From contig CADCTC010000170.1 of the NCBI GenBank assembly GCA_902805635.1, positions 8,354 to 72,353 of the forward strand: a stretch of DNA of 64,000 nucleotides, written 5' to 3'. Of the stretch, positions 1-64,000 are shown piece after piece. The stretch's first letter is position 1. Each line of letters starts with the position of its first letter. Under the pieces are notes generated by a model. The model was not told the origin of the DNA, ran no database searches, and saw nothing but the letters and a program-made list of their open reading frames with translations. Source of the DNA: an uncultured Chloroflexota bacterium. Its GTDB lineage: Bacteria > Chloroflexota > UBA11872 > UBA12225. Both the position numbers and the translations under genes were made by a program.

Positions 1-1
1 G

Positions 2-577
2 GCACGTAGCTCCGGCGCAGCGGCAGTGATCGACGGGAAGATTTACGTCGCCGGAGGGCGTCCGCCGCGCGGCGCCGACTTCGCGGCGTACGACCCGCAG
101 ACCGACACGTGGGAGGTGCTGCCCGACCTGCCGACGGCGCGCAACCACCTGGCGGCTGCCGCCATTGGCGGCAAGGTGTACGTCGCGGGTGGCCGCTTCG
201 GCGCAGGTGTGGGCAGCGAGATGACAGGCGCGCTTGAGGTCTACGACCCCGTGGAGCGGACGTGGTCGGCGCGGACGCCGCTGCCGGCAGTGCGGGCAGG
301 AGTGAACGGGATAGGCGCGCAGGGCTGCCTCTACGTCTTTGGCGGTGAGGGGAACGACGCGCACCCGCTGGGGATCTTCCCGCAGCACGACCGATATGAC
401 CCCTGGACCGATACGTGGCACGCACTGGAGTCGCTGCCGGTGCCGGTGCACGGCGTCACCGGCTCGGCGGTGCTAGACGGCTGGATCCACCTGCCTGGCG
501 GTGGCACATCGCGCGGGGGCAATAGCGGCTCGACAGTTCACCAGGTCTACCGCGTGACGGAGACGTGCGGCGTCTGA
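2..577 (+). CDS. Kelch-repeat protein, 5'-truncated by window start
   Basis: Frame is open to base 2 (ARSSGAAVIDGKIYVAGG...). Repeated kelch blades: KVYVAGGR...YDPVERTW, CLYVFGGEG...YDPWTDTWHALESLP. Confidence 0.9.
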   Translation, partial: ARSSGAAAVIDGKIYVAGGRPPRGADFAAYDPQTDTWEVLPDLPTARNHLAAAAIGGKVYVAGGRFGAGVGSEMTGALEVYDPVERTWSARTPLPAVRAGVNGIGAQGCLYVFGGEGNDAHPLGIFPQHDRYDPWTDTWHALESLPVPVHGVTGSAVLDGWIHLPGGGTSRGGNSGSTVHQVYRVTETCGV

Positions 578-584
578 GCCGGGG

Positions 585-1640
585 CTACGGCAGCAACGGC
601 ATGCTCGTGGGCAGCGTGCCCGTGACGGTATCGACGCCGCGGGCGACGCCAGGCAGATGGTGCAGCCCGGGCACTCGATCCACCTGGCCGGCGGCGCCGG
701 CCATGATCGCGTCGATCTCGGCCAGCACGCCGGCGGACAGCGTGAGCTCGAGCGCGCGCACGTTCTCTTCTATCTCGTGTGGGGTACGGCAGCCGCTCAG
801 AGCCACCGACACGGCAGGATGGCGGAGCGTCCACGCCAGCGCGAGGCGCGGCAGCGTGGTGTCCAGCCGGGCGGCCAGTGCCTTGAGCTGCTCGACGACC
901 TCCAGGTTGTGCGGCAGGTGCTCCGGCGCGAAGAGTGACTGGCCGAAGACCAAGCCGGATGCGCGCCAGTCCTTGCCGGGGAACGTGGTGCCCCGCCCCA
1001 TGGCGCCGGTGAGCAGCCCGTGGGCGAGCGGGCCATACGCCATGACGCCGATGCCAAGCTCTTGCGCGGCCGGGAACATCTGACGCTCCCAGCGTCGGTC
1101 GAACAAGTTGTAGCCAACCTGATCGGCGCAGATTGGCGCGTGCTTCTTTGACTCCTGCAGCTCGTAGGCGGTGTAGTTCGAGACGCCGATGTAGCGCGTC
1201 TTGCCCTCGGCCACCAGATCGGTGAGCGCGCGCATCGTCTCCTGGAGCGGCGTGTCGATGTCCGGCCAGTGGATCAGGAGCAGATCCAGGTAGTCGGTGC
1301 CGAGGCGGCGCAGGCTCTCCTCGGCGATCTGCTTGACGGTGGAATAGCGCGAGTCCATCTTGCGCGTGAAGGTAACCGGGTCCCAGCTCACGGCGGTCTT
1401 GCTGACCAGCACGATGTCCCGGCGCCGCGCCCCCAGGGCGCGGCCTAGCACCTGCTCCGAGTGGCCCAGGCCGTACCCCGGCGCGGTGTCGAATAGGGTG
1501 ACGCCGAGATCGAGCGCCCGATCGATTGCGGCGACCGCCTCTGTCTCGTCGATAGCGCCGTAGGTGCCGCCGAGCTCCCAGCAGCCGAAGCCGATGGCCG
1601 ACACCTCCAGATCACTTGCGCCCATCTTTCGGTAGTCCAT
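585..1640 (-). CDS. Aldo/keto reductase
   Basis: MDYRKMGASDLEVSAIGFGCWELGG, LGVTLFDTAPGYGLGHSEQVLGRAL, RYIGVSNYT. The ORF extends to 1700, but the start at 1640 fits family N-termini. Confidence 0.95.
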   Translation of the reverse strand: MDYRKMGASDLEVSAIGFGCWELGGTYGAIDETEAVAAIDRALDLGVTLFDTAPGYGLGHSEQVLGRALGARRRDIVLVSKTAVSWDPVTFTRKMDSRYSTVKQIAEESLRRLGTDYLDLLLIHWPDIDTPLQETMRALTDLVAEGKTRYIGVSNYTAYELQESKKHAPICADQVGYNLFDRRWERQMFPAAQELGIGVMAYGPLAHGLLTGAMGRGTTFPGKDWRASGLVFGQSLFAPEHLPHNLEVVEQLKALAARLDTTLPRLALAWTLRHPAVSVALSGCRTPHEIEENVRALELTLSAGVLAEIDAIMAGAAGQVDRVPGLHHLPGVARGVDTVTGTLPTSMPLLP

Positions 1641-1701
1641 CGCCGCCTCCTGACCGCCCGGTGCTGTTGGCATGGCTCGCCTGGCTGACATGACGCGCAT
1701 C

Positions 1702-3165
1702 CTACCCGATAGCGTCGCCGACGACGCTAGAGGAAGCTCCCTGGCCGGCGGCGGCCGGCCAGGGCGAATCTCGCTGAGTGCGCACCAGGCGCTGGAAGAG
1801 CTGGACCTGGAGATCGCGCTCCACCTCTCTAGTCTCCTGGCTGCCGGCGAGGTTGCGGCGCTCGTCGGGATCGTCCTGCCGGTCGAAGAGCAGGTAGGGC
1901 TCGCCGTCGCCGTTAACCGCCATCTTCCAGCGATGGTCCATCATCATGATCTCGCCACGGAACTCAGATACCACCTCGGCACGGTGCTGGGCGTCCGGAC
2001 TTTCTAGGACGGGCTGCAGCGACCGGGCGAACTGTTCAAAGCCGATGGCCCCGCCGGCCAGGTCTACCAGCGTGGGGCCGACGTCGATCAGCTCGACGAG
2101 TGCCTCGCTCACGCGGCCAGCGGCGGCGGAATGGACGATACCGGGTGTGCGCACGATCAGCGGGACGCGGACGGCGCCGTCGAGGAAGTTCCCCTTCTTG
2201 ATCAGCCCGTGGTCCCCGTTGAGCTCGCCGTGGTCGGAGGTGAGCACGATAACTGTGTGGTCTAGCTCTCCGCGACTCTCCACCGCGTCGAGGAGCCGGC
2301 CCACCTGCTCGTCGAGCAGCGAGACGTTGCCGGCATAGTTGGCGCGCATCGCTTCGACTTCGCCCGGCTCGAGCGTGGGGCGACGAGACACCTGCAGATC
2401 CAGGTTGCCTTTTGGCCGAGGGGCGGCGTCGGCGATAGGTCCCAGTGGCGGCGGCATGCTAGCCGGGTCGTACATGGATGCGTACGGCTCGGGCGCGTCC
2501 CACGGCTCGTGCGGGCCGGGGAAGCTGACCCAGCAGAACCAGGGTTGGTCGCGGCGGTACTCGCGCAGGTAACGGCTGGACTGCTCGCCCACGTACACGT
2601 CGTAGTAGTCCTCGAGCGGCAGGACGGTGGGCCGGACCAGGTGTGGCTTGCTGGCGACTCGCTCGCGCACGTCGGCCTTGAACGCGTCCCAGAGGCCCTT
2701 CGCTTCCCAACGTGCCGTGAGGTTGCTCAGCGTGCTCACCGCCGCTTGCGGCCCGGTGAGCTCGTCCACGTCGTCGAGTCCATAGGCGTGGAGGAGGTGC
2801 TCCTTCTCGCGCAAGTCGAGGAAGTCGGGCGGGAGGGCGTGCGGGTGCAGATGGGTCTTGCCGAAGACGCTGGTCCGGTAGCCCGCGTCACGGATCACTT
2901 GCATCCACGTGGATGCGTCGGGTGACAGCGTGTAGGTCCGGTTCTGCCAGATGCCCATGTTGTGGGGATACTGACCGGTGGCGAGGCCGAAGCGGGCGGG
3001 GATGCAGATGGGAGAGGTCGTGACACAGTTGACGAAGCGAACACCGGACGCGGCGATGCGATCGATGTTCGGGGTGCGGACCCAGCCCCCGGTGCAGCCC
3101 AGCGCGTCATGACGCAACTGGTCCATCATGATGAAGAGAATGTTGGGTGGGCGCTGCTCCGTCAT
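1702..3165 (-). CDS. Type I (Cys-type) sulfatase
   Basis: PNILFIMMDQLRHDALGC; CIPAR formylglycine motif followed by GLATGQYPHNMG; TSDHGELNGDHGL. Confidence 0.95.
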   Translation of the reverse strand: MTEQRPPNILFIMMDQLRHDALGCTGGWVRTPNIDRIAASGVRFVNCVTTSPICIPARFGLATGQYPHNMGIWQNRTYTLSPDASTWMQVIRDAGYRTSVFGKTHLHPHALPPDFLDLREKEHLLHAYGLDDVDELTGPQAAVSTLSNLTARWEAKGLWDAFKADVRERVASKPHLVRPTVLPLEDYYDVYVGEQSSRYLREYRRDQPWFCWVSFPGPHEPWDAPEPYASMYDPASMPPPLGPIADAAPRPKGNLDLQVSRRPTLEPGEVEAMRANYAGNVSLLDEQVGRLLDAVESRGELDHTVIVLTSDHGELNGDHGLIKKGNFLDGAVRVPLIVRTPGIVHSAAAGRVSEALVELIDVGPTLVDLAGGAIGFEQFARSLQPVLESPDAQHRAEVVSEFRGEIMMMDHRWKMAVNGDGEPYLLFDRQDDPDERRNLAGSQETREVERDLQVQLFQRLVRTQRDSPWPAAAGQGASSSVVGDAIG

Positions 3166-3184
3166 TGGGGCGTCGGTTCTCCTT

Positions 3185-3198
3185 CATATGGCCATATG
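3185..3198. promoter_or_regulatory. 14-bp perfect palindrome CATATGGCCATATG in the divergent sulfatase/SBP intergenic region
   Basis: Read directly; AT-rich for this region and adjacent to the AAGGAG of the minus-strand sulfatase. Confidence 0.5.
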
Positions 3199-3309
3199 TC
3201 CTATCGGCGGTCTATCAGCCGTGAGCGCCCCCGCTGCCCGCCGCACTTGGCCGTCCAGGGGAAGACGATGGTAAGCTGCACGATGATAATGGACCATACG
3301 TGTACGCAC

Positions 3310-4638
3310 ATGTGTGCATCGCGAACGCCGCGCACGCGCCGCGCTGCGCTGCGGGCGGCGGGGTTGGCACTTGGCGGGACGACAGCGCTGGCGGCGTGCA
3401 ACGGGTCCGCGGGTGAGCAGGCCGCGCCGGCGGCGTCGCTGGACAAGCCGGCGCGCGTGGTCTGGTTCAACTTCGAAGGCACCGGCGTGAACCTGGAGGG
3501 GAACAACAAGTCCATCGAGACGTTCAAGGCGAAGTTCCCTAACATCACGGTGGAGAACGCCGCGCAGCCGGAAGCCGGCAATGCCTACTACGCCAAGTTC
3601 TTTTCCCTGGTCGCGGCCGGCACGGCACCCGACCTCGCTGAGGGGAGCGCCAGAGACGTCGCCGACTTGGTGGCGCGGAAGCTGGTTCTGCCGATCGGGC
3701 GCTACGTGACGCGTGACAAGTACGACCTGTCTGACTTCGTCCCGCGCGCGCTGGACCAGTACCGCATTAAGAACGACCTGTGGGCGCTGCCGCGCGACTT
3801 CCCCAACCGCGAGCTGGTGTACAACGTCACGGCATTCCAGAAGGCGGGCGTGCCACTGCCCGCCTCGGACTGGAAAAATCCCAACTGGACGTGGGACGCG
3901 TTCCTTGACGCCGCGCGCCGCGTGACGGCGGCGGATGGCTCGGTGTTTGGGTTCAACACCGGCAAGGGCATCCGCCAGTGGGCGGTGTGGGTGTGGGGCA
4001 ACGGCGGCGAAGTGTTTGACGAGACCAAGCTGGAGTGCACGCTGACGCAGCCGCCGGCGGTGGAAGCGCTGCAGTTCCTCCAGGACCTGATCCACAAGCA
4101 CCGCGTGTGGCCGGAGACGCCACCCCAGGGCAGGAACTTCCAGAACGGCGGCATCGCCATCCAGGAGACCGCGCCGATCATGCTGGGCAACGTGCGCCGT
4201 GGCGTGGCCGACAAGTTCACCTGGGACGCCGTGATGCACCCGCGCGGCAAGAACGGGAAGTACGTGGCGGCGGGCGGCGGCGCCGGATGGAACATCGGCG
4301 CAAGCACAAAGGTGCCCGATGCCACGTGGGAGCTGCTCAAGCACATTAGTAGCCAGGCGGAGCAGCTTCAGCTCTGTGGGCTCGGTGCAACAATCGGCTC
4401 ACGCCGCTCGGTGATGACTAACAGCTGCTTCGTACAGAGCCCGCCGGAACACATCAAGCTGTTCGTGGATGGGAGTGACTACCTGCACATCGACCCGCGC
4501 GTACCGAACTGGGACGAGGTGGACACCATCATGAATGAGGAGCTGATGGCGCTCTGGTCGGGGCAGAAGCCGGCCCAGCAGGTCGCCGCCAGCATCAAGG
4601 CCAAGGTGGATCCCGTGCTCAAGAAGCCGGTGGGCTAG
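3310..4638 (+). CDS. ABC transporter extracellular solute-binding lipoprotein (SBP copy 1)
   Basis: RRAALRAAGLALGGTTALAACNGS twin-Arg/lipobox-like N-terminus; SBP family 1 body. Alternative start at 3268. Paralogous to 14204..15589. Confidence 0.9.
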   Translation: MCASRTPRTRRAALRAAGLALGGTTALAACNGSAGEQAAPAASLDKPARVVWFNFEGTGVNLEGNNKSIETFKAKFPNITVENAAQPEAGNAYYAKFFSLVAAGTAPDLAEGSARDVADLVARKLVLPIGRYVTRDKYDLSDFVPRALDQYRIKNDLWALPRDFPNRELVYNVTAFQKAGVPLPASDWKNPNWTWDAFLDAARRVTAADGSVFGFNTGKGIRQWAVWVWGNGGEVFDETKLECTLTQPPAVEALQFLQDLIHKHRVWPETPPQGRNFQNGGIAIQETAPIMLGNVRRGVADKFTWDAVMHPRGKNGKYVAAGGGAGWNIGASTKVPDATWELLKHISSQAEQLQLCGLGATIGSRRSVMTNSCFVQSPPEHIKLFVDGSDYLHIDPRVPNWDEVDTIMNEELMALWSGQKPAQQVAASIKAKVDPVLKKPVG

Positions 4639-4688
4639 CGGCAGCGCAGGCAGAAGCGGCACCACCCAACCAAGGAGCAGAGGTCACC

Positions 4689-6116
4689 ATGGCGCAAGAG
4701 TCCCGGCCCAACTTCATCATCTTCTACACGGACGACCAGGGGTACGGAGACCTCTCCTGTATGGGGGCGACCGACTTCAGGACGCAGCACCTCGACGCAC
4801 TGGCCGCCTCCGGGGCGCGCTTCACCAACTGGTACTCCAACTCTCCGGTCTGCTCGCCGTCGCGCGCGTCGCTGCTCACCGGACGCTATCCGGGCAACGC
4901 AGGGGTACGGTCAATCCTGACGAGCCACCGCACCGCGAGTGGCCTGCCCCCGGAAGTGCCCACGCTGGCGGAAGCGCTCAAGCCGCTCGGCTACCAGACA
5001 GCGATGTTCGGGAAGTGGCACCTGGGACTGGCCGAGGGGTCGCGCCCGCATGACCACGGCTTCGACGAGTGGTTTGGCTTCATGGCGGGGTGCATCGACT
5101 ACTACTCGCACATCTGCTACTGGTGGATGAACCAGCCGCTGGAGGTGAAGCAGCGCGCCGGAGTGGCGAACCACCGGACGAATCCGCTGCACGACCTCTG
5201 GGAGAACGGCGACGAGGTATGGCGCGACGGCGAGTACTTCACCGATATGGTGGCCGAGCGTGCGGTGGAGTACGTGCGCCAGGCGGCGAAGTCGGAGGAG
5301 CCTTTCTTCCTGTACGTACCGTTCAGCGCGCCGCACTACCCGATGCACGCGCCGCAGAAATACAAGGATCGCTTCCCCGACCTGGCGTGGGACCGCCAGA
5401 TCATGGCGGCGATGATCTCCGCGATGGACGATGCGGTGGGCGCGGTGATGGCCGAGCTGGAGCGGCAGGGCGCGCGCGACAACACGCTGGTCTTTTTCCA
5501 GAGCGATAACGGTCCGTCGCGCGAATCGCGCAACTGGTTGGACGGCCGGACCGAGGACCCCTACTACGGCGGCAGCGCAGGGAAGCTGAAGGGGCACAAG
5601 TTCAGCCTCTACGACGGCGGCATTCGGATGCCGGCCATCATGTCCTGGCCGGAGCGCATCCCGGCCGGCCAGGTGCTCGACGAGCCAGGCGTGGCGATGG
5701 ACATCTTCCCGACGCTTCTGGCCGCCGCGGGCGGGGACCCCGCCGCGTACGAGCTAGACGGACGCGACGTGACCGCGATGGTGGCCGAGCGCGCCGCGTC
5801 GCCTCACGACGAGATTTTCTGGGAGATGGGACAGCAGACGGCGGTGCGGCGCGGCGACTGGAAGCTGGTGCTCAACGGCCAGCTGGTGGAGGGCGCGCCG
5901 GCCGAAGACGACGTGTTCCTGGCCAACGTGGTCGAGGACATGGGCGAGCAAGAGAACCTGGCGGGCGCGCGGCCAGAACTGGTGGCCGAGCTTCGCGCAG
6001 CGGCCGAGGGGTGGCGCGCCGGGATCGAGGCACGCTGGGCCACGGAATGGCAGCCGAAGCTCGCGGGCGACCGCCGTGTGATCGCGGAATCCGCGGCGGA
6101 GCGCGGCCTTGCCTGA
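4689..6116 (+). CDS. Type I (Cys-type) sulfatase
   Basis: PNFIIFYTDDQGYGDLSCMG; CSPSR motif with ASLLTGRYPGNAG; MFGKWHLG; FQSDNGPS. Confidence 0.96.
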   Translation: MAQESRPNFIIFYTDDQGYGDLSCMGATDFRTQHLDALAASGARFTNWYSNSPVCSPSRASLLTGRYPGNAGVRSILTSHRTASGLPPEVPTLAEALKPLGYQTAMFGKWHLGLAEGSRPHDHGFDEWFGFMAGCIDYYSHICYWWMNQPLEVKQRAGVANHRTNPLHDLWENGDEVWRDGEYFTDMVAERAVEYVRQAAKSEEPFFLYVPFSAPHYPMHAPQKYKDRFPDLAWDRQIMAAMISAMDDAVGAVMAELERQGARDNTLVFFQSDNGPSRESRNWLDGRTEDPYYGGSAGKLKGHKFSLYDGGIRMPAIMSWPERIPAGQVLDEPGVAMDIFPTLLAAAGGDPAAYELDGRDVTAMVAERAASPHDEIFWEMGQQTAVRRGDWKLVLNGQLVEGAPAEDDVFLANVVEDMGEQENLAGARPELVAELRAAAEGWRAGIEARWATEWQPKLAGDRRVIAESAAERGLA

Positions 6117-6152
6117 CCGCTGCCGCAAGCGCTTTGCCTGGAGGAACCCGCG

Positions 6153-7637
6153 ATGAGCACGAATAGCCGACCGCTCAACGTGCTGTGGCTGATGAGCGAC
6201 CAGCACTCATCACGGGCGCTGGGGTGCTACGGCAACACTATCGTCCAGACGCCGCGGCTGGACCGGCTGGCGGGTGAGGGAGTCACCTTCGAGCACGCCT
6301 ACTGCTCGTACCCGGTATGCGTGCCGGCGCGGTTCACGATGCTGACCGGGCGCTATCCGCACCACCATGGCTCGGTGGGCAACCGTACGCCGCTGCCGCT
6401 GCGCGAGCGCACCGCCGCGCACCACTTCTCGCAGGCGGGCTACGCCACCGCCTTCCTGGGCAAGATGCACCCGGTGGACGCGCAGACCCACGGGTTCGAC
6501 TACTACGTGGACATGGGCCACTACTACGACTATCTGGGGCCGAAAACGCGCGTGTTCACCGAGGCCATGGGGGCCGACGACAGTGGCTCGGGCTCACCCT
6601 GGCTGACGATGTACTTCGAGCGCGACCGCAGCCCGTGGGTGGATCCGAAAGCGCCGCGCCAGCTGCTGGAGCTCAACCCACCTGAAGTGCTCGACGAGCC
6701 GGACCACTTCGAAAGCTTCATCGCGCGCGAGACGATCCGGTTCCTGAGCGAGTACCGCGACGAGCCGCTGTTCACCGTCGTCAGCTTCCTCAAGCCGCAC
6801 AACCCGTTCGCGCCGCCCAGGGAATACGATACGTACCGGCCGGAGGACATGCCAGACGTGCCGGTGATCCCCGGTGACCTGGAACGCGTCCCGCGCCAAG
6901 CGCGGCCGAAGCCGTACCCCGGCGCGGGCACGCCGGATGGCGACGCTTGGCAGCGCCGGTTCATGGCCAAGTACTACGGCAACGTGACCCACCTGGACGC
7001 GTGCGTGGGGCGGGTGCTGGACGCGCTGGAGGCGCTCGGGCTGGCCGAGAACACGCTGGTGCTCTACACCACCGACCACGGCGATATGCAGAACGAGCAT
7101 GGCCTGCGCGCCAAGTTCAACTTCTTCGAGCCGTCGGCAAATATCCCGCTGATCGCCCGGCTGCCGGGACGTATCCCGGCTGGGCAGCGCACGGCGGCGC
7201 TGGTGGACCAGGCGGATTTCGCGCCGACGCTGTTGGAGGCGTGCGGAGTCGACCTGGCGGCGCGCAGCCAGCCGCTGGACGGGGCCAGCTTCCTGCCGGT
7301 GCTGCACGATCCGTCGCAGCCGGGCAAGGAGTTCGCGTTCGGCGAATTCGCGCTGGACACCGGGCGGCCGTTCTACATGCGCCGCGACGCGCGATGGAAG
7401 TACATCTACTACACAGCACCCGAGCCGCCTGCAATGGGCGAGCAGGTAGCGGCGGCCAAACCGGCCGAAGAGCTGTACGAGCCGGAGGCGGACCCAGGCG
7501 AGATGCGCAACCTGGCGGGCGACCCGGCTTATAGTGCTGTAGTGGCGGAGCAGCGCGCCAAGCTGTTGGCGTACGTGGAAGCGCAGGGCGCGCCGCTGGC
7601 GCCGTTCGTGCCGGCTGTGCCGCTGGAGCCCGATTAG
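6153..7637 (+). CDS. Type I (Cys-type) sulfatase
   Basis: NVLWLMSDQHSSRALGCYGN; CVPAR motif with FTMLTGRYPHHHG; TTDHGDMQNEHGL. Confidence 0.96.
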   Translation: MSTNSRPLNVLWLMSDQHSSRALGCYGNTIVQTPRLDRLAGEGVTFEHAYCSYPVCVPARFTMLTGRYPHHHGSVGNRTPLPLRERTAAHHFSQAGYATAFLGKMHPVDAQTHGFDYYVDMGHYYDYLGPKTRVFTEAMGADDSGSGSPWLTMYFERDRSPWVDPKAPRQLLELNPPEVLDEPDHFESFIARETIRFLSEYRDEPLFTVVSFLKPHNPFAPPREYDTYRPEDMPDVPVIPGDLERVPRQARPKPYPGAGTPDGDAWQRRFMAKYYGNVTHLDACVGRVLDALEALGLAENTLVLYTTDHGDMQNEHGLRAKFNFFEPSANIPLIARLPGRIPAGQRTAALVDQADFAPTLLEACGVDLAARSQPLDGASFLPVLHDPSQPGKEFAFGEFALDTGRPFYMRRDARWKYIYYTAPEPPAMGEQVAAAKPAEELYEPEADPGEMRNLAGDPAYSAVVAEQRAKLLAYVEAQGAPLAPFVPAVPLEPD

Positions 7638-7783
7638 GCGGCGTGCCTGCGCCGAGGGCGCAATCCAACCACGGCCCATTGGCCCGTCGTAGGATCCAGA
7701 CTACCTTGCGCGTGCCGCGTGTCCGCGGCACCCGCAGGTGCCAAAGCTGGCACAGATACTGACGTCGCCGGGCGCAGCTTGAC

Positions 7784-8420
7784 GTGACTGATCGGTCTGG
7801 GAGCAACGTGCACGTATCGATCCGTGTGCATGTGTTGCGTTTCCAGCTGACGCTACTTCTGCTTGTTCCGCTGCTCTGCCCGTGGCAGGCGCCCGTCCAC
7901 GCCGAAGAAGTAGGCGACGCGCAGCGCGTGGAGGAGGCAGATCTACCGACACGAAGGCACGGCGGCGGACAAGGACATCGGCGAATTCATCTGGCACGTG
8001 CCACACGCCCACTGGCACTTCGACCGCGGCTTCGCCCTGTACGACCTGTGGGCGGTGGGAGACCGTGGCGAGCCGGTGGTGTGGGCAGCGGGCGGTGACA
8101 AGGTGACGTGGTGTCTCCAGAACAGCTATGCCGTCACGCCGTTCTGGGCTTCCACGTCGCCGCGCGCCTGGTACACATGGTGTCAGCCGGTGGAGCAAGG
8201 GATCGCCCCGGGCTGGGCAGACGTGTACGATAGCTGGCTGGAAGGGCAGTTCCTTGACGTAACCGGCGTACCGGACGGCGTCTACGCGCTACAGGTGCGG
8301 GTGAATCCGGACCGTTCGGTACTCGAGAGCGACTACACCAACAATTACGCCGTGACCTATGTCCACCTCACGGGAGGCAACGTGACGGTACTTGAACCGC
8401 CGGGCGGAGAAACGCCATGA
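7784..8420 (+). pseudogene. Lysyl oxidase-like protein, disrupted: signal peptide in one frame, catalytic core in another
   Basis: Signal peptide (LRFQLTLLLLVPLLCPWQAPVHA) in the frame starting 7784. Core RQIYRHEGTAADKDIGEFIWHVPHAHWHFDRGFALYDLW...DKVTWCLQN...GWADVYDSWLEGQFLDVTGVPDGVYALQVRVNPDRSVLESDYTNN in the frame of 7998, open from 7914. Confidence 0.8.
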
Positions 8421-8842
8421 GCCAGAACCAAACCCAAGACACCACGACTAGGCCGCCGCTTGCCCTGTTTGCCGATACCGACGGTGAGTTGCTGGAAGGC
8501 ACGCCAGGGCTGAGCGAAGACTTCCACTTTCATTTTTATTTCGACGATGGCTCACGGGAGTTGGCCTTGGAAGTGCGAGAGCAGCTGAAGCGGGAGGCAA
8601 CGTTCGGGTTCCAGCTGCCGCCGGTGCGCAGCACGCCGGTAGGGCCGCACCGTTTTCCCATCTGGAGCCTGTGGGTAGACCGCGCGAACTTCGCGGCTGC
8701 GGCGCTGTGGATGATGCAGCACCACGGGCAGCACAGTGTGCTGGTGCACCCAAACATCGACGACGGCTACAAGGACCACACCGAGCACGCCATGTGGCTG
8801 GGCAAGCCGGAGGCGCTCAAGCTAGAGGTGTTCCGCCACTAG
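8417..8842 (+). CDS. DOPA 4,5-dioxygenase family protein
   Basis: FHFHFYFDDGS..., PVGPHRFPIWSLWV, HSVLVHPNIDDGYKDHTEHAMWLGKPEAL. ATGA overlap with the upstream lysyl-oxidase-like frame. Confidence 0.88.
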   Translation: MSQNQTQDTTTRPPLALFADTDGELLEGTPGLSEDFHFHFYFDDGSRELALEVREQLKREATFGFQLPPVRSTPVGPHRFPIWSLWVDRANFAAAALWMMQHHGQHSVLVHPNIDDGYKDHTEHAMWLGKPEALKLEVFRH

Positions 8843-9476
8843 TGCCGTCCAGCCGCCCGACGTACCCCTGCGGACGCAGCAGTCGCCACGCGAGCACGGC
8901 GAGAGCCACGGCCGCGATCACGGCGGCGACGACCCAGCCGACGCTCTCAAGCAGGGCCAGCAGGGCATCCCAGTTGTCGCTGAAGAGCCAGCCAAGGCCG
9001 GCGTAGCCGGCGGCCCAGATGGCCTCTCCCGCGAGCGAGAAGAGCACGAAGCTCCGGAATGGGTAGCGTTCGGTTCCCGCAAGCACGCTCACGATGGGGC
9101 CGGCGGCGGTGAGCAGCCAGCGGGTGATCCAAACCGCGCCACCACCCCAGCGGCCGAAGCCACGCTCGGCGGCGTCAATGGCGCCTGGAGAAATGCGCAG
9201 GTACGGGCCGGCGCGCTCCAGCAGTGGCCGTCCCGCGACGCGACCGAGCGCGTACGCCGTGCAGTCTCCGAACACTGCCGCGAAGAGTGCGGCGAGCACC
9301 ACAGGTACATAGTCGAGCACTCCCTCCGCCGTGAGCGCGCCGGCAGCGAGCAGCAGAATCGATACCGGCATGGGCAAGCCGGCCGCGCCGGCGAATGCGG
9401 AAGCGCCCACCACGTAATAGCCATACGTAGGGAGCAGACCCAGCAGCGTGTCGCCAATACCGTCCACAGACGTCAC
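8817..9476 (-). CDS. DedA/SNARE-associated (VTT) family membrane protein
   Basis: GLPMPVSILLLAAGALTAEG..., FGDCTAYALGRVAGRPLLERAGPYLRIS, AGTERYPFRSFVLFSLAGEAIWAAGYAGLGWLF. GTG start inferred. Confidence 0.88.
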   Translation of the reverse strand: MTSVDGIGDTLLGLLPTYGYYVVGASAFAGAAGLPMPVSILLLAAGALTAEGVLDYVPVVLAALFAAVFGDCTAYALGRVAGRPLLERAGPYLRISPGAIDAAERGFGRWGGGAVWITRWLLTAAGPIVSVLAGTERYPFRSFVLFSLAGEAIWAAGYAGLGWLFSDNWDALLALLESVGWVVAAVIAAVALAVLAWRLLRPQGYVGRLDGTSGGTPLA

Positions 9477-9483
9477 CGGGCCA

Positions 9484-9999
9484 TCACGGGGGAGGACCCC
9501 CGGACGGGCGTGGCCTGCCTGGAGCGCCTGCGCCACCAGGGCCGCCGGGCGCGCGGCGTTCAGGGGTCGCGCGAGGCCCGTATCCGACAATTGCCTCCTG
9601 GACCACGCGCACTGCATCTGAGGGCTGGCGGTTGGACTGGCGCGCGACCTGGCGCAGCGACTGCTGCTCGGGCGGCAGCAGTCGCTCGGTTGGCGTCTCC
9701 TGCGGGCGGCGGAAGGGACCGGCGCCGGGTGGCAGCTCAGGGAGGATGCGCTGCGGCTCGGCGGTGAAACCGGCGGCGCGCAGCGCATCCAGCAGCACCG
9801 CCACCGGCACGCCATTGCGCCGGGCAACGGCGTCCAGGGGAATGAAGTCGCGCACGCGTGCGGCGTCTGCGGCGCCGGGTGGAGCGGCGGCGCGCTGGAA
9901 GGTGCGGAAGGCGTTCCATGCGCTGGCGCCGGCGAACACCAACACCCCGGCGAGCGCCAGGAGCACCACGATTGCTAAAGGGCTTGGACGGGTCCGCAC
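9484..9999 (-). CDS. Hypothetical single-pass membrane protein
   Basis: N-terminal TM (LAIVVLLALAGVLVFAGASAW), Pro/Arg-rich tail; ends next to the DedA start. Confidence 0.6.
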   Translation of the reverse strand: MRTRPSPLAIVVLLALAGVLVFAGASAWNAFRTFQRAAAPPGAADAARVRDFIPLDAVARRNGVPVAVLLDALRAAGFTAEPQRILPELPPGAGPFRRPQETPTERLLPPEQQSLRQVARQSNRQPSDAVRVVQEAIVGYGPRATPERRAPGGPGGAGAPGRPRPSGGPPP

Positions 10000-10104
10000 A
10001 GGGGCTCGTCACAGAGCGTACCCTGCTGCCAGTGCCACTAGCGTCGTGGGACCGCTATCGTTGAGTGGCCTGATCGCTACGCTCAATTGACTACAGGTGA
10101 CACC

Positions 10105-10344
10105 ATGAAACCGCAGCGCACGCGCATCACCCATGAGAGCGACCGGCTGCGGGGACACACCGAGCGGCGGCTGGCGGCTGGTGGCTTTGCCATCGTGGCG
10201 CTGGCCGGCGGGGGCCTGCTGTGGATGTGGTATGGCGGGACGGCGGCCGTAGTGACGGTGAGCATCGTGCTGGGCGGCGCCGGCATCCTGGCGCTACTGT
10301 GGCTGCTGCTCAGCCTGATGGAGGCGTGGGCAAACTCAGAGTAA
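10105..10344 (+). CDS. Small hypothetical protein with two predicted TM segments
   Basis: MKPQRTRITHESDRLRGHTERRLAAGGFAIVALAGGGLLWMW... followed by a second hydrophobic segment. Confidence 0.6.
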   Translation: MKPQRTRITHESDRLRGHTERRLAAGGFAIVALAGGGLLWMWYGGTAAVVTVSIVLGGAGILALLWLLLSLMEAWANSE

Positions 10345-10376
10345 TCTGACTCAGCGCCCTCGGACCGTCGGCGTCT

Positions 10377-11363
10377 TCAGCGGCGGAAGTTGCGCAGCAC
10401 CTCCAGCGCGCCGGGCACGTGCTCTTGCGGCATGGCGGTGGGGACGTACAGGTTCAGGCCGGGACGGTGCGCGAGGTAGCTGCGCATGATGACCTGGGTG
10501 TAGTGCGCTGTCTCGGTGTAGCCCCCGGTAGGTGGCACGGCGTATAGACCGGCCAGGCGCCAGCGCTTGGCCGGACCAATGCCGGCGTTGTAGGACGCGA
10601 GCGACCAGTAGGGGTTGCCGTCGTGGTTCTGCAGCGCCAGCGCCATGTAGCGGATACCTGCGCGCACGTTGGAGCGCTCATCCCAGAACGCATCAGGATC
10701 GATCGCCGAGACGAGCGACGCGTTGCCCGTCATCATGATGGCAAACGTCCGCGGCATCACCTGCATCAGGCCGCGCGCGCCTACCGGCGATTGAGCGCGC
10801 GGATTGCCCTGGCTCTCCTGCTGCATCATCGCCAGCACCAGGTCGTCGTCCAGGCGCTGCGCCAGCCCGTCCAGCGTGCCGGCCTGCCACTCCTCGGCCA
10901 TGACTTCGCGCACCAGTGGCCGCCAGCGCTCGATCCGCGCCGGATAGGGCACGCGCGCCACTTCGGGCGGCTGCCACGCCGCGCGCGGCGGCAGGTTGGG
11001 TCGCGCGATAGCCGGCACCGTCAGCGCCGTATCGGGCGCGCCCGGCTCGATCTCTGTGCGTAGTGGGACTACGGCCGCGGGCGCAGGCTCGGCGGGGGCA
11101 GCCGGCGCGGGCAGCGCAGGGGCTGGCTGGACGCTGGGAACTCTGCCGGCCGAGCCGAACGGCGCCCACGCGATGCCACCCGGTGTGCACGCGGCGGCGA
11201 GCGCCGTGCTTGCCAGTGCCGCTGCCAGCGAGACGGAACCAAGCGTAGCCGCAAAGCGGCCACGGCCGGTCCTCTTGCGTGACGGTGCCGGCGTGACCGG
11301 CATGGCCGGCGTGCCGATGAAAACGCTGTCCTGCCGCGCGAACTCCGTGAATGCCTTAGCCAT
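10377..11363 (-). CDS. Lytic transglycosylase (SLT domain)
   Basis: DDDLVLAMMQQESQGNPRAQSPVGARGLMQVMP..., NVRAGIRYMALALQNHDGNPYWSLASYNAGIGPAKRW. Confidence 0.94.
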   Translation of the reverse strand: MAKAFTEFARQDSVFIGTPAMPVTPAPSRKRTGRGRFAATLGSVSLAAALASTALAAACTPGGIAWAPFGSAGRVPSVQPAPALPAPAAPAEPAPAAVVPLRTEIEPGAPDTALTVPAIARPNLPPRAAWQPPEVARVPYPARIERWRPLVREVMAEEWQAGTLDGLAQRLDDDLVLAMMQQESQGNPRAQSPVGARGLMQVMPRTFAIMMTGNASLVSAIDPDAFWDERSNVRAGIRYMALALQNHDGNPYWSLASYNAGIGPAKRWRLAGLYAVPPTGGYTETAHYTQVIMRSYLAHRPGLNLYVPTAMPQEHVPGALEVLRNFRR

Positions 11364-11474
11364 TACCAGCCAAGCATCGCCAGCGCAGCGCAAGGAAACC
11401 AGCGAATAGCCCAGTGAGGCTAGCTCTAACGGACCAGTCTGGGAGAGACACGCTCCCCGCACCTGCCCGAGCCG

Positions 11475-12233
11475 CTAGTGGCGGTCTGCCGCCAGGGCCG
11501 GCACCACAGCGTCTACGGCGCAGCTGCCGTCTTCGCACGCCTCACCGCCCTCGCCTGCAGTGCGAGCTCCCGCGGGGGAGCCGAGCGTGGTGAGTGGGTG
11601 ACTCTCGGCCCACGCCTGGGTGAGCGCCTGGGAGAAGAGCGCGGTGGGTTGGGCGCCGGAGATCCCGTACTTGCCGTCGACCACGAAGAACGGCACGCCA
11701 CTGATGCCGAGCGCCCGCGCTTCCTGGATATCCGCGGCGGCGGCAGCGGCGTAGGCATCGGACTGGAGGGCGCGCAACGCGTCGTCGCGGTCCAGGCCGG
11801 CTTCGGCAGCCAGGTCGGCAAGCGCCTGGTGGTCGAAGACCGAGCGGCTCTCGGTGAAGTAGGCGCGGTAGAGACGCTCCAGCACAGCGTCCTGCACGCC
11901 GCGCTCACGCGCCAGGTGCAGCAGGCGGTGGGCATCCAGCGTATTGCCGGAGAGGGTGCCGGCGAGATGGTACTCCAGCCCCACCTCGGCGGCGACCTGC
12001 TCGACGCGCTCCATCATCTGGCGCGCGCCGGAAGGACCACCGCCGTACTTGGCGCCGAGCACCTCCACGGTCGGGCGGGTCTCGCCTTTGGGGAAGGTTG
12101 GATCGAGCTGGAACGCGCGGTGGACGACCTCCACTTGATCACGGTGAGGGAACTGCTCCAGGGCTTCTTCGAAGCGACGCTTGCCAATGTAGCACCAGGG
12201 ACAGACGACGTCGGACCAGATGTCAATACGCAT
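11475..12233 (-). CDS. DsbA family oxidoreductase (FrnE-like)
   Basis: MRIDIWSDVVCPWCYIGKRRFEEAL (CPWC), GISGVPFFVVDGKYGISGAQP. Confidence 0.96.
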   Translation of the reverse strand: MRIDIWSDVVCPWCYIGKRRFEEALEQFPHRDQVEVVHRAFQLDPTFPKGETRPTVEVLGAKYGGGPSGARQMMERVEQVAAEVGLEYHLAGTLSGNTLDAHRLLHLARERGVQDAVLERLYRAYFTESRSVFDHQALADLAAEAGLDRDDALRALQSDAYAAAAAADIQEARALGISGVPFFVVDGKYGISGAQPTALFSQALTQAWAESHPLTTLGSPAGARTAGEGGEACEDGSCAVDAVVPALAADRH

Positions 12234-12286
12234 AACTACTATCGAAAGTATAGCGTCATCTGGTAAGCATTGGGGCGGGGGAAGAC

Positions 12287-12577
12287 CTACGGCACGCGGA
12301 AGATGTCGTGAGTACCGATCCGGCGCCAGATGACGTGTGGCTCACCGGGTCGAACCTCGGAACCGTACTCAAACGTCGCGCGGCCATCTGGCGCCCACGT
12401 CATCTCCCAGACGAAGGCTGCCCCTTGCACCCGCTTCACTCGGAAACCCGCCCGAAACTGTCCTCGGCGCAAATCGGCAATGAACCGCCTCAGTGCGCTC
12501 AAGAACGCCTGCTGCTGCTCGTGCGTCAGTGCATCGAAGTCACGCCGGAACTGAGGTCTCTCCTCATGCGTGGGCAC
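12287..12577 (-). CDS. RelE/ParE/HigB-like toxin candidate
   Basis: FRRDFDALTHEQQQAFLSALRRFIADLRRGQFRAGFRVKRVQGAAFVWEMTWAPDGRATFEYG...HVIWRRIGTHDIFRVP; compact basic protein downstream of a small acidic ORF. Confidence 0.7.
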   Translation of the reverse strand: MPTHEERPQFRRDFDALTHEQQQAFLSALRRFIADLRRGQFRAGFRVKRVQGAAFVWEMTWAPDGRATFEYGSEVRPGEPHVIWRRIGTHDIFRVP

Positions 12578-12586
12578 GAGAGGACG

Positions 12587-12838
12587 CTACGCTGCGGGTT
12601 TGACGCGAGATTGGAGCGCCGCCAGGAAGTCTTCGTCGCTCTTATGGAGAGTTCCCGGCTCTCCACTCGCGATTCCAGCGTCAACCTCGCGTTCTTTGGC
12701 CTGCCACTCTGGGCTCCAGAACCACAACTGATCCGGATCGATGCGTCTCTGGACTACCTGCTTGAGGAACATCGCTGCGCCGTCCACGGCGTCCTCAGGC
12801 AAGTCGTCTACCAGGTCGTGCAGTTCGGAGCGTGTCAT
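12587..12838 (-). CDS. Putative antitoxin partner
   Basis: MTRSELHDLVDDLPEDAVDGAAMFLKQVVQRR..., small acidic, ends 9 bp from the toxin-like ORF. Confidence 0.65.
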   Translation of the reverse strand: MTRSELHDLVDDLPEDAVDGAAMFLKQVVQRRIDPDQLWFWSPEWQAKEREVDAGIASGEPGTLHKSDEDFLAALQSRVKPAA

Positions 12839-12941
12839 CTCCACTATGCTACACGCAGCAGCGTTCGGCACGTCCGTCGGTTGCTAGCGTCCGCTCACCT
12901 AGTGAGGCGCTCCCCGTCATGGCTGGAGCCTTTCGGTGGGC

Positions 12942-13982
12942 TCAGTATGTGCGCGCGAACTTCTGGAGCGTGTGGCACTCGGAGCCGGGCTCTCCGGTCA
13001 TGCCCCAGTCGGCGTAGGTCACTTCAGCCACGTAGATGTCGCCGTGCGAGTCGACGGCGATGTCGTGCGGAGAGGCGAGGCGTCCGGGGGAGTGGATGCC
13101 ATCAAGGGTGTCCCGGCCACCCCAGCGGGCAAGCAAGCGGCCATCGGGGGAGAAGACGCTGAAGCGACCCTCACGATCGTGCGCGGCCGGGCCGGTGCGG
13201 AACGACCGGAGCCCCTCGCGCTTCCACAGCTCTGAGACGTAGACGCGACCATCGCGGTCCAGGCGCACCTGAGTAGGACGCTGGAGGTCGAGCCACTGGT
13301 CCAGGAACTGACCATCCGCGGAGAAGACTTGGACGCGGTCGTTCTCACGGTCGGCGACGTAAACGCGCCCGTCGGGGGCAACGGCGATGCCGTGCGGCAG
13401 CATGAACTGGCCGGGCGCGCTGCCCGGCTCGCCCCAGGATGTCTTGTGCGTGCCGTCCGCCGAGAAGCAATGCACGCGCGCGTTGCCGTAGCCATCGGCG
13501 ATGTAGAGGTCACCGTCGGGAGCGACCGCGAGGGTAGTGGGCGAGTTGAAGGGGCCGGCAACGCGCCTGATGGTGGCGGTGCGAGCGACGATGTCTCCGG
13601 CGTTGGTGTCGTAGCCGGTATCCGACGGCACGCCGGCCGGGCCAATGGTGAGCAGCCGCTCGCCCTCCGGACTGCACTTGAAGACGGTGTGACCAACGTT
13701 GTCCACCAGGTAGACGCTGTCGTCGGGACCGATGGTGATGCCGTGCGGGTTCGTGAAGAAGTCATCGCCCCAGCGCCGTATGAAGCGGCCGTCGGGCTCG
13801 TATACCAGGACACCGTGCTGGCGCCGGCCGAGCACGTAGACGCGGTCCTGCGAATCGACAGCGACGCCCGGCGCATCGAGGTGCGCCATGCCGGCAGGCA
13901 TCTGTTCCCAACCAGGAACGTGCTCGTAGTGCAGTTCCTGGGCAGTATCGCGCGGGGCGGCTGACTGGTGGGCGGTAGTCAT
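12942..13982 (-). CDS. NHL-repeat beta-propeller protein (peptidylglycine amidating lyase-like)
   Basis: Repeats: GVAVDSQDRVYVLGRRQHGVLVYEPDGRFIRRWG, GIAVAPDGRVYVADRENDRVQVFSADGQFLDQW, DIAVDSHGDIYVAEV. Confidence 0.9.
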   Translation of the reverse strand: MTTAHQSAAPRDTAQELHYEHVPGWEQMPAGMAHLDAPGVAVDSQDRVYVLGRRQHGVLVYEPDGRFIRRWGDDFFTNPHGITIGPDDSVYLVDNVGHTVFKCSPEGERLLTIGPAGVPSDTGYDTNAGDIVARTATIRRVAGPFNSPTTLAVAPDGDLYIADGYGNARVHCFSADGTHKTSWGEPGSAPGQFMLPHGIAVAPDGRVYVADRENDRVQVFSADGQFLDQWLDLQRPTQVRLDRDGRVYVSELWKREGLRSFRTGPAAHDREGRFSVFSPDGRLLARWGGRDTLDGIHSPGRLASPHDIAVDSHGDIYVAEVTYADWGMTGEPGSECHTLQKFARTY

Positions 13983-14203
13983 GTGAGCGGTGAGGATAGA
14001 GGACGAGCGTGGCCAGTGTACGACGGTGCGGCCGGAATGCGTCTTCTCTATTGCTGCCGCCAGATCGACTCGCCGGCGACGCCGCGCATTGCGCTGTACG
14101 TGTGTGGAGCTTGCCCCGCGGCGCGTGGACCGATACGATGGCCCGGCCGCGCAGTCGTCGGTGGACGGGCACGGCAAGATGATGGATACGAGAGGGTAGT
14201 CTC

Positions 14204-15589
14204 ATGGACTCGACTGGAACTGCTGCGCCCATGCGGCGCGAGGACACGGCACGACCGCGCGAAGCGGTCAGCCGCCGGCGCCTCATTGGAGCGTCTATCG
14301 CCCTGACAGCGGCAGCGCCGGCGTGGGCCGCTGCGTGCGGCCAGGGTGGGCCGGCACCGGCGGGGGGACCGGCGGGTGGGACGGTCACGCAGCCGGCGAG
14401 TATCGTCTGGCTGAACTGGGAGGGAGCGGGGGCGTCACTGGAAGGCAACACGAAGTCGGTGGCGTCGTTCGCGGCCAAGTATCCAAGCATCAAGATAGAG
14501 AACGCGGCGCAGCCTTCAGCCGGCGAGGCGTATTGGAACAAGCACGCCTCGCTCAAGGCATCCGGCACGTCGCCGGACGTGTGGGAGTGGGAGCCACAGC
14601 ACGTGGTTGATTACGTGCTGCGCAAGCAGGTGACCGACGTGCAGCCGCTGGTGGCGCGCGATAAGCACGACCTGGCCGACTTCTTCCCCAAGGGCATCGA
14701 GCAGTACCGCTACCGCAACGGGCTGTGGGGCATGCCACGCGACTTCCCGAACCGCGAGCTGCTCTATAACGCCACCATGTTCCAGAAGGAAGGCGTCAAG
14801 CTGCCCACCGGGGACTGGAAGAACCCCGACTGGACGTGGGACGCGTTCCTGGACGCCGCGCGGCGGCTCTCCAAGCCCGACGTGGCCGCCTTCAGCACCG
14901 GCAAGGGCGTCCGCATGTGGACGCCATGGGTGTGGAGCAACGGCGGCGAGGTGATCGACGAGCAGAATCTGGTGTGCGTGCTGGACCAGCCACAGGCAAC
15001 CGAGGGCTTGCAGTTCATCCAGGACATGATCCACAAGCACCGCATCTGGCCCGAGACGCTACCGCAAGGGGCCAACTTCAACAACGGCCAGGTGGCCATC
15101 CAGGAAGATGCCCCGGCCGGCATGGGCAACCGGCGGCGCGACATCGGGGACAAGTTCACCTGGGACGCGGTGATGCACCCACGCGGCAAGAACGGCAAGT
15201 ACGTGGCGGCGGGCGGCGGCGCGGGCTGGGCGCTGGACGCATCGAGCAAGGCCAAGGACGCGGCGTGGGCGCTGCTCAAGCACGTAACCAGCAGCGAGGA
15301 GCAGATCCAGCTCTGCCAACTGGGTGGCACCATCGGGTCGCGCCGGTCGGTGATGACCAACCAGTGTTTCCAGCAAACGCCACCCAAGAACGTGAAGCTG
15401 TTCATAGAGGGCACCGAGTACCTGCACGTCGACGTACGAGTGGCGGGCTGGACCGAGGTGCTGCGCGTCATGAACGAGGAGCTGGCCTCGCTCTGGAACG
15501 GCAGCAAGCCGGCGCGCCAGGTGGCGCTGGACATCAAGAGCAAGATAGACCCCATCCTCAAGTCCGAGGCGCAGAAGGCAGGCGCGTAA
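14204..15589 (+). CDS. ABC transporter extracellular solute-binding protein (SBP copy 2)
   Basis: RRRLIGASIALTAAAPAWAAACGQGG; body collinear with SBP copy 1 (WNEEG/LEGN, LPRDFPNRELVYN, FTWDAVMHPRGKNGKYVAAGGGAGW). Confidence 0.93.
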   Translation: MDSTGTAAPMRREDTARPREAVSRRRLIGASIALTAAAPAWAAACGQGGPAPAGGPAGGTVTQPASIVWLNWEGAGASLEGNTKSVASFAAKYPSIKIENAAQPSAGEAYWNKHASLKASGTSPDVWEWEPQHVVDYVLRKQVTDVQPLVARDKHDLADFFPKGIEQYRYRNGLWGMPRDFPNRELLYNATMFQKEGVKLPTGDWKNPDWTWDAFLDAARRLSKPDVAAFSTGKGVRMWTPWVWSNGGEVIDEQNLVCVLDQPQATEGLQFIQDMIHKHRIWPETLPQGANFNNGQVAIQEDAPAGMGNRRRDIGDKFTWDAVMHPRGKNGKYVAAGGGAGWALDASSKAKDAAWALLKHVTSSEEQIQLCQLGGTIGSRRSVMTNQCFQQTPPKNVKLFIEGTEYLHVDVRVAGWTEVLRVMNEELASLWNGSKPARQVALDIKSKIDPILKSEAQKAGA

Positions 15590-15602
15590 GGATTGACACG
15601 AC

Positions 15603-16090
15603 ATGAAGATCACCGACGTCAAGCCGTTCCCGGTGTGGGTGGGTCGCAGGAACCAGCTGCTGATCAAGGTAGAGACAGACCAGGGGGTCTACGGCTGGGG
15701 CGAGTCGGGGGTCAGCAGCCGTGAGCTGGCGGCGGTGGGGGCGGTGCGCCACCACCGGCGCGGCGTTCGGGCCGCGGCTGATCGAGGACGCGCAACGCCT
15801 GGTGGAGCAAGGCTGGAGCGTCATCCGTACCGGCATCGGGGAGGAGTTCGCCAGCAAGTGGCAGTTCCTGCCCTACGTAGAGCGGGGAATCACGAACTTC
15901 GCGCGGGTAGACATCTGCAACGTGGGCGGCTTCACCGAGGCGATGAAGGTGGCGGGCTGGTGCGAGGCGCACTACATCGACCTGATGCCCACAACCCACT
16001 GGGGCCCATCTGCGCGGCGGCGTCGGTCCACCTGGGCGCGGCCGTGCCCAACTTCGCGTGGATGGAAGTCGGCGCCGCGTTGAGAGGGGG
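15603..16090 (+). pseudogene. Mandelate racemase/enolase-superfamily sugar-acid dehydratase remnant
   Basis: Fragments MKITDVKPFPVWVGRRNQLLIKVETDQGVYGWGESGVSSRELAAVGA / CATTGAAFGPRLIEDAQRLVEQGWSVIRTGIGEEFASKWQFLPYVERGITNFARVDICNVGGFTEAMKVAGWCEAHYIDLMP / HNPLGPICAAASVHLGAAVPNFAWMEV lie in alternating frames with the middle missing. Confidence 0.88.
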
Positions 16091-16253
16091 CAGCGCGCCT
16101 CCGCCCGACACGGCACGCACGGCATGGTGGCACGCCACTTGCGTTTCGGTCAGCCCTGTATAGCTCTTTCGGACTATCCCAGGCTCGAAACTCGACGATT
16201 CCGGCGCTGTCATCTCGCGCATCTGGCAGGCGCTACGTGGTGGGAAAAGAGAC

Positions 16254-18593
16254 ATGCTCAGCATCGCGGATGCCGGCCCTGCAGGTGAGAACACCGTCCT
16301 CTGGACGAAGCGTCGCTCTCGCACTTCTACTGAACGGCCGTTGCGGGTGCTCCTGATCGAGGACAATCCGGCCGACGCCCGGCTGGTGCTGGAGGGCCTG
16401 ACCGACGCGGCCAGCACCCAGCCTATACGCTCGACCTTTGACCTTGCCGCGGTGGGCTTCCTCGAAGATGGCCTACGCCACCTCGCCGCGGGCGGCGTGG
16501 ACGCCGTGCTGCTCGACCTGGGTCTGCCCGACGGAGACGGACTGGATGCGCTCCTGCGCGTGCGGCTGCGCGCCCCCACGGTCCCCGTGGTGGTGCTCAC
16601 CGGGCGGCGCGACCCGGAGATAGCCAGTGAGGTTCTACGCTACGGCGCGCTCGACTACCTGGTCAAGGGCCAAGATGAAGGCAGCGTGCTCGCGCGTTCG
16701 CTGCGCTACGCGGCCGAAAGCCGTCGCCTGGCGGACGAGCGCTTCCGCGCTGCGCGCCAGCAGCTGGCACGCGACCGGGCCAGGCGCCTGGCGCGCCACG
16801 AGCGCGAGCAGGCCGAGCGGCTGCACGGCCTGGCCGAAGCGGCGCTGGCGCTGAATACGATCCTGGTGCCCGACGCCATCCTCGACGTGCTCGCAAAGCG
16901 CGCGCGGGCGCTGATCGGCGCCCATGTCGCTATCGCCAGCCTGGATGGCGACGACCACGTCCCGGCGATTAGCGCGATCGCGTCGTCCGCCTGGCACATC
17001 AGGCGCCGTGCGGCCGGCGCCGCCACGGGCTTGCCATCGCTCGCCAGCCTGGCCCGGACCTCCGGCGCCGGTCTGGGGACTGTACGCCTCGATCAAAGCG
17101 AGCTCCGCTCACTCGTTTCCGACGGTGTCAGGCTTGCCGGTGAGGCCGGCGCAACCAGTGGGGCGGACGGGGCCGACGCCGTGGATGCCCTTGACGTGCC
17201 GCGCGGCTGGCTGGCCGCCCCGCTACTCGGCACCGATGGCCGGCGCATCGGGCTGGTGCAGCTGTGGGACAAACCGTCTTCCCGGCGCAGGGGGCGCCAG
17301 GACTTCACGTCCGAGGACGAGGCGATCCTGGCGCAGCTCGCCCACATGGCGTCGGTCGCAGCGGAGAACGCGCGCCTGTTCCGCGAGGCGCAAGATGCCG
17401 TCCAAGGGCGAGACGACTTCCTGGCCACCGTGACCCATGACCTGCGCAACCCGCTCGCCTCCATCCGCGGCTACGCGCAGCTTCTCCTACGCCAGGAACG
17501 CCGCGCGCCCACGCCGCGCTCACAGGCTGTCCACGCCCTGGAGACGATCCAGGCCACCACCACGCGCATGGAGCGGCTGGTTGACGAGCTGCTCGACGTC
17601 GCGCGCGTGCGTGCCGGCCAGCCACTCGCCCTGCGGCGGGTGCGATCCGACCTGGTGGCGCTCGCGCGCGCCTGCGTGGAAGCGCACCAGGGGACCACCG
17701 ACCGGCACACGCTGCGCCTGGAGGCCGACGTCGATACGCTGACCGGTGACTGGGACGCCGCGCGGCTGGAACGGGCGCTGGACAACCTCTTGGCCAACGC
17801 CATCAAGTACAGCCCGGACGGCGGCGAGATCACCGTCACCGTGGCCCTCGAGCAGGGGTCGGAGATCGCCGCCGGCGGGGATCGAGATGGCAACACGGAT
17901 GTCGCGGTGGTGCGCGTGCGCGACCAGGGTCTGGGCATCCACGCCGGCGACCTGCCGCGCATCTTCGAGCGCTTCACGCGCGGACGGAATGTCGTTGGGC
18001 GGCTCCCCGGTGTCGGGATTGGGCTGGCCGGCGTGCGTCAGATCGTGGAGCAGCACGGCGGCACGGTAGAGGCCGAAAGTCGGGAGAACGCAGGCAGCAC
18101 CTTCAGCGTGCGACTGCCGCTCGGGGACGGGGTGACACTCGCCGCACCGCAGACCGGGATGCCGGTGCTGGCACCGAGCTACTCGATTGCCGCCTCGTCT
18201 CCAGACAGTGCGCTGCCGGCGCCGCATCGGGGTCGCGTCTTGATCGTCGAGGACGATGCGCTCACTCAGACGGTGCTGCGCGAGGCGCTGCTCGACGAAG
18301 GCTACGAGGTGTTGGTCGCAGCCGACGGCGAGCGGGCGCTGCACATCCTGGGAGAAACCGCTCCCGACGTAATCCTGCTCGACCTGCGAATGCCCGTGAT
18401 GGACGGCCACGCGTTCGCGCGGCGCTACCAGGCTGCCACCCAGGAGCCCGCCCCCATCATCGTGGTGACCGCCAGCGGCAAAGGCGCCCTGAATTCCAGG
18501 CCGCTCGCCGCCGCGGCGGTGGTCAGCAAGCCGTTCGTTGTCGACGAGCTGCTTGAGCTCGTCGAAAAGCACACCACGGAGCGCCCGACCTGA
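16254..18593 (+). CDS. Hybrid sensor histidine kinase (REC-GAF-HisKA-HATPase-REC)
   Basis: RVLLIEDNPADARLVLEGL; FLATVTHDLRNPLASIRGYAQLLLRQ; NLLANAIKYSPDGGEITVTV; VLIVEDDALTQTVLREALLDEGYEV. Confidence 0.96.
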   Translation: MLSIADAGPAGENTVLWTKRRSRTSTERPLRVLLIEDNPADARLVLEGLTDAASTQPIRSTFDLAAVGFLEDGLRHLAAGGVDAVLLDLGLPDGDGLDALLRVRLRAPTVPVVVLTGRRDPEIASEVLRYGALDYLVKGQDEGSVLARSLRYAAESRRLADERFRAARQQLARDRARRLARHEREQAERLHGLAEAALALNTILVPDAILDVLAKRARALIGAHVAIASLDGDDHVPAISAIASSAWHIRRRAAGAATGLPSLASLARTSGAGLGTVRLDQSELRSLVSDGVRLAGEAGATSGADGADAVDALDVPRGWLAAPLLGTDGRRIGLVQLWDKPSSRRRGRQDFTSEDEAILAQLAHMASVAAENARLFREAQDAVQGRDDFLATVTHDLRNPLASIRGYAQLLLRQERRAPTPRSQAVHALETIQATTTRMERLVDELLDVARVRAGQPLALRRVRSDLVALARACVEAHQGTTDRHTLRLEADVDTLTGDWDAARLERALDNLLANAIKYSPDGGEITVTVALEQGSEIAAGGDRDGNTDVAVVRVRDQGLGIHAGDLPRIFERFTRGRNVVGRLPGVGIGLAGVRQIVEQHGGTVEAESRENAGSTFSVRLPLGDGVTLAAPQTGMPVLAPSYSIAASSPDSALPAPHRGRVLIVEDDALTQTVLREALLDEGYEVLVAADGERALHILGETAPDVILLDLRMPVMDGHAFARRYQAATQEPAPIIVVTASGKGALNSRPLAAAAVVSKPFVVDELLELVEKHTTERPT

Positions 18594-18595
18594 GC

Positions 18596-18779
18596 TTACG
18601 GCTGCAGGGGATGCTTGAAGCCCTGGTAGGGCTGGCAGTTGCCGAACTTCACTAGGTCGTTCATGCGCCGGTTGAGCTCCGCCAGCCCCTAAGCGAGCGT
18701 GGTGCTGCCTTCGATGACCTTGCGCCCCTCGGTCGCGTAGAGGTCCCACGTCTGGCTCGTGTTGTCGTGCCGGAAATGG
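18596..18779 (-). pseudogene. C-terminal gene remnant with in-frame stop, family unknown
   Basis: Minus-strand frame reads HFRHDNTSQTWDLYATEGRKVIEGSTTLA*GLAELNRRMNDLVKFGNCQPYQGFKHPLQP*. Confidence 0.6.
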
Positions 18780-18790
18780 CTGTCAACCCG

Positions 18791-20098
18791 TCAATCGCCT
18801 GCTTCGCGCGCCTTGCGCCAGCGGTCCATGCGCTCGGCGATGCGCTGCTCGTAGCCGCGGTCGCTGGGCTCGTAGAAGGGGCCTTCCACACCGTCCGGGA
18901 GATGGCGCTGCACGGCGTACGCGCCGTCGTAGTCGTGAGCGTAGCGGTACCCTTGGCCGTAGCCGAGCCCGCGCGCGCCACCGAAGGAGGCGTTGCGCAG
19001 GTGCAGCGGCACCTCGGTGTTGGCGCCGGCCTCGATGGCGGCCTGGGCGCGCCAGAGCGCGTCGGCGGAGCGGTTGCTCTTGGGGGCGACCGCCAGGTAG
19101 ATGGTCGCCTGCGAGAGCGTTAGGCCCGCCTCCGGCATGCCGATACGCTCCACGGTGGTATAGGCGGCCGAGGCAACCACCAGCGCCTGGTGGTCGGCGT
19201 TCCCCACGTCCTCCGAAGCGAGGATGACCAGGCGCCGGGCGATAAACCGCGGGTCCTCGCCGGCCGCGAGCATCTTGGCCAGGTAGAAGACCGCGGCGTC
19301 TGGGTCCGAGCCGCGCAGGCTCTTGATAAAAGCGGAGGCGGTCTGGTAGTGGTCGTCGCCGAGCTTGTCGTAACGCACCGCGCGGCGCTGCGTGGCCGCT
19401 TCGACCAACTCAGGCGTGATGATGTCTTCAGCGCCGGCCGCCGCCGCTTCCAGGGCGTTGAGCGCGACGCGGGCATCGCCGCCGGAGATGGCGACGATGT
19501 GCTGGAGCGCCTCCGGCGTCAGCGAGAGGCCATGGTCGCCGAGTCCGCGCTCCGGGTCATCGAGAGCACGCTGGACGAGCGCCGCGAGGTCGTCGCCGGA
19601 GAGCGGCTCGAGCTTGAAGATGCGCAGGCGCGAGCGCAGCGCGGCGATGACGTCGAAATAGGGGTTCTCGGTGGTGGCGCCGACAAGGATGATGGTGCCG
19701 TCCTCGACGTAGGGCAGCAGCGCGTCCTGCTGAGACTTGGACCAGCGGTGGACTTCGTCTACCAGCAGGACGGTACGCTGGCCGGCGCGGCGGCGCTTCT
19801 TGGCCTCCTCGATCACCTTGCGCAGGTCGGCCACGCCATCGGTGACCGCGCTGAGTGAGGCGAAATGCGCGCGTGTGGTGCGGGCGATGAGCAGCGCCAG
19901 CGTGGTCTTGCCACTGCCGGGTGGCCCCCACAAGATGATCGAGCCCAATCGGTCTTCTTCAATGGCGCGGCGCAGCGGCTTGCCGGGACCGAGGATGTGC
20001 TGCTGCCCGGCGAACTCGTCGAGCGCGCGCGGCCGCATCTTGACTGCCAGCGGCGCGTCGGGAGTGGGGTCCGGGAGGAGGGATAGTTGCTCTGCCAT
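18791..20098 (-). CDS. rarA: Replication-associated recombination protein A (RarA/MgsA AAA ATPase)
   Basis: LAVKMRPRALDEFAGQQHILGPGKPLRRAIEEDRLGSIILWGPPGSGKTTLALLIA; WSKSQQDALLPYVEDGTIILVGATTENP; RGSDPDAAVFYLAKMLAAGEDPRFIARR. Confidence 0.97.
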   Translation of the reverse strand: MAEQLSLLPDPTPDAPLAVKMRPRALDEFAGQQHILGPGKPLRRAIEEDRLGSIILWGPPGSGKTTLALLIARTTRAHFASLSAVTDGVADLRKVIEEAKKRRRAGQRTVLLVDEVHRWSKSQQDALLPYVEDGTIILVGATTENPYFDVIAALRSRLRIFKLEPLSGDDLAALVQRALDDPERGLGDHGLSLTPEALQHIVAISGGDARVALNALEAAAAGAEDIITPELVEAATQRRAVRYDKLGDDHYQTASAFIKSLRGSDPDAAVFYLAKMLAAGEDPRFIARRLVILASEDVGNADHQALVVASAAYTTVERIGMPEAGLTLSQATIYLAVAPKSNRSADALWRAQAAIEAGANTEVPLHLRNASFGGARGLGYGQGYRYAHDYDGAYAVQRHLPDGVEGPFYEPSDRGYEQRIAERMDRWRKAREAGD

Positions 20099-20170
20099 GG
20101 CTGGCGCAGACTGTGTGGCGCACCGCTCGGCACGGGAGATGCCCCTGCCTCAGTGCTCGTTTCACTACGT

Positions 20171-20225
20171 CCGTTCGCCCTGAGCTTGTCGAAGGGTGTG
20201 GTTCGACAAGCTCACCACGAACGGG
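20171..20225. repeat. 55-bp dispersed palindromic repeat, copy 1
   Basis: CCGTTCGCCCTGAGCTTGTCGAAGGGTGTGGTTCGACAAGCTCACCACGAACGGG; reverse complement nearly identical to 25399..25453. Confidence 0.9.
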
Positions 20226-20281
20226 AGTGGTGAAACTACCTCTTCGATAATCAGGTTGGGCGCATCCCAATCGTAGCCGGG

Positions 20282-22159
20282 TTACGACTGGCGGCCCAAG
20301 CCGAACCACCCGGCGACGCGGCTGGCGCGCCGGCGGGTCTGCAATTCACCGCGCAGGCGCTCCCACGGGCGCCGCGCGCGCTGGGCGTCCTCCTGCGCGA
20401 CGGTGCGGCGCGAGTACTTGGCATGCACAAAGGCGTCGGTGAGGGCGGTCACCTCGCTGCGCCGGTCGGGGAGACGGTCGGCCAGGTCGCGGCTGTACTC
20501 GTACGCGGTCTGGCCGCGCCGGCGCTCCCAGCCCAGCGAGGCGGCGCGCTGCACCAGCGAGACGTAGAAATACTGGATCAGCTCGCGCGGGCCCAGGTTG
20601 CGCAGGCGCAGCCAGCTAGACGACGCCGCGCCACGCGTGGCGGCCGCGCGGCGACGCAGGCGCTCACGGATGGCGGCGGGGGCGCGCTCCAGGAACGACG
20701 GCGACACGACGCCGAAGAAGCGCCAGAGCAGCGCCAGGAGGTCGAGCATCGCCCCACGCACGAGCTCCCACACGTCGCGCCCGGTAGCGCGCAGGCCGTG
20801 CCAGACCTCGCGCCGCTTGCGCCACGTATTCCAGATGGCGTAGGCAGCTACGGCGAGTGGGAGCACGTAGAGCAAGAAGCCGAACACCAGACGGCTGAGC
20901 AGAGAGGGAAAGGCATCCTGGACCGGATCGGCGGGGGCCGGGGTCGGACGGGCCAAGGTCTGGCCGGGCGCGACGTCGGCCGTGCCCTGGGGCAGCAGGC
21001 CGGCTATCGGCGCGAACAGGAACGCAGCAATGTGGGCGAAGACCCAGCCAATAGCGCCAAACACGCCGCCCAGCACGAAGCGGAACGGCCAGGTGACCAA
21101 CCACAGCGCGCCCCAGGCGCCCGGCAGCTGGTCGGCCGCCCGGTCTGTGAAGGACGTGGGCAGCAGCACGGCGACCACCAGCGCGGCGAGCATCAGCGCC
21201 AGGCCGTAGCTCAGCCAGCGGCGCGAGAGGCCGACCTGCACCGTGGCGCCGGTGCGCAGCCAGTCGGCGCGCAGCCGGTCCAGGCTGGTCTGGCTGGCCA
21301 GCACCAGCCCCAGCACGTAGTACAGCAGCACGGAAGGGATGACGCCACCTACCTCCGGCCGGTTGGAGTTACCCAGGTCGTCCACGCTCACCAGCGAGAG
21401 GCCGGCGAAGATCAGCACGGCAAAGCCGCCGTTGAGGAACGACCACATCAGCTTGCGCCAGGCCACGGCGTGGCTGGCGAAGCGGAAGGGCGACTGGTCA
21501 TACGACCGTCGCCGCGGCGACGGTGTAGGGGCAGCGTCCTCCGCATCCTCCTCAGCGCCGTCCGTCGCGTCGGCTGCCGGCGTGTCGGTGGTGACGCCAC
21601 CGGCGGAAGCGGCGGGACGCGACCAGGGGTAGACCTGCGCAATTTCGGCGGGGAGGGGGGCAATGTTGGTAGAGGCGCCGGCAGCACCGCCGGCGGCGCC
21701 GGAGGGCACCTCGCCCGGTTGGAACGTGAGGAAGCCCAGCTGCTCGGCGATGCGGACCGAGTAGTCCCAGACCAGGAAGACGAGCAGCAGGCTCCACACC
21801 AGCGCCACGTCCCAGAAGCGCCACGGCTCGGCCGCCCAGCTGGCGACCTCGGCAACGGCGCTGGCAGGGTTCTCCAGCAGGGTTGGCAGCAGCTTGAGCA
21901 GCAGGATCAGCGGCACCAGCAGCAGCGCCCAGTCCACCACGCTGTAATCGGTGTAGCGTCGATAGTGACGCCCCGCCTGGCGGCCGCCGAGCAGCACGCC
22001 TGCCGAGAAGACCAACAGCGCCAGCAGCGCAGTCGAGATGGCCCGCGCCGGCCGCGCGCCGAACGAAACGAGCATCTCGCCAAACGCCCAGGAGACGCAC
22101 GCGAACATGGCGAGCGCCAGGAAACGCTGGACGTTCTGCGACCAGATGGGGATGTTCAT
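20282..22159 (-). CDS. Multi-pass membrane protein with C-terminal DUF4129-like domain
   Basis: Several hydrophobic segments; C-terminus ERRRGQTAYEYSRDLADRLPDRRSEVTALTDAFVHAKYSRRTV. Confidence 0.8.
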   Translation of the reverse strand: MNIPIWSQNVQRFLALAMFACVSWAFGEMLVSFGARPARAISTALLALLVFSAGVLLGGRQAGRHYRRYTDYSVVDWALLLVPLILLLKLLPTLLENPASAVAEVASWAAEPWRFWDVALVWSLLLVFLVWDYSVRIAEQLGFLTFQPGEVPSGAAGGAAGASTNIAPLPAEIAQVYPWSRPAASAGGVTTDTPAADATDGAEEDAEDAAPTPSPRRRSYDQSPFRFASHAVAWRKLMWSFLNGGFAVLIFAGLSLVSVDDLGNSNRPEVGGVIPSVLLYYVLGLVLASQTSLDRLRADWLRTGATVQVGLSRRWLSYGLALMLAALVVAVLLPTSFTDRAADQLPGAWGALWLVTWPFRFVLGGVFGAIGWVFAHIAAFLFAPIAGLLPQGTADVAPGQTLARPTPAPADPVQDAFPSLLSRLVFGFLLYVLPLAVAAYAIWNTWRKRREVWHGLRATGRDVWELVRGAMLDLLALLWRFFGVVSPSFLERAPAAIRERLRRRAAATRGAASSSWLRLRNLGPRELIQYFYVSLVQRAASLGWERRRGQTAYEYSRDLADRLPDRRSEVTALTDAFVHAKYSRRTVAQEDAQRARRPWERLRGELQTRRRASRVAGWFGLGRQS

Positions 22160-22163
22160 GCCG

Positions 22164-23519
22164 CTACACCGCCACCTTCACCTGGTCCAACAGGGTGGCA
22201 TCCTGCTCGCTGCGGACTTCATGCACCTGCAGTCCCAGCCCGGCGAGCTCGGCGGGGTACGTGTCGCGGATGCCAAAGCGGACCAGCAGCACCACCACGT
22301 TGAAGCCGGACTTGCGCAAGCCCATCAGCGCCTCGGTGAGACCCAATGCGCGGCCCCAGGTGATGACGATGACCGTGCTGCCCCACGGCAAGCGCACCGC
22401 CTGCTGGCGCAGCAGTGAAGCGATAGGCTGGCCGGAGCGCAGCTGCGCTCTGGCCAGCGATTCGAGCACCCGGATCAGGTGCGTGCGGCCCTTGCCCGGT
22501 GGCACGGCGATGGCGGGACGCTCGCGCGGCGCTACGCTCTCAGGGGTGGCGAAGCCGAGCTCGTCCACGCCGCGCCGGTCCACTTCCCACGGCAGCCGCG
22601 CGCTCAGACCGCGCGGCCCGTCGTACTCCGGGTCGTCTTCGTCTGGAGCGCCTCGGTCACGTCCATTGGAGACCAGGCCAATCAGCTGGCGCAGCTCAGA
22701 GAGGTGGCTGGCCAGGCTCGCGGCCACGGTGATCGCCAGCTCACTCGCGCCTTCGGCGTAGGCAAGGTCATACTCTTCCAGGTTCAGGTTGAGGAAGATC
22801 AGCGTGTCCAACGTAATGGCCGGCTCCAGTTTCTTGACCTGCAGTCGGCCCACCGCAGCGGACACCTTCCAGTTGACTTTGCGCAGGCTGTCGCCGGGGG
22901 TGTAGTCGCGCACGCCGATGACGCGCGCAGGGTCTTCGTAGAGGATCTGGTGCGTGCGGCGCGTGCCCAGCGCGATCTTGGAGGGCAGGCCTAACCGCTC
23001 CAGCGGCAAGATCTTGGGGTACACGGTAAGGAAGCTGGGCGCAGCGGTGGACATGGAGCGGGTGTAGAACCCAAAGACATCGCCCAGCATCACCTGCATG
23101 GGCCCAACCGGGTAGTAGCCGCGCCGGGAGCCAGGGATGGTGTACTCCAGCGTACGCGTCTCGCGCGGCAGCAGCGAGGCGACGGCGCGGAACGCGTCGC
23201 CGGTGGCCGCTTCGCCGCGCGCGACCAAGGAGGCAACGCTGCCGGTCAGCCGCTGAGGCAGCCTGTCCTCCACGCGCACCCACGGGATCGGCAGGCGCCC
23301 GGTATTGGAGAGCCGCAGGCGCAAGTGCGCCGTCTCGCCCAGGAAGATGTGGTCGTCGAACTGGCGGCTGATCTCCAGGCTGCGCCACGCGCGCCAGATC
23401 CATACGCGCGCCAGCAGCCATGCCAGCGCAAAGAAATACAGGACGAAGTAGAAAAACGAGATGCGGAACGACGCCGCCAGGAAGACCAGGATGGCGGTGA
23501 CGAGCAGGACGTTAGGCAT
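22164..23519 (-). CDS. DUF58 domain-containing protein
   Basis: MPNVLLVTAILVFLAAS...; SRRGYYPVGPMQVMLGDVFGFYTRS; YTPGDSLRKVNWKVSAAVGRLQVKKLEP. ATG overlaps the MoxR stop (TGATG). Confidence 0.93.
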   Translation of the reverse strand: MPNVLLVTAILVFLAASFRISFFYFVLYFFALAWLLARVWIWRAWRSLEISRQFDDHIFLGETAHLRLRLSNTGRLPIPWVRVEDRLPQRLTGSVASLVARGEAATGDAFRAVASLLPRETRTLEYTIPGSRRGYYPVGPMQVMLGDVFGFYTRSMSTAAPSFLTVYPKILPLERLGLPSKIALGTRRTHQILYEDPARVIGVRDYTPGDSLRKVNWKVSAAVGRLQVKKLEPAITLDTLIFLNLNLEEYDLAYAEGASELAITVAASLASHLSELRQLIGLVSNGRDRGAPDEDDPEYDGPRGLSARLPWEVDRRGVDELGFATPESVAPRERPAIAVPPGKGRTHLIRVLESLARAQLRSGQPIASLLRQQAVRLPWGSTVIVITWGRALGLTEALMGLRKSGFNVVVLLVRFGIRDTYPAELAGLGLQVHEVRSEQDATLLDQVKVAV

Positions 23520-24541
23520 CAGGCCGTGATGGCGGACAGCGCCAGGTTTGCGTTCTCCAGGACGCCGTTCAGGATGCTCTCGGCGGAGCGGCCACGCAAG
23601 GCCGCCTCCGGACGCAGGATCAGGCGGTGCGCCATCGTGGGGCCGGCCAGCGCTTTCACGTCGTCCGGGATGACGTAGTCGCGCCCCTGCATGGCGGCGT
23701 GCGCCTGGCCGGCCTTGTAGAGGGCCAGCGCGCCGCGCGGGGAGACGCCCAGCGTCAGGTCCGGGTGCTCGCGCGTGGCGCGCACCACCGCCAGGATGTA
23801 ATCGCGCACGCTGTGCTCCACGTGCACGTCCCACACCTGGCGCTGGTAGCGCACCAGCTGCTCCGGGTCCACCACCTGCTCCAGCCGCTCTATGGGGTGC
23901 TCGCCGCGCAGGCCGTCCAAGATGTGCTGCTCGTCTGCCAGCGCGGGGTAACCCATGCGCAGGCGCATCTGGAAGCGGTCCAGCTGCGCCTCCGGCAGCG
24001 GGAACGTGCCCTCGTACTCGATGGGGTTCTGGGTGGCCAGCACCAGGAAGGGACGGGGCAGGATGCGCGCCTCGCCGTCCACCGATATCTGGCGCTCGCC
24101 CATGCTCTCCAGCAGGGCGGACTGGGTGCGCGGGGTGGCGCGGTTGATCTCGTCCGCCAGCAGCACGTTGGTAAAGACCGGCCCCTGCCGGAACTCGAAC
24201 TCCTGCGTCCGCTGGTTATAGATGGAGACGCCGGTCACGTCGTTCGGCAGCAGGTCCGGCGTGAACTGGATGCGCTTGAACGTGCCGCCCAGCGACGCGG
24301 CGAGCGAGCGCGCGAGCATGGTCTTCCCCGTGCCGGGCACGTCTTCGAGCAGCACGTGCCCCTCCACCAGTAGTGCGACGAGCACGAAGTCGATCACCTC
24401 GCGCTTGCCGACGATGACGCGCTCGACGTTCTCGGCGATACGCCCGCAAAACGCCTGGAGGTCGGTCAAAGAAGAGGCTGCCCCGGCTGCCCCGGCTGCC
24501 CCGGCTGCCCCGGCTGCCCCTGGACTCCCCACAATAGCCAC
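23519..24541 (-). CDS. MoxR-family AAA ATPase
   Basis: EDVPGTGKTMLARSLAASLGGTFKRIQFTPDLLPNDVTG; DEINRATPRTQSALLESMGERQISVDG; PRPFLVLATQNPIEYEGTFPLPEAQLDRF. Confidence 0.97.
   Translation of the reverse strand: MAIVGSPGAAGAAGAAGAAGAASSLTDLQAFCGRIAENVERVIVGKREVIDFVLVALLVEGHVLLEDVPGTGKTMLARSLAASLGGTFKRIQFTPDLLPNDVTGVSIYNQRTQEFEFRQGPVFTNVLLADEINRATPRTQSALLESMGERQISVDGEARILPRPFLVLATQNPIEYEGTFPLPEAQLDRFQMRLRMGYPALADEQHILDGLRGEHPIERLEQVVDPEQLVRYQRQVWDVHVEHSVRDYILAVVRATREHPDLTLGVSPRGALALYKAGQAHAAMQGRDYVIPDDVKALAGPTMAHRLILRPEAALRGRSAESILNGVLENANLALSAITA
24476..24520. repeat. 9-bp tandem repeat (CCCCGGCTG) inside the moxR 5' end
   Basis: Four consecutive units plus partial ends; encodes the (G-A-A)n tract GAAGAAGAAGAA. 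Confidence 0.9.
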
Positions 24542-24585
24542 AAGGGCATCATAACAGGGCTAACGATACGTGTGAGTGCTGCGGT

Positions 24586-25299
24586 CTACCCAGGATTGGT
24601 CTGCGGCGGCAGCCCCACCGTTCCCTGGGCCACGTGCGCCTGGCTGGCGACCTCTTCGGTGGTGCCAGGCATTCGGCGGCGATCGTCGCCCACCGACGTG
24701 AGAATGGCCTGTGGCGACTCGGTCTCGGCCTGCACAGCGCCGGTCATGGCGCCGGTGCGGCTGGTGCTCTCGCCGGCCACCGCCGCAGCCGTGCCTGCCG
24801 GCCCGCCAACGTTGTACGCGCCGTGGCGGGTTAGGATCTCCTGCGCCAGCGCCTGGCGGCTGTCGGCGCGCACCGTCACCACGGCACGCCCGGCCTGGAA
24901 CTCGCCTTCGTAATAGCGCGCCTCTTCTTCGGGCACGCCCAGGCCGGTGAGCGCCCCCAGTAAGCCACCCGCAGCCGCGCCGATGGCGGCGCCGCCGAGC
25001 GCAGAGGCCAGGATGCCGCCCGCGATGACCGGCCCGACGCCGGGCACCAGCAGCGCGGCGGCCGCGCCGATCAGGCCGCCCAACAGCCCGCCCGTGAGCG
25101 CGCCGGTGGCAGCGCCACCGGCGGTCGTTTCTTCCGACGCGAGGTCACTTGCGCGGTCCGGGCCGGTGGCGCCACCGTTGCGGATGGCGTAGCCGATGTC
25201 GTCCTCGGCAAAGCCGGAGCGCTGCAGCTCCTGGATGGCAGTGTCAGCCTGGTCGCGGTCGTGGAAGACGCCGACGACGGTGGTGCGGTTCATAGCCAT
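24586..25299 (-). CDS. General stress protein 17M-like (YflT-like domain) protein with glycine-zipper-like region
   Basis: TTVVGVFHDRDQADTAIQELQRSGFAEDDIGYAIRNG; GALTGGLLGGLIGAAAALLVPGVGPVIAGG; EGEFQAGRAVVTVRADSR. Confidence 0.85.
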   Translation of the reverse strand: MAMNRTTVVGVFHDRDQADTAIQELQRSGFAEDDIGYAIRNGGATGPDRASDLASEETTAGGAATGALTGGLLGGLIGAAAALLVPGVGPVIAGGILASALGGAAIGAAAGGLLGALTGLGVPEEEARYYEGEFQAGRAVVTVRADSRQALAQEILTRHGAYNVGGPAGTAAAVAGESTSRTGAMTGAVQAETESPQAILTSVGDDRRRMPGTTEEVASQAHVAQGTVGLPPQTNPG

Positions 25300-25398
25300 G
25301 GAATCCTCGATCCTTGAGTCAGGAGATCAAGGCTTCCGTAGCTGCAAGGATCGTTCCGCGCGCCTCTGTTGACGAGGCTAATTGGCAGTCTCACGGCT

Positions 25399-25453
25399 CC
25401 CGTTCGTGGTGAGCCTGTCGAACCATGCCCTTCGACAGGCTCAGGGCGAACGG
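25399..25453. repeat. 55-bp dispersed palindromic repeat, copy 2 (inverted relative to copy 1)
   Basis: CCCGTTCGTGGTGAGCCTGTCGAACCATGCCCTTCGACAGGCTCAGGGCGAACGG. Confidence 0.9.
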
Positions 25454-25470
25454 ACGTGGCGATACCATCA

Positions 25471-26664
25471 CTAGGCGCGGCCGAGTGCGGCTGCTTTGAG
25501 CTCGCGCTGCGCCTGGTCGAAGCGGTCCTCGACCTTGCCTTCCTGCTCGCGCACCCACGAGACTAGCTCCCTGGCCCCCTGTGCGAACGACACATTGGCC
25601 TCGTACCCGAGCAGCGCCCGCGCCCGGCTGATGTCCGGGTAGCAGTGGCGCGTGTCGCCGGGGCGGAAGGTGCCCAGCACGTCGGGCGTCATGCCCCCCT
25701 TGCCCCCCCGTCCGTCCGGTCCGGTCTGGTCGGCGCCCATCTCGCGTAGCAGGGTGTTGGCCACGTCCAGGATGCTGATTGGGTTGCCAGTGCCCAGGTT
25801 GATCGCCTGGCCGTCCGCCTTTTCTGACTCGAGCGCCAGCACGTTGGCGCGCGCGATGTCGGTGGCGTGGATGAAGTCGCGCAGCTGCTTGCCGTCTTCG
25901 TAGACGGGCGGCGCCTTGCCCGCCAGGATGCGCGAGCAGAAGATGGCGCCCACGCCGGTGTAGGGGTTGGAGAGCGCCTGGCGCTGGCCGTACACCTGCC
26001 AGTAGCGCAGCGCCACCGACGGGATGCCGTACGCGGCGCCGCACGCCAGGAACATCTCCTCGTGGTCGCGCTTGCCGATGGCGTAGATGGAGAGCGGCTG
26101 CAGCGGCTTGTCCTCGCACGTGGCCACCGGGGTCACGTCGCGCCCGCAGCCCTCGGGGCACTGCAGCTCCCACGCGCCACCCTCCAGCTGCGCCGCCGGG
26201 CGCAGGCGGGGGTAGACCGTGCCGTGCTCCTCGCAGCGGTAGGCGCCCTCGCCGTAGATCGACATCGAGCTGGCCACCACCATTTTCTTGAGGCGCGCGC
26301 GCACACTCTTGGTGTTCACGACCGCGTCGAGCACCGTGGCACCACCGACGGTGTTGATGTCCATATAGCGCCGCACGTCGTACATGCTCTGCGGCACGCC
26401 CACCAGCGCGGCCTCGTGGAACAGGTAGTCCACGCCCTCCAGCGCGTCCACTACGGCGCGCACATCACGCACGTCGCCCTGGATGAACTCCGCGTCTTCC
26501 GCCAGGTAGTCGGGCGCGCTGCCGGTCTCCGCCAGCGCGCCGTGCACCTGGGGTTCCAGGTTGTCCAGCACGCGCACGTCGTACCCACTGCGCAGCAGCT
26601 CCTCCACGATGTAACTTCCGATGAAGCCCGCGCCGCCCGTGACCAGGACCTTGCCCTTACTCAT
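25471..26664 (-). CDS. NAD-dependent epimerase/dehydratase (extended SDR)
   Basis: MSKGKVLVTGGAGFIGSYIVEELLRSGYDVRVLDNL; YAIGKRDHEEM (YxxxK-like); NPYTGVGAIFCSRIL. Confidence 0.95.
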   Translation of the reverse strand: MSKGKVLVTGGAGFIGSYIVEELLRSGYDVRVLDNLEPQVHGALAETGSAPDYLAEDAEFIQGDVRDVRAVVDALEGVDYLFHEAALVGVPQSMYDVRRYMDINTVGGATVLDAVVNTKSVRARLKKMVVASSMSIYGEGAYRCEEHGTVYPRLRPAAQLEGGAWELQCPEGCGRDVTPVATCEDKPLQPLSIYAIGKRDHEEMFLACGAAYGIPSVALRYWQVYGQRQALSNPYTGVGAIFCSRILAGKAPPVYEDGKQLRDFIHATDIARANVLALESEKADGQAINLGTGNPISILDVANTLLREMGADQTGPDGRGGKGGMTPDVLGTFRPGDTRHCYPDISRARALLGYEANVSFAQGARELVSWVREQEGKVEDRFDQAQRELKAAALGRA

Positions 26665-26802
26665 TGCGCGGGAGCGTAACAAGTACAGGACACGTAGCAG
26701 TGCGCTGCCAAGTAGGCCCCGCAGGGCCTTCCCATAGATTCAGCCGGGGGATTTATCGCCAGGTCCTCTGCACCGCGCCGGCTGTGCCAGCTACGCCTGT
26801 GC

Positions 26803-27537
26803 CTACTGCGCGCCTGCCCGCCCCACGAACAACCGCTCCATGCCACCATGCCGGCGGGCAACGGCCAGCAGGTGCTTGCATGGGATGCCTCTATAAAGGA
26901 AATCGGCACACTCGCAGGCGATCACCTCGCCATCGCCATCCTGCCCCGGCACACGGAACGTGACGTGGTAGGACTGGTCCGGGTGCGACTCCGACTGCAC
27001 CTCGTACTCGCCACCGCCCAGGTCGCGCACGGCCAGCTCGCCTGCGCGGCGCGTGCGCTCCGGCAGCCACTCCACCAGCGGCGCTAGCGCCAGCGAGCGC
27101 GCCTGGTTGGCGCCGGTGGAGATCGCCTCCACCGCGTGGCGGCCTAGCTGCTGTGACGCTTGCTCCAACGCCGGTCTCCAGCCCGCCACGTGCTGTGGCC
27201 ATTCGCCTGTGCCGCCCATTGCCTGCGACAGGCGCGGGTCGTCTACCAGGAAGGTAGGACTTTCCAGTCCGCTGGCATGTGAAAGGCGCATCGCCAGCAG
27301 AAGCGCCTGCGCCGTCGCCTCATCGCGGCGGGCCTGGCCCAGATAGCTGGAGCGCTGCGCCAGCACGCGGCCGCGCTCATCCGTAACCACAATGCCGGCG
27401 CCGGCTGGCCCCGGCTCGGTGAGCGCCAGCACGGCGGCAACGTACACTCGGCGGCCCTGCCCGGCGGCGCGCTGGCCGAACCCGCGTACCGGGAACTCTT
27501 GTGACGGCTCTGGCGGCGGCGCGGTCTGTGTTTCCAT
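26803..27537 (-). CDS. RNase H-fold-like N-terminus fused to a SWIM zinc finger
   Basis: GAGIVVTDERGRVLAQRSSYLGQARRDEATAQALLLAMRLSHASGLESPTFLVDDPRL; SWIM-type CECADFLYRGIPCKHLLA. Confidence 0.7.
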   Translation of the reverse strand: METQTAPPPEPSQEFPVRGFGQRAAGQGRRVYVAAVLALTEPGPAGAGIVVTDERGRVLAQRSSYLGQARRDEATAQALLLAMRLSHASGLESPTFLVDDPRLSQAMGGTGEWPQHVAGWRPALEQASQQLGRHAVEAISTGANQARSLALAPLVEWLPERTRRAGELAVRDLGGGEYEVQSESHPDQSYHVTFRVPGQDGDGEVIACECADFLYRGIPCKHLLAVARRHGGMERLFVGRAGAQ

Positions 27538-27646
27538 TGGTTCCCTTCAAATTGGGACCGGGCACCGCGCTGAGCGCATGTCGGACCCGGTTCCAGGTGA
27601 GCAAGGTCTGTGCCACGCTGTGCACGACACCGCCGTGAATCGTGGC

Positions 27647-28852
27647 ATGAGGTTTGCCCACCGCAATGCACCTCTACCGCCCATGCAAGTGACACGAGAA
27701 CAACCGAAGACCGGGGTGCTGACATTCCACCGCTGCATCAACTACGGCAGCTACTGGCAGGCGCGCTGCCTGGTGGAGGGACTGCGCGGGCGCGGCCTGG
27801 ACGCGGTCCTATTGGAGCACGACTCTCCGCGGGTGACGACGGCCGAGTGGCAGTGCGCCCTTCAACCGGTCTTGCCCGAGTACGTCCCGTACGCGGACCG
27901 GCTGCGGTATGGCGTGAAGTTGCTGAGATTCTTGCGTGCATTTGCCGCGCTGCCTCGCTCGCGCCGCTTCCCGCTCGATGATCCCGGCGGTGCGCGCGGC
28001 GCGAACGACGCCCCGGCCATGGATGCGTACCGCCTGGTGGTGGTCGGCAGCGATGAGGTCTGGAACCTGCGTCACCCCTGGTTCGGTGGGTGCGGGCTCT
28101 TCTGGGGAGAGGGAGTCCGTGCGAGCCGGCTGGTGTCGTACGCGGCGAGCTTTGGGAACCACGACACCGTGCTGGAGCCATGGTGGGCAGACCGGCTGCG
28201 GCGCTTCGACTCGATCTCTGTGCGCGACGAGAACTCGCTGGGCCTCATTCGGAGTGCGCTGGGGTTTGAGCCGGACCTCGTGCTCGATCCCTGTCTGCAG
28301 TTTTCTGAGCGGCTGCCGCAGCCGCAGGGACGTTGGCGCGGTCCACGCGAGCCGTTTGCGGCCGTCTATGGGCACAGCTTTACACCGTCGTTCGCACAGG
28401 AGGTGCGTCGCTGGGCGCATGGCCGTGGCCTCCCGCTTGTGAGCATCGGCTACCGCAATGCCTGGGCAGACGTGCAGTGGCTCACCGCCGGGCCGCACGA
28501 CTTCGCGCAGTGCATCGCCCGGGCCGAGGCGGTGGCGACCAACTTCTTCCACGGCTGCGTCTTCGCACTGGCGCACACGCGGCCGTTCGTCTGCGAGGCG
28601 TCGTCCTATCGTTCCATCAAGGTGCAGAACCTCATGGCGACGGTAGGGGGCGAGGCGCACGTGATGCGGGCAGAATCCCCACCGGAAGCGTACGACGCAC
28701 AGCTGGGCGAACCTCCTCACCCGGCGATGGCTAACACCATACGGCGGATGCGTGAATCCTCGAATCGCTACCTCGATCGTGCTGCCGGCGTGCACGGCGC
28801 CGGCAGAGGTGACCGTGCGCCGGAGGCGGAACCGGCGCCGCTGGCGGCCTGA
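27647..28852 (+). CDS. Polysaccharide pyruvyl transferase family protein
   Basis: TGVLTFHRCINYGSYWQARCLVEGLRGRGLDAVLLEHD; VVGSDEVWNLRHPWFGG; SYAASFGNHD; FDSISVRDENSLGLI; ATNFFHGCVFALAHTRPFV. Start uncertain. Confidence 0.93.
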   Translation: MRFAHRNAPLPPMQVTREQPKTGVLTFHRCINYGSYWQARCLVEGLRGRGLDAVLLEHDSPRVTTAEWQCALQPVLPEYVPYADRLRYGVKLLRFLRAFAALPRSRRFPLDDPGGARGANDAPAMDAYRLVVVGSDEVWNLRHPWFGGCGLFWGEGVRASRLVSYAASFGNHDTVLEPWWADRLRRFDSISVRDENSLGLIRSALGFEPDLVLDPCLQFSERLPQPQGRWRGPREPFAAVYGHSFTPSFAQEVRRWAHGRGLPLVSIGYRNAWADVQWLTAGPHDFAQCIARAEAVATNFFHGCVFALAHTRPFVCEASSYRSIKVQNLMATVGGEAHVMRAESPPEAYDAQLGEPPHPAMANTIRRMRESSNRYLDRAAGVHGAGRGDRAPEAEPAPLAA

Positions 28853-28856
28853 CGCC

Positions 28857-30293
28857 ATGGCAGCCGGCACCGATCTTCTCCTTTCTCCACACGACATCGT
28901 GCGCTCTGGCCTCTGCATCGGCTGTGGCAGCTGTGTGGCCCAGACAGCCGTGCACGCAAATGCCTCGCCGGAAGCCGACACGAGCTGGGCAGATCCGCAC
29001 GAGCCGCGGATGGAGCTGGACCGCTTTGGCCTGCTGAAGCCCGTGGGGGCGCCTGAGTGGTTCCGCCGCAAGTCGGCCGTGTTCACGCGCACGTGCCCGT
29101 TCTCGCCGGCGGCGCGCGACGAGGATGAGCTCGCCGCGGACCTGTTCGCCGACGCGCCAATGCAGGACCCGCGCGTGGGGCGGTATCTGTCGGCGTACGT
29201 GGGCTACGCGTCCGAAGGCGGGTTCCGTGATCGGGGCAGCTCCGGCGGCATGGTTAGCTGGGTGCTGGCGGAGCTCATGCGCGCCGGACTGGTCGACGGC
29301 GTGGTCCACGTCGCCGAGTCCGCCGACCCGCAGGCCGCCGGGCGCTTCTTCCGCTACCGAGTGTCGCGCACCGAAGAAGAGCTCCGCGCCGGCGCAAAGT
29401 CGCGCTACTACCCGATCGAGCTGTCCGATGTGCTCCAAACCATCCGCACCATCCCCGGCCGCTACGCGGTGGTCGGCATCCCCTGTTTCATCAAGGCGGT
29501 GCAGCTACTGCGCCGCGAGGACCCGGTAATTCAGGAGCGCGTGGCATTCACGCTGGGGCTCTTCTGCGGCCACATGAAGAGCGCGCGATTTGTGGAGAGC
29601 TTCGCCTGGCAGATGGGCGTCTCCGTGGCGGACGTGCAGCGGGTCGAGTTCCGCCTCAAAGACGCTACCCGCCCCGCCAGCTGGTACACCGCGCAGCTCA
29701 CGCTGCGCGACGGCAGCACCGTGAAGAAGGACTGGTGGCACCTGGCAGACGGTGACTGGGGCGCGGGTTTCTTCCAGAGCTCCGCCTGCAACTTCTGCGA
29801 CGACGTGGTGGCGGAGACAGCCGACGTCTCGTTCGGCGATGCGTGGGTAGAACCCTATTCGTCCGACGGGAACGGAACCAACGTCGTGGTGGTGCGCTCC
29901 CTTGCCGTGGACGAGCTCGTGTCTGCAGGCATCCGGGAGGGCCGCCTCACGCTGGAGCCGGTGGACAGCGCTTTCGTGGCACAAACACAGGCCGCCGGTC
30001 TCCGCCAGCGACGTGAGGGGCTCGCGTACCGCCTGACATGGCGTCGCTCCGGTGTACACCCACGCAAGCGCGTGGCTCCTGATGCCACGTCAGCCACACC
30101 ACGGCGCAAGCTGACGTACCGGATGCGCGCCATCATCTCCGCGTGGAGCCACCGCATGTTCTGGCTCGCTCGCGTTACCGGCCGGCCGCAGCTCTATACA
30201 CAGTGGGCGCGCGGCGCAGTCGCCGTCTACCACGGGCTGGCCTATTCGCGTGGCAGGGTTGGCGCTGTGATGGAATGGGCACACTTGCGCTAA
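28857..30293 (+). CDS. Coenzyme F420 hydrogenase/dehydrogenase beta subunit (FrhB-like) family protein
   Basis: CIGCGSCV; GSSGGMVSWVLAELMRAGLVDGVVHV; YAVVGIPCFIKAVQLLRREDP; GLFCGHMKSARFVESFAWQMGV; CNFCDDVVAETADVSFGDAW. Confidence 0.92.
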   Translation: MAAGTDLLLSPHDIVRSGLCIGCGSCVAQTAVHANASPEADTSWADPHEPRMELDRFGLLKPVGAPEWFRRKSAVFTRTCPFSPAARDEDELAADLFADAPMQDPRVGRYLSAYVGYASEGGFRDRGSSGGMVSWVLAELMRAGLVDGVVHVAESADPQAAGRFFRYRVSRTEEELRAGAKSRYYPIELSDVLQTIRTIPGRYAVVGIPCFIKAVQLLRREDPVIQERVAFTLGLFCGHMKSARFVESFAWQMGVSVADVQRVEFRLKDATRPASWYTAQLTLRDGSTVKKDWWHLADGDWGAGFFQSSACNFCDDVVAETADVSFGDAWVEPYSSDGNGTNVVVVRSLAVDELVSAGIREGRLTLEPVDSAFVAQTQAAGLRQRREGLAYRLTWRRSGVHPRKRVAPDATSATPRRKLTYRMRAIISAWSHRMFWLARVTGRPQLYTQWARGAVAVYHGLAYSRGRVGAVMEWAHLR

Positions 30294-30367
30294 GGCGCAG
30301 CGCAGCAGAAGAGTGGGGCAATGCCATTTCACCGGGCTGGCAGTGGGGCAAGCACAGCCGGAGTGGC

Positions 30368-31318
30368 ATGGCTCTTGCTGCCGTACCGGCCGCAATGGTG
30401 GAGACAGTGGGGAAGCTGCAGGCGGCACATCGCGCGGGACGGCAGGGAACCAATGGCAGGGCAAGGGGCACAGGAGCAAACGGCACGGCCGTGATCCGCG
30501 CGGCGGAGTCAGCAGAGGCACAGGTGCTTCGGAGAGAGATCGACGCGATTGGTCCCTGGTTCCACAACCTGCGGCTCCCGGTCGACGGCGCTGCCGGGGA
30601 GCACGCGGAGACGGCGCCAGATCACCCCTTAGGGGATTTCCCGAGTGTGTTCTGGAGTGCGTTCGGCCAAGCGGTGCCCGACGATCTCACCGGCAAGTCC
30701 GTGCTGGACATTGGCTGCAACGGGGGCTTCTACTCCTTTGAAATGCAGCGCCGCGGCGCTGCGCGCGTGTTGGGCATCGATCACGACCCCGTCTACCTGC
30801 GCCAGGCCGAATTTGCGCGCGAGCGCCTTGGGCTGAGCGCGCGCGACGTGGAGTTCCGTCGCCTGGGCGTCTACGACGTGGACCAACTCGCGGAGCAGTT
30901 CGACCTGGTCTTCTTCATGGGGGTTTTGTATCACCTACGCCACCCGCTGTACGCCCTGGAGAAGGTGGCCGGGCTGGTGCGCTGCCCAGGCGGTCGCCTG
31001 GTGTTCCAGACGATGGAGCGCGGCGTGCAGGAGACGGTGCAGGTGGCGGAAGATTACCCTTTCGCCGAACGCGGGATCTTCTACGACGAGCGCTTCCCGC
31101 GCATGTACTTTGTGGAGCACCGCTACGCGGGCGACTGGACCAACTGGTGGATCCCCAACCCTGCGGCCACGCAAGCAATGCTCCGCAGCTGCGGGCTCGA
31201 CATCGTGGAACGCCCGTGTGGCGAAGTGTACGTCTGCGCCCCCAAGGATGCCGTACGACTCTGGGGCAGGACAGGCGCAGCCGTGCCGGCCGACGGGCTA
31301 GCCAGATCTAGCGACTGA
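30368..31318 (+). CDS. Class I SAM-dependent methyltransferase (DUF1698/CmoB-like)
   Basis: LTGKSVLDIGCNGGFYSFEMQRRGAARVLGIDHDPVYLRQAEFA; FDLVFFMGVLYHLRHPLYALEKVAGLV. Start uncertain. Confidence 0.9.
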   Translation: MALAAVPAAMVETVGKLQAAHRAGRQGTNGRARGTGANGTAVIRAAESAEAQVLRREIDAIGPWFHNLRLPVDGAAGEHAETAPDHPLGDFPSVFWSAFGQAVPDDLTGKSVLDIGCNGGFYSFEMQRRGAARVLGIDHDPVYLRQAEFARERLGLSARDVEFRRLGVYDVDQLAEQFDLVFFMGVLYHLRHPLYALEKVAGLVRCPGGRLVFQTMERGVQETVQVAEDYPFAERGIFYDERFPRMYFVEHRYAGDWTNWWIPNPAATQAMLRSCGLDIVERPCGEVYVCAPKDAVRLWGRTGAAVPADGLARSSD

Positions 31319-32420
31319 GTGCCGGAACCGCAGCGGGCCGCGCGATCTCCCGCTGCACCACCTGCTCGAACCGTTCGGCGCGCGAGGCGTAGGTGTGGTC
31401 GCGCTCCACGCGGGCACGAGCCCGGCGGCCGATCTCACGCGCTGACCCGGCTGGCGTGTTCCGCAAGTGACGCACGATGTCTTCTGCGTTCTCCGCGACG
31501 AGGATCTCCTGGTCAGGGACGAAGAACTGGTCCACGCCGATCCAGCTGTCCGTAACGAGGCAGCTAGCGCAGCCGGCGGCCTCGAAGACGCGCGTGGCGG
31601 GACTGTAGCCAAGGCGCGCCATGTCCTCGCGTGTGATGTTCAGCACCATACGCGCTGAGCAGTTCCAGGCGCGGTGTTCGCCTGTGGGCACATGGCCAAT
31701 CGCGCGCACGTTTGGAGGCAGGTCCACCCACTCGTGCCAGCCCGAGCCGCCCAAGACGAACGTCATCTCGGGCGCCAGGCGCGCGGCGCGGAAGAACAAG
31801 TCGTGCACGCGCTGCTCGCGGTCGGGCAGCCGGTTGCCCATGAAGAGCAGGTCGCACGCGCGCTCCGGCACCGGCGGCACGGCGTAGTAGTCGTCCAGGT
31901 CCACCGCGTTGTAGACCAGGTGTGCAGCGCGCGCACCCAGCCGGGCGTAGCTCTGTTGCACTGGGGGGCCGCCGCCGTAGAGCAGCACCATATCGAACCG
32001 CGGCACTAGCGCGCGGAAGGTGGTCGGGTCATCCTCCGGCTCGGCGAACGCCGCCGCCAGGGTGGCCGGCGCATCCACGTCCCAGAAGGCAACCAGCGTT
32101 CCAGTCTGCTGGAGCGCCAGCACGCCCCGCGCGAGCTCCAGCTCCCAGCCGCCCACTCCACTGAACTTGGCGACGAAGTCCGAGGCGCGCGCACGCTCCA
32201 GCTCGTGCGCCAGGTCATCCCAGCCCCGGCAGACGCGCACCTCGGCGTACGGCGGGTCATCCACAAGGTCGCGGTGCTGCTGCCGGTCGTAGATATCCGG
32301 CTCCACAAAGGTAATCTCATGCCCCCGCGCGTGCAGCGCGCGGCACAGTCCGCGGTAGTACGTGGCTGCGCCGTTCCAGTACGCCGAGACGATGCTGGAG
32401 CCGAAGATGGTGATCTTCAT
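31308..32420 (-). CDS. CgeB-family glycosyltransferase (copy 1)
   Basis: MKITIFGSSIVSAYWNGAATYYRGLCRALHARGHEITFVEPD; LGYSPATRVFEAAGCASCLVTDSWIGVDQFF. Confidence 0.9.
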   Translation of the reverse strand: MKITIFGSSIVSAYWNGAATYYRGLCRALHARGHEITFVEPDIYDRQQHRDLVDDPPYAEVRVCRGWDDLAHELERARASDFVAKFSGVGGWELELARGVLALQQTGTLVAFWDVDAPATLAAAFAEPEDDPTTFRALVPRFDMVLLYGGGPPVQQSYARLGARAAHLVYNAVDLDDYYAVPPVPERACDLLFMGNRLPDREQRVHDLFFRAARLAPEMTFVLGGSGWHEWVDLPPNVRAIGHVPTGEHRAWNCSARMVLNITREDMARLGYSPATRVFEAAGCASCLVTDSWIGVDQFFVPDQEILVAENAEDIVRHLRNTPAGSAREIGRRARARVERDHTYASRAERFEQVVQREIARPAAVPALSR

Positions 32421-33628
32421 CTTGCGAGCGCGGCGTGTCGTGGCGCAGAGATGGCTTTCTGCTGAGGGCTGGGGACGGCGATGGCTGTCTGCGGCTGGCG
32501 AAGCCGGGCCACAATTGTGAGTAGCTGCTCGGCGCGATGACGGCACGTGTGGTGGGCCAGCACGCGCGCAACACCGCTGCGCCCCAGCTTCTCGCGCGCG
32601 TCGTGGTCGTGCCACAGCCAGTCCAGTGCTTCGAGCATGTCCTTCTTGGTGTCCACTACCAAGTAGTCCTGGCCCTCGCGGAACAGCCCATCCACATCCG
32701 GCCAGCGCGTGCTAACCAGTGCCGTGCCGCACGCCAGCGCCTCGAAGACGCGGATGGTGGGGATGCCAGGCAGGGCCTGCATGTACTGCTGGCGCACCAC
32801 GTGCAGCGCCACCCGTGTCTGGGCGAACGCCTGCGGCGCGTCGGCATTGGGCAGCCAGCCGCGGTACTCCACGCCGTAGTGGCGGCGCAGTTGGTCCAGC
32901 ACCTCCGGTGGGTAGCGCACGCCGTAGATGGCGAAGCGGCGCGCGCCGCGGAAACGCCGCGCCGGGCGCAGCAAGTACTCGCGCAGCTCACGTGCGCGGT
33001 CTTCGTCACCCCAGTTGCCGATGAAAAGCGCGTCATCCACCGGGCGCTCCAGGTCGGGCGGTGCAGGGTGAAAGAGCGCTACGTCCGCCGCCTCGTGCAC
33101 CACGTGCACGTCGGCGACGCCACGCCGGCGGTACTCGGCGGCGATGGATGGCCCATACGCCAGCACCGAATCGAACCGCTCCAGCCCCAGCCGCTCCACC
33201 GCCTCGGGCTGAGTCAGGATGCGGTAGTGGGTGTCATGGAAGAAGAGCAGGAACCCGCAGCGGCGCTTGAGGCGGGCCAGCAGCTCCACCAACTGCGGAT
33301 TTTCCACCCCCGGCCACTCGTGAACCACCACCACGTCTACCCCGGCCAGCTCCTCCGCCAACCGGCGCTCCAGTGCCGCCGTCTCGGTCGGGGTAGGGTC
33401 GTACAGGCGAGTCGTCACGAACGGGAAGCGCCGGCGGAACGCCACCAGCGGCGACAGACCGTGCTCGGCTACTAGGTTGGAGACGGACCAGCCGCGCCGC
33501 TCCTCGTAGACGACCGCCTCGTGTCCCATCTGGACGAGCGAGCGGACCATGCCCCGCAGGAAATGTGCATTCCCGTGGTTCCAGTCCGAGCGGACCGAGT
33601 GATAGAAGAGTGCGAAGCGCAAGCTCAT
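32417..33628 (-). CDS. CgeB-family glycosyltransferase (copy 2)
   Basis: MSLRFALFYHSVRSDWNHGNAHFLRGMVRSLVQMGHEAVVYEERRGWS; PTIRVFEALACGTALVSTRWPDVDGLF. ATGA overlap with copy 1. Confidence 0.9.
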   Translation of the reverse strand: MSLRFALFYHSVRSDWNHGNAHFLRGMVRSLVQMGHEAVVYEERRGWSVSNLVAEHGLSPLVAFRRRFPFVTTRLYDPTPTETAALERRLAEELAGVDVVVVHEWPGVENPQLVELLARLKRRCGFLLFFHDTHYRILTQPEAVERLGLERFDSVLAYGPSIAAEYRRRGVADVHVVHEAADVALFHPAPPDLERPVDDALFIGNWGDEDRARELREYLLRPARRFRGARRFAIYGVRYPPEVLDQLRRHYGVEYRGWLPNADAPQAFAQTRVALHVVRQQYMQALPGIPTIRVFEALACGTALVSTRWPDVDGLFREGQDYLVVDTKKDMLEALDWLWHDHDAREKLGRSGVARVLAHHTCRHRAEQLLTIVARLRQPQTAIAVPSPQQKAISAPRHAALAR

Positions 33629-33643
33629 CCTCCGTCAGAAAGT

Positions 33644-34960
33644 TCAGGGTGTCGGCGTCTGGTGCAGTGCGTCAGGCCTTGGGAGTGGCCGCGGCGCACT
33701 GGCTACGGCAGCCAAGGGTTCCACCAACTGCTCAGTCGAACGAGCGCCGCCGGACCGCGTTGCGCCAAGTAGCTCACGATACAGGCCAAGATAGGCGGCG
33801 GCCATGCGCTCGTGCGTGTAGCGCGCCCGGACTCGGGCGTGCGCCAGCGTGGCGTAGTGCGTCACCGTTGGGCGGTCGCCGGACAGGCGCTCGAGCAGCG
33901 CCGCCAGCGCCCCCGGCGTGTTGCGCTCGAAGTAGAGCGCCGCCGGACCCCAGACCTCGCGATACGAAGGGATGTCATTGGCCACCACCGCACACCCCGC
34001 CAGCGCCGCCTCGGCCGGTCCGAGCCCAAACGGGTCGTAGCTGGCCGGAGCGATGCACAGCGCCGCCCGGCCGAGCAGGCTGGCCAGCGCGTGTTTGTCC
34101 AGGAAACCGCTGTAACTCAGGCCCGGTGCCGCGGGCATGGCGGATGGCGGGCGGCCGGGCTCGACCACCTCGCCCGCCACCTCCAGGCGCCAGGGACGGC
34201 GGCACAGCCGCAACGCCTCAGCCACCAGCTTGACGTTCTTGGCTTCGTCCCACGCACGCCCCGCCACCGTCACGGCCAGGTCGTCCTGGCGACCGACCTC
34301 TTGCGTTTCATCGTCCGCATTGACCGAGTCCACGGGCAGCGCGACGGCGTTGTGCACCACGTGCGGCGTGCGATCGAGCTGGTAGTGGCGCGTGATCTCG
34401 CCGGCCAGGAAACCGGACGGGCACACCACGGCGTCCGCCTGCTGCAGCGCGTGCCGCGCCAGGTCCAGCTGCCAGCGCAAGTAGTCCGGCAGAGTGCGCG
34501 GCGCCTCACCACCGTCCTTCACCCACGTCCACCACGTCACCAGGTCGCTGTGCACTCCCAGCAGCACCGGCGGCCGGCGCCCACCTTGGCCGCCACCTGC
34601 GCCACTCGTCCGGCCCAGCGCCTCGCCCACGCCGGCCAGCCCCAATTGGTTCACGTGTACCAGGTCCGCGCGCCATTCGGCTGCCAGCGCGCCGGCAGCG
34701 GCTCGGTGGCGCTCCAGCCAGTCACGCCCGCCCTCCATCCACTCCAGGCGCCCATCCAGCTGGCGCAGCGCCAGGCCCGGCACGGCGCGTGCGGCGGCCA
34801 CCTGCGACTCCGCCGGAGGCGGCCCCACCACGGCCAGCAGCACCTTCGCCTGGCCAGAGTGCCCCAGCGCCTGCGCGAGCGCCAGGCACGAGTCCCAGAC
34901 GCCGCCCACAGCGTCAGTCACCAGCAGCACGCGCAGCGGGTCAGACACGCGATCACGCAT
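33644..34960 (-). CDS. Glycosyltransferase family 4
   Basis: RVLLVTDAVGGVWDSCLALAQAL; VVCPSGFLAGEITRHYQLDRTPHVVHNAV; PASYDPFGLGPAEAALAGCAVVANDIPSYREVWG. Confidence 0.93.
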   Translation of the reverse strand: MRDRVSDPLRVLLVTDAVGGVWDSCLALAQALGHSGQAKVLLAVVGPPPAESQVAAARAVPGLALRQLDGRLEWMEGGRDWLERHRAAAGALAAEWRADLVHVNQLGLAGVGEALGRTSGAGGGQGGRRPPVLLGVHSDLVTWWTWVKDGGEAPRTLPDYLRWQLDLARHALQQADAVVCPSGFLAGEITRHYQLDRTPHVVHNAVALPVDSVNADDETQEVGRQDDLAVTVAGRAWDEAKNVKLVAEALRLCRRPWRLEVAGEVVEPGRPPSAMPAAPGLSYSGFLDKHALASLLGRAALCIAPASYDPFGLGPAEAALAGCAVVANDIPSYREVWGPAALYFERNTPGALAALLERLSGDRPTVTHYATLAHARVRARYTHERMAAAYLGLYRELLGATRSGGARSTEQLVEPLAAVASAPRPLPRPDALHQTPTP

Positions 34961-35837
34961 AGCGGCGGGCCACCTGCTGGCAAAAGTAGGCGAACTCACC
35001 GGGATCGATTGGCGGGCTGGTGTGGTCCGCGCGCAAGCCGCGGCTGGGCGGCGTGAAGCACAGCGTCGCCGTCACCTCGAATGGATCGAGCGCGCGCATC
35101 ATCTGGTCGAAGAACTCCCAGCCACCCGGCACGCACGAGTCCCCCCAGCTCAGGCCCGTGCGCAGTGAGCGCACGCCCAGCCGCTTGAGCCATGAAACGG
35201 TCCGGTCCAGCTGCTCGTAGTCGCCCAGGTGGATCCACTGCACCAACCCCCACTCCGGAGGAAAGTGGCGCAGCGCCAGCTTGGGCGTGCCGTCCGCGGT
35301 GAGCAGGCCGAAGTAGAAGTGCCGGAAGTACGACGATCCCTCGGCCTGCTTGTGGCGCGTCGTCGCGTCACGTGTGTGTGGCAGATCGAAGAGCGAGTAC
35401 CAGAAGATCTCGTCCACCAGCGGCGGGAGCAGCTGCATCGTCTTTTGCAGCCCGATCTCCTGGACCTCCTCGCACCCAAAGCTGCTCGTCCCCACCTCGG
35501 TGGCCCAGATGGGCAGGTCGGTCACCGCTCGAATCTCGGCGACGCGCTCCGGCCACTGGTCGATCGGCCACAGGTGCCAGTCGAACGGAAAGCCGTGGAT
35601 CGCCACCGCATCCACGTGCTGCTTTAAGTCGTGGCCGTTGACGAGACGGTCCATGAAATTCGCGTCGATCGGCGCGATCCCACCCAGCACCACCGGGAGC
35701 CCCGGCGCCTCGCGGTGCAGCTCGGCGGCGCTCCAGCGCACCATCTGCGCGTAGATGGACCACTCGGGATCGAGCGTGAAGTCCCAATGGGAGAGGTTAT
35801 TCGGCTCGTTCCAGAGCATGACGGCACGCAGCGTCAC
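34953..35837 (-). CDS. TIM-barrel glycoside-hydrolase-like protein with apparently circularly permuted motif order (copy A)
   Basis: Starts MTLRAVMLWNEPNNLSHWDFTLDPEW; then IWATEVGTSSFGCEEV; IFWYSLFDLP; ends LGVRSLRTGLSWGD...TLCFTPPSRGLRADHTSPPIDPGEFAYFCQQVARRYA. Confidence 0.8.
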   Translation of the reverse strand: MTLRAVMLWNEPNNLSHWDFTLDPEWSIYAQMVRWSAAELHREAPGLPVVLGGIAPIDANFMDRLVNGHDLKQHVDAVAIHGFPFDWHLWPIDQWPERVAEIRAVTDLPIWATEVGTSSFGCEEVQEIGLQKTMQLLPPLVDEIFWYSLFDLPHTRDATTRHKQAEGSSYFRHFYFGLLTADGTPKLALRHFPPEWGLVQWIHLGDYEQLDRTVSWLKRLGVRSLRTGLSWGDSCVPGGWEFFDQMMRALDPFEVTATLCFTPPSRGLRADHTSPPIDPGEFAYFCQQVARRYA

Positions 35838-36982
35838 GCGGCCTCCCCTCCTGCCACATGGCTCATGGTTCGCAGCGGCGACGCATCGGGCACAGTGGGC
35901 ACATCAGGGGTATGCCCCCCGGCAGGGACACCCAGCTCCGCCAGCAGCTGGTGCAGCTGGTCTACGCGCTGAACGTACGTGTGGCCGGCCAGGATGCGCC
36001 GCCGCGCGGCGTCGCCCATGCGGCGGCGCTCGACGTCGGGCACGTCAAATGCGGCCAGCACGTCATCACGGGTCGTGGCCACCAGCGCCTCACGTCCGGC
36101 TACAAAGAACGTCTGGAACCCCGGCCAGCTATCTGAGATGAGCGGCGCGCCACACGCAGCGGCCTCGAAGAGCGTCACAGAGGGCGACCAGCCGATGTGG
36201 CGCATCTGCCGGCGCGTCGCCTTGACCTGCCAGGCGCAGCTGGCATGAAATGCGGCGTGCTCCGGCGGGCTAACGTGCGCGAAGTGCGCGACGTTGGGCG
36301 GCAGCGCAATCTCCGCCGGGTACTGCGGCCCTGCCAGCGCGAACCGCCGCTCCGGGCAGAGCCGCGCCGGAGCCAGGAACAGCTCGTCCACCATGTCCTG
36401 GCGCGCGTCCGAGTACGTCCCCATGTAGCCAAGGTCGCAGCGGAAGCGCTCGTCGGGCGCCACCGGCCGGTAGAGCGCGGCGTCGACCGCGCAGTAGAAC
36501 GGCTCTACCCGCCGCGCGCCGAACGCGCGCAGCTCGTCCAGCACCGGGCCGCCGCCGAAGGACAGCACCAGGTCGAAGCGCGCAAGCTGGTCGGCGCGCA
36601 GGTAGTCGGTGCGCCCCACCTGGCGGAACTGCTCAAGCGTGACTGGTGTGTCGATGTCGTAGTAGACGAGCAGCGCGCGCGTTGCACCCGGCAGCCAGTC
36701 CGCGATCGCCACGCCATCGACGGCGTAGCTGCCCAGCACTACCACGTCCGCTCCGGCCACAGCAGCCTCCACCGCGGGAGGCGGCCACGCGTCGTAGCGC
36801 CGGATGTCGCAGTAGTCCGCCTGTGGCAGGTCGCAGTTGGCGTCGTACCACTGCGTGCGCCGCTCGTAGAACGTCACGTCGTGCCCGCGCGCCGCCAGCT
36901 CGCGCACCAGGCCGCGGAACGTCGTCGCGTGGCCGTTTCCCCAGCTGCTCGCTATAGACAGGCCGAAGAACACGAAGTTCAT
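35834..36982 (-). CDS. CgeB-family glycosyltransferase (copy 3)
   Basis: MNFVFFGLSIASSWGNGHATTFRGLVRELAARGHDVTFYERRTQWY; IGWSPSVTLFEAAACGAPLISDSWPGFQTFF. Confidence 0.92.
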   Translation of the reverse strand: MNFVFFGLSIASSWGNGHATTFRGLVRELAARGHDVTFYERRTQWYDANCDLPQADYCDIRRYDAWPPPAVEAAVAGADVVVLGSYAVDGVAIADWLPGATRALLVYYDIDTPVTLEQFRQVGRTDYLRADQLARFDLVLSFGGGPVLDELRAFGARRVEPFYCAVDAALYRPVAPDERFRCDLGYMGTYSDARQDMVDELFLAPARLCPERRFALAGPQYPAEIALPPNVAHFAHVSPPEHAAFHASCAWQVKATRRQMRHIGWSPSVTLFEAAACGAPLISDSWPGFQTFFVAGREALVATTRDDVLAAFDVPDVERRRMGDAARRRILAGHTYVQRVDQLHQLLAELGVPAGGHTPDVPTVPDASPLRTMSHVAGGEAA

Positions 36983-37989
36983 CAGCGGCGTCCCTCCGTA
37001 CCGCTCTGCCTGGCGGCGCTGCCGTCGTGTATGCCGTCGCCGCCCTCCGCGAGCACCACCGCCTTGACGAACCCTTCCGGTCGCGCCGCCGCGGTTTCGA
37101 ATGCGTGCTGCAAGTCGTCCAGGCGGAATCGGTGGGTGACCAGCGGCGCCACCTGGAGGTCACCCCGCGCCGCCAGCGCCAGCCCCCGCCGCGCGCCGTC
37201 CACCATCTTCTCGCGTGAGCGGAAATGGCAGTTGGCAATGCGCAGCGCCTTCCAGTTCCATTCGTGCACCGGGACCTGGCGACCGGCTCCCTGGTGGTAT
37301 CCCACAATGGCGAGCGTCCCCTCCGGCCGCAACAGAGACGCGCTGATCGCCAGCATCTCCTCCGACCCGGTTGCTTCGATCACCACGTCCACACCCTCAC
37401 CTTGGGTCAGCTCCCAGACGCGGCCCTGCACCTCGTCTGTGCCACAGGTATGGGAAGCACTCAGCTCTCCGGCCAGCGCACGCGCCTCCGGTCGCCGCGC
37501 CGCGACCAGCAGCCAGCGCGGCGCTGCCCGGCGCACCAGCTGCGCCAGCAGCAGCGCCATAAAGCCGGCGCCCAGGATCACCACGCGGTCGTCGGGCCGC
37601 ACGCCGATCGTGTCCAGAGAATTAACAGCGCACGCCAACGGCTCCGCCAGCGCCAGGTCAGGCGCCAAGCCTTCCGGCACAGGCAGCGCCGCGGCTGCGT
37701 CTACCGTCACCAGTGCGCCATACGCGCCGCCGGCCAGCGCCGGCGCCGCCAGGTCACCCACCTGCCAGCCCGTCACACCCGGCCCCACCGCCTCCACGCG
37801 TCCCACTGCCTCATGCCCCAGCCGCGCCGGGTACTGCTGCCACGGGTTGCGCCCCAGGAAGACGTCCAGCTCGCTGGCGCACAGGCCGCACGCCACCGTG
37901 CGGAGGAGTAGTTGACCCGTCTCCGGGTCCGGAGCCTGCTGCTCCGCCGAAGCAAACCTCCCAGGGCCCTCCAGCACCATCACCCGCAT
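36982..37989 (-). CDS. Medium-chain (zinc-type) alcohol dehydrogenase family protein
   Basis: CGLCASELDVFLG; RLGHEAVGRVEAVGPGVTGWQVGD; DRVVILGAGFMALLLAQLV; GVDVVIEATGSEEM. Confidence 0.94.
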   Translation of the reverse strand: MRVMVLEGPGRFASAEQQAPDPETGQLLLRTVACGLCASELDVFLGRNPWQQYPARLGHEAVGRVEAVGPGVTGWQVGDLAAPALAGGAYGALVTVDAAAALPVPEGLAPDLALAEPLACAVNSLDTIGVRPDDRVVILGAGFMALLLAQLVRRAAPRWLLVAARRPEARALAGELSASHTCGTDEVQGRVWELTQGEGVDVVIEATGSEEMLAISASLLRPEGTLAIVGYHQGAGRQVPVHEWNWKALRIANCHFRSREKMVDGARRGLALAARGDLQVAPLVTHRFRLDDLQHAFETAAARPEGFVKAVVLAEGGDGIHDGSAARQSGTEGRR

Positions 37990-38215
37990 ATCACGTTCAC
38001 CACTCGCACTGCCTGCCGCCGCACCGCATCTGTCCTCCCCACCTGCGCCTCTCTAGACACCGGTAAGCTTCTTCTACTTACCAGCGCGAAGGCTCATTGA
38101 CCTGTGCAGGAACTGTGCCACCGAAGTAGATCGCAAAGCGGCATGCGGTTTGCCGAGAACGCTCGCCCCGGCGCAGTCCCATCTAGGCTACGGCGGGACG
38201 CAAAAGGAGCGAGTG

Positions 38216-38878
38216 ATGACCGGATCCGGCACGATAGGCAGTGAGCGAGAGCCCGGCGGGGGCGGAGCGGTCCCGCAGAGCACCGGCGCGGCCGATGTAA
38301 CGCACACATCCGACACCAGCGGTGGATCGAGCGCGATTGGACGGGCGAGCGCCGGCCTCACCGGCCTCGGCGCCGACTCGGCCAGCTCGGGTGATTCCCT
38401 ACAAGGCGGACAGACCGAGCGCACGACGCTTGGCGATGCCCAGGGCACCCAAGGCGCAGGCCTCAACCTCGGCCTCGGCAGCGGCGCTGCCGGCGGCCTG
38501 GGCATGCACGGCGATACGGAAGCGCGGCTGCGCGCCGAAGTCACCGGTCCCAGCGGCGGCGCGGCCGGCAGTGCCACACCGCACGGTGTGGAGCAGGCCG
38601 GCTCTGCCGACGGAGCGGCCGGAGGCTTGGGTGGTGGCCTGGGCGGTCCGAGCGGCGCAGGAGCGGGCACGGTGCGTGCCCGCGGCGCCGATGGCCACGA
38701 GAGCGGCGCTGGCCTGCGCGGCACAGGCGCCATGAACGACGACCGCGCGGACGAAACCGGCGCCTCGCCGGAAGCGCAGGACGGGACCACCACCGCGGCG
38801 CACGGCGGCAGCATCATCGACCGCGTCACCACCGGCCAGGGCGGCGACGTCGGTGGTGGGCTGACCGGACCGGGGTAA
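38216..38878 (+). CDS. Gly/Ala/Ser-rich low-complexity protein, unknown function
   Basis: RBS-like AAAGGAGCGAG before ATG; MTGSGTIGSEREPGGGGAVPQSTGAADVTHTSDTSGG..., no fold motif recognised. Confidence 0.55.
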   Translation: MTGSGTIGSEREPGGGGAVPQSTGAADVTHTSDTSGGSSAIGRASAGLTGLGADSASSGDSLQGGQTERTTLGDAQGTQGAGLNLGLGSGAAGGLGMHGDTEARLRAEVTGPSGGAAGSATPHGVEQAGSADGAAGGLGGGLGGPSGAGAGTVRARGADGHESGAGLRGTGAMNDDRADETGASPEAQDGTTTAAHGGSIIDRVTTGQGGDVGGGLTGPG

Positions 38879-38923
38879 AGTAGGCTGCCGCTCCCCAGAA
38901 CGAGGCAGCACCACGAGGGCAGC

Positions 38924-39808
38924 ATGATTGAGGCGGTCAAGCTTTGGAACGAGCCGAATAACCGGTCGCACTGGGACTTCACGCTCGACCCGGAGTGGAC
39001 CGCCTTCTCGCGTTTGGTGACGCTGGCGGCGGACGCCGTGGCGGCCGAGCGGCCGGGGCTGACCCGCGTGCTGGGCGGCATCTCGCCCATCGACCCGGAC
39101 TTCCTGGGCACGCTCCAGCGTCAAGGCGTGCTGGACCACGTAGACGCGGTGGCGGTGCACGGGTTTCCAATGGACTGGAACCCGTGGTCGGTACACGAGT
39201 GGCCGGATCGCCTGGCGGAGGTGCGCGCCGTCACCGGCCTGCCGCTCTGGGTCACCGAGGTGGGCGTGTCCAGCTTCGGCTGCGAGGAGGTGCAGGCGTT
39301 CGGCGTGCGGCGCACGGCGGAGCTGCTGGGCGGCCAGGCCGAGCGCATCCACTGGTACAGCCTGTTCGACCTGCCCCGCGACTGGGGCGCCGAATCGCTG
39401 GACCCCGACTCGGAGGGAGAAGCCTACTTCCGCCACTTCCACATGGGGCTGCTGCGCGCCGGCGGCGCGCCCAAGCAGGCGCTGCGCGTCTTCGCGGAGC
39501 ACGTCCCCCCGCTGGGCATCTGCCAGTGGTTCCATATGGACGACGCGCGCCTGGACGACGCGGTGCGCCTGCTGCGCGACCTGGGGGTGCGGTACCTGCG
39601 CACCGGCCTCTCCTGGGCGGACAGCTACCGGCCCGACGCGCTGGCGTGGTTCGACCGCCAGATGGCGGCGCTGGAGCCGTTCGACCTGACGGTGACCTTC
39701 TGCTTCACCCCCGCCGCGCAGGGCCTGACGCCGCACCACACCAGCCCACCGCGCGAGCCCGAAGCCTTCGCCGACTTCTGCGCCGCAATGGTGCGTCGCT
39801 ACGCGTAA
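38924..39808 (+). CDS. TIM-barrel glycoside-hydrolase-like protein with apparently circularly permuted motif order (copy B)
   Basis: MIEAVKLWNEPNNRSHWDFTLDPEW...LWVTEVGVSSFGCEEVQ...IHWYSLFDLP...LGVRYLRTGLSWADSY...FDLTVTFCFTPAAQGLTPHHTSPPREPEAFADFCAAMVRRYA. Upstream in-frame TAA at 38876. Confidence 0.8.
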   Translation: MIEAVKLWNEPNNRSHWDFTLDPEWTAFSRLVTLAADAVAAERPGLTRVLGGISPIDPDFLGTLQRQGVLDHVDAVAVHGFPMDWNPWSVHEWPDRLAEVRAVTGLPLWVTEVGVSSFGCEEVQAFGVRRTAELLGGQAERIHWYSLFDLPRDWGAESLDPDSEGEAYFRHFHMGLLRAGGAPKQALRVFAEHVPPLGICQWFHMDDARLDDAVRLLRDLGVRYLRTGLSWADSYRPDALAWFDRQMAALEPFDLTVTFCFTPAAQGLTPHHTSPPREPEAFADFCAAMVRRYA

Positions 39809-39900
39809 CTCGGTGGCGTGCTTCTTGCTTGTGTGGCGCGCCCGGACCTGAAGGGCTCCGGGAGCAGCCATCACAAGAGGGGGAGCGAAAACAACGCTCT

Positions 39901-42024
39901 ATGGCGATCGACATCGGGGTCGACACGAAACGACCGTTCTCAAGGTCTGGCGGCACGCAGGAACTCCCAGAAGCGCCAGCAGCGCAGCCCGCCCCACTGC
40001 TCTCCGCCCAGGCACAGGCGCTGGGGTTCTCAACGCTCGATGCGCTGAAGCGCGAGGTGCTCCGCCAGCGCGCCACCTGGTGGCAAGGGGAGCGGTTCCA
40101 CTGTCCACTGTGTGACGAGGACTACGCGGACGCGGCGCCGGCAGCGGACCACGTCGTGCGCCTGCAGCACCCCGTGCTGCGCGTGGACGGCGTCCGTCCA
40201 CGTACCGCGGCGCCGTGTTGGGCGGACGCGGAGCTCGACTACGTGCGCGCGCTGCGCGGTCCCAACCTCCACGCGCGCACCCCGGTCCTGAAGGTGACGT
40301 TGATGGAGCGCAAAGCCGACGGAGTGGCGGCGCGACCGGTCACTTCTCGCTTCACCACCCGTCTGGCCACCGCGCTGCCCGGATTGGCTGGCGATCACGG
40401 TATCCGCTCGCTGCAACGGCGGCTGGGCAGCCGCAGCGGCGGCGCCCCCATCGCGCTGGCGGCGCGGTTGGCGGCCCAGGAGCTGCTGCGCCTGGCGGGC
40501 CACGAACCGGAGATCGCCAAAATGCTGCCCGACCCCGATCCGCAGACCTGCGGGTTCCTCCTGGGTTACACCGACGAGGCGCTGGGACGTTTGGCGGTAG
40601 AGGCAGCGGCGCAGCTGACGCTCGCCGCCTGGCGCGGCACGGCCTACGACATTGCCGGTGATCTCGACCGGCTGCGCGCGCTGTCGACAGCGCCTTCCCC
40701 TAACGTACGCCGGATGGCGGTGGCCGCGCCGGGGCGACCCGGTCGTACCGCCGCTGTTGCTGCGCCCGGCCGTGGGCGGGCCGGCGCACGCCCTGGAGCG
40801 GTGCTGGCGCAGATTCCGGTGATCGCGGTCACGGGCACAAACGGCAAGACCACCACCACGCGTCTGATCGCCCACATGTACGAGACCGCGGATCACGTGG
40901 TGGGGCTGACTTCCACAGAGGGCACCTACATCGACGGCGAGCGCGTCATGAAAGGAGACTGCTCCGGACCCAAGAGCGCGCGTACCATCCTCTCTGACGA
41001 ACGGGTGGAGGCAGCCGTGCTTGAAACGGCGCGCGGCGGCATCTTGCGCGAGGGGCTGGCGTTCGAGAGCTGCACGGTGGGAGTGGTGACCAACGTCACG
41101 GCGGACCACCTGGGCATAGGGGGCGTGCATACGCTGGCGGACCTGGCGCGGGTGAAGCAGGTGGTGGTGCAGGCGGTACGTCCCGACGGCGCGGCTGTGC
41201 TGAATGCGGACGATCCGCTGGTGGCCGGCATGGTCGCCGCCACCGAGGCGCGCACCGTCTTTTTCTCCACCAGCGCCCGCAACGCCGTGGTCACGGAGCA
41301 CCTCTCACGGGGTGGCGCGGCGGTGCTGGCGCAGGACGGCGAGATCCTGCTGGCAGCCGGCAACCTGCGCACGCGCGTCGCCCGGCTGGAAGCGGTGCCG
41401 TTCACCGCGGGTGGGCGCATCCTCTTCCAGGTCAAGAACGCGCTGGCGGCCACCGCCGCCGCCTGGGCAGCGGGCCTGGGCCTGCGCGCTATTGCCCGCG
41501 CGTTGGCCACGTTCCAGACCGACGCCGCCACGGTGCCAGGCCGCTTCAACGTGGGAGAGTACGCCGGCGTGGAGGTGGTGCTCGATTACGCGCACAACCC
41601 GGGCGCCCTGGAGGCACTGGGTGCTGCGGTGCAGGCGCTGGCGCCGCGCCGCACCATCCTGGCGATCGGCCTGCCGGGCGACCGGCGCGATGACGACCTG
41701 CACGCCAGCATGGCTGCCACCCTGGGTTGGGTGGACGAGTACGTGCTGTGCGACCACGGTGACCGGCGCGGCCGGACGGAAGGCGAAGTGCCGCGCTTGC
41801 TGCAGCGCGTGGTCCCCAGCAGCACGCCCTCGGTCTGTGCCACCAGCCAGGCGGACGGCATCTCGCTCGCGTGGGAGCGCGCCCGTCCCGGCGATCGCAT
41901 CGTCGTCATCGTCTACGACGCCGAGACAGCCTTGGCCCAGGTGCAGGCGCTGGCGCACGCGGCGCCGTTCGGTGGACCACAGCACGAAAACACCTCAGGC
42001 AACGGATCGCCACGCTCAGCGTAG
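39901..42024 (+). CDS. Cyanophycin synthetase-like Mur ligase lacking an ATP-grasp domain
   Basis: ALRGPNLHARTPVLKVTL and LPGLAGDHG...RLAAQELLRLAG resemble the CphA N-domain; IPVIAVTGTNGKTTTTRLIAHM, TSTEGTYIDGERVMKGDCSGPKSARTIL, LETARGGILREGLAF, GVVTNVTADHLGIGGVHTLADLARVKQVVV. Confidence 0.88.
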   Translation: MAIDIGVDTKRPFSRSGGTQELPEAPAAQPAPLLSAQAQALGFSTLDALKREVLRQRATWWQGERFHCPLCDEDYADAAPAADHVVRLQHPVLRVDGVRPRTAAPCWADAELDYVRALRGPNLHARTPVLKVTLMERKADGVAARPVTSRFTTRLATALPGLAGDHGIRSLQRRLGSRSGGAPIALAARLAAQELLRLAGHEPEIAKMLPDPDPQTCGFLLGYTDEALGRLAVEAAAQLTLAAWRGTAYDIAGDLDRLRALSTAPSPNVRRMAVAAPGRPGRTAAVAAPGRGRAGARPGAVLAQIPVIAVTGTNGKTTTTRLIAHMYETADHVVGLTSTEGTYIDGERVMKGDCSGPKSARTILSDERVEAAVLETARGGILREGLAFESCTVGVVTNVTADHLGIGGVHTLADLARVKQVVVQAVRPDGAAVLNADDPLVAGMVAATEARTVFFSTSARNAVVTEHLSRGGAAVLAQDGEILLAAGNLRTRVARLEAVPFTAGGRILFQVKNALAATAAAWAAGLGLRAIARALATFQTDAATVPGRFNVGEYAGVEVVLDYAHNPGALEALGAAVQALAPRRTILAIGLPGDRRDDDLHASMAATLGWVDEYVLCDHGDRRGRTEGEVPRLLQRVVPSSTPSVCATSQADGISLAWERARPGDRIVVIVYDAETALAQVQALAHAAPFGGPQHENTSGNGSPRSA

Positions 42025-42072
42025 CCGCGCAGCGTAGACATCGTGAGGCCACCCAGATAGTGGCCCTTTCTG

Positions 42073-42108
42073 ACCTGGCCAGATGGCTAATCAGGAGTCT
42101 GGCCAGGT
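42073..42108. other. 11-bp perfect inverted repeat ACCTGGCCAGA...TCTGGCCAGGT
   Basis: Direct reading; 14-nt loop, intergenic. Confidence 0.7.
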
Positions 42109-42196
42109 GACCGATCCCGCACGCAGCCTGGGATGTCACCATAGATGTGGAGCCTGTCCCACCCCTCCAGGGGCAGGCGCCTCCCTCTGCGCTCAG

Positions 42197-42229
42197 GCGG
42201 CGCAGCCCTTCCCCCCAGGGCTGCGCCGC
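42197..42229 (+). terminator. Terminator-like hairpin after the CphA-like ligase
   Basis: GCGGCGCAGCCCT-tcccccc-AGGGCTGCGCCGC, 13-bp perfect stem followed by TTGTTG. Confidence 0.55.
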
Positions 42230-42307
42230 TTGTTGCCGCTTTGACATTCTGCCGCCGGTTGCGAACGACGCGGTATGCTGCACCCTCGTGTCCCCCTGTC
42301 ACTTGCC

Positions 42308-43270
42308 ATGAGCCGCAACGGCGTGGCTCGCACGCTTGCTGGTGTCACCACCGCCGCTACAGCAGGAGCCGGCGCGGCCTGGTTGCTGGCAACCTACATC
42401 GTCCGGCAGATCACCGCGCCGGTGCAGCGCCTGCCATCCGGTCGTGGCTTCACGCCCTTTGAGACCGGCGCCACATGGGAGGAGGTCTCCTTCACGACGG
42501 AAGGTGGCACGCGGCTGCCGGGCTGGCTGCTGGCGCGCGACGACACCGCCCCCGCCATCCTGGCATGCGGTGGCTACCGTGGTGAGCGGGCCGATCTGCT
42601 GGGTATTTCGTCCAGCCTGTGGCGTGCAGGGTTCAGCGTCCTGCTCTTCGACTACCGCGGCCACGGCCACGCCGTGCATGCCGCGCTGCGTACTCCGGTT
42701 ACGCTCGGGTACCGGGAGTTGGCGGACGCGCAAGCGGCGCTTCGATACCTGCGCCATCGCCGGCCGCACGCGCCGCTGGGCGCCATCGGCTTCTCGATGG
42801 GGGCGAGCGTCGCGCTGATGCTCGCGGCGCGCGAGCCAGACGTACGCTGCGTCGTAGCCGATAGCCCGTTCACCAGCCAGCGCGAGATCGTGCGCCATGG
42901 CGTCACTCGCCGTTTGGGACGGCAACCGTTCCGCGGCACCTCGTTGCTGGCAGACCGACTGGCGGACCTTGTGCTCGACCTGGTGGACGTTCTACTCCAG
43001 CGGCGCTTTGGCTTCCGCTTCGACGACGTGCACCCGCTGCGGGACGCAACGCGCCTGGTGCCGCGGCCCCTGCTGCTGATTCACGGCGAGGACGATGAAG
43101 TGGTCCCAGCCAGCCACGCCCGCCGCATCGCAGCCGCCGCGGGCAACGCAGGCGTTTCGCTGGAAACGTGGTTCGTCCCGGACTGCGACCACTGCGGCGC
43201 GTATTTCCTAGACCGGCCCCGCTACTGCGGTCGCGTGGCCGCTTTCTTCCGGAAGTACCTGCACACGTAG
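42308..43270 (+). CDS. Alpha/beta hydrolase with N-terminal membrane segment
   Basis: FSVLLFDYRGHGHAVH; LGAIGFSMGASVALMLAAREPDVRCVVADSPF; PLLLIHGEDDEVVPASHARRIAAAAG; DCDHCGAYFLDRPRY. Confidence 0.92.
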   Translation: MSRNGVARTLAGVTTAATAGAGAAWLLATYIVRQITAPVQRLPSGRGFTPFETGATWEEVSFTTEGGTRLPGWLLARDDTAPAILACGGYRGERADLLGISSSLWRAGFSVLLFDYRGHGHAVHAALRTPVTLGYRELADAQAALRYLRHRRPHAPLGAIGFSMGASVALMLAAREPDVRCVVADSPFTSQREIVRHGVTRRLGRQPFRGTSLLADRLADLVLDLVDVLLQRRFGFRFDDVHPLRDATRLVPRPLLLIHGEDDEVVPASHARRIAAAAGNAGVSLETWFVPDCDHCGAYFLDRPRYCGRVAAFFRKYLHT

Positions 43271-43422
43271 GGGCGGCTTACCGCTTACGTAGGCCGGCCG
43301 ATTACCAAAACCCCGGCTCCTTCCCTCCCCGCTCCCCACCCCCTAACGCCCTGCGCGCTTGCTGCGCAAGTGCTCGGTTGTTGGGAAGGGGTGGCCGAAG
43401 CCCGGGGTTAGGTGAACAGCGC

Positions 43423-43863
43423 TCAGTCGCGTGCGGGCGCAGGGCCCGGCGGAGGCGGCGCGCCATCCACCGATGCTTCGAGCAGGATTGGCAGCACCTG
43501 CGCCAGCCACGGCGCACGGCGCATCGCGTCGGCCACTTCAGGGCTGCTGTCCGCGTTGTTAATCTCCCGGCTGACCGACCACCAGACGGCGGGGTCGCGC
43601 AGCTTGTCGATCCACACCCGCACGGTCTCCCCCTGGTCGGGTGAGAGGGTGGCAGCGCGCACTACCACCTGACCCGGCCCGGCAGGCTGCCAGTCCCAGC
43701 CGTCGCGGCAGACCAGCAGCCACCCGTCCGAACCAGACTCCTCAAGCGTGACCGACGCCGGGGGCTGTGGCACGGTGCGCCGCGCGAACTCGATGCGGTC
43801 GCGTGGCGCAGCCGGACGCTGGGTTGGGCGACGGAAGTTCGGCCGTCCGCGGCGGGGGGGCAC
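43423..43863 (-). CDS. Hypothetical protein
   Basis: Contiguous ORF with varied composition (SVTLEESGSDGWLLVCRDGWDWQPAGPGQVVVRAATLSPDQGE) next to the Gly-rich zinc-ribbon gene, same strand. Confidence 0.55.
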   Translation of the reverse strand: MPPRRGRPNFRRPTQRPAAPRDRIEFARRTVPQPPASVTLEESGSDGWLLVCRDGWDWQPAGPGQVVVRAATLSPDQGETVRVWIDKLRDPAVWWSVSREINNADSSPEVADAMRRAPWLAQVLPILLEASVDGAPPPPGPAPARD

Positions 43864-43912
43864 CTACGCCCCCCACACCACGGGCCGCGCCGAGCGCCGC
43901 CCGGCGCAAAGG

Positions 43913-44479
43913 CTAATAACGGTCTCCGCCGCGGCCGTACCCACCGCCACCGCCGCCGCCAGAACGCCCACCGGAGCGTCCGCCGCCACCACCACCGCCA
44001 TACCCACCGCCGCCACCGCCGTAGCCACCACCACCGCCGGAGCGTCCACCGCCGCCACCACCGTACCCGCCACCACCACCACCATAGCTGCCACCACCGC
44101 CGGAACGCCCGCCACTGCTACCACCGCCAACGCGGCTGAAGCAATCGCTGCAGTACACCGGGCGGTCGCCACGGGGCTGGAAAGGCACCTGGGTCTCCTT
44201 GCCGCACGACGCGCAGGTCACGTCGAACATCTGGCGCGTGCCGCCACCGTACCCACCACCGCCACCGGAGCGTCCGCCGCCGTAGCCACCGCCGCCACCA
44301 CCGGAGCTGTAGGCTCCGCCGGAGTCGCCGCGCTCGGCGCGGCGCGCTGTGCGGCAGTTGGGGCAACGCTTGGGCTCATTGGTAAACCCGCGCTCGGCGT
44401 GGTACGCCTGGTCCTCGGCGCTGAAGGTAAACGGCTGCCCGCAGTCGGCACACGTCAGCTGGCGATCTTGAAAGCTCAT
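43913..44479 (-). CDS. Zinc-ribbon (CxxC...CxxC) protein with RS/GGYGG-rich tail
   Basis: LTCADCGQPFTFSAEDQAYHAERGFTNEPKRCPNCR; FDVTCASCGKETQVPFQPRGDRPVYCSDCF; tail RSGGGGGYGGGGGGYGG. Confidence 0.92.
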   Translation of the reverse strand: MSFQDRQLTCADCGQPFTFSAEDQAYHAERGFTNEPKRCPNCRTARRAERGDSGGAYSSGGGGGGYGGGRSGGGGGYGGGTRQMFDVTCASCGKETQVPFQPRGDRPVYCSDCFSRVGGGSSGGRSGGGGSYGGGGGGYGGGGGGRSGGGGGYGGGGGGYGGGGGGGRSGGRSGGGGGGGYGRGGDRY

Positions 44480-44529
44480 GAGAAAAGGTCTCCTTGGGGA
44501 GCCAGCGCGACTGGCGCGACTGTGGCTCT

Positions 44530-44563
44530 AAAAAAGAGCCCGTGGCCAAAATGCCGCGGGCTC
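44530..44563 (-). terminator. Rho-independent terminator downstream of the cold-shock gene
   Basis: Minus strand GAGCCCGCGGCATTTTGGCCACGGGCTC followed by TTTTTT. Confidence 0.85.
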
Positions 44564-44597
44564 GTGTACTGCTGCGTCATGTCCCGGTCCAGACCGG

Positions 44598-44804
44598 CTA
44601 GGCCGGCTGGACGTTGATGGCGCGCTCGCCGCGGCCGCGCGTGTCCTGACTCGTGTCGTAGCTGACTGTCTGCCCCTCGGTCAGGTTGTCATAAGGCGTG
44701 TTGCCCGTGACACCGCTGGCGTGGAAGAAGATCTCGGTGCCATTCTCGGCCCGGATGAAGCCGAAGCCCCGGTCCCGAACGAGACGGACGATGGAACCCT
44801 GCAT
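44598..44804 (-). CDS. Cold-shock domain protein
   Basis: MQGSIVRLVRDRGFGFIRAENGTEIFFHASGVTGNTPYDNLTEGQTVSYDTSQDTRGRGERAINVQPA (RNP1/RNP2-like GFGFI and IFFHAS). Confidence 0.95.
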   Translation of the reverse strand: MQGSIVRLVRDRGFGFIRAENGTEIFFHASGVTGNTPYDNLTEGQTVSYDTSQDTRGRGERAINVQPA

Positions 44805-45120
44805 GTGTGTGCCTTTCCAGTGCAATTGATCCGACAGCCTGTGCGCCACCGGACCTGCGGACTGGACCTGGCACCCCCTGGCGCGCGGAGCGCCGGGGCA
44901 GCAGGGAGAACCGAACACCGGAGAAGACGTGCTGACGACTGCAAACCACTTCGCGGCGTGGCCGCCCGCCGGCTTCAAGAGAACAGCAAGTGCTTCCGTC
45001 TGCCCCCCAACTCTACCAGACAGGGCGGCCCGATTCCCAGGGAAGCCTATCTGGACAAGGCCGCCGCACAAGCCGCCGGATTCACGGCGAAACGGGTACG
45101 ATCTAGCGACCCGCCGCGCT

Positions 45121-46389
45121 ATGACAGAAGGGACACAAGACCGCCTGCTGGACGTGCTACAGCGGCTCATGGCAATCGAGGCATTGGAGCTGAGCGGCGC
45201 GCTGACGGCGGCCAGCGACATGGTGAACGCTGCCTTCTCCGCCGACAAGACCGACGCCTTCTTCCTCGACCCCAAGACGCAGACGCTGGTGGCGCTTGGA
45301 ACGAGCGAAACGCCGATGGGAAACCTCCAACGGTCTCTGGGACTGCACGTGCTCCCCGTTGCCAACGGGGGACGGACGGTGGAATGCTTCCTGACCGGCG
45401 AGCCCTACTTCACGGCACACGCCGACCAGGACCCCGGCGTCCTCAAGGGAATCAAGGAAGCACTCGGCGTGCGCACCATGGTGGCCGCCCCCATCGAAGT
45501 AGCTGGCGAACGCCGCGGCGTGCTGGTGCTGTGCTCCGCCACGCCGGCCTTCTGGGACGAGGGCGTAGTGGATTTTGTGCGCACGGTTGCCGGCTGGGTG
45601 GGTATGGTGGCGCACCGTACAGAGCTGGTGGAGCGGGTCACCGCCGGAGCCGCCGAGCAGGCCCGCCAGGTCGCCGCCGAAGAGCTAGTGACGGTGCTGG
45701 CGCACGACGTGCGCAACCTGCTCACACCGGTGCGGGGACGCGTGCAGATGCTGCTGCGCACCGCGCGGCGCGATGGCCGCGAGGCCGACGTGGCTAACGC
45801 CCTGGCGGCGATAGAGCACGCCGATCGGGTGCAGCACCTGGCGTCGGAGCTGCTGGACGTAGCGCGGCTGGACGAGGGGACTTTCGCCATCGCCCGCCAG
45901 GACGTGGACCTGGTGGCGCTGGCGCGCCAGGTGGCGGCTCTGGGTACCGAAGAAAACGAGGTGCGCATCGAGACGCCGGGTGGCGAGCCGGAGGTGCGCG
46001 TGCGCGCCGACCCCGACCGCGTGCGCCAGGCGCTGGAGAACCTGGTGGGCAACGCGCTGCGCGTCTCGCCGCCCGGCTCGCCCATAATCGTGCGCGTCGA
46101 ACGTAAGTCTGCGGCCACGCAGGTTCCGCCCACGGCAGGCAGGGTCACCGGCGCGAACCAGGTCGCCACCGTCTCGGTCATCGACGCCGGCCCCGGCATC
46201 TCGCCTGAGGTGCTGCCCCGCCTGTTCCGGCGCTTCGGCCGTGGCCCCGGATCGAGCGGCCTCGGCCTGGGGCTCTACATCGTGCGCCGCGTCGCGGAAG
46301 CGCACGGTGGATCGGTCACCGCCGACTCCACGCCTGGCCTGGGCGCCCGCTTCGTCCTCACAGTGCCGCTGACCGCGCCCGTCGAGTAG
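45121..46389 (+). CDS. GAF-domain sensor histidine kinase
   Basis: VTVLAHDVRNLLTPVRGRVQMLL; LENLVGNALRVSPPGSPIIV; VIDAGPGISPEVLPRLFRRFGRGPGSSGLGLGLYIVRR. Confidence 0.94.
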   Translation: MTEGTQDRLLDVLQRLMAIEALELSGALTAASDMVNAAFSADKTDAFFLDPKTQTLVALGTSETPMGNLQRSLGLHVLPVANGGRTVECFLTGEPYFTAHADQDPGVLKGIKEALGVRTMVAAPIEVAGERRGVLVLCSATPAFWDEGVVDFVRTVAGWVGMVAHRTELVERVTAGAAEQARQVAAEELVTVLAHDVRNLLTPVRGRVQMLLRTARRDGREADVANALAAIEHADRVQHLASELLDVARLDEGTFAIARQDVDLVALARQVAALGTEENEVRIETPGGEPEVRVRADPDRVRQALENLVGNALRVSPPGSPIIVRVERKSAATQVPPTAGRVTGANQVATVSVIDAGPGISPEVLPRLFRRFGRGPGSSGLGLGLYIVRRVAEAHGGSVTADSTPGLGARFVLTVPLTAPVE

Positions 46390-46443
46390 TCGCCTGTCTG
46401 CGGCGGCACGCACTATGCGTGCGGAGGGCGGATCGAAACGGAC

Positions 46444-47844
46444 ATGGCACCCTCTTCCGCGGCCGCCGCGGTGGGGTCGGCAAGCGCCGGCCGGCCGCAC
46501 ACCATCCCACACGGCGGCGCGCCGCCCGGCGTGAGTCCCGGCGACGGGGCCGAGGGCGGTGAGGGCGCCAAGCCGCGCGGGCTGGCGCAGCGGGCGCGGC
46601 TTGCATTGAAACTGCTGGGCCCCGGCGTCATCAGCGGCGCGTCCAATGACGACCCGTCGGCAATCGGCACGTACGCGCAGGCCGGCGCGGCGTTCGGCTT
46701 TGCCACACTGTGGGTGGCGCCGGTGGCGCTGCCGATGATGGCCACGGCGCAGTTCATCGCCGCTAAGATCGGCATGGTCAGCGGCGTGGGGCTGGCCGGC
46801 GTGCTGCGCCAGCACTACTCACGCTGGCTGCTCTACCCTGTGGTGCTGGCGCTGGTGGTGGCCAACACCATCAACGCCGGCGCCGACCTTGGCGCCATCG
46901 CCGCCGGGCTCAACTTGCTCATCCCCATCCCCACCCAGGTGCTGGTGGTGCCGGTCACGCTGGGCATCCTGGCGGTGCAGGTGTGGGGCTCCTACCGGCT
47001 GATCGCCACCGTCTTCAAGTGGATCACGCTGGTCCTGTTTTCTTACGTGGCAGCAGGACTGCTGGCCAAGCCAGACCTGCGCGAGGTGCTGCTCGCCACG
47101 GTGGTGCCGTCCTTCCCGCGCGACGGCGCGTTCCTCTCCACGCTGGTGGCCATGATCGGCACCACGCTCTCGCCCTACCTGCACTTCTGGCAGGCCAGTC
47201 AGCAGGTGGAAGAAGAGGTGAGTAAGGGACGGGTGCACCTCTGGCAGCGCCGGGGCGCTACTAAGAAGGAGGTAGCACACGCGGCTATCGACGTGCGCGC
47301 GGGCATGTTCTTCGCCAGCCTGGTGATGTACTTCATCCTGCTGTCCACCGCCGCCACGCTGTTCAAAGCGGGCCAACACGAGGTAGCCACCGCCGCCGAC
47401 GCCGCCAAGGCGCTCCAGCCGCTGGCCGGAGACGCCGCCACCGCGCTCTTCGCCATCGGCATGATTGGCGCGGGCATGCTGGCCGTGCCGGTGCTCACTA
47501 CCGGCGCCGCCTACGCGCTGGCTGAGGCGGCCGGCTGGCGCTACGGCCTGAACGAGGAGCCCAAGGACGCCAAGCAGTTCTATGCCACCATCGCCGCGCT
47601 GACGCTGGTGGGCATGGCGCTGAACTTTGCCGGCATCAACCCCATTGCGGCGCTGGTGTGGGCCGCCGTTATCAACGGCCTGTTAGCCCCCGTACTGCTC
47701 GTGGTACTGCTGGTGGTGTCCAACAACCGCGCCGTGATGGGCAGCCGCGCCAACGGCAAGCGCACCAACGCGCTCGGCGTGCTCACCGCGCTGACGGCCA
47801 CCGCGGCGGCGCTGGGCCTGCTGGTGACCTTTCTGCGCGGCTGA
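46444..47844 (+). CDS. NRAMP-family (Nramp-related) divalent metal transporter
   Basis: LKLLGPGVISGASNDDPSAIGTYAQAGAAFGFATLWV; NTINAGADLGAIAAGLNLL; GTTLSPYLHFWQASQQVEEE. Confidence 0.9.
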   Translation: MAPSSAAAAVGSASAGRPHTIPHGGAPPGVSPGDGAEGGEGAKPRGLAQRARLALKLLGPGVISGASNDDPSAIGTYAQAGAAFGFATLWVAPVALPMMATAQFIAAKIGMVSGVGLAGVLRQHYSRWLLYPVVLALVVANTINAGADLGAIAAGLNLLIPIPTQVLVVPVTLGILAVQVWGSYRLIATVFKWITLVLFSYVAAGLLAKPDLREVLLATVVPSFPRDGAFLSTLVAMIGTTLSPYLHFWQASQQVEEEVSKGRVHLWQRRGATKKEVAHAAIDVRAGMFFASLVMYFILLSTAATLFKAGQHEVATAADAAKALQPLAGDAATALFAIGMIGAGMLAVPVLTTGAAYALAEAAGWRYGLNEEPKDAKQFYATIAALTLVGMALNFAGINPIAALVWAAVINGLLAPVLLVVLLVVSNNRAVMGSRANGKRTNALGVLTALTATAAALGLLVTFLRG

Positions 47845-47996
47845 CGCCCCGACTTTCTGGCGTCGCCGCGGTGTCATACGACCAAGACGGCACGCGCGGC
47901 GTACATGCCCTCTGACGGTGCGGCCGCGTTATGTGGCTGGCCAGCGAGTGACGCACGGTCGCTCTGGCGGCACCGATATAGAAGGAGGAACGCAGC

Positions 47997-49643
47997 ATGC
48001 GTGGAAAACGCCCCTCGATGGGGCAAACGCTGGCCGGGCTCACGGCCGCCGTCACTCTGCCAGCCACCGCGCTCGCGATGGCTCTGGCGCCATCGGCCCC
48101 CATGGTCGATGCGTCGAGCCACCGCGAAGCACCGATGATTGCAGATGACCCGGCGGCGGATGGTACAGACGTCTATGCCTTTACCAGCCCGGAGAACAAC
48201 GGCACTGTCACGCTGATCTACAACGTGTGGCCGTTCGAGGATCCCTTCGCGGGCCCGAACTTCTACCGGTTTGACGAGAACGTCCAGTACTCGATCAAAG
48301 TGGATAACAACGGAGACAACAATCAGGACATCTCGTTCGACTTCCGGTTCCGTACGGAGATCCGCAACCCGAGGACGTTCCTGTACAACACCGGTCCCGT
48401 CACGTCCATCGACGATCCTGACCTGAACGTGCGCCAGTTCTACACGGTTACCCGCGTAGACGGCAGCGGCAGCCGGGAGATGATCAAGGACGCGCCAGTC
48501 CCTCCGGTGAACATCGGTCCCAAGTCCACCCCTAACTACCCCGAGGTGGCGGCGCAGGGTATCCGGCCAATCGCGAACGGGGGCCAGGTCTTTGCTGGCC
48601 AGCGCGCCGACCCGTTCTTCGTGGACATCGCGTCCATCGTAGACTTGCTGACCATTCGCAAGCTGCCCGGCAACATGGGTGGCGGCGTGAATGCGCTCAA
48701 CGGCAAGAACGTCCAGACCATCGCGCTGCAAGTGCCTATCACCCAGCTTTCGGGTGACGGTCAGGCGGTCACTGGCCTGGACTCCCCTAACGCCGTGATC
48801 GGCGTGTGGGCTACCTCCAGCCGCCAGAAGACTACCGTGCTGAGCCCCGGCTCAATGCAGTCCTCTGGCGAGTGGGTGCAGATCTCCCGCCTGGGCAACC
48901 CACTGGTGAACGAGGTCGTCATCCCCATTGGGACCAAGGACGCCTTCAACGCCATCAGTCCTAGCCAGGACGTGGCGGCCGGCGCACTGCCGCTGGTGCA
49001 GGACCCGGAGCCGGCGCGTCTGCTCAAGGCGCTCTACAACATCCAGGTGCCACCCGCACCGCGTGACGACCTGGTGGCGGTCTTCTTGACCGGCATTCCT
49101 GGCTCGGTACTCGGCCTGCCCGGCGCCACGGCGCCCATGAACGTGCCTGCGGGCGCCTCGACGGCCAGCGAGATGCTGCGCCTGAACATGGCGACCCCGT
49201 CCACGCCCATCGGGCAGCTCAAGTCACGCCTCGGCGCGCTGGGCGGCGACATCGCCGGCTTCCCCAACGGCCGCCGGCTCGAAGACGACGTGGTGGACAT
49301 CGCCCTCCAGGCGGTAGCCGGCGCGACGTACCCGCTGACCCACCCTGAGTTCACCCCCGACCCGCTGGCATCCCAGCTGGGAGACGGTGTGGACGTTGGG
49401 GACGCACCGCTGATGGGCGCCTTCCCGTACGTCGCTATCCCGCATCGTGGGTTCGATATCTCGCAGGCTGGACGTGGCGCGTTCATGTTCATCCGCTGCC
49501 GCTCGAGCGTGTACTTCCTGAACGGCGACAACTCTATCGGAGACATGGTGTCCGATCCTGCCCAGATTGGCACCTCGCCCATCTTCCAGCAGAGCGCCAC
49601 GGTATCCGCCGAAACCATCACCGCACTGTGCGGTGGCAAGTAG
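47997..49643 (+). CDS. DUF4331 family protein (copy 1)
   Basis: Signal peptide then MVDASSHREAPMIADDPAADGTDVYAFTSPE; RBS AAGGAGG upstream. Confidence 0.92.
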   Translation: MRGKRPSMGQTLAGLTAAVTLPATALAMALAPSAPMVDASSHREAPMIADDPAADGTDVYAFTSPENNGTVTLIYNVWPFEDPFAGPNFYRFDENVQYSIKVDNNGDNNQDISFDFRFRTEIRNPRTFLYNTGPVTSIDDPDLNVRQFYTVTRVDGSGSREMIKDAPVPPVNIGPKSTPNYPEVAAQGIRPIANGGQVFAGQRADPFFVDIASIVDLLTIRKLPGNMGGGVNALNGKNVQTIALQVPITQLSGDGQAVTGLDSPNAVIGVWATSSRQKTTVLSPGSMQSSGEWVQISRLGNPLVNEVVIPIGTKDAFNAISPSQDVAAGALPLVQDPEPARLLKALYNIQVPPAPRDDLVAVFLTGIPGSVLGLPGATAPMNVPAGASTASEMLRLNMATPSTPIGQLKSRLGALGGDIAGFPNGRRLEDDVVDIALQAVAGATYPLTHPEFTPDPLASQLGDGVDVGDAPLMGAFPYVAIPHRGFDISQAGRGAFMFIRCRSSVYFLNGDNSIGDMVSDPAQIGTSPIFQQSATVSAETITALCGGK

Positions 49644-49658
49644 CCCAATGACTCAAGA

Positions 49659-51320
49659 ATGGAGAAGCGCATGACCAGACTGCACGTCGGTCGGGCACTT
49701 GCCGGCATTAGTGCCGCGATTGCCCTACCCGCGGCGGCCTTCTCGCTGGCGCTGGCGCCCACGGCCCCCCTGGCCGACGCGTCCAGCCACCGAGAGGCGC
49801 CCATGATCGCACACGATCCGTCCGCAGACGGCACGGACCTGTACGCCTTCCCAAGCCCTGGGAACCCCGGGACGATTACCTTCGTCTACAACGTCTGGCC
49901 GTTAGAAGACCCGTTCGCGGGACCAAACTTCTTCAAGTTTGACGACAACGTCTTGTATGCCGTGAACGTCGATAACAACGGCGACAACAAGCCGGACCTC
50001 AGCTACGAGTTCCGGTTCCGCACCGAGTACCGCAACCCCAAGACGTTCCTCTACAACACTGGCCCGGTCACGTCGCTGGACGACGAGGACCTCAATCTGC
50101 GGCAGTTCTACACCGTCACGCGGGTGCAGACGAACAACGGCCAGCGCGCGGAGCTCGCTAAGGACGTCCCCGTCCCACCGGTCCACATCGGACCGAAGTC
50201 CACCCCCAACTACTCGGCGCTCGCCAACGCGGCCGTCAAGCCGCTGGCTCGCGGTGGCCAGGTATTCGCCGGCCAGCGCGCCGATCCTTTCTTCGTGGAC
50301 CTGAGCTCGCTGTTTGACCTGCTGACCATCCGCAAGCTGCCCGGCAACGCCGGCGGCGGCGTGGACAGTCTGGAGGGCAAGAACGTTCAGTCGATCGTCT
50401 TCCAGGTTCCTGTCAAGGAGCTGACTGCGGACGCCGTGGACGTGGCCGGGCTGGGCTCACCCAACGCCGTCATCGGCACATGGGCGACCTCCAGCCGCCA
50501 GAAGACCCGCGTGCTTGGCGCCGGCACTAGCAGTGCCTCCGGCGAGTGGGTGCAGGTTTCCCGTCTGGGCAACCCGCTGGTGAACGAGGTCATCATCCCG
50601 CTGGGCCTGAAGGACGCCTTCAACGGCCTCAAGCCCGAGGACGACGTCAAGGCCGGCGCACTGCCGCTGGTGCAGCGTCCCGAGCCCGAGCGGCTGCTCA
50701 ACCAGCTGTACGGTCTGAAGACGCCCGGCAAGGACCGTTCTGACCTGGTCGCCATCTTCCTCACCGGCGTCCCCGGCTCAGTCCTCGGGCTGCCCGGCGC
50801 CACCGCTCCCATGAACGTCCCCGCGGGCTCCGCGACCGCCAGCGAGATGCTTCGTCTCAACCTGGCCACCCCCGCAACGCCCATCGGGCAGCTCAAGTCA
50901 CGCCTGGGCGTGGTCGGCGGCGACATCGCCGGCTTCCCCAATGGCCGCCGGCTCGAGGATGACGTGGTGGACATCGCCCTCCAGGCAGTGGCCGGCGTCA
51001 CCTTCCCGCTAGTGGACAAGACCTTCACGCCCGATCCGCTGGCCGGCCAGCTGGGCGATGGGGTAAACGCTCCCAGTTCGCCGCTGCTCACCGGGTTCCC
51101 GTTCGTGGGCATCCCGCACCGCGGGTTCGACTACAACACGGCCGCCACGGAAGAGCTCATCCGCTGCGGCCAGGGCGGTATCTTCCGCCTGAACCCCGAT
51201 CAGACGCTGAACACGCAGATCACCAATCCGGCGGATATCGGTGGCATGTCCATTCTGACTGCCAGCGCCAGCTTCCCCGAGGAAGCCATCCGCCGCATCT
51301 GCGGCACCCAGTTCAAGTAG
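49659..51320 (+). CDS. DUF4331 family protein (copy 2)
   Basis: DASSHREAPMIAHDPSADGTDLYAFPSPGNPGTITFVYNVWPLEDPFAGPNF; collinear with copy 1. Confidence 0.92.
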   Translation: MEKRMTRLHVGRALAGISAAIALPAAAFSLALAPTAPLADASSHREAPMIAHDPSADGTDLYAFPSPGNPGTITFVYNVWPLEDPFAGPNFFKFDDNVLYAVNVDNNGDNKPDLSYEFRFRTEYRNPKTFLYNTGPVTSLDDEDLNLRQFYTVTRVQTNNGQRAELAKDVPVPPVHIGPKSTPNYSALANAAVKPLARGGQVFAGQRADPFFVDLSSLFDLLTIRKLPGNAGGGVDSLEGKNVQSIVFQVPVKELTADAVDVAGLGSPNAVIGTWATSSRQKTRVLGAGTSSASGEWVQVSRLGNPLVNEVIIPLGLKDAFNGLKPEDDVKAGALPLVQRPEPERLLNQLYGLKTPGKDRSDLVAIFLTGVPGSVLGLPGATAPMNVPAGSATASEMLRLNLATPATPIGQLKSRLGVVGGDIAGFPNGRRLEDDVVDIALQAVAGVTFPLVDKTFTPDPLAGQLGDGVNAPSSPLLTGFPFVGIPHRGFDYNTAATEELIRCGQGGIFRLNPDQTLNTQITNPADIGGMSILTASASFPEEAIRRICGTQFK

Positions 51321-51345
51321 CGGGACTTCCCCGCTCGCACACTCA

Positions 51346-51374
51346 GCCGCCGCAGCCAAAGTGGCTGCGGCGGC
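51346..51374 (+). terminator. Hairpin terminator candidate after the DUF4331 pair
   Basis: GCCGCCGCAGCCA-aag-TGGCTGCGGCGGC, 13-bp perfect stem, 3-nt loop, pyrimidine-rich tail. Confidence 0.65.
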
Positions 51375-51386
51375 GTCCTCATTCTC

Positions 51387-51420
51387 CTCAGCACTCAGCA
51401 CTCAGCACTCAGCACTCACT
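51387..51420. repeat. Heptanucleotide tandem repeat (GCACTCA)x4 plus partial ends, upstream of TPR gene RBS
   Basis: CTCA GCACTCA GCACTCA GCACTCA GCACTCA CT followed by CATTAAGGAG. Confidence 0.95.
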
Positions 51421-51438
51421 CATTAAGGAGCAACTATC

Positions 51439-52830
51439 GTGGGACGCGTGACTACCGTGGCGCTGGCCACCTCCGCCTGTGTTGGCATGCTGGCGCTCGG
51501 CATCGCCGGGACACAGCACGCTCCGGCACTCGCAGAGCGTCTGCAGCAGGTGCAGGTCGGCCCATTCCGCGTGGGCAGCGTCCTACCGATGGCCGTGCCG
51601 GCCGCCGCGCAGCCGTTCGCCGCGGTGCAGTCGCCGTCCTGGTCCACCACCGACGCCTTCGTGACGCAGATGCAGGACCGGCTCAAGGCCAAGCCCGACG
51701 ATGCCGTGTCCTACGCGCAGCTCGGCAGTCTCTATTTGCAGAAGGCGCGCGAGACCGGCGACCCGTCCTATTACGTGAAAGCCGACGGTGCCTTGGCTAA
51801 GTCGCTGGAGCTTGCGCCCGGCAACGTGCTCGCCACGGTGGGCATGGGCGGGCTGCACATGGCGCGCCACGAGTTCGAGGACGCCCTGGGCGCCGGGCAG
51901 CGCGCTGTCGAGCTGGCGCCCCGCAGCTACGTCGCGTACGGCTTGATTGGCGACGCGCTGATCGAGATCGGCCGCTACGACGAGGCCATCCAGGCATTCC
52001 AGACCATGGTGGACCTGCGCCCAGACCTGACATCACTGTCGCGCGTCTCGTACGCCCGCGAACTGCACGGCGACCTGCCCGGCGCGATCGTCGCCATGCG
52101 CGAGGCCGTGGACGCGGGCGCGCCCCGCTCTGAGGGCACCAACTGGTCACGCGTCCAGCTGGGCAACCTCTACTTCCAGACCGGTGACGTAGAGAACGCC
52201 GAGCAGCAGTATCGACAGGCGCTTAACCTGCTGCCCAATTACGCGCACGCGCTGGGTGGCCTAGCCCGGCTTGAGGCGGCCAAGGGCAACCTCAAGGGCG
52301 CCATCGAGCAGTACCAGAAGATCCTCGCTGCCACTCCGCTGCCGCAGTACGTCGCCGAGCTGGGCGACACCTACCTTGCGGCGGGCGACACCGCCGCGGC
52401 GGCGAAGCAGGCGCAGCTGATGCGCGTCATCGTTCAGCTGCAGCGCGGCAGTGGCATGGACGTGGACCTGGACATGGCGCTCTTCGAGGTGGACCACGCC
52501 ACCGACGCCGCCACGCTGGAAGGCTCCCTCCGCGCAGCTCGCACACACTACGAGCGACGCCCCAGCGTCCATGCCGCCGACGTGCTCGGCTGGGCGCTGC
52601 ACCGTGCCGGCCGCTCGCAGGAGGCGCTGCCCTACGCCCGCGAGGCGCTCAAGCTAGGCAGCAAGGACCCGGTGGTGCTCTACCACGCCGGCGCCATCGC
52701 CGCCGCTGCCGGTGAGCGCGCCGAAGCGCGCGGCTACCTCGAAACCGCACTCAGCCAGAACGAGCGCTTCCACGTCCGCTTCGCCCCAGAAGCCAAGAAA
52801 TTGCTCGAGCAGCTGCGGAAGGCGGTCTAG
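51439..52830 (+). CDS. TPR-repeat protein with N-terminal signal/anchor
   Basis: Multiple TPRs (YAQLGSLYLQKARETGDPSYYVKADGALAKSLELAPGN; GRYDEAIQAFQTMVDLRPD; QLGNLYFQTGDVENAEQQYRQALNLLPN). Confidence 0.93.
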   Translation: MGRVTTVALATSACVGMLALGIAGTQHAPALAERLQQVQVGPFRVGSVLPMAVPAAAQPFAAVQSPSWSTTDAFVTQMQDRLKAKPDDAVSYAQLGSLYLQKARETGDPSYYVKADGALAKSLELAPGNVLATVGMGGLHMARHEFEDALGAGQRAVELAPRSYVAYGLIGDALIEIGRYDEAIQAFQTMVDLRPDLTSLSRVSYARELHGDLPGAIVAMREAVDAGAPRSEGTNWSRVQLGNLYFQTGDVENAEQQYRQALNLLPNYAHALGGLARLEAAKGNLKGAIEQYQKILAATPLPQYVAELGDTYLAAGDTAAAAKQAQLMRVIVQLQRGSGMDVDLDMALFEVDHATDAATLEGSLRAARTHYERRPSVHAADVLGWALHRAGRSQEALPYAREALKLGSKDPVVLYHAGAIAAAAGERAEARGYLETALSQNERFHVRFAPEAKKLLEQLRKAV

Positions 52831-54881
52831 TGCCTCGTCTCCACTCTCTCACCGTCCCCGCACGCTTCGCCGCGGCGCTCTGCCTTGCGTTGCTTGCCGG
52901 TCTGCCGGCACTCTTCGCGCCCCAGGCGGCGCAGGCGCACCCGCTGGGCAACTTCACCATCAACCACTACAGTCGCATCGAGCTTTCGCCGGAGCGCCTG
53001 CGCGTGCGCTACGTGCTGGACATGGCGGAGATCCCCACCTTCCAGGCCATGGCGTCACTCGACGCCGACTCGAACGGGGCGGTATCAGACGCGGAGAAGC
53101 GCGCCTACGCCACAAGGCAGCTAGCAGAGATCGCCAAGAACGTTTCGCTCACGCTGGACGGCGCCCGCGTGGCGTTGACACCCGGCGCGACCGAGGTCGA
53201 GCTACTGCCTGGTCAGGGCGGATTGCAGACACTGCGCCTGGCCGCCTGGCTTGAAGCCCCTGCTGCGCAGCCTGTAATAAAGGAAGGTCAGCGCTCCACC
53301 GGCGGTGTCCAGCTCGACTATCGCGACGGCAACGCCCCAGACCGCATCGGCTGGCGCGAGGTGCTTGTCCGCGCGGACGGTATGGTGATCCAGGGGAGCG
53401 GCGGCGCGCCGCTCCCGACGCGCGACCTGAGCGACGAGCTGCGTACCTACCCCGACGACTTGCTGCAGAGCCCGCTGGACGTGCGCCGGATCCAGGCCAC
53501 CCTGCTGCCGGCCGGCGCGTCGGTTTCTAGCGCTACCAGCGTCACGGACGCGGCGGCAGCGTCCACGGGCGTTGTGCAGCGCGCGGCGGGCGCCGGCCAG
53601 TCACTGGCGCGCTCGCGTGATGGCTTCGCCGAGCTCATCTCCACCACCACCCTCACGCCCGCGGTGGTGCTGCTGGCGCTGCTCACCGCCACCGCATTGG
53701 GCGCCATGCACGCGCTCTCGCCCGGCCACGGCAAGACCATCGTCGGCGCCTACCTGGTGGGCACGCGCGGCACTCCCAAGCACGCGCTCTTCCTCGGACT
53801 GACGGTCACGGTCGTCCACACCGCGGGTGTCTTCGCCCTGTTGCTTGCGACGCTCTTCGCCTCGCAGTACGTGGTGCCGGAGCAGATCTTCCCCTGGATG
53901 AGCCTGGTATCAGGGGCGTTGGTGCTGTGGATCGGCGTAACGCTGGTCCGCTCGCGCTGGCAGCTGGTCCAAGCTGGTCGCCGGCCGGCCGCTGCCGGAG
54001 CTGGTGCTGGACATGACCACCTGGGCGGCCAGGACCATGATTCCGCGCACGGCCACGGAGGCGCGCTCCAGGCGGCGCACAGCCACGGCTTCGGCAGCCA
54101 CTCCCACGCGCTCCCCGGCGCAGACGGGCGGCCGGTCACCTGGCGCAACTTGCTGGCGCTGGGCATCTCCGGTGGACTACTGCCGTGTCCCTCGGCGCTC
54201 GTGGTTGGGTTGGGCGCCATTGCCCTCGACCGGGTCGCATACGGCCTAGTGCTCATCTTGTTCTTTAGCGCCGGCCTGGCGGCCACGCTGATGGCGATCG
54301 GCCTGGCGATGGTCTTCTCCGGACGCGCCGCCGGCAAGCTGCGGCTGTACGACCGCGTGGCAGCGCGCGTGGGCGAGAGCGGCGCCGGCCGGCTGCTGGC
54401 GGGGGCGCGTGTAGCGCCGGTGCTAAGCGCAGGCGTGGTGGCGCTGGCCGGCCTGGCCCTCACCGCCGATGCAGCTCGCCAGATTGACCTTGCCACCCTG
54501 TGGAGTACGTCCAGCGCCTTCCGCAGCCTGGCCGCCAATGCCCTTTCGCTCGGGCTCGGCGCCCTGGCGGTGCTGTTCGCGCTGCGCCGCGGCCGGACGC
54601 GCACCACGCCGGTGCTAGCCCTGGCGGCAGCCGAGCACGCCCACGCCCACCCCCACGCGCACGGCAACAACGTGCATGGACACGACCACGACCACGGCCA
54701 TGAACACGCCCACAGGTACGATCACAGCCATGGCGACGACGGCGATAACCGCGATGACCGCGACGGCGGCCATAGCCATGCCGGCGGACTGGTCCATGCC
54801 GGAAGCCACAGCCACGCCGGCCATACGACTGAACCGGCAATTGCGGCGTACATGCCCGTGAAGCCACCAACACGCCAATGA
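52830..54881 (+). CDS. Nickel/cobalt (NicO/RcnA-type) transporter-like membrane protein with His-rich tail
   Basis: AHPLGNFTINHYSRIEL N-domain; ATALGAMHALSPGHGKTIVGAYLVGTRGTPKHALFLGLTVTVVHTAGVF; LLPCPSALVVGLGAIALDRVAYGLVLILFFSAGLAATLM; tail HAHAHPHAHGNNVHGHDHDHGHEHAH. GTG start overlaps the TPR stop. Confidence 0.9.
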   Translation: MPRLHSLTVPARFAAALCLALLAGLPALFAPQAAQAHPLGNFTINHYSRIELSPERLRVRYVLDMAEIPTFQAMASLDADSNGAVSDAEKRAYATRQLAEIAKNVSLTLDGARVALTPGATEVELLPGQGGLQTLRLAAWLEAPAAQPVIKEGQRSTGGVQLDYRDGNAPDRIGWREVLVRADGMVIQGSGGAPLPTRDLSDELRTYPDDLLQSPLDVRRIQATLLPAGASVSSATSVTDAAAASTGVVQRAAGAGQSLARSRDGFAELISTTTLTPAVVLLALLTATALGAMHALSPGHGKTIVGAYLVGTRGTPKHALFLGLTVTVVHTAGVFALLLATLFASQYVVPEQIFPWMSLVSGALVLWIGVTLVRSRWQLVQAGRRPAAAGAGAGHDHLGGQDHDSAHGHGGALQAAHSHGFGSHSHALPGADGRPVTWRNLLALGISGGLLPCPSALVVGLGAIALDRVAYGLVLILFFSAGLAATLMAIGLAMVFSGRAAGKLRLYDRVAARVGESGAGRLLAGARVAPVLSAGVVALAGLALTADAARQIDLATLWSTSSAFRSLAANALSLGLGALAVLFALRRGRTRTTPVLALAAAEHAHAHPHAHGNNVHGHDHDHGHEHAHRYDHSHGDDGDNRDDRDGGHSHAGGLVHAGSHSHAGHTTEPAIAAYMPVKPPTRQ

Positions 54882-54924
54882 GCCCGTGCACGCCCTGGCG
54901 GCGCCTCCTACAACACTGACCACC

Positions 54925-54943
54925 GTCCCCCATTCCGGGGGAC
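54925..54943 (+). terminator. Perfect 7-bp hairpin GTCCCCC-attcc-GGGGGAC with T-rich 3' side; possible terminator
   Basis: Followed by GTTCCTTTTG; lies between the two permease genes. Confidence 0.5.
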
Positions 54944-54959
54944 GTTCCTTTTGCCTGCG

Positions 54960-54977
54960 ATACCCCCTGGGGGGATA
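54960..54977. promoter_or_regulatory. Candidate CsoR/InrS-family operator ATACCCCCTGGGGGGATA
   Basis: Near-palindromic G/C tract flanked by AT/TA, upstream of 55019 and close to a CsoR-family gene. Confidence 0.6.
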
Positions 54978-55018
54978 ACGGGCTCGACCGAAGTCCACAG
55001 CGAAAGTCGGAGACACAC

Positions 55019-55912
55019 ATGGAACTGGCACAGACAACCGAGCTCGCGCAGCAGGCCGGCGGGCTCGCACTCATGGGCACCGCGCTCACACTGGGCGTGC
55101 GTCATGGCATCGACTGGGACCACCTGGCGGCGATCACCGACATCACCGGCACGACGACGGCAGTCAAAGTGCCCGGGAGCCAGGCATCGACTTCGCCGGC
55201 TCCGGCCACGCTGGTCACGGGCGGCATCAACTGGCGCGCTGTGTGGCTGGCGTCGCTGTACGCGGTGGGCCACGGGCTGGTTGTGGTGGTGCTCGGCATG
55301 GCCGCGCTGCTATTTGGCGCCATCTTGCCCGACTGGATTGATCCCATCATGGAGCGCCTTGTGGGCGCCACGCTGCTCTTCCTGGGAGTCTGGGTGGCGT
55401 ACTCTCTTGTGCGCTACTGGCAGGGTGACGGCGACTTCCGGCTCCAGAGCCGCTGGATGCTGGTCTTCTCCGGCGTGCGGCGCGGCTGGGGCGCGCTCCA
55501 ACAGCGCGTACATGGCCACAGGCACACCGCTGGCGCATACCACGTCCACCGCGTAGACCAGTACGGCCCCGGCACCGCCTTTGGCACCGGCCTGATCCAC
55601 GGCATCGGCGCGGAAACGGGCACCCAGGTGCTCATCATCGCGGCGGTGGGCGGTGCGGCCAGCCAGGGGTTCGGCGCCGGCATGCTGCTCGCCTTCGTCG
55701 CCGGCCTCCTGATCTCCAACACCGCCGTGGCGCTGCTCACTTCGGCCGGCTTCATCTCGGCCACCCGTATCAAGACGCTCTACGTTGCGGCCGGTGTCAT
55801 GGCAGCCGTGTTCAGTCTCTGGGTGGGCAGCTACGCCGTGCTCGGCGTGTCCGACCAGCTTCCCGACCTACAGACCACGATCACCGCGCTGTTCGGCGAA
55901 GCGGCGGCGTAG
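55019..55912 (+). CDS. HoxN/NicO-like nickel/cobalt permease
   Basis: LGVRHGIDWDHLAAITDITG (HoxN-type RHAxDADHI-like); GLIHGIGAETGTQVLIIAAVGGA; further TM segments. Confidence 0.85.
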   Translation: MELAQTTELAQQAGGLALMGTALTLGVRHGIDWDHLAAITDITGTTTAVKVPGSQASTSPAPATLVTGGINWRAVWLASLYAVGHGLVVVVLGMAALLFGAILPDWIDPIMERLVGATLLFLGVWVAYSLVRYWQGDGDFRLQSRWMLVFSGVRRGWGALQQRVHGHRHTAGAYHVHRVDQYGPGTAFGTGLIHGIGAETGTQVLIIAAVGGAASQGFGAGMLLAFVAGLLISNTAVALLTSAGFISATRIKTLYVAAGVMAAVFSLWVGSYAVLGVSDQLPDLQTTITALFGEAAA

Positions 55913-56052
55913 GGGACCTCACCCTGGCCTTCGGCCCCAGGGCCCGGCCCTCTGCGCCCTTCCTCCCCTTCGGGGCGGGCGCATTCACCCGCCCTCGCCA
56001 CTCCGTGGAGAGGGAGTTGGGCGATGGCGTACCTACGGGTACAGATACCGAC

Positions 56053-56475
56053 CTACGAAAGATAGCGGTCGAGGGCAGCCTTCAGGTTGCGCCACTCGGC
56101 CTCTGTCGTGCCGCTCGCCACGGCATCGCGCAGACAGCTCTCTATGTGGTCCTCCAGCACCACCCGCGCCACCTTGTCTACCGCTGCGCGGATGGCGGCC
56201 AGCTGAATCAGCACGTCCGGGCAGTCTCGCCCCTCCTCCACCATGCGGCGCACGGCGCGGACATGCCCCTCAGTGCGCGCTAGGCGGTTCAGCACCGCGT
56301 GCGTCTGGTGGTGGGGCGACTCGTGGCGATGTGGCAAACGCTCCGGTGCAGGGCCACTATCGACGCGGTCTTCCTGTTGAGCGTGCGCACCGCCACCTTC
56401 CGCGTCACTGTGACTGTGGTCGTGGCTATGGTTGAGGCCCTGGTGGGGCGCCGCCGCATCCGGCGTAGTGCTCAC
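56053..56475 (-). CDS. CsoR/RcnR/FrmR-family (DUF156) metal-sensing repressor, InrS-like ligand set
   Basis: HAVLNRLARTEGHVRAVRRMVEEGRDCPDVLIQLAAIRAAVDKVARVVLEDHIESCLRDAVA; C-x24-H-x3-C spacing; His-rich N-terminus HSHDHSHSD. Confidence 0.95.
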   Translation of the reverse strand: MSTTPDAAAPHQGLNHSHDHSHSDAEGGGAHAQQEDRVDSGPAPERLPHRHESPHHQTHAVLNRLARTEGHVRAVRRMVEEGRDCPDVLIQLAAIRAAVDKVARVVLEDHIESCLRDAVASGTTEAEWRNLKAALDRYLS

Positions 56476-56505
56476 GTTCGTGGTGCTCCGCCCTTATTCT
56501 GCCGG

Positions 56506-56832
56506 TTAACGCGTCAGGAGGTCGTTTCGAACGGCCGCTAGCAGGCGCGCCTTCACCGCGGGGCTGGCCGGGACCGGACGCACTGCGGCCGGCAAGGAGT
56601 CGACCACCGCGCCGAAGTAGGCAACTATCGAGCGGCAGTAGGCGCAGCGCTGCAAGTGCGACGCATACGCCGTCGTTTCGCCAGGATTGAGGGCGCCCAG
56701 CGCATAGCACGCGGCGTGCCCCTCAATCACCAGGCGTGCTTTGGGCGTGAGGGCGCCCAGCAGGTGCGCCCCGGTGAGGTCCGGTGACGCGCTGCAGGGC
56801 CCCTGGTTTGGCGTGCCCGTGCCGCTCGTCAT
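56506..56832 (-). CDS. Stand-alone anti-sigma-factor-like zinc-binding (ZAS) protein
   Basis: VIEGHAACYALGALNPGETTAYASHLQRCAYCRSIVAYF; no TM or extracytoplasmic domain. Confidence 0.75.
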   Translation of the reverse strand: MTSGTGTPNQGPCSASPDLTGAHLLGALTPKARLVIEGHAACYALGALNPGETTAYASHLQRCAYCRSIVAYFGAVVDSLPAAVRPVPASPAVKARLLAAVRNDLLTR

Positions 56833-56918
56833 AATGTCTCTCTCGCGCGCACCGCGCTGGACGTACTCCCCATGCGCCTGGCGGCGCGGCGCCACGCGAC
56901 GTCTGCCGGGGAAAGGGT

Positions 56919-56998
56919 GCAGCGCGCCGGCACCGTCGGGGGGCAGTGCCGGCGCGCTGCGGTGTCACGGCGCGCTCGGGGGAAGCGGCCGTGACACC
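56919..56998. other. Two back-to-back perfect inverted repeats (15-bp and 11-bp stems)
   Basis: GCAGCGCGCCGGCAC-12nt-GTGCCGGCGCGCTGC (56919-56960) followed directly by GGTGTCACGGC-16nt-GCCGTGACACC (56961-56998). Confidence 0.9.
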
Positions 56999-57124
56999 AG
57001 CATGTACGCCGCCGTGATGAATCTGGTCGTACGTTCCCACCTCCTGCCCACATCCGCGGGCATCCCAACATGGTCGATGTCGGGCACGACGGGGTAGGCT
57101 GTTCGCTCCAGCCAAGTTCTTAAC

Positions 57125-57206
57125 GCACCGGTGCAACACTTTGGCATAAATCGTGCAGTACCTGCCCACGCCGGTCCAGGCATAGGCGGTGCGGTGGCAC
57201 CGGTGC
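57125..57206. promoter_or_regulatory. Two copies of palindrome GCACCGGTGC, 72 bp apart, upstream of the sigma2-GAF gene
   Basis: 57125-57134 and 57197-57206; the downstream gene starts at 57232. Confidence 0.55.
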
Positions 57207-57231
57207 ACAACAGCACTATCGGGAGCAGCGT

Positions 57232-58371
57232 ATGCAGACGGGGATCGCGAGCGAGCGAGCAGGGCAGCCGGAAGCGCAAGCGGTCGATCGGGAGTCGCCG
57301 GACTCTCGATGGGGGACACTCACCAATACTGCGCCCGTCACACCGGCCATGGCAGCCGTTACAGGCCCGGCGCGTGCCGGTAGCCTGGCGGACCAGAATG
57401 CAGCATGTATTCAGGCGGTCCGCGACCGCGCCCGTGACGCCGAGACTGCGCTGGAGCACCTGTACGAGCGGCACTCGCCGGTGGTGTACGGCGCGCTGGT
57501 GGGCCTGTTGGGCGATGGTGAGCGTGCCGAATCTGTGCTGGTGGAGACATTCACGCGCTTCTGGCAGCAGCCGCATGCTGCGCCGCGCGACGGCGTCACG
57601 CTCTGCCGGTGGCTCATGCTGCAAGCGCACATCCTGGCCCGGCCCTTGCTCACTCCAGCTACCACTCCTCGCACTTCCCCCAGCGTCCGGCCTATACCCG
57701 CTGGCCTCGGCCCGGCTGCCGTCCTGGCCTCCGACCCTGCGGTCGGCGGGACGTCTGAGACGGCGTGCCTGGAAGACGTGCTGATCACCGCGGAGCTCGC
57801 TCGCCGCCCTGCCAGGGCGCCCTACCTCCAGGCCGAGAACGATGCGTTCTTCACCGTTGCGCGTCGGCTGGCCACCCGCGCTGGCACAGACGCCGTGCTG
57901 GAGACACTCGTCCACACCGCCGTCCGCCTGTGCGGCGCCGGCACGGCCGGGATCAGCTTGCTAGAAACGCCCGACAGGTCGGAGGAAGCGCAGGCGGCGC
58001 AGGGGACAGACCGGTGCGACGCAGTGTTCCGCTGGACACACATGGCCGGACAGATGGCAGCCTCAACCGGCGGCACTACCCCTCGCGACTTCAGCCCCTG
58101 TGGGATCACGTTGGACCGCGCTGCGCCGCAACTCTTCTCCCGCCCCGACCGCTACTTCACCTACCTCGCGAACGAGACTGCTCCCATTGTGGAGGGGCTG
58201 GTGATCCCCCTGGCCGCGGCGGACGGCCCCGACGCGCCCCAGATCGGGACCATCTGGATCGTCTCGCACGACGAGGACCGGCACTTCGATTGGGAAGACG
58301 CGCGCATCATGACTAGTCTGGCAAGCTTCACCGCCATCGCCCTCCAGATCGCTGCTGCCGACCCGGTGTAG
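57232..58371 (+). CDS. Sigma-70 region-2-like domain fused to a GAF domain (no region 4 seen)
   Basis: DAETALEHLYERHSPVVYGALVGLLGDGERAESVLVETFTRFWQQ...LCRWLMLQAHILAR, then a GAF-like domain (DAVLETLVHTAVRLCGAGTAGISLLE...FTYLANETAPIVEGLVIPLAAADGPDAPQIGTIWIVSHDEDRHFDWEDARIMTSLASFTAIAL). Confidence 0.8.
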   Translation: MQTGIASERAGQPEAQAVDRESPDSRWGTLTNTAPVTPAMAAVTGPARAGSLADQNAACIQAVRDRARDAETALEHLYERHSPVVYGALVGLLGDGERAESVLVETFTRFWQQPHAAPRDGVTLCRWLMLQAHILARPLLTPATTPRTSPSVRPIPAGLGPAAVLASDPAVGGTSETACLEDVLITAELARRPARAPYLQAENDAFFTVARRLATRAGTDAVLETLVHTAVRLCGAGTAGISLLETPDRSEEAQAAQGTDRCDAVFRWTHMAGQMAASTGGTTPRDFSPCGITLDRAAPQLFSRPDRYFTYLANETAPIVEGLVIPLAAADGPDAPQIGTIWIVSHDEDRHFDWEDARIMTSLASFTAIALQIAAADPV

Positions 58372-58421
58372 AGGAAGGTCGCGTTAGCGTTGGCGATGTC
58401 TGTGCAGACCCGCCGAGCGGC

Positions 58422-59156
58422 GTGTTTCTTGCGATAGGCACGCGTGTGCGACCGGTGCGGGCGGAGGTGGGTGTGGATGGCCGCGTGTCCGACATTCAGG
58501 GCACGCAGGTGGCCTCGCTCGGTGCGCTGAAAGACGACCAGCTCGTGCTGCTGGTGTGCGCCCGCGAGCCGGTGGCCGAGCGCGCACTGGGCGAGCTCTA
58601 CCAGCGCTACTCCACCGCGGTTTACGCGCTGGCGCGGCGCGTTGTTGGGGACAACAGCACTGCCGAGGAAGTGCTCCAGGAGGCGTTCTGGCACGTCTGG
58701 CGCAGCGCGGCGCAGTACCAGCCTGGCCGCGTGCGGTTCGCCACCTGGCTATTGCGCATTACCCACAACGCCGCCGTCAGCGAGCGCCGCAGCGCCGCGC
58801 GCCGTCCCCAGCGCGTGACACCGCGCGCGGATGAAGACGCCACCGCGGATAGCATGGCGGACTTGATGGCCATGGCGGACACCGCGCCGGACGTGCCCGA
58901 CCAGGTCTGGCTCTCCGAGCAGCGCCGCGTCATCGTCGAAGGACTGGGGAATCTGCCGCACGAGCAGCGCGAGGCCGTAGAGCTCGCCTACTACGGTGGC
59001 CTGACGCACTCGGAGATCGCCGCCCATCAGGGCGCACCGCTGAGCACCGTCAAGACCCGGCTCTCATTAGGACTGCGCAAGCTGGCGGAGCACCTCACCG
59101 CACGTCGCATGCAGCCGGCGGCAAGCCTCGAACCGGCGGACGATTCCCGTGGTTGA
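58422..59156 (+). CDS. ECF-type RNA polymerase sigma factor
   Basis: ALGELYQRYSTAVYALARRVVGDNSTAEEVLQEAFWHVWRSAAQY...FATWLLRITHNAAVSERR; region 4 LPHEQREAVELAYYGGLTHSEIAAHQGAPLSTVKTRLSLGLRKL. Exact start uncertain. Confidence 0.95.
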   Translation: MFLAIGTRVRPVRAEVGVDGRVSDIQGTQVASLGALKDDQLVLLVCAREPVAERALGELYQRYSTAVYALARRVVGDNSTAEEVLQEAFWHVWRSAAQYQPGRVRFATWLLRITHNAAVSERRSAARRPQRVTPRADEDATADSMADLMAMADTAPDVPDQVWLSEQRRVIVEGLGNLPHEQREAVELAYYGGLTHSEIAAHQGAPLSTVKTRLSLGLRKLAEHLTARRMQPAASLEPADDSRG

Positions 59157-60051
59157 TCCAGGCTCCCCGACCCGTCCGACTATGTACTCGGGCCCTCCGG
59201 CAGCGACCCACCGGGCGGACCCGTGGGAGGCGGAGCACCCTACCGAGCTCCTGGCCGCCTATGCGCTCGGCGCTCTGCCCCCTGAGGAGCGCGGGCCCGT
59301 GGCAGCGCACCTGCGGACGTGCACCGCGTGCCGCACCGACCTCGCGTACCTCCAGCGCGCCGCGGATAGTCTGGGACTCTCGCAGCCTCCCGCTATCCCG
59401 CCGGCCAGCGCCCGCGCGCGTCTGATGGAGCGCGTTGCTGCAGACCGCCAGCACGCGCACGAGCTCACGGCGCCTGCACCCGTGGCTCAGACCCAGCAAC
59501 GGCCATCCCACGCGCCCGCTTCGCCCTGGCTATCCTGGGGCGGCTGGGCCACCGCGGCCGCCAGCCTCGCTGTCGCCGCCATGTCCACCTGGCAACTCAC
59601 CGGCGCCATGCGTGAGACGGACGCTTTGCGCCGCGAGCTCGCCGCGCTGCGCGCCGACGTGGCATCGCTGCGATCCACCACGCAGGAAGTGTCGGCCACG
59701 CTGGCCGACATCGATCCGGCCGATACGCACGTCGCGGCGATCCAGGGCGCCGGGCAGGCGCAGCGGGCACACGGCCGCTTGCTCTACGAGCCGGGAAAGC
59801 AGAGCGGCTTCGTCGTGATGGAAGACTTGCCGGCGCTCGATCCAGGCAAGGTCTACCAGCTGTGGCTCATGCAGGGGAGCACCCCTTTTAGTGCCGGCAC
59901 CTTCTCACCCGGCCCAGGTGGCGCCGGCAGCGTCGTCATCCGGGCCCCTGCCCAGCTGGGCAGCTACGCCCTCTTCGGCATCACCGCCGAGCCTAACCCA
60001 GGAGTCCTGGCCCCCACCGGCCCCATCCTGGCGAGCGCTCCGCTGACATGA
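59149..60051 (+). CDS. RskA-family anti-sigma factor
   Basis: ELLAAYALGALPPEERGPVAAHLRTCTACRTDLAYL; TM; YQLWLMQGSTPFSAGTFSPGPGGAGSVVIRAPAQLGSYALFGITAEPNPG. 8-bp overlap with the sigma gene. Confidence 0.94.
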   Translation: MVDPGSPTRPTMYSGPPAATHRADPWEAEHPTELLAAYALGALPPEERGPVAAHLRTCTACRTDLAYLQRAADSLGLSQPPAIPPASARARLMERVAADRQHAHELTAPAPVAQTQQRPSHAPASPWLSWGGWATAAASLAVAAMSTWQLTGAMRETDALRRELAALRADVASLRSTTQEVSATLADIDPADTHVAAIQGAGQAQRAHGRLLYEPGKQSGFVVMEDLPALDPGKVYQLWLMQGSTPFSAGTFSPGPGGAGSVVIRAPAQLGSYALFGITAEPNPGVLAPTGPILASAPLT

Positions 60052-60053
60052 TC

Positions 60054-60770
60054 TCACACGGTGCTGCGCCCAATGTCGAGGATGGGGCCTACGGCGCTGA
60101 CCGAAATGGACGCCTCCTCGAGCCGCACGACCCGCTGGAGCCGGGTCACCGCGTCGGCTGCCCGCATCGTGTGCTTCACGATTTCCGCTACCGACTCGGC
60201 CAGCTGGGCATCCGCGCGGATCGTCGGGTGCAGCAGTAGCAGGTCCCCGTATCCCACCGGCAGCGCCAGCGCATTGTTCACCTCGTGCGCCGCGGTGCGC
60301 GCGGCCAGCAGCACTCCCTCCAGCCGGGCCGCCTCGCGCGCCGCCTCCTCGGCACGCATACGCGCGGCGGTCTCCTCCACCCGCCGGGCGGCCACCGCCA
60401 GGCGCACGTTCAGCAGGTCTAGCTGCATCGGTTTCGCCAGGTAGTCGTCGGCGCCGGCGGCCAGCACCTCCCGCAAGTCGGACGGGCGCGAGCGGGCCGT
60501 CACCACCAGCACCACGGTGTCCCGCCCGCCGTCCGCGCGCATGCGCCGGCACAGCTCCAGGCCATCCACCTCGCCCGGCAGCATCCAGTCCAGCAGCGCC
60601 AGCGGGTACGCACCCTCCGCCGGCGATCCGGCCCGGCGCCAACCCTCCCACGCCGCCCACGCCTCCTCCCCACTGGCGAAAGCGTCAACCACGTGGCCGT
60701 GCTCCTCCCGGAGCAGCTCCTCCATTAGCTGCCGGATCCCGTCGTCGTCTTCCACCAGCAGTACGCGCAT
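60054..60770 (-). CDS. Response regulator receiver fused to a DHp-like helix pair, lacking the HATPase domain
   Basis: MRVLLVEDDDGIRQLMEELLREEHGHVV...LLDWMLPGEVDGLELC...LAAGADDYLAKPMQLDLL; then ARTAAHEVNNALALPVGYGDLLLLHP. Stop before N/G boxes. Confidence 0.85.
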   Translation of the reverse strand: MRVLLVEDDDGIRQLMEELLREEHGHVVDAFASGEEAWAAWEGWRRAGSPAEGAYPLALLDWMLPGEVDGLELCRRMRADGGRDTVVLVVTARSRPSDLREVLAAGADDYLAKPMQLDLLNVRLAVAARRVEETAARMRAEEAAREAARLEGVLLAARTAAHEVNNALALPVGYGDLLLLHPTIRADAQLAESVAEIVKHTMRAADAVTRLQRVVRLEEASISVSAVGPILDIGRSTV

Positions 60771-60868
60771 GATCGGCTCTCTCCCAGACCTCGCGCCCGC
60801 CCCAGCGCGGTCAATCCTAGCTTCTGCCTCGCCGGTCAAGACTTGGTCAACCACAGGTCAACGGCCGG

Positions 60869-61240
60869 TCAAAACCCGCTGACACCGCCCTCATTCGCCG
60901 CTGGAGCGCGCTCCTTCTTGCGCTTCTTCCCGCTGGGTGCCGGCTCCGGAGTGCCTCGCGGCGTCCGGTCTTGCGTTGCCCCCTCCGTCCGTGCACGGGC
61001 CGGCTCCCACCACCAGCACACATGCCCGAAGCGGATGCCAGTGTGCAGCCGGCCGCGCCTGCGCGACCGCAGGCGCCGCAGTACCGTCACCACCTCCTCC
61101 GGCTCAATCTCCAGCACGTCGGTCATGCGCTGCATGTCCATAGGCCCCGCGGACAGCGCTCTCCGCAGGCGCTTGGCCAGGTCCTTCTGACGGGACTTCG
61201 GGATCTTGGCAGCGAACGGACTGGGACCACCGCTCGGCAC
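60869..61240 (-). CDS. Hypothetical small basic protein, possible winged-helix
   Basis: KSRQKDLAKRLRRALSAGPMDMQRMTDVLEIEPEEVVTVLRRLRSRRRGRLHTGIRFGHVCWWWEPA; Lys/Arg-rich C-terminus. Confidence 0.6.
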   Translation of the reverse strand: MPSGGPSPFAAKIPKSRQKDLAKRLRRALSAGPMDMQRMTDVLEIEPEEVVTVLRRLRSRRRGRLHTGIRFGHVCWWWEPARARTEGATQDRTPRGTPEPAPSGKKRKKERAPAANEGGVSGF

Positions 61241-61266
61241 GGCCGCTAGCCTCCTACCGCCACCGG

Positions 61267-62016
61267 CTACGCGTCAGCCGGGTCATCCGCGTCTGGCTTG
61301 TCGTCATCCTTCGATGCGCGGACGCGGTACCCCACGCCACGTACCGTCTCTAGGATCTTGGGCTTGCTCGGCCGCTTCTCTATTTTCTCGCGCAGCCAGC
61401 GTACGTGCACGTCTACGGTACGGCTGTCCCCCACAAAGTCCGGGCCCCATACGTGTTCCAACAGCTGCTCCCGCGTAAAGACCTGTCCTGCGTGCTGCAT
61501 GAGGAATGCCAGCAGGTCGAACTCTCTTGGCTTGAGCGCCAGCTCCTTGTGCTTGCGCGTCGCGAGCCGTTGTTTGCCATCCAGCTGCAAGTCACCCACC
61601 GTGAGCACCGGCTGGGGAGGCTCGACATCCGCATCGTGCATATGACTGCGGCGTAACAGCGCTTTCACCCGCGCCATCAGCTCACGCATTGAAAAGGGCT
61701 TGGTGACGTAATCGTCGGCGCCGACTTCCAGGCCCACCACGCGGTCTACTTCGTCCGTCCGCGCCGTCAGCATGATGATCGGCACGCTGCGTACCGCCGC
61801 GTTGCTCGACTGACGGATGGCGCGGCAGATGTCAAGCCCGTCCCGCTTGGGCAGCATCAGGTCCAGGAGCAGCAGGTCTGGCGCTTCGCGCAGCACTAAA
61901 TCGAGTCCCAGCTGGCCGTCACCCGCGGCGAACACGTCGTGCCCGTCCCGGCGCAGGTTGTAGGTGATAGTGCTGGCGAGCGCCGGCTCGTCGTCGACGA
62001 CCACGATCTTAGCCAT
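61267..62016 (-). CDS. OmpR/PhoB-family response regulator
   Basis: KIVVVDDEPALASTITYNLRRDGHDV...LDLMLPKRDGLDICRAIR...GADDYVTKPFSMRELMARVKALLRR; LKPREFDLLAFLMQHAGQVFTREQLLEHVWG. Confidence 0.96.
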   Translation of the reverse strand: MAKIVVVDDEPALASTITYNLRRDGHDVFAAGDGQLGLDLVLREAPDLLLLDLMLPKRDGLDICRAIRQSSNAAVRSVPIIMLTARTDEVDRVVGLEVGADDYVTKPFSMRELMARVKALLRRSHMHDADVEPPQPVLTVGDLQLDGKQRLATRKHKELALKPREFDLLAFLMQHAGQVFTREQLLEHVWGPDFVGDSRTVDVHVRWLREKIEKRPSKPKILETVRGVGYRVRASKDDDKPDADDPADA

Positions 62017-62213
62017 GTGGAATCAACACCCCCAACGTGCCAGCCCGCGCATGCGGCCCCTCCTTCCAGCTTCCGATGCAGATTGTGTCACCTGCTGCGG
62101 GTTGGTCGAGGGCCCTGCCGGCACGCTGAGGCCGCATGGTTGAGGCAGCTCAGCACGGTTGCTCGCGCGGTTTAGCCCGCGAGCCTTTCCGGAGCCGCGG
62201 GATTACTATAGAG

Positions 62214-62936
62214 ATGTACAAACAACCGCCGGCAAGTGAGCAGCTCGTGACCACGTTCGTCAGCCCGCGCGTGCGCTTCATCCACCAGCTGGAAGAGGTG
62301 CGCGACGCTGTGCTCACGCTAGGCAGTATGGTGGACAAGGCGATCGACTCGGCGCTGGACGCGCTGAGGCGGCGCGACGCCCACCTGGCGCAGCGCGTGA
62401 TCCGGGACGACCGGCACATCAACCGGCAGCGCTTCGACATCGAGCAGTCCGCGCTGCTGCTGCTGGCCACCCAGCAGCCGATGGCGTCCGACCTGCGCTT
62501 CCTGGCGGCGGTGCTGCACATCGTGACCGACCTGGAGCGCATGGGGGACCACGCGCGCGGCATCTCGCGCCTGGCGCTCAAGCTGCGCGACGAGCCGCCG
62601 CTGCGCCTACCTGCGGAGGTGCCGCGCATGGCCGACCTGTCGCGGGACCGGCTGCGGCGCGTGCTGGATGCCTTCGTCGCGCGCGATGCCGACGCCGCGC
62701 AGACCATCGCGGCGGAAGACACTGCCACGGACGAGCTGCAGCAGGCCGTCTACCGCGACATGCTGCAGGTGATGCTGGCCGATCCCACGTCTATCACCCG
62801 CGCCACCTACATGATCTGGGTGACCCACAACGTGGAGCGCATCGGCGACCATATCACTAACGTGTGCGAGCGTATCGTCTACGCCGTCACCGGCACCATG
62901 GCCGAGCTGGCCGAACCGGGGCTGGAGCAGGCCTAG
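62214..62936 (+). CDS. phoU: Phosphate signaling complex protein PhoU
   Basis: FIHQLEEVRDAVLTLGSMVDKAIDSALDALRRRD...LLLATQQPMASDLRFLAAVLHIVTDLERMGDHARGISRLAL; NVERIGDHITNVCERIVYAVTG. Confidence 0.96.
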   Translation: MYKQPPASEQLVTTFVSPRVRFIHQLEEVRDAVLTLGSMVDKAIDSALDALRRRDAHLAQRVIRDDRHINRQRFDIEQSALLLLATQQPMASDLRFLAAVLHIVTDLERMGDHARGISRLALKLRDEPPLRLPAEVPRMADLSRDRLRRVLDAFVARDADAAQTIAAEDTATDELQQAVYRDMLQVMLADPTSITRATYMIWVTHNVERIGDHITNVCERIVYAVTGTMAELAEPGLEQA

Positions 62937-62939
62937 CCG

Positions 62940-64000
62940 TTGGCAAACCGGCTGGCGCTCCTGACGGCGCTCGGGATCCTGGTCAGCTGCCTGGCTACCG
63001 GGGCGGTCGCGCTCGCCACCGGTGGCTCGGTCGCTGCCCTGGTCGTCGCGTCGCTCACTGCCGCCATCGCGGCCATCTTCATCTCCACGTTCCTGGTCAA
63101 CCGGCTCATCCTGGCGCCGCTGCGCCGCCTGGCAGACGAGACGCGCCGGCTGGCAGCGGGCGATCTGACGGCAAGCGACGAGCCGTCGTCGCAGCTCGGC
63201 ATCGAGGACGTGGCCGACGCGTTCAACGACGCGGTCGCCGGCTTCCGCCGCGAGATGGCCATGCTGGCGGTAGAACGCGAGCGTGCGTCGGCGGCGCTCG
63301 CCAACATGGCCGATGGCATCGTGATCGTCAACGGCGACCTGCGCGTGGAGCGGATCAACGATGCCGCCCAGCGGCTGCTACGCCACGCCGGCGACGCAGC
63401 TGGGAGGCGCCTGGCGGAGGTCGTGCGCGACCACGAGCTGCAGTCGGTGCTGACCGCCGCCCTGGCGCGCGGCGCCGCGCACTCCGAGTTGGTTCGCCTG
63501 GCACCGCCGGCTGGCAGCGCGGCCCTGGAACAGGCGCGCTACGTCAAGGCCACCGGTATCCCCATCGGCGATGGAGGCCGGATGGAAGAACAGGCCGGGC
63601 TGCTGGTACTGCAAGACGTGACGGCGCTGCGGCGCACCGAAACGATGCGCCGCGAGTTTGTGGGCAACGTGTCGCACGAGCTGCGTACACCCATCGCGTC
63701 GCTCAAGGCGCTGGTGGAGACGCTGGAGGAGGGCGCGCTCGATGACCCCCCGGCGGCGCGCGAGTTCCTGGGTCAGATGCACGTCGAGGTGGACAGTCTC
63801 GCCCAGCTGGTACAGGAGCTGCTGGAGCTCTCCAAGATCGAGTCGGGCCAGTCTCCGCTGCGGCGCGAGCCGGTGCCGCCGGCCGGCTTGCTGGAGGAGG
63901 CCTACCAACGGCTCAGGCGCCAGGCAGAGCGCGCCGGCATCAAGGTGCAGGTGGACGCGGCGCGCGACCTGCCGTTGGTGTTGGCCGACCCCGCGCTGGT
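62940..64000 (+). CDS. PhoR-like sensor histidine kinase (TM-HAMP-PAS-HisKA), truncated by window end
   Basis: Frame 62940 read manually: VNRLILAPLRRLADETRRLAAGDLTASD (HAMP), ALANMADGIVIVNGDLRVERINDAAQRLL (PAS), REFVGNVSHELRTPIASLKALVETLEEGAL (H box). Absent from the ORF track because it has no stop in the window. Confidence 0.93.
   Translation, partial: MANRLALLTALGILVSCLATGAVALATGGSVAALVVASLTAAIAAIFISTFLVNRLILAPLRRLADETRRLAAGDLTASDEPSSQLGIEDVADAFNDAVAGFRREMAMLAVERERASAALANMADGIVIVNGDLRVERINDAAQRLLRHAGDAAGRRLAEVVRDHELQSVLTAALARGAAHSELVRLAPPAGSAALEQARYVKATGIPIGDGGRMEEQAGLLVLQDVTALRRTETMRREFVGNVSHELRTPIASLKALVETLEEGALDDPPAAREFLGQMHVEVDSLAQLVQELLELSKIESGQSPLRREPVPPAGLLEEAYQRLRRQAERAGIKVQVDAARDLPLVLADPAL

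Follow-up and report, generated by a model that had tools for sequence, protein, structure and literature searches.

PslG, a GH39 enzyme of Pseudomonas aeruginosa (PDB entries 5bx9 and 4zn2), is encoded in a polysaccharide biosynthesis cluster, carries a signal peptide and has the canonical β1-to-β8 strand order. Its acid/base is Glu165 and its nucleophile is Glu276 (PMC11912335), and through hydrolysis it shapes what the psl cluster produces (PMC9075953). Natural circular permutation has been described in other enzymes: transaldolase B is a naturally permuted TIM barrel relative to class I aldolase (PMC2213659), GH70 glucansucrases are a natural circular permutation of the glycoside hydrolase barrel of GH13 (PMC9732880, PMC11299179), and the 1,3-1,4-β-glucanase of Fibrobacter succinogenes (GH16) is cited in PMC2213659 as a naturally permuted glycosidase.

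We analyzed a 64,000-nucleotide stretch of DNA from an uncultured Chloroflexota bacterium (the window, to which coordinates refer unless a locus is named). It encodes two proteins, copies A and B, that very probably belong to a naturally circularly permuted barrel family in clan GH-A, related to GH39 and PslG.

Copies A and B: genes, predicted fold and cluster

Both copies are ORFs of 294 residues, as a sequence-only reading of this DNA had reported: A at 34953..35837 on the minus strand, with all GH-A signature residues kept, and B at 38924..39808 on the plus strand, supported by profiles and an AlphaFold2 (AF2) model. The two proteins are 55% identical, start about six residues ahead of L-W-N-E-P-N-N and stop at R-R-Y-A. 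In B, W8-N-E10-P-N-N is followed by W109-V-T-E112, then by WYSLFDLP (residues 144-151), and only then by a C-terminal segment that runs to the stop, ICQWFH...LGVRYLRTGLSWAD...FDLTVTFCFTP...FADFCAAMVRRYA, which is the order of catalytic motifs that the sequence-only reading had described. B starts with ATG, and the in-frame TAA said to lie 16 codons upstream was found at 38876-38878. The overlap of A with the upstream CgeB-like gene, previously given as ATGA, had to be corrected: the start codon of A is GTG, and it is GTGA that overlaps the TGA of that gene. We placed the start at GTG rather than at the ATG of M7 because a start at M7 would remove strand 4, and because relatives begin at the position equivalent to GTG.

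An AF2 model of B built with the family alignment has a mean pLDDT of 92.3 and a pTM of 0.90, and the model of A (pLDDT 91.9, pTM 0.90) has the same layout. In the B model, strands at residues 2-7, 47-53, 75-80, 108-113, 141-145, 197-200, 224-230 and 254-260 alternate with helices, E10 comes right after the first strand, E112 lies at the end of the fourth strand, and the linker joining the old termini comprises about five residues (192-196). The lowest-confidence part of both models is around residues 155-170. A and B are thus each predicted to form a complete eight-strand barrel read β4-5-6-7-8-1-2-3, with closure inferred from the layout and not from coordinates. Neither a fold without a barrel nor the canonical strand order, either of which would have counted against the proposed permutation, was predicted for either protein. 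A canonical β1-to-β8 chain order from the N-terminus, which is defining for sequence profiles but not for mechanism, is not met by A or B.

The residue criterion of clan GH-A, an Asn-Glu acid/base after β4 and a Glu nucleophile after β7, is met by N9-E10 and E112. By profile alignment, Glu10 at the end of β4 (38951..38953, plus strand) is the predicted acid/base, equivalent to PslG Glu165, and Glu112 at the end of β7 (39257..39259, plus strand) is the predicted nucleophile, equivalent to PslG Glu276 (PMC11912335). Both residues, together with the other GH-A signature residues N9, H79, W144 and R226, are invariant in 76 of 76 aligned relatives. A near-invariant TTRH loop (T157-T158-R159-H160), kept in A and in nearly all relatives, reads ESLD in B (39392-39403), a loss with which B may be altered in specificity or less active.

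The plus strand of the window carries an ORF of the polysaccharide pyruvyl transferase-type neighbor cluster c11 (27392..28852; no NCBIfam match, the equivalent neighbor in locus L098 being so annotated), an FrhB-like coenzyme F420 hydrogenase beta-subunit protein (28752..30293; 58.7 bits, under the curated cut-off) and a TIGR04290 family methyltransferase (30143..31318; 332 bits, over the cut-off of 300). On the minus strand are two CgeB-like glycosyltransferases (Pfam PF13524; 31308..32423 and 32417..33628), a GT4-type glycosyltransferase (33644..34942), another CgeB-like glycosyltransferase directly upstream of A (PF13524 by Pfam; 35834..36982) and a member of the Zn-dependent alcohol dehydrogenase family (36982..37989). 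Just upstream of B, a Gly/Ala-rich ORF of 242 residues (38150-38878) has no Pfam or NCBIfam match and may be spurious. The ORF after B (39901-42024, 707 residues) begins with a long N-terminal region that matches no Pfam model, followed by the middle and C-terminal domains of a Mur ligase; it presumably resembles the C-terminal half of cyanophycin synthetase.

In 74 related loci, where neighbor identities rest on one representative per cluster and genes in high-GC loci were called with codon-position GC, the most frequent neighbors are inositol-3-phosphate synthase (INO1; 47 loci), the TIGR04290 methyltransferase (43 loci), SDRs (41 loci) and a histidine phosphatase (38 loci). The TIGR04290 methyltransferase is directly upstream of the permuted gene in at least 34 of these loci. 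The INO1 neighbors suggest that the oligosaccharide contains inositol. Their INO1 profile is of the mycothiol type. The literature searched, which excluded subscription papers, contained nothing on TIGR04290/TIGR04295 clusters.

A glycosidase role for the family, inferred in the absence of activity data, appears quite likely. The proteins are most likely retaining, double-displacement β-glycosidases or transglycosidases, although the activity, the substrate and the choice between hydrolysis and transfer are all inferred. Because the protein starts at a barrel strand and leaves no room for a signal peptide, we infer a cytoplasmic location. The enzyme would hydrolyze or transfer a β-linked sugar, with an intermediate or a side product from the glycosyltransferase/SDR/methyltransferase cluster as its target, and by analogy its role in oligosaccharide assembly likely parallels that of PslG in the psl cluster. 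The alternative that the permuted GH-A-like barrel is no longer a glycosidase, and acts instead as a binding or scaffold protein or has another cyclitol or nucleotide-sugar activity, is unlikely but retains some weight: the family is embedded in biosynthetic clusters that include inositol-3-phosphate synthase and SDRs, a canonical relative forms a fusion with an SDR, and B has lost a conserved loop. However, the catalytic glutamates and remaining signature residues do not vary among the 76 relatives, and PslG, likewise encoded in a biosynthesis cluster, is an active glycosidase (PMC9075953).

Dependence of sequence similarity on chain rotation

Searches with A and B in native order gave little. 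The only Pfam match was to PF11790 (Glyco_hydro_cc), below the cut-off (19.1 and 17.8 bits against 21), with residue 4 of A aligned to profile position 67 and the first quarter of the model missing, and NCBIfam had no match to either protein. Rotation of B by itself hardly altered its Pfam score (17.8 to 18.4 bits), so that Pfam is uninformative on permutation. Sequence membership above cut-off in GH39 or in Pfam glycosidase models is not met and the similarity to PslG is distant; CAZy was outside this comparison.

PslG was the only strong PDB match of B in a single-sequence phmmer search, and it aligned in swapped pieces, with PslG 28-128 matched by B 203-293 and PslG 132-287 by B 3-150. A profile of nine sequences in native order also matched PslG in two swapped pieces (27.8 + 9.7 bits, total E 4e-9). 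When the same nine sequences were rotated at residue 188, the profile gave one collinear match covering PslG 25-304 (57.5 bits, E=1e-14). In this alignment E10 and E112 fall on two PslG chain glutamates 111 residues apart, which we identified as Glu165 and Glu276 from the equal spacing. A phmmer search of the PDB with the canonical-order barrel of locus L076 returned no match; the link to PslG therefore runs through the profile of the permuted family.

We also rotated A and B in 7-residue steps and scored each rotation against an HMM of canonical-order homologs. The best-domain score of B was 106 bits in native order, 71 bits at its lowest and 160 bits at its best (k=189); the corresponding values for A were 89, 66 and 152 bits. 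Both scans peaked at residue 190, the predicted α8/β1 (strand-8/strand-1) junction, and shuffled sequences scored at most 6 bits. Once rotated, both copies share 30-37% identity with the canonical homologs over about 280 columns. The native C-terminus RYA followed by the N-terminus M-I-E-A-V resembles in shape the uninterrupted RYGSHVDAV stretch of the canonical protein, in keeping with the earlier suggestion that the C-terminal RRYA would join naturally to the N-terminal WNEPN. Since the RY/M-I-E-A junction lines up in this way, no structural element was removed or duplicated by the permutation. The new internal junction, from the old C-terminus (α8) to the old N-terminus (before β1), is placed by the AF2 model and the rotation optimum at B residues 188-196 (39485..39511, plus strand).

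Foldseek comparison of B with the PDB found no full-length solved match, only partial barrel matches with a best TMq of about 0.45. Foldseek compares in chain order, and such partial matches are expected for a permuted chain but are not positive proof. Pseudo-symmetry is a feature of TIM barrels, and structural matches to them are commonly shifted (PMC2213659), as in the Foldseek result, which leaves room for an ordinary, unpermuted barrel whose pseudo-eightfold symmetry allows alignment in a shifted register. We regard this as very improbable and reject pseudo-symmetry as the cause. In the PslG profiles and the rotation scans it is the sequence match, and not the fold alone, that depends on rotation, and the close canonical homologs align over about 280 columns only after rotation, with identical catalytic motifs in rotated order.

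Distribution, origin and canonical-order relatives

One scan of GTDB species genomes yielded 78 loci, nearly all full length and 55-70% identical to B. With 116 full-length members in about eight phyla, the permuted form constitutes a conserved family of single-domain proteins, which answers the question of distribution raised by the sequence-only reading. The phyla, assigned from record titles and tree rows, are Pseudomonadota (several classes), Myxococcota, Acidobacteriota, Gemmatimonadota, Verrucomicrobiota, Fibrobacterota, a Bdellovibrionota-type group and Chloroflexota; in the phylum of the window's own genome, 10 of 301 genomes have a member. This phylum also includes a genome whose copy is identical to that of Herpetosiphonaceae (Chloroflexota), which by itself makes a Chloroflexota assignment probable. 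Matches over at least 80% of B were also present in 97 plasmid records, annotated, where at all, as 'beta-xylosidase', 'glycosyl hydrolase' or 'hypothetical protein'.

All 116 members have the N-segment followed by the C-segment, and no second or upstream β1-β3 copy was found in any of them; homologs with β1-β3 ahead of WNEPNN, which would have refuted the permutation, are thus absent from this set. The start lies six residues before L/I-WNEPNN in 75 of 76 aligned relatives, and the C-terminus ends 0-31 residues past RRYA in all. Given these conserved start and end positions, the motif order in A and B is not due to chance. It is scarcely conceivable, although the upstream frame is open for 100-300 codons in some relatives, that the true start lies upstream with β1-β3 or that the ORFs are fragments, and we reject a missed segment or wrong start because the start position is conserved, many relatives, B among them, have in-frame stops 7-30 codons upstream, an extra β1-β3 segment occurs in 0 of 116 members, and the "missing" segment sits at the C-terminus.

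A maximum-likelihood tree built from 125 rotated sequences (116 permuted and 9 canonical) has one branch (100/100) that divides permuted from canonical proteins, and a single change explains the labels. As far as sequences can tell, this fits an origin of the permutation in one event. We infer that the permuted order is derived because the canonical order is that of PslG and of clan GH-A in general. No tandem-duplicate intermediate was found among the 125 sequences. Copy A clusters with a member from its own bacterial family (100/99), and B falls elsewhere in the tree, where its nearest rows are Acidobacteriota, Gemmatimonadota and Proteobacteria. These separate positions rule out a recent tandem duplication. 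Judged by the tree, A and B are anciently diverged copies, and B was possibly acquired by horizontal transfer. The proposal that the permutation is maintained in two paralogs therefore stands in that both copies are permuted, but they belong to a large multi-phylum family and are not a recent duplicate pair.

The nine relatives in ordinary segment order are about 33% identical to the permuted proteins in the barrel after rotation. Where the whole gene could be read, the barrel is followed on its C-terminal side by an SDR epimerase. Hosts are rhizobia, Microvirga, Geminicoccaceae and Xanthomonas sacchari. Three such fusions (L076:6010-8097, L081:8968-11001 and L084:8959-11013) are annotated only as 'NAD-dependent epimerase/dehydratase', and Pfam has no model over the barrel part of the L076 fusion. 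The SDR of the latter shares 48-52% identity with the second, free-standing SDR of the permuted clusters but only 25-27% with the first. Clusters with canonical proteins are of the same type as the permuted ones and contain the TIGR04290 methyltransferase, several glycosyltransferases with CgeB-like ones among them, tandem SDRs and, in one case, a TIGR04295 radical SAM protein. On a Xanthomonas sacchari plasmid (L083), the canonical barrel is split over two frames by a frameshift or sequencing error, and the annotated gene begins inside the barrel. A plasmid of Rhizobium sp. CB3090 (L099; W02:C1:1361000-1380900) has permuted and canonical barrels about 15 kb apart, so simple replacement of the canonical by the permuted form is not general.

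The general criteria for natural circular permutation, namely a whole domain, exchanged head and tail and a homolog in the other order, are met by this family. The natural permutation first inferred from the letters of A and B is upheld by the rotation-dependent gains, the complete barrel models, the 116 permuted relatives and the sister group in normal order.

Proposed permutation and comparison with known systems

In the proposed mechanism, an ancestral (β/α)8 gene would have been opened in the α3-β4 loop, which in TIM barrels is on the face away from the active site. The old C-terminus after α8 would have been joined to the old N-terminus before β1 through the linker of about five residues, with no strand lost or duplicated. 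The permuted chain would then fold as an ordinary barrel, with the acid/base E10 on β4, now the first strand, and the nucleophile E112 on β7.

Natural permutation of TIM barrels was already known. None was found for clan GH-A: the literature searched, which excluded subscription papers and CAZy, describes no permuted enzyme of this clan, and priority is not proven. We consider it fairly likely that this is the first permuted family of the clan, with a single origin and a range of about eight phyla, acting in a cytoplasmic, TIGR04290/TIGR04295-associated oligosaccharide pathway in which the canonical sister persists as an SDR fusion, with both forms on one plasmid. To our knowledge, few enzyme barrels are naturally permuted, and for most of these no close relative with the other strand order can be traced. 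In the present case the permuted and canonical forms, about 33% identical, share a type of gene cluster and in one instance a plasmid, making the cost, benefit and origin of the permutation directly testable. Order-dependent methods (Pfam, NCBIfam, Foldseek) overlook the family or give it a wrong label, and order dependence probably keeps it, like other permuted enzymes, out of CAZyme surveys. The family is in addition a marker of a widespread and unexplored oligosaccharide pathway, which occurs on Sinorhizobium megaplasmids among other places.

Among the known systems, GH70 glucansucrases are large, multidomain, extracellular α-glucan enzymes of clan GH-H. They differ from the present family in not belonging to clan GH-A, and the GH16 glucanase differs in having a jelly-roll fold rather than a barrel. 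Transaldolase B is an unrelated enzyme with a two-unit shift and without glycosidase chemistry. PslG is the best PDB sequence match, and both of its catalytic glutamates align with those of the permuted proteins, which are only distantly similar to it, start at β4 and consist of a single barrel of 290 residues. The canonical barrel-SDR fusions share the signature residues, the type of gene cluster and the level of barrel identity noted above, and differ in their normal strand order and in the fused SDR.

Follow-up and report, generated by a model that had tools for sequence, protein, structure and literature searches.

A degenerate ECF sigma-2 domain joined to a GAF module in a probable Chloroflexota bacterium, a candidate ligand-gated sigma mimic

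The locus and its neighbourhood

The window, the whole stretch of 64,000 nucleotides (64 kb) analysed here, contains a gene in which a sigma-2-like domain and a GAF module share one reading frame, flanked by genes for an ECF sigma factor and two anti-sigma-like proteins (Table 1). Among plasmid-borne rRNA genes, the nearest listed to the 16S fragment of this genome is that of Thermomicrobium roseum (82.2%; next listed 79.7%), so that the host is probably, though not certainly, a member of the Chloroflexota. The frame of the fusion gene is open over 379 codons, as the preliminary description had read it. Its ATG is preceded by a GGGAG ribosome site (57221–57225, 6 nt upstream), and no alternative in-frame start was found within 35 codons upstream. 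The sigma-2 part has a third-position GC of 0.82 and the GAF part one of 0.84, close to the 0.82–0.89 of five neighbouring genes; the N-terminal tail and the linker have a lower value (0.68).

Table 1. Features of the fusion locus (window coordinates)
Feature	Position	Strand	Remarks
Lone soluble ZAS anti-sigma-like protein, 108 aa	56506..56832	-	Divergent from the fusion gene; zf-HC2
10-bp palindrome GCACCGGTGC, copy 1	57125..57134		97 bp before the fusion start codon
10-bp palindrome GCACCGGTGC, copy 2	57197..57206		25 bp before the fusion start codon
Sigma-2-like/GAF fusion protein (subject of this study)	57232..58371	+	Single open frame, 379 aa
Degenerate ECF sigma-2 domain, aa 52-140, four helices	57385..57651	+	AF2, fold match, ECF profile
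Low-confidence linker, aa 141-182	57652..57777	+	pLDDT, collinear gap against L103, no region-4 match
GAF sensor module, aa 183-376	57778..58359	+	GAF_2 match, invariant columns, 3ci6 fold match
Complete ECF sigma factor, regions 2 and 4	58422..59156	+	50 bp downstream of the fusion gene
RskA-type anti-sigma with ZAS domain	59149..60051	+	RskA_C 3.8e-20, zf-HC2 1.1e-7

The lone ZAS protein carries the HxxxCxxC motif (HLQRCAYC) and matches zf-HC2, the family that marks class-I anti-sigma factors, at a marginal 22.7 bits in its 129-aa form against a cut-off of 22.2. It is without an RskA C-terminal part and stops just past the putative ASDI helix 4, and its peak 19-residue hydropathy of 1.35 gives no clear membrane segment by a measure that misses the RskA anchor too (1.15). 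Its nearest relative is the ZAS domain of the C35 RskA (46% identity, 77 bits, against 35 bits for the downstream RskA), which is encoded on another contig of the genome (L008/L035) and adjoins an ECF of its own. The lone protein looks like a truncated relative of that domain, and the likeness suggests that cross-talk between the two ECF systems may be possible. The lone ZAS and the sigma-2 domain of the fusion cannot be traced to one common sigma/anti-sigma pair.

Downstream, the RskA gene overlaps the stop of the ECF gene by 8 bp. A search of 56400–60100 gave no terminator-like site, and the fusion gene and the downstream ECF apparently form one transcription unit. Both copies of GCACCGGTGC in the 64-kb window lie upstream of the fusion gene, making a possible operator pair; two or more copies occurred in 5 of 100 shuffles. 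A perfect 15-nt inverted repeat with 12-nt spacing (56919–56960) lies between the divergent ZAS and fusion genes. ECF-type promoters of the form GGAAC-N15-18-CGT number six in the window, where 7.7 are expected, and none is near the fusion locus. No RNA family exceeded its gathering score in the window, no phage-family match was found, and the viral_contigs collection returned no relatives of the window ECF. Beyond the RskA gene, a reverse-strand gene (60054–60854) encodes a response regulator receiver with a C-terminal part that looks like a pair of HisKA-type helices (E 0.1); a weak NaeI match (1.4e-4) stays under its cut-off, and no DNA-binding output domain was found in this protein.

Domain composition of the fusion protein

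The N-terminal half had earlier been aligned by eye with the neighbouring ECF sigma, and this alignment is correct. In phmmer comparisons seven ECF frames of the genome, the neighbour among them, match the fusion at E 9e-7 or better, the seven loci having been picked because they match it. The profile check proposed for this domain gave a divided answer. Pfam Sigma70_r2 reaches E 7.9e-4 and 19.6 bits, under the cut-off of 24, and covers just 48–53 of 71 profile positions; it is the weakest of 39 such matches in the genome and the sole one below the cut-off, and Pfam alone would leave it sub-threshold. On a profile of 73 ECFs built without the fusion, the protein scores 60.1 bits; the highest-scoring of 2000 shuffles reached 8.0. 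The best NCBIfam match is the ECF model PRK09645 (E 3.3e-9, under the whole-protein cut-off), and a PDB sequence search returned SigL (3e-4) and SigK (2e-3).

The full AF2 model, built on an alignment whose sigma-2 part rests on two sequences, has a disordered tail up to aa 49, helices at aa 52-64, 70-93, 96-112 and 121-140 with pLDDT of roughly 75–87 across the sigma-2 domain, a stretch with pLDDT below 50 at aa 144-182, and then a GAF fold. A fold search with the whole model gave only GAF-type proteins among the best 50 matches listed, and a model of the sigma-2 part alone was therefore made and searched (97 residues, three sequences, mean pLDDT 89.5). Its best PDB structure match is the complex of SigW with the ZAS protein RsiW (Z 12.7, 1.8 Å, 89 residues), followed closely by CnrH, E. 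coli sigma-E, SigK and SigE, and the PhyR entries are lower (2lfw, Z 6.9; 5uxw, Z 4.2). Foldseek returned nothing at E 0.001 (best 0.032), and nearly all of the first 46 matches listed are sigma-factor or transcription-initiation entries by title; because these E-values are weak, the structural support rests on the Z scores, their consistency and the sequence. Region 2 of the fusion is a genuine but degenerate ECF sigma-2 domain.

The absence of region 4, also noted earlier, is borne out. No region-4 family matched the protein at E up to 10, and the linker, predicted to be disordered at aa 144-182, takes the place where an ECF has the last part of region 2.4 and everything on to the end of region 4. 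Judged as a member of ECF group 4, the protein has the sigma-2 homology and lacks the sigma-4 domain. The other forward frames of the gene were read by eye for a region-4 remnant and held nothing sigma-like.

The C-terminal half, described before as GAF-like, matches Pfam GAF_2 (PF13185; E 1.2e-7, 32.5 bits) above the cut-off of 28.6. All 27 columns that are invariant in seven GAF sequences are present in it, and its model superimposes on 3ci6 over 158 residues (Z 19.0, 2.3 Å); judged from its sequence and predicted fold, it is an intact sensor module. Sensor histidine kinases of cyanobacteria and proteobacteria carry an N-terminal GAF module 41–60% identical to that of the fusion. In those kinases the module opens the protein and usually drives a kinase, whereas in the fusion it closes the protein and no kinase is present. 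A survey of 39 proteins carrying this GAF, which used an ECF-selection model that included the fusion itself, found 38 without a sigma part, one of them (L121) cut by a contig edge; in 37 of these 38 the GAF begins at most 33 residues from the start codon, and the protein is usually much longer. Only L103 had a sigma part as well.

Residue losses in region 2 and the relative L103

Region 2 was compared with 73 intact ECFs, selected with the same fusion-containing model: 20 come from this genome; another 20, of the same phylum, had been fetched for their resemblance to the fusion; and 33, of the phylum of L103, had been fetched together with L103. Four positions stand out. Position 101 is acidic in all 73 ECFs and Ser in the fusion; position 104 is Gln in 67 of 73 and Val in the fusion; position 134 is N, H, S or T in all 73 and Ile in the fusion; and position 141, Arg in all 73, is Thr in the fusion. 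At these four positions 67 ECFs show no deviation and six show one, against four in the fusion. The acid at 101 and the Gln at 104 lie on what we take to be the clamp-binding face of region 2.2 in ECFs, and the fusion has neither. Arg141 is not universal beyond the 73-ECF set, as RpoE differs there. Arg76, considered as a functional marker, was dropped, being conserved in only 16 of the 73.

Conservation in at least 60% of the ECFs singles out 36 columns (18 hydrophobic, 16 polar and two Gly). The fusion retains 14 of the 18 hydrophobic columns versus 4 of the 16 polar ones. Its polar retention is the lowest of the 74 sequences and its hydrophobic retention is mid-range (25th lowest of 74), so that the difference between the two, 0.53, is the largest of all (next 0.29; Fisher p 0.005 within the protein). 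The fold thus looks kept and the conserved polar face lost, and the domain appears to have lost the conserved region-2 residues that face the polymerase and the promoter.

L103 is a 401-aa protein of the Acidobacteria bacterium palsa_289 MAG (PKWH01000142.1, L103:3362-4564). It matches Sigma70_r2 (62.7 bits) and Sigma70_r4_2 (40.1 bits) above the Pfam cut-off and GAF_2 at 24.6 bits, under the cut-off of 28.6; by its sequence it is a complete sigma2-sigma4-GAF protein, newly found here. A complete sigma-2/sigma-4 pair followed by an extension is present in L103 and not in the fusion. BLASTP aligns the two end to end at 184 bits with a gap at the segment from region 2.4 to region 4: domain order and GAF family are alike, but region 4 is present in L103 and absent from the fusion. 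In the GAF tree the fusion groups with L103 and the kinase L107 at 93/79, short of the 95/80 mark of that tree. The sigma parts of L103 and the fusion show no particular closeness (33.5 bits, where other ECFs reach up to 45.5, among ECFs chosen with the model that included the fusion), and separate fusions are therefore possible; common descent of L103 and the window fusion is possible and two separate fusions are equally open. No HxxxCxxC protein was found in the 14 kb around L103, which may be a directly sensing sigma factor.

The search for the same architecture elsewhere, called for in the preliminary description, thus yielded a near relative that has region 4, and the form seen in the fusion in one genome. 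The sigma-2/GAF architecture occurred in one of 41 genomes of the class, and in one of 400 and one of 399 genomes of the phylum (overlapping samples). In the phylum of L103, 63 of 396 genomes gave a match, and L103 itself was the only full-query row among those scored; in these phylum-scale searches (400, 399 and 396 genomes) the best four candidates per genome were scored. A few rows of the search in the phylum of L103 extend past position 230. Ten of the rows lacking a locus, mostly with long open frames and among them the longest of those few, proved to be ECFs without GAF. Searching 395 genomes with the GAF alone returned 14 matches, none sigma-fused in any of six frames. Among 2314 ORFs of at least 80 aa from 176 loci, 58 carry the GAF and 78 an ECF sigma-2, and only L103 and three copies of the fusion protein carry both; in this survey, the ten-row check and the 60.1-bit test, the ECF model excluded the fusion. 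The plasmid collection gave 80 records for the fusion, none covering 80% of the protein, and 605 for L103, again none covering 80%; a direct scan of named genomes with the fusion protein found none. Since no orthologue was found in the class, phylum and named-genome searches, conservation of the gene pair across species cannot be shown. The literature listings searched, largely short of full text, showed no GAF-fused sigma.

A possible sigma mimic and its alternatives

The earlier proposal of a ligand-sensing pseudo-sigma is supported by the anatomy of the protein: a sigma-2 fold kept, no region 4, conserved polar residues lost, and the GAF invariants in place. We tentatively favour the reading that the fusion is a one-component, GAF-gated sigma mimic that would titrate a ZAS anti-sigma and be PhyR-like in its action. 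A decoy or anti-anti-sigma role, also proposed before, is the best-supported mechanism, with ZAS binding, gating by the GAF, the direction of control, the identity of the freed sigma and the ligand all inferred. In one signalling state, set by a ligand or by redox state, the GAF would expose the sigma-2 face, and its mostly kept region 2.1/2.2 surface would serve as the grip site for helix 4 of the ZAS anti-sigma. The anti-sigma, either the divergent lone ZAS or the RskA two genes downstream, would be soaked up and a true ECF sigma freed; in the other state the face would be hidden. A cytoplasmic small molecule could in this way release an ECF sigma without a kinase, phosphorylation or proteolysis.

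Table 2 of PMC7406223 gives ten sigma-2 positions that contact the anti-sigma in all four solved ECF/class-I ASDI complexes. Carried over to the fusion by alignment, nine of the ten hold a residue that the 73 ECFs also show, five of these being the commonest ECF residue (L74, Y78, E100, F107 and W111). The site equivalent to Q51 is Val104, a residue seen in none of the 73. As the contact sites are variable, nine matches in ten is a weak test. In the same study, 12 of the 14 top covarying contacts join ASDI helix 4 with sigma-2 (PMC7406223), which makes a bait consisting of sigma-2 alone plausible. The idea that the contact face might single out the ECF of C35 was unsupported, that ECF ranking fourth of the 20 in the genome (tied 2–4).

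The closest precedent is PhyR of the alphaproteobacterial general stress response. Its sigma-like domain is described as degenerate with respect to core and promoter binding, and the protein as binding NepR once its receiver domain is phosphorylated (PMC8103513, PMC4598750), and phyR is divergent from nepR-ecfG (PMC8103513). The fusion resembles it in having a degenerate N-terminal sigma-like domain and a C-terminal input domain, and in the anti-sigma gene that is divergent from its own. It differs in that the input is a GAF and not a phosphorylated receiver, that sigma-2 stands alone where PhyR has sigma-2 plus sigma-4, that the nearby anti-sigma is a ZAS protein and not NepR, and that it comes from a probable member of the Chloroflexota. 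Measured as a PhyR, it has the degenerate core and promoter residues and lacks the C-terminal receiver. The mimic reading draws on the sigma-2 homology and fold, the selective polar loss, the anti-sigma contact sites, the gene context and the PhyR precedent. It is weakened by Val104, the variability of the contact sites, the lack of preference for C35 and the lack of a common sigma/anti-sigma pair to which the ZAS protein and the sigma-2 domain trace, and further by the missing orthologue, the absence of Arg141 from RpoE and the absence from the fusion of the sigma-4-like parts of PhyR.

Among ECFs with C-terminal extensions (SnoaL-like, TPR or metal-binding; PMC8999054), the regulatory domain is C-terminal as in the fusion, but region 4 is kept before it. 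The main text of that review never uses the word GAF (PMC8999054), and L103 separately adds an ECF with a GAF extension. A sigma2-sigma4-GAF sensor sigma, a form intact in L103, may have been turned into a mimic by loss of region 4. That the fusion is a ligand-gated bait of sigma-2 alone, outside the PhyR family, paired with a stand-alone ZAS and evolved from an L103-type sensor sigma, is possible but rather doubtful. PhyR is the main known example of sigma mimicry, and there it is coupled to a two-component phosphorelay; if the reading is true, mimicry arose again with a different input and a different anti-sigma class, ZAS, and an active sensor sigma could be converted to a mimic through loss of region 4.

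The chief rival, which we consider unlikely, is that the fusion is a decaying sensor sigma, a former sigma2-sigma4-GAF protein whose region 4 was deleted, whose sigma-2 remnant is idle and whose remaining function lies in the GAF. Its occurrence as a singleton in one draft genome (one of 41 in the class), the weakest Sigma70_r2 match of the genome and the existence of an intact counterpart in L103 would all fit such a relic. Against this stand the 379-codon open frame with its ribosome site and coding-type third-position GC, the confidently predicted sigma-2 fold, and the concentration of losses at polar positions with mid-range hydrophobic retention. Neutral decay should hit polar and hydrophobic positions, so the selective pattern, read from a single sequence, speaks against plain decay.

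It is improbable that the fusion acts as a GAF-gated inhibitor, bound not to an anti-sigma but to the neighbouring sigma or the polymerase and blocking a site without initiating. A sigma-2 fold minus its promoter-recognition residues could act in this manner, and the gene apparently shares a transcription unit with an ECF, with no terminator-like site from 56400 to 60100. The acid and the Gln of the clamp-binding face are lost, however, which makes competition for the polymerase unlikely.

Slightly less probable again is a co-sigma of sigma-2 alone that would start transcription together with a region-4 protein under GAF control. Split sigma systems exist: in SigO-RsoA of Bacillus, two sigma domains on separate proteins jointly start transcription (PMC8103513), and RsoA, like the fusion, has sigma-2 without sigma-4 on one chain. 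The fusion also keeps E105, F107 and W111 of region 2.2. Unlike RsoA, which initiates with SigO, it has lost conserved clamp-face residues, the acid and the Gln, along with residues of regions 2.3 and 2.4; moreover, the neighbouring ECF has a region 2 of its own, and no separate region-4 protein was noticed beside the fusion gene in the ORF list of the locus.

An artefact, with two genes joined in error or the GAF translated alone from an internal start, could be imagined in a draft MAG (327 contigs, 89.5% complete, 5.4% contamination) with a GTG at codon 183, where stand-alone GAF kinases begin, but it is very unlikely, as L103 has the same order of parts, no ATG or TTG start lies near codon 183, the distance from GGAAG-A-C to the GTG is only 3 nt, and misassembly at the junction could not produce residue losses that lie upstream of it.

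Two other groups of proteins were observed in the phylum of L103. Proteins of about 270–320 aa (L164, L166-L174) carry a related GAF and, after it, a stretch resembling a histidine-kinase dimerisation region (HELAHRINNPLQ), have no room for an ATPase domain and are possibly kinase-less sensors. Proteins of about 370 aa (L177, L181-L184) have an ECF sigma followed, by eye, by a domain like the C-terminal part of RskA, and apparently represent a sigma fused to part of an anti-sigma.
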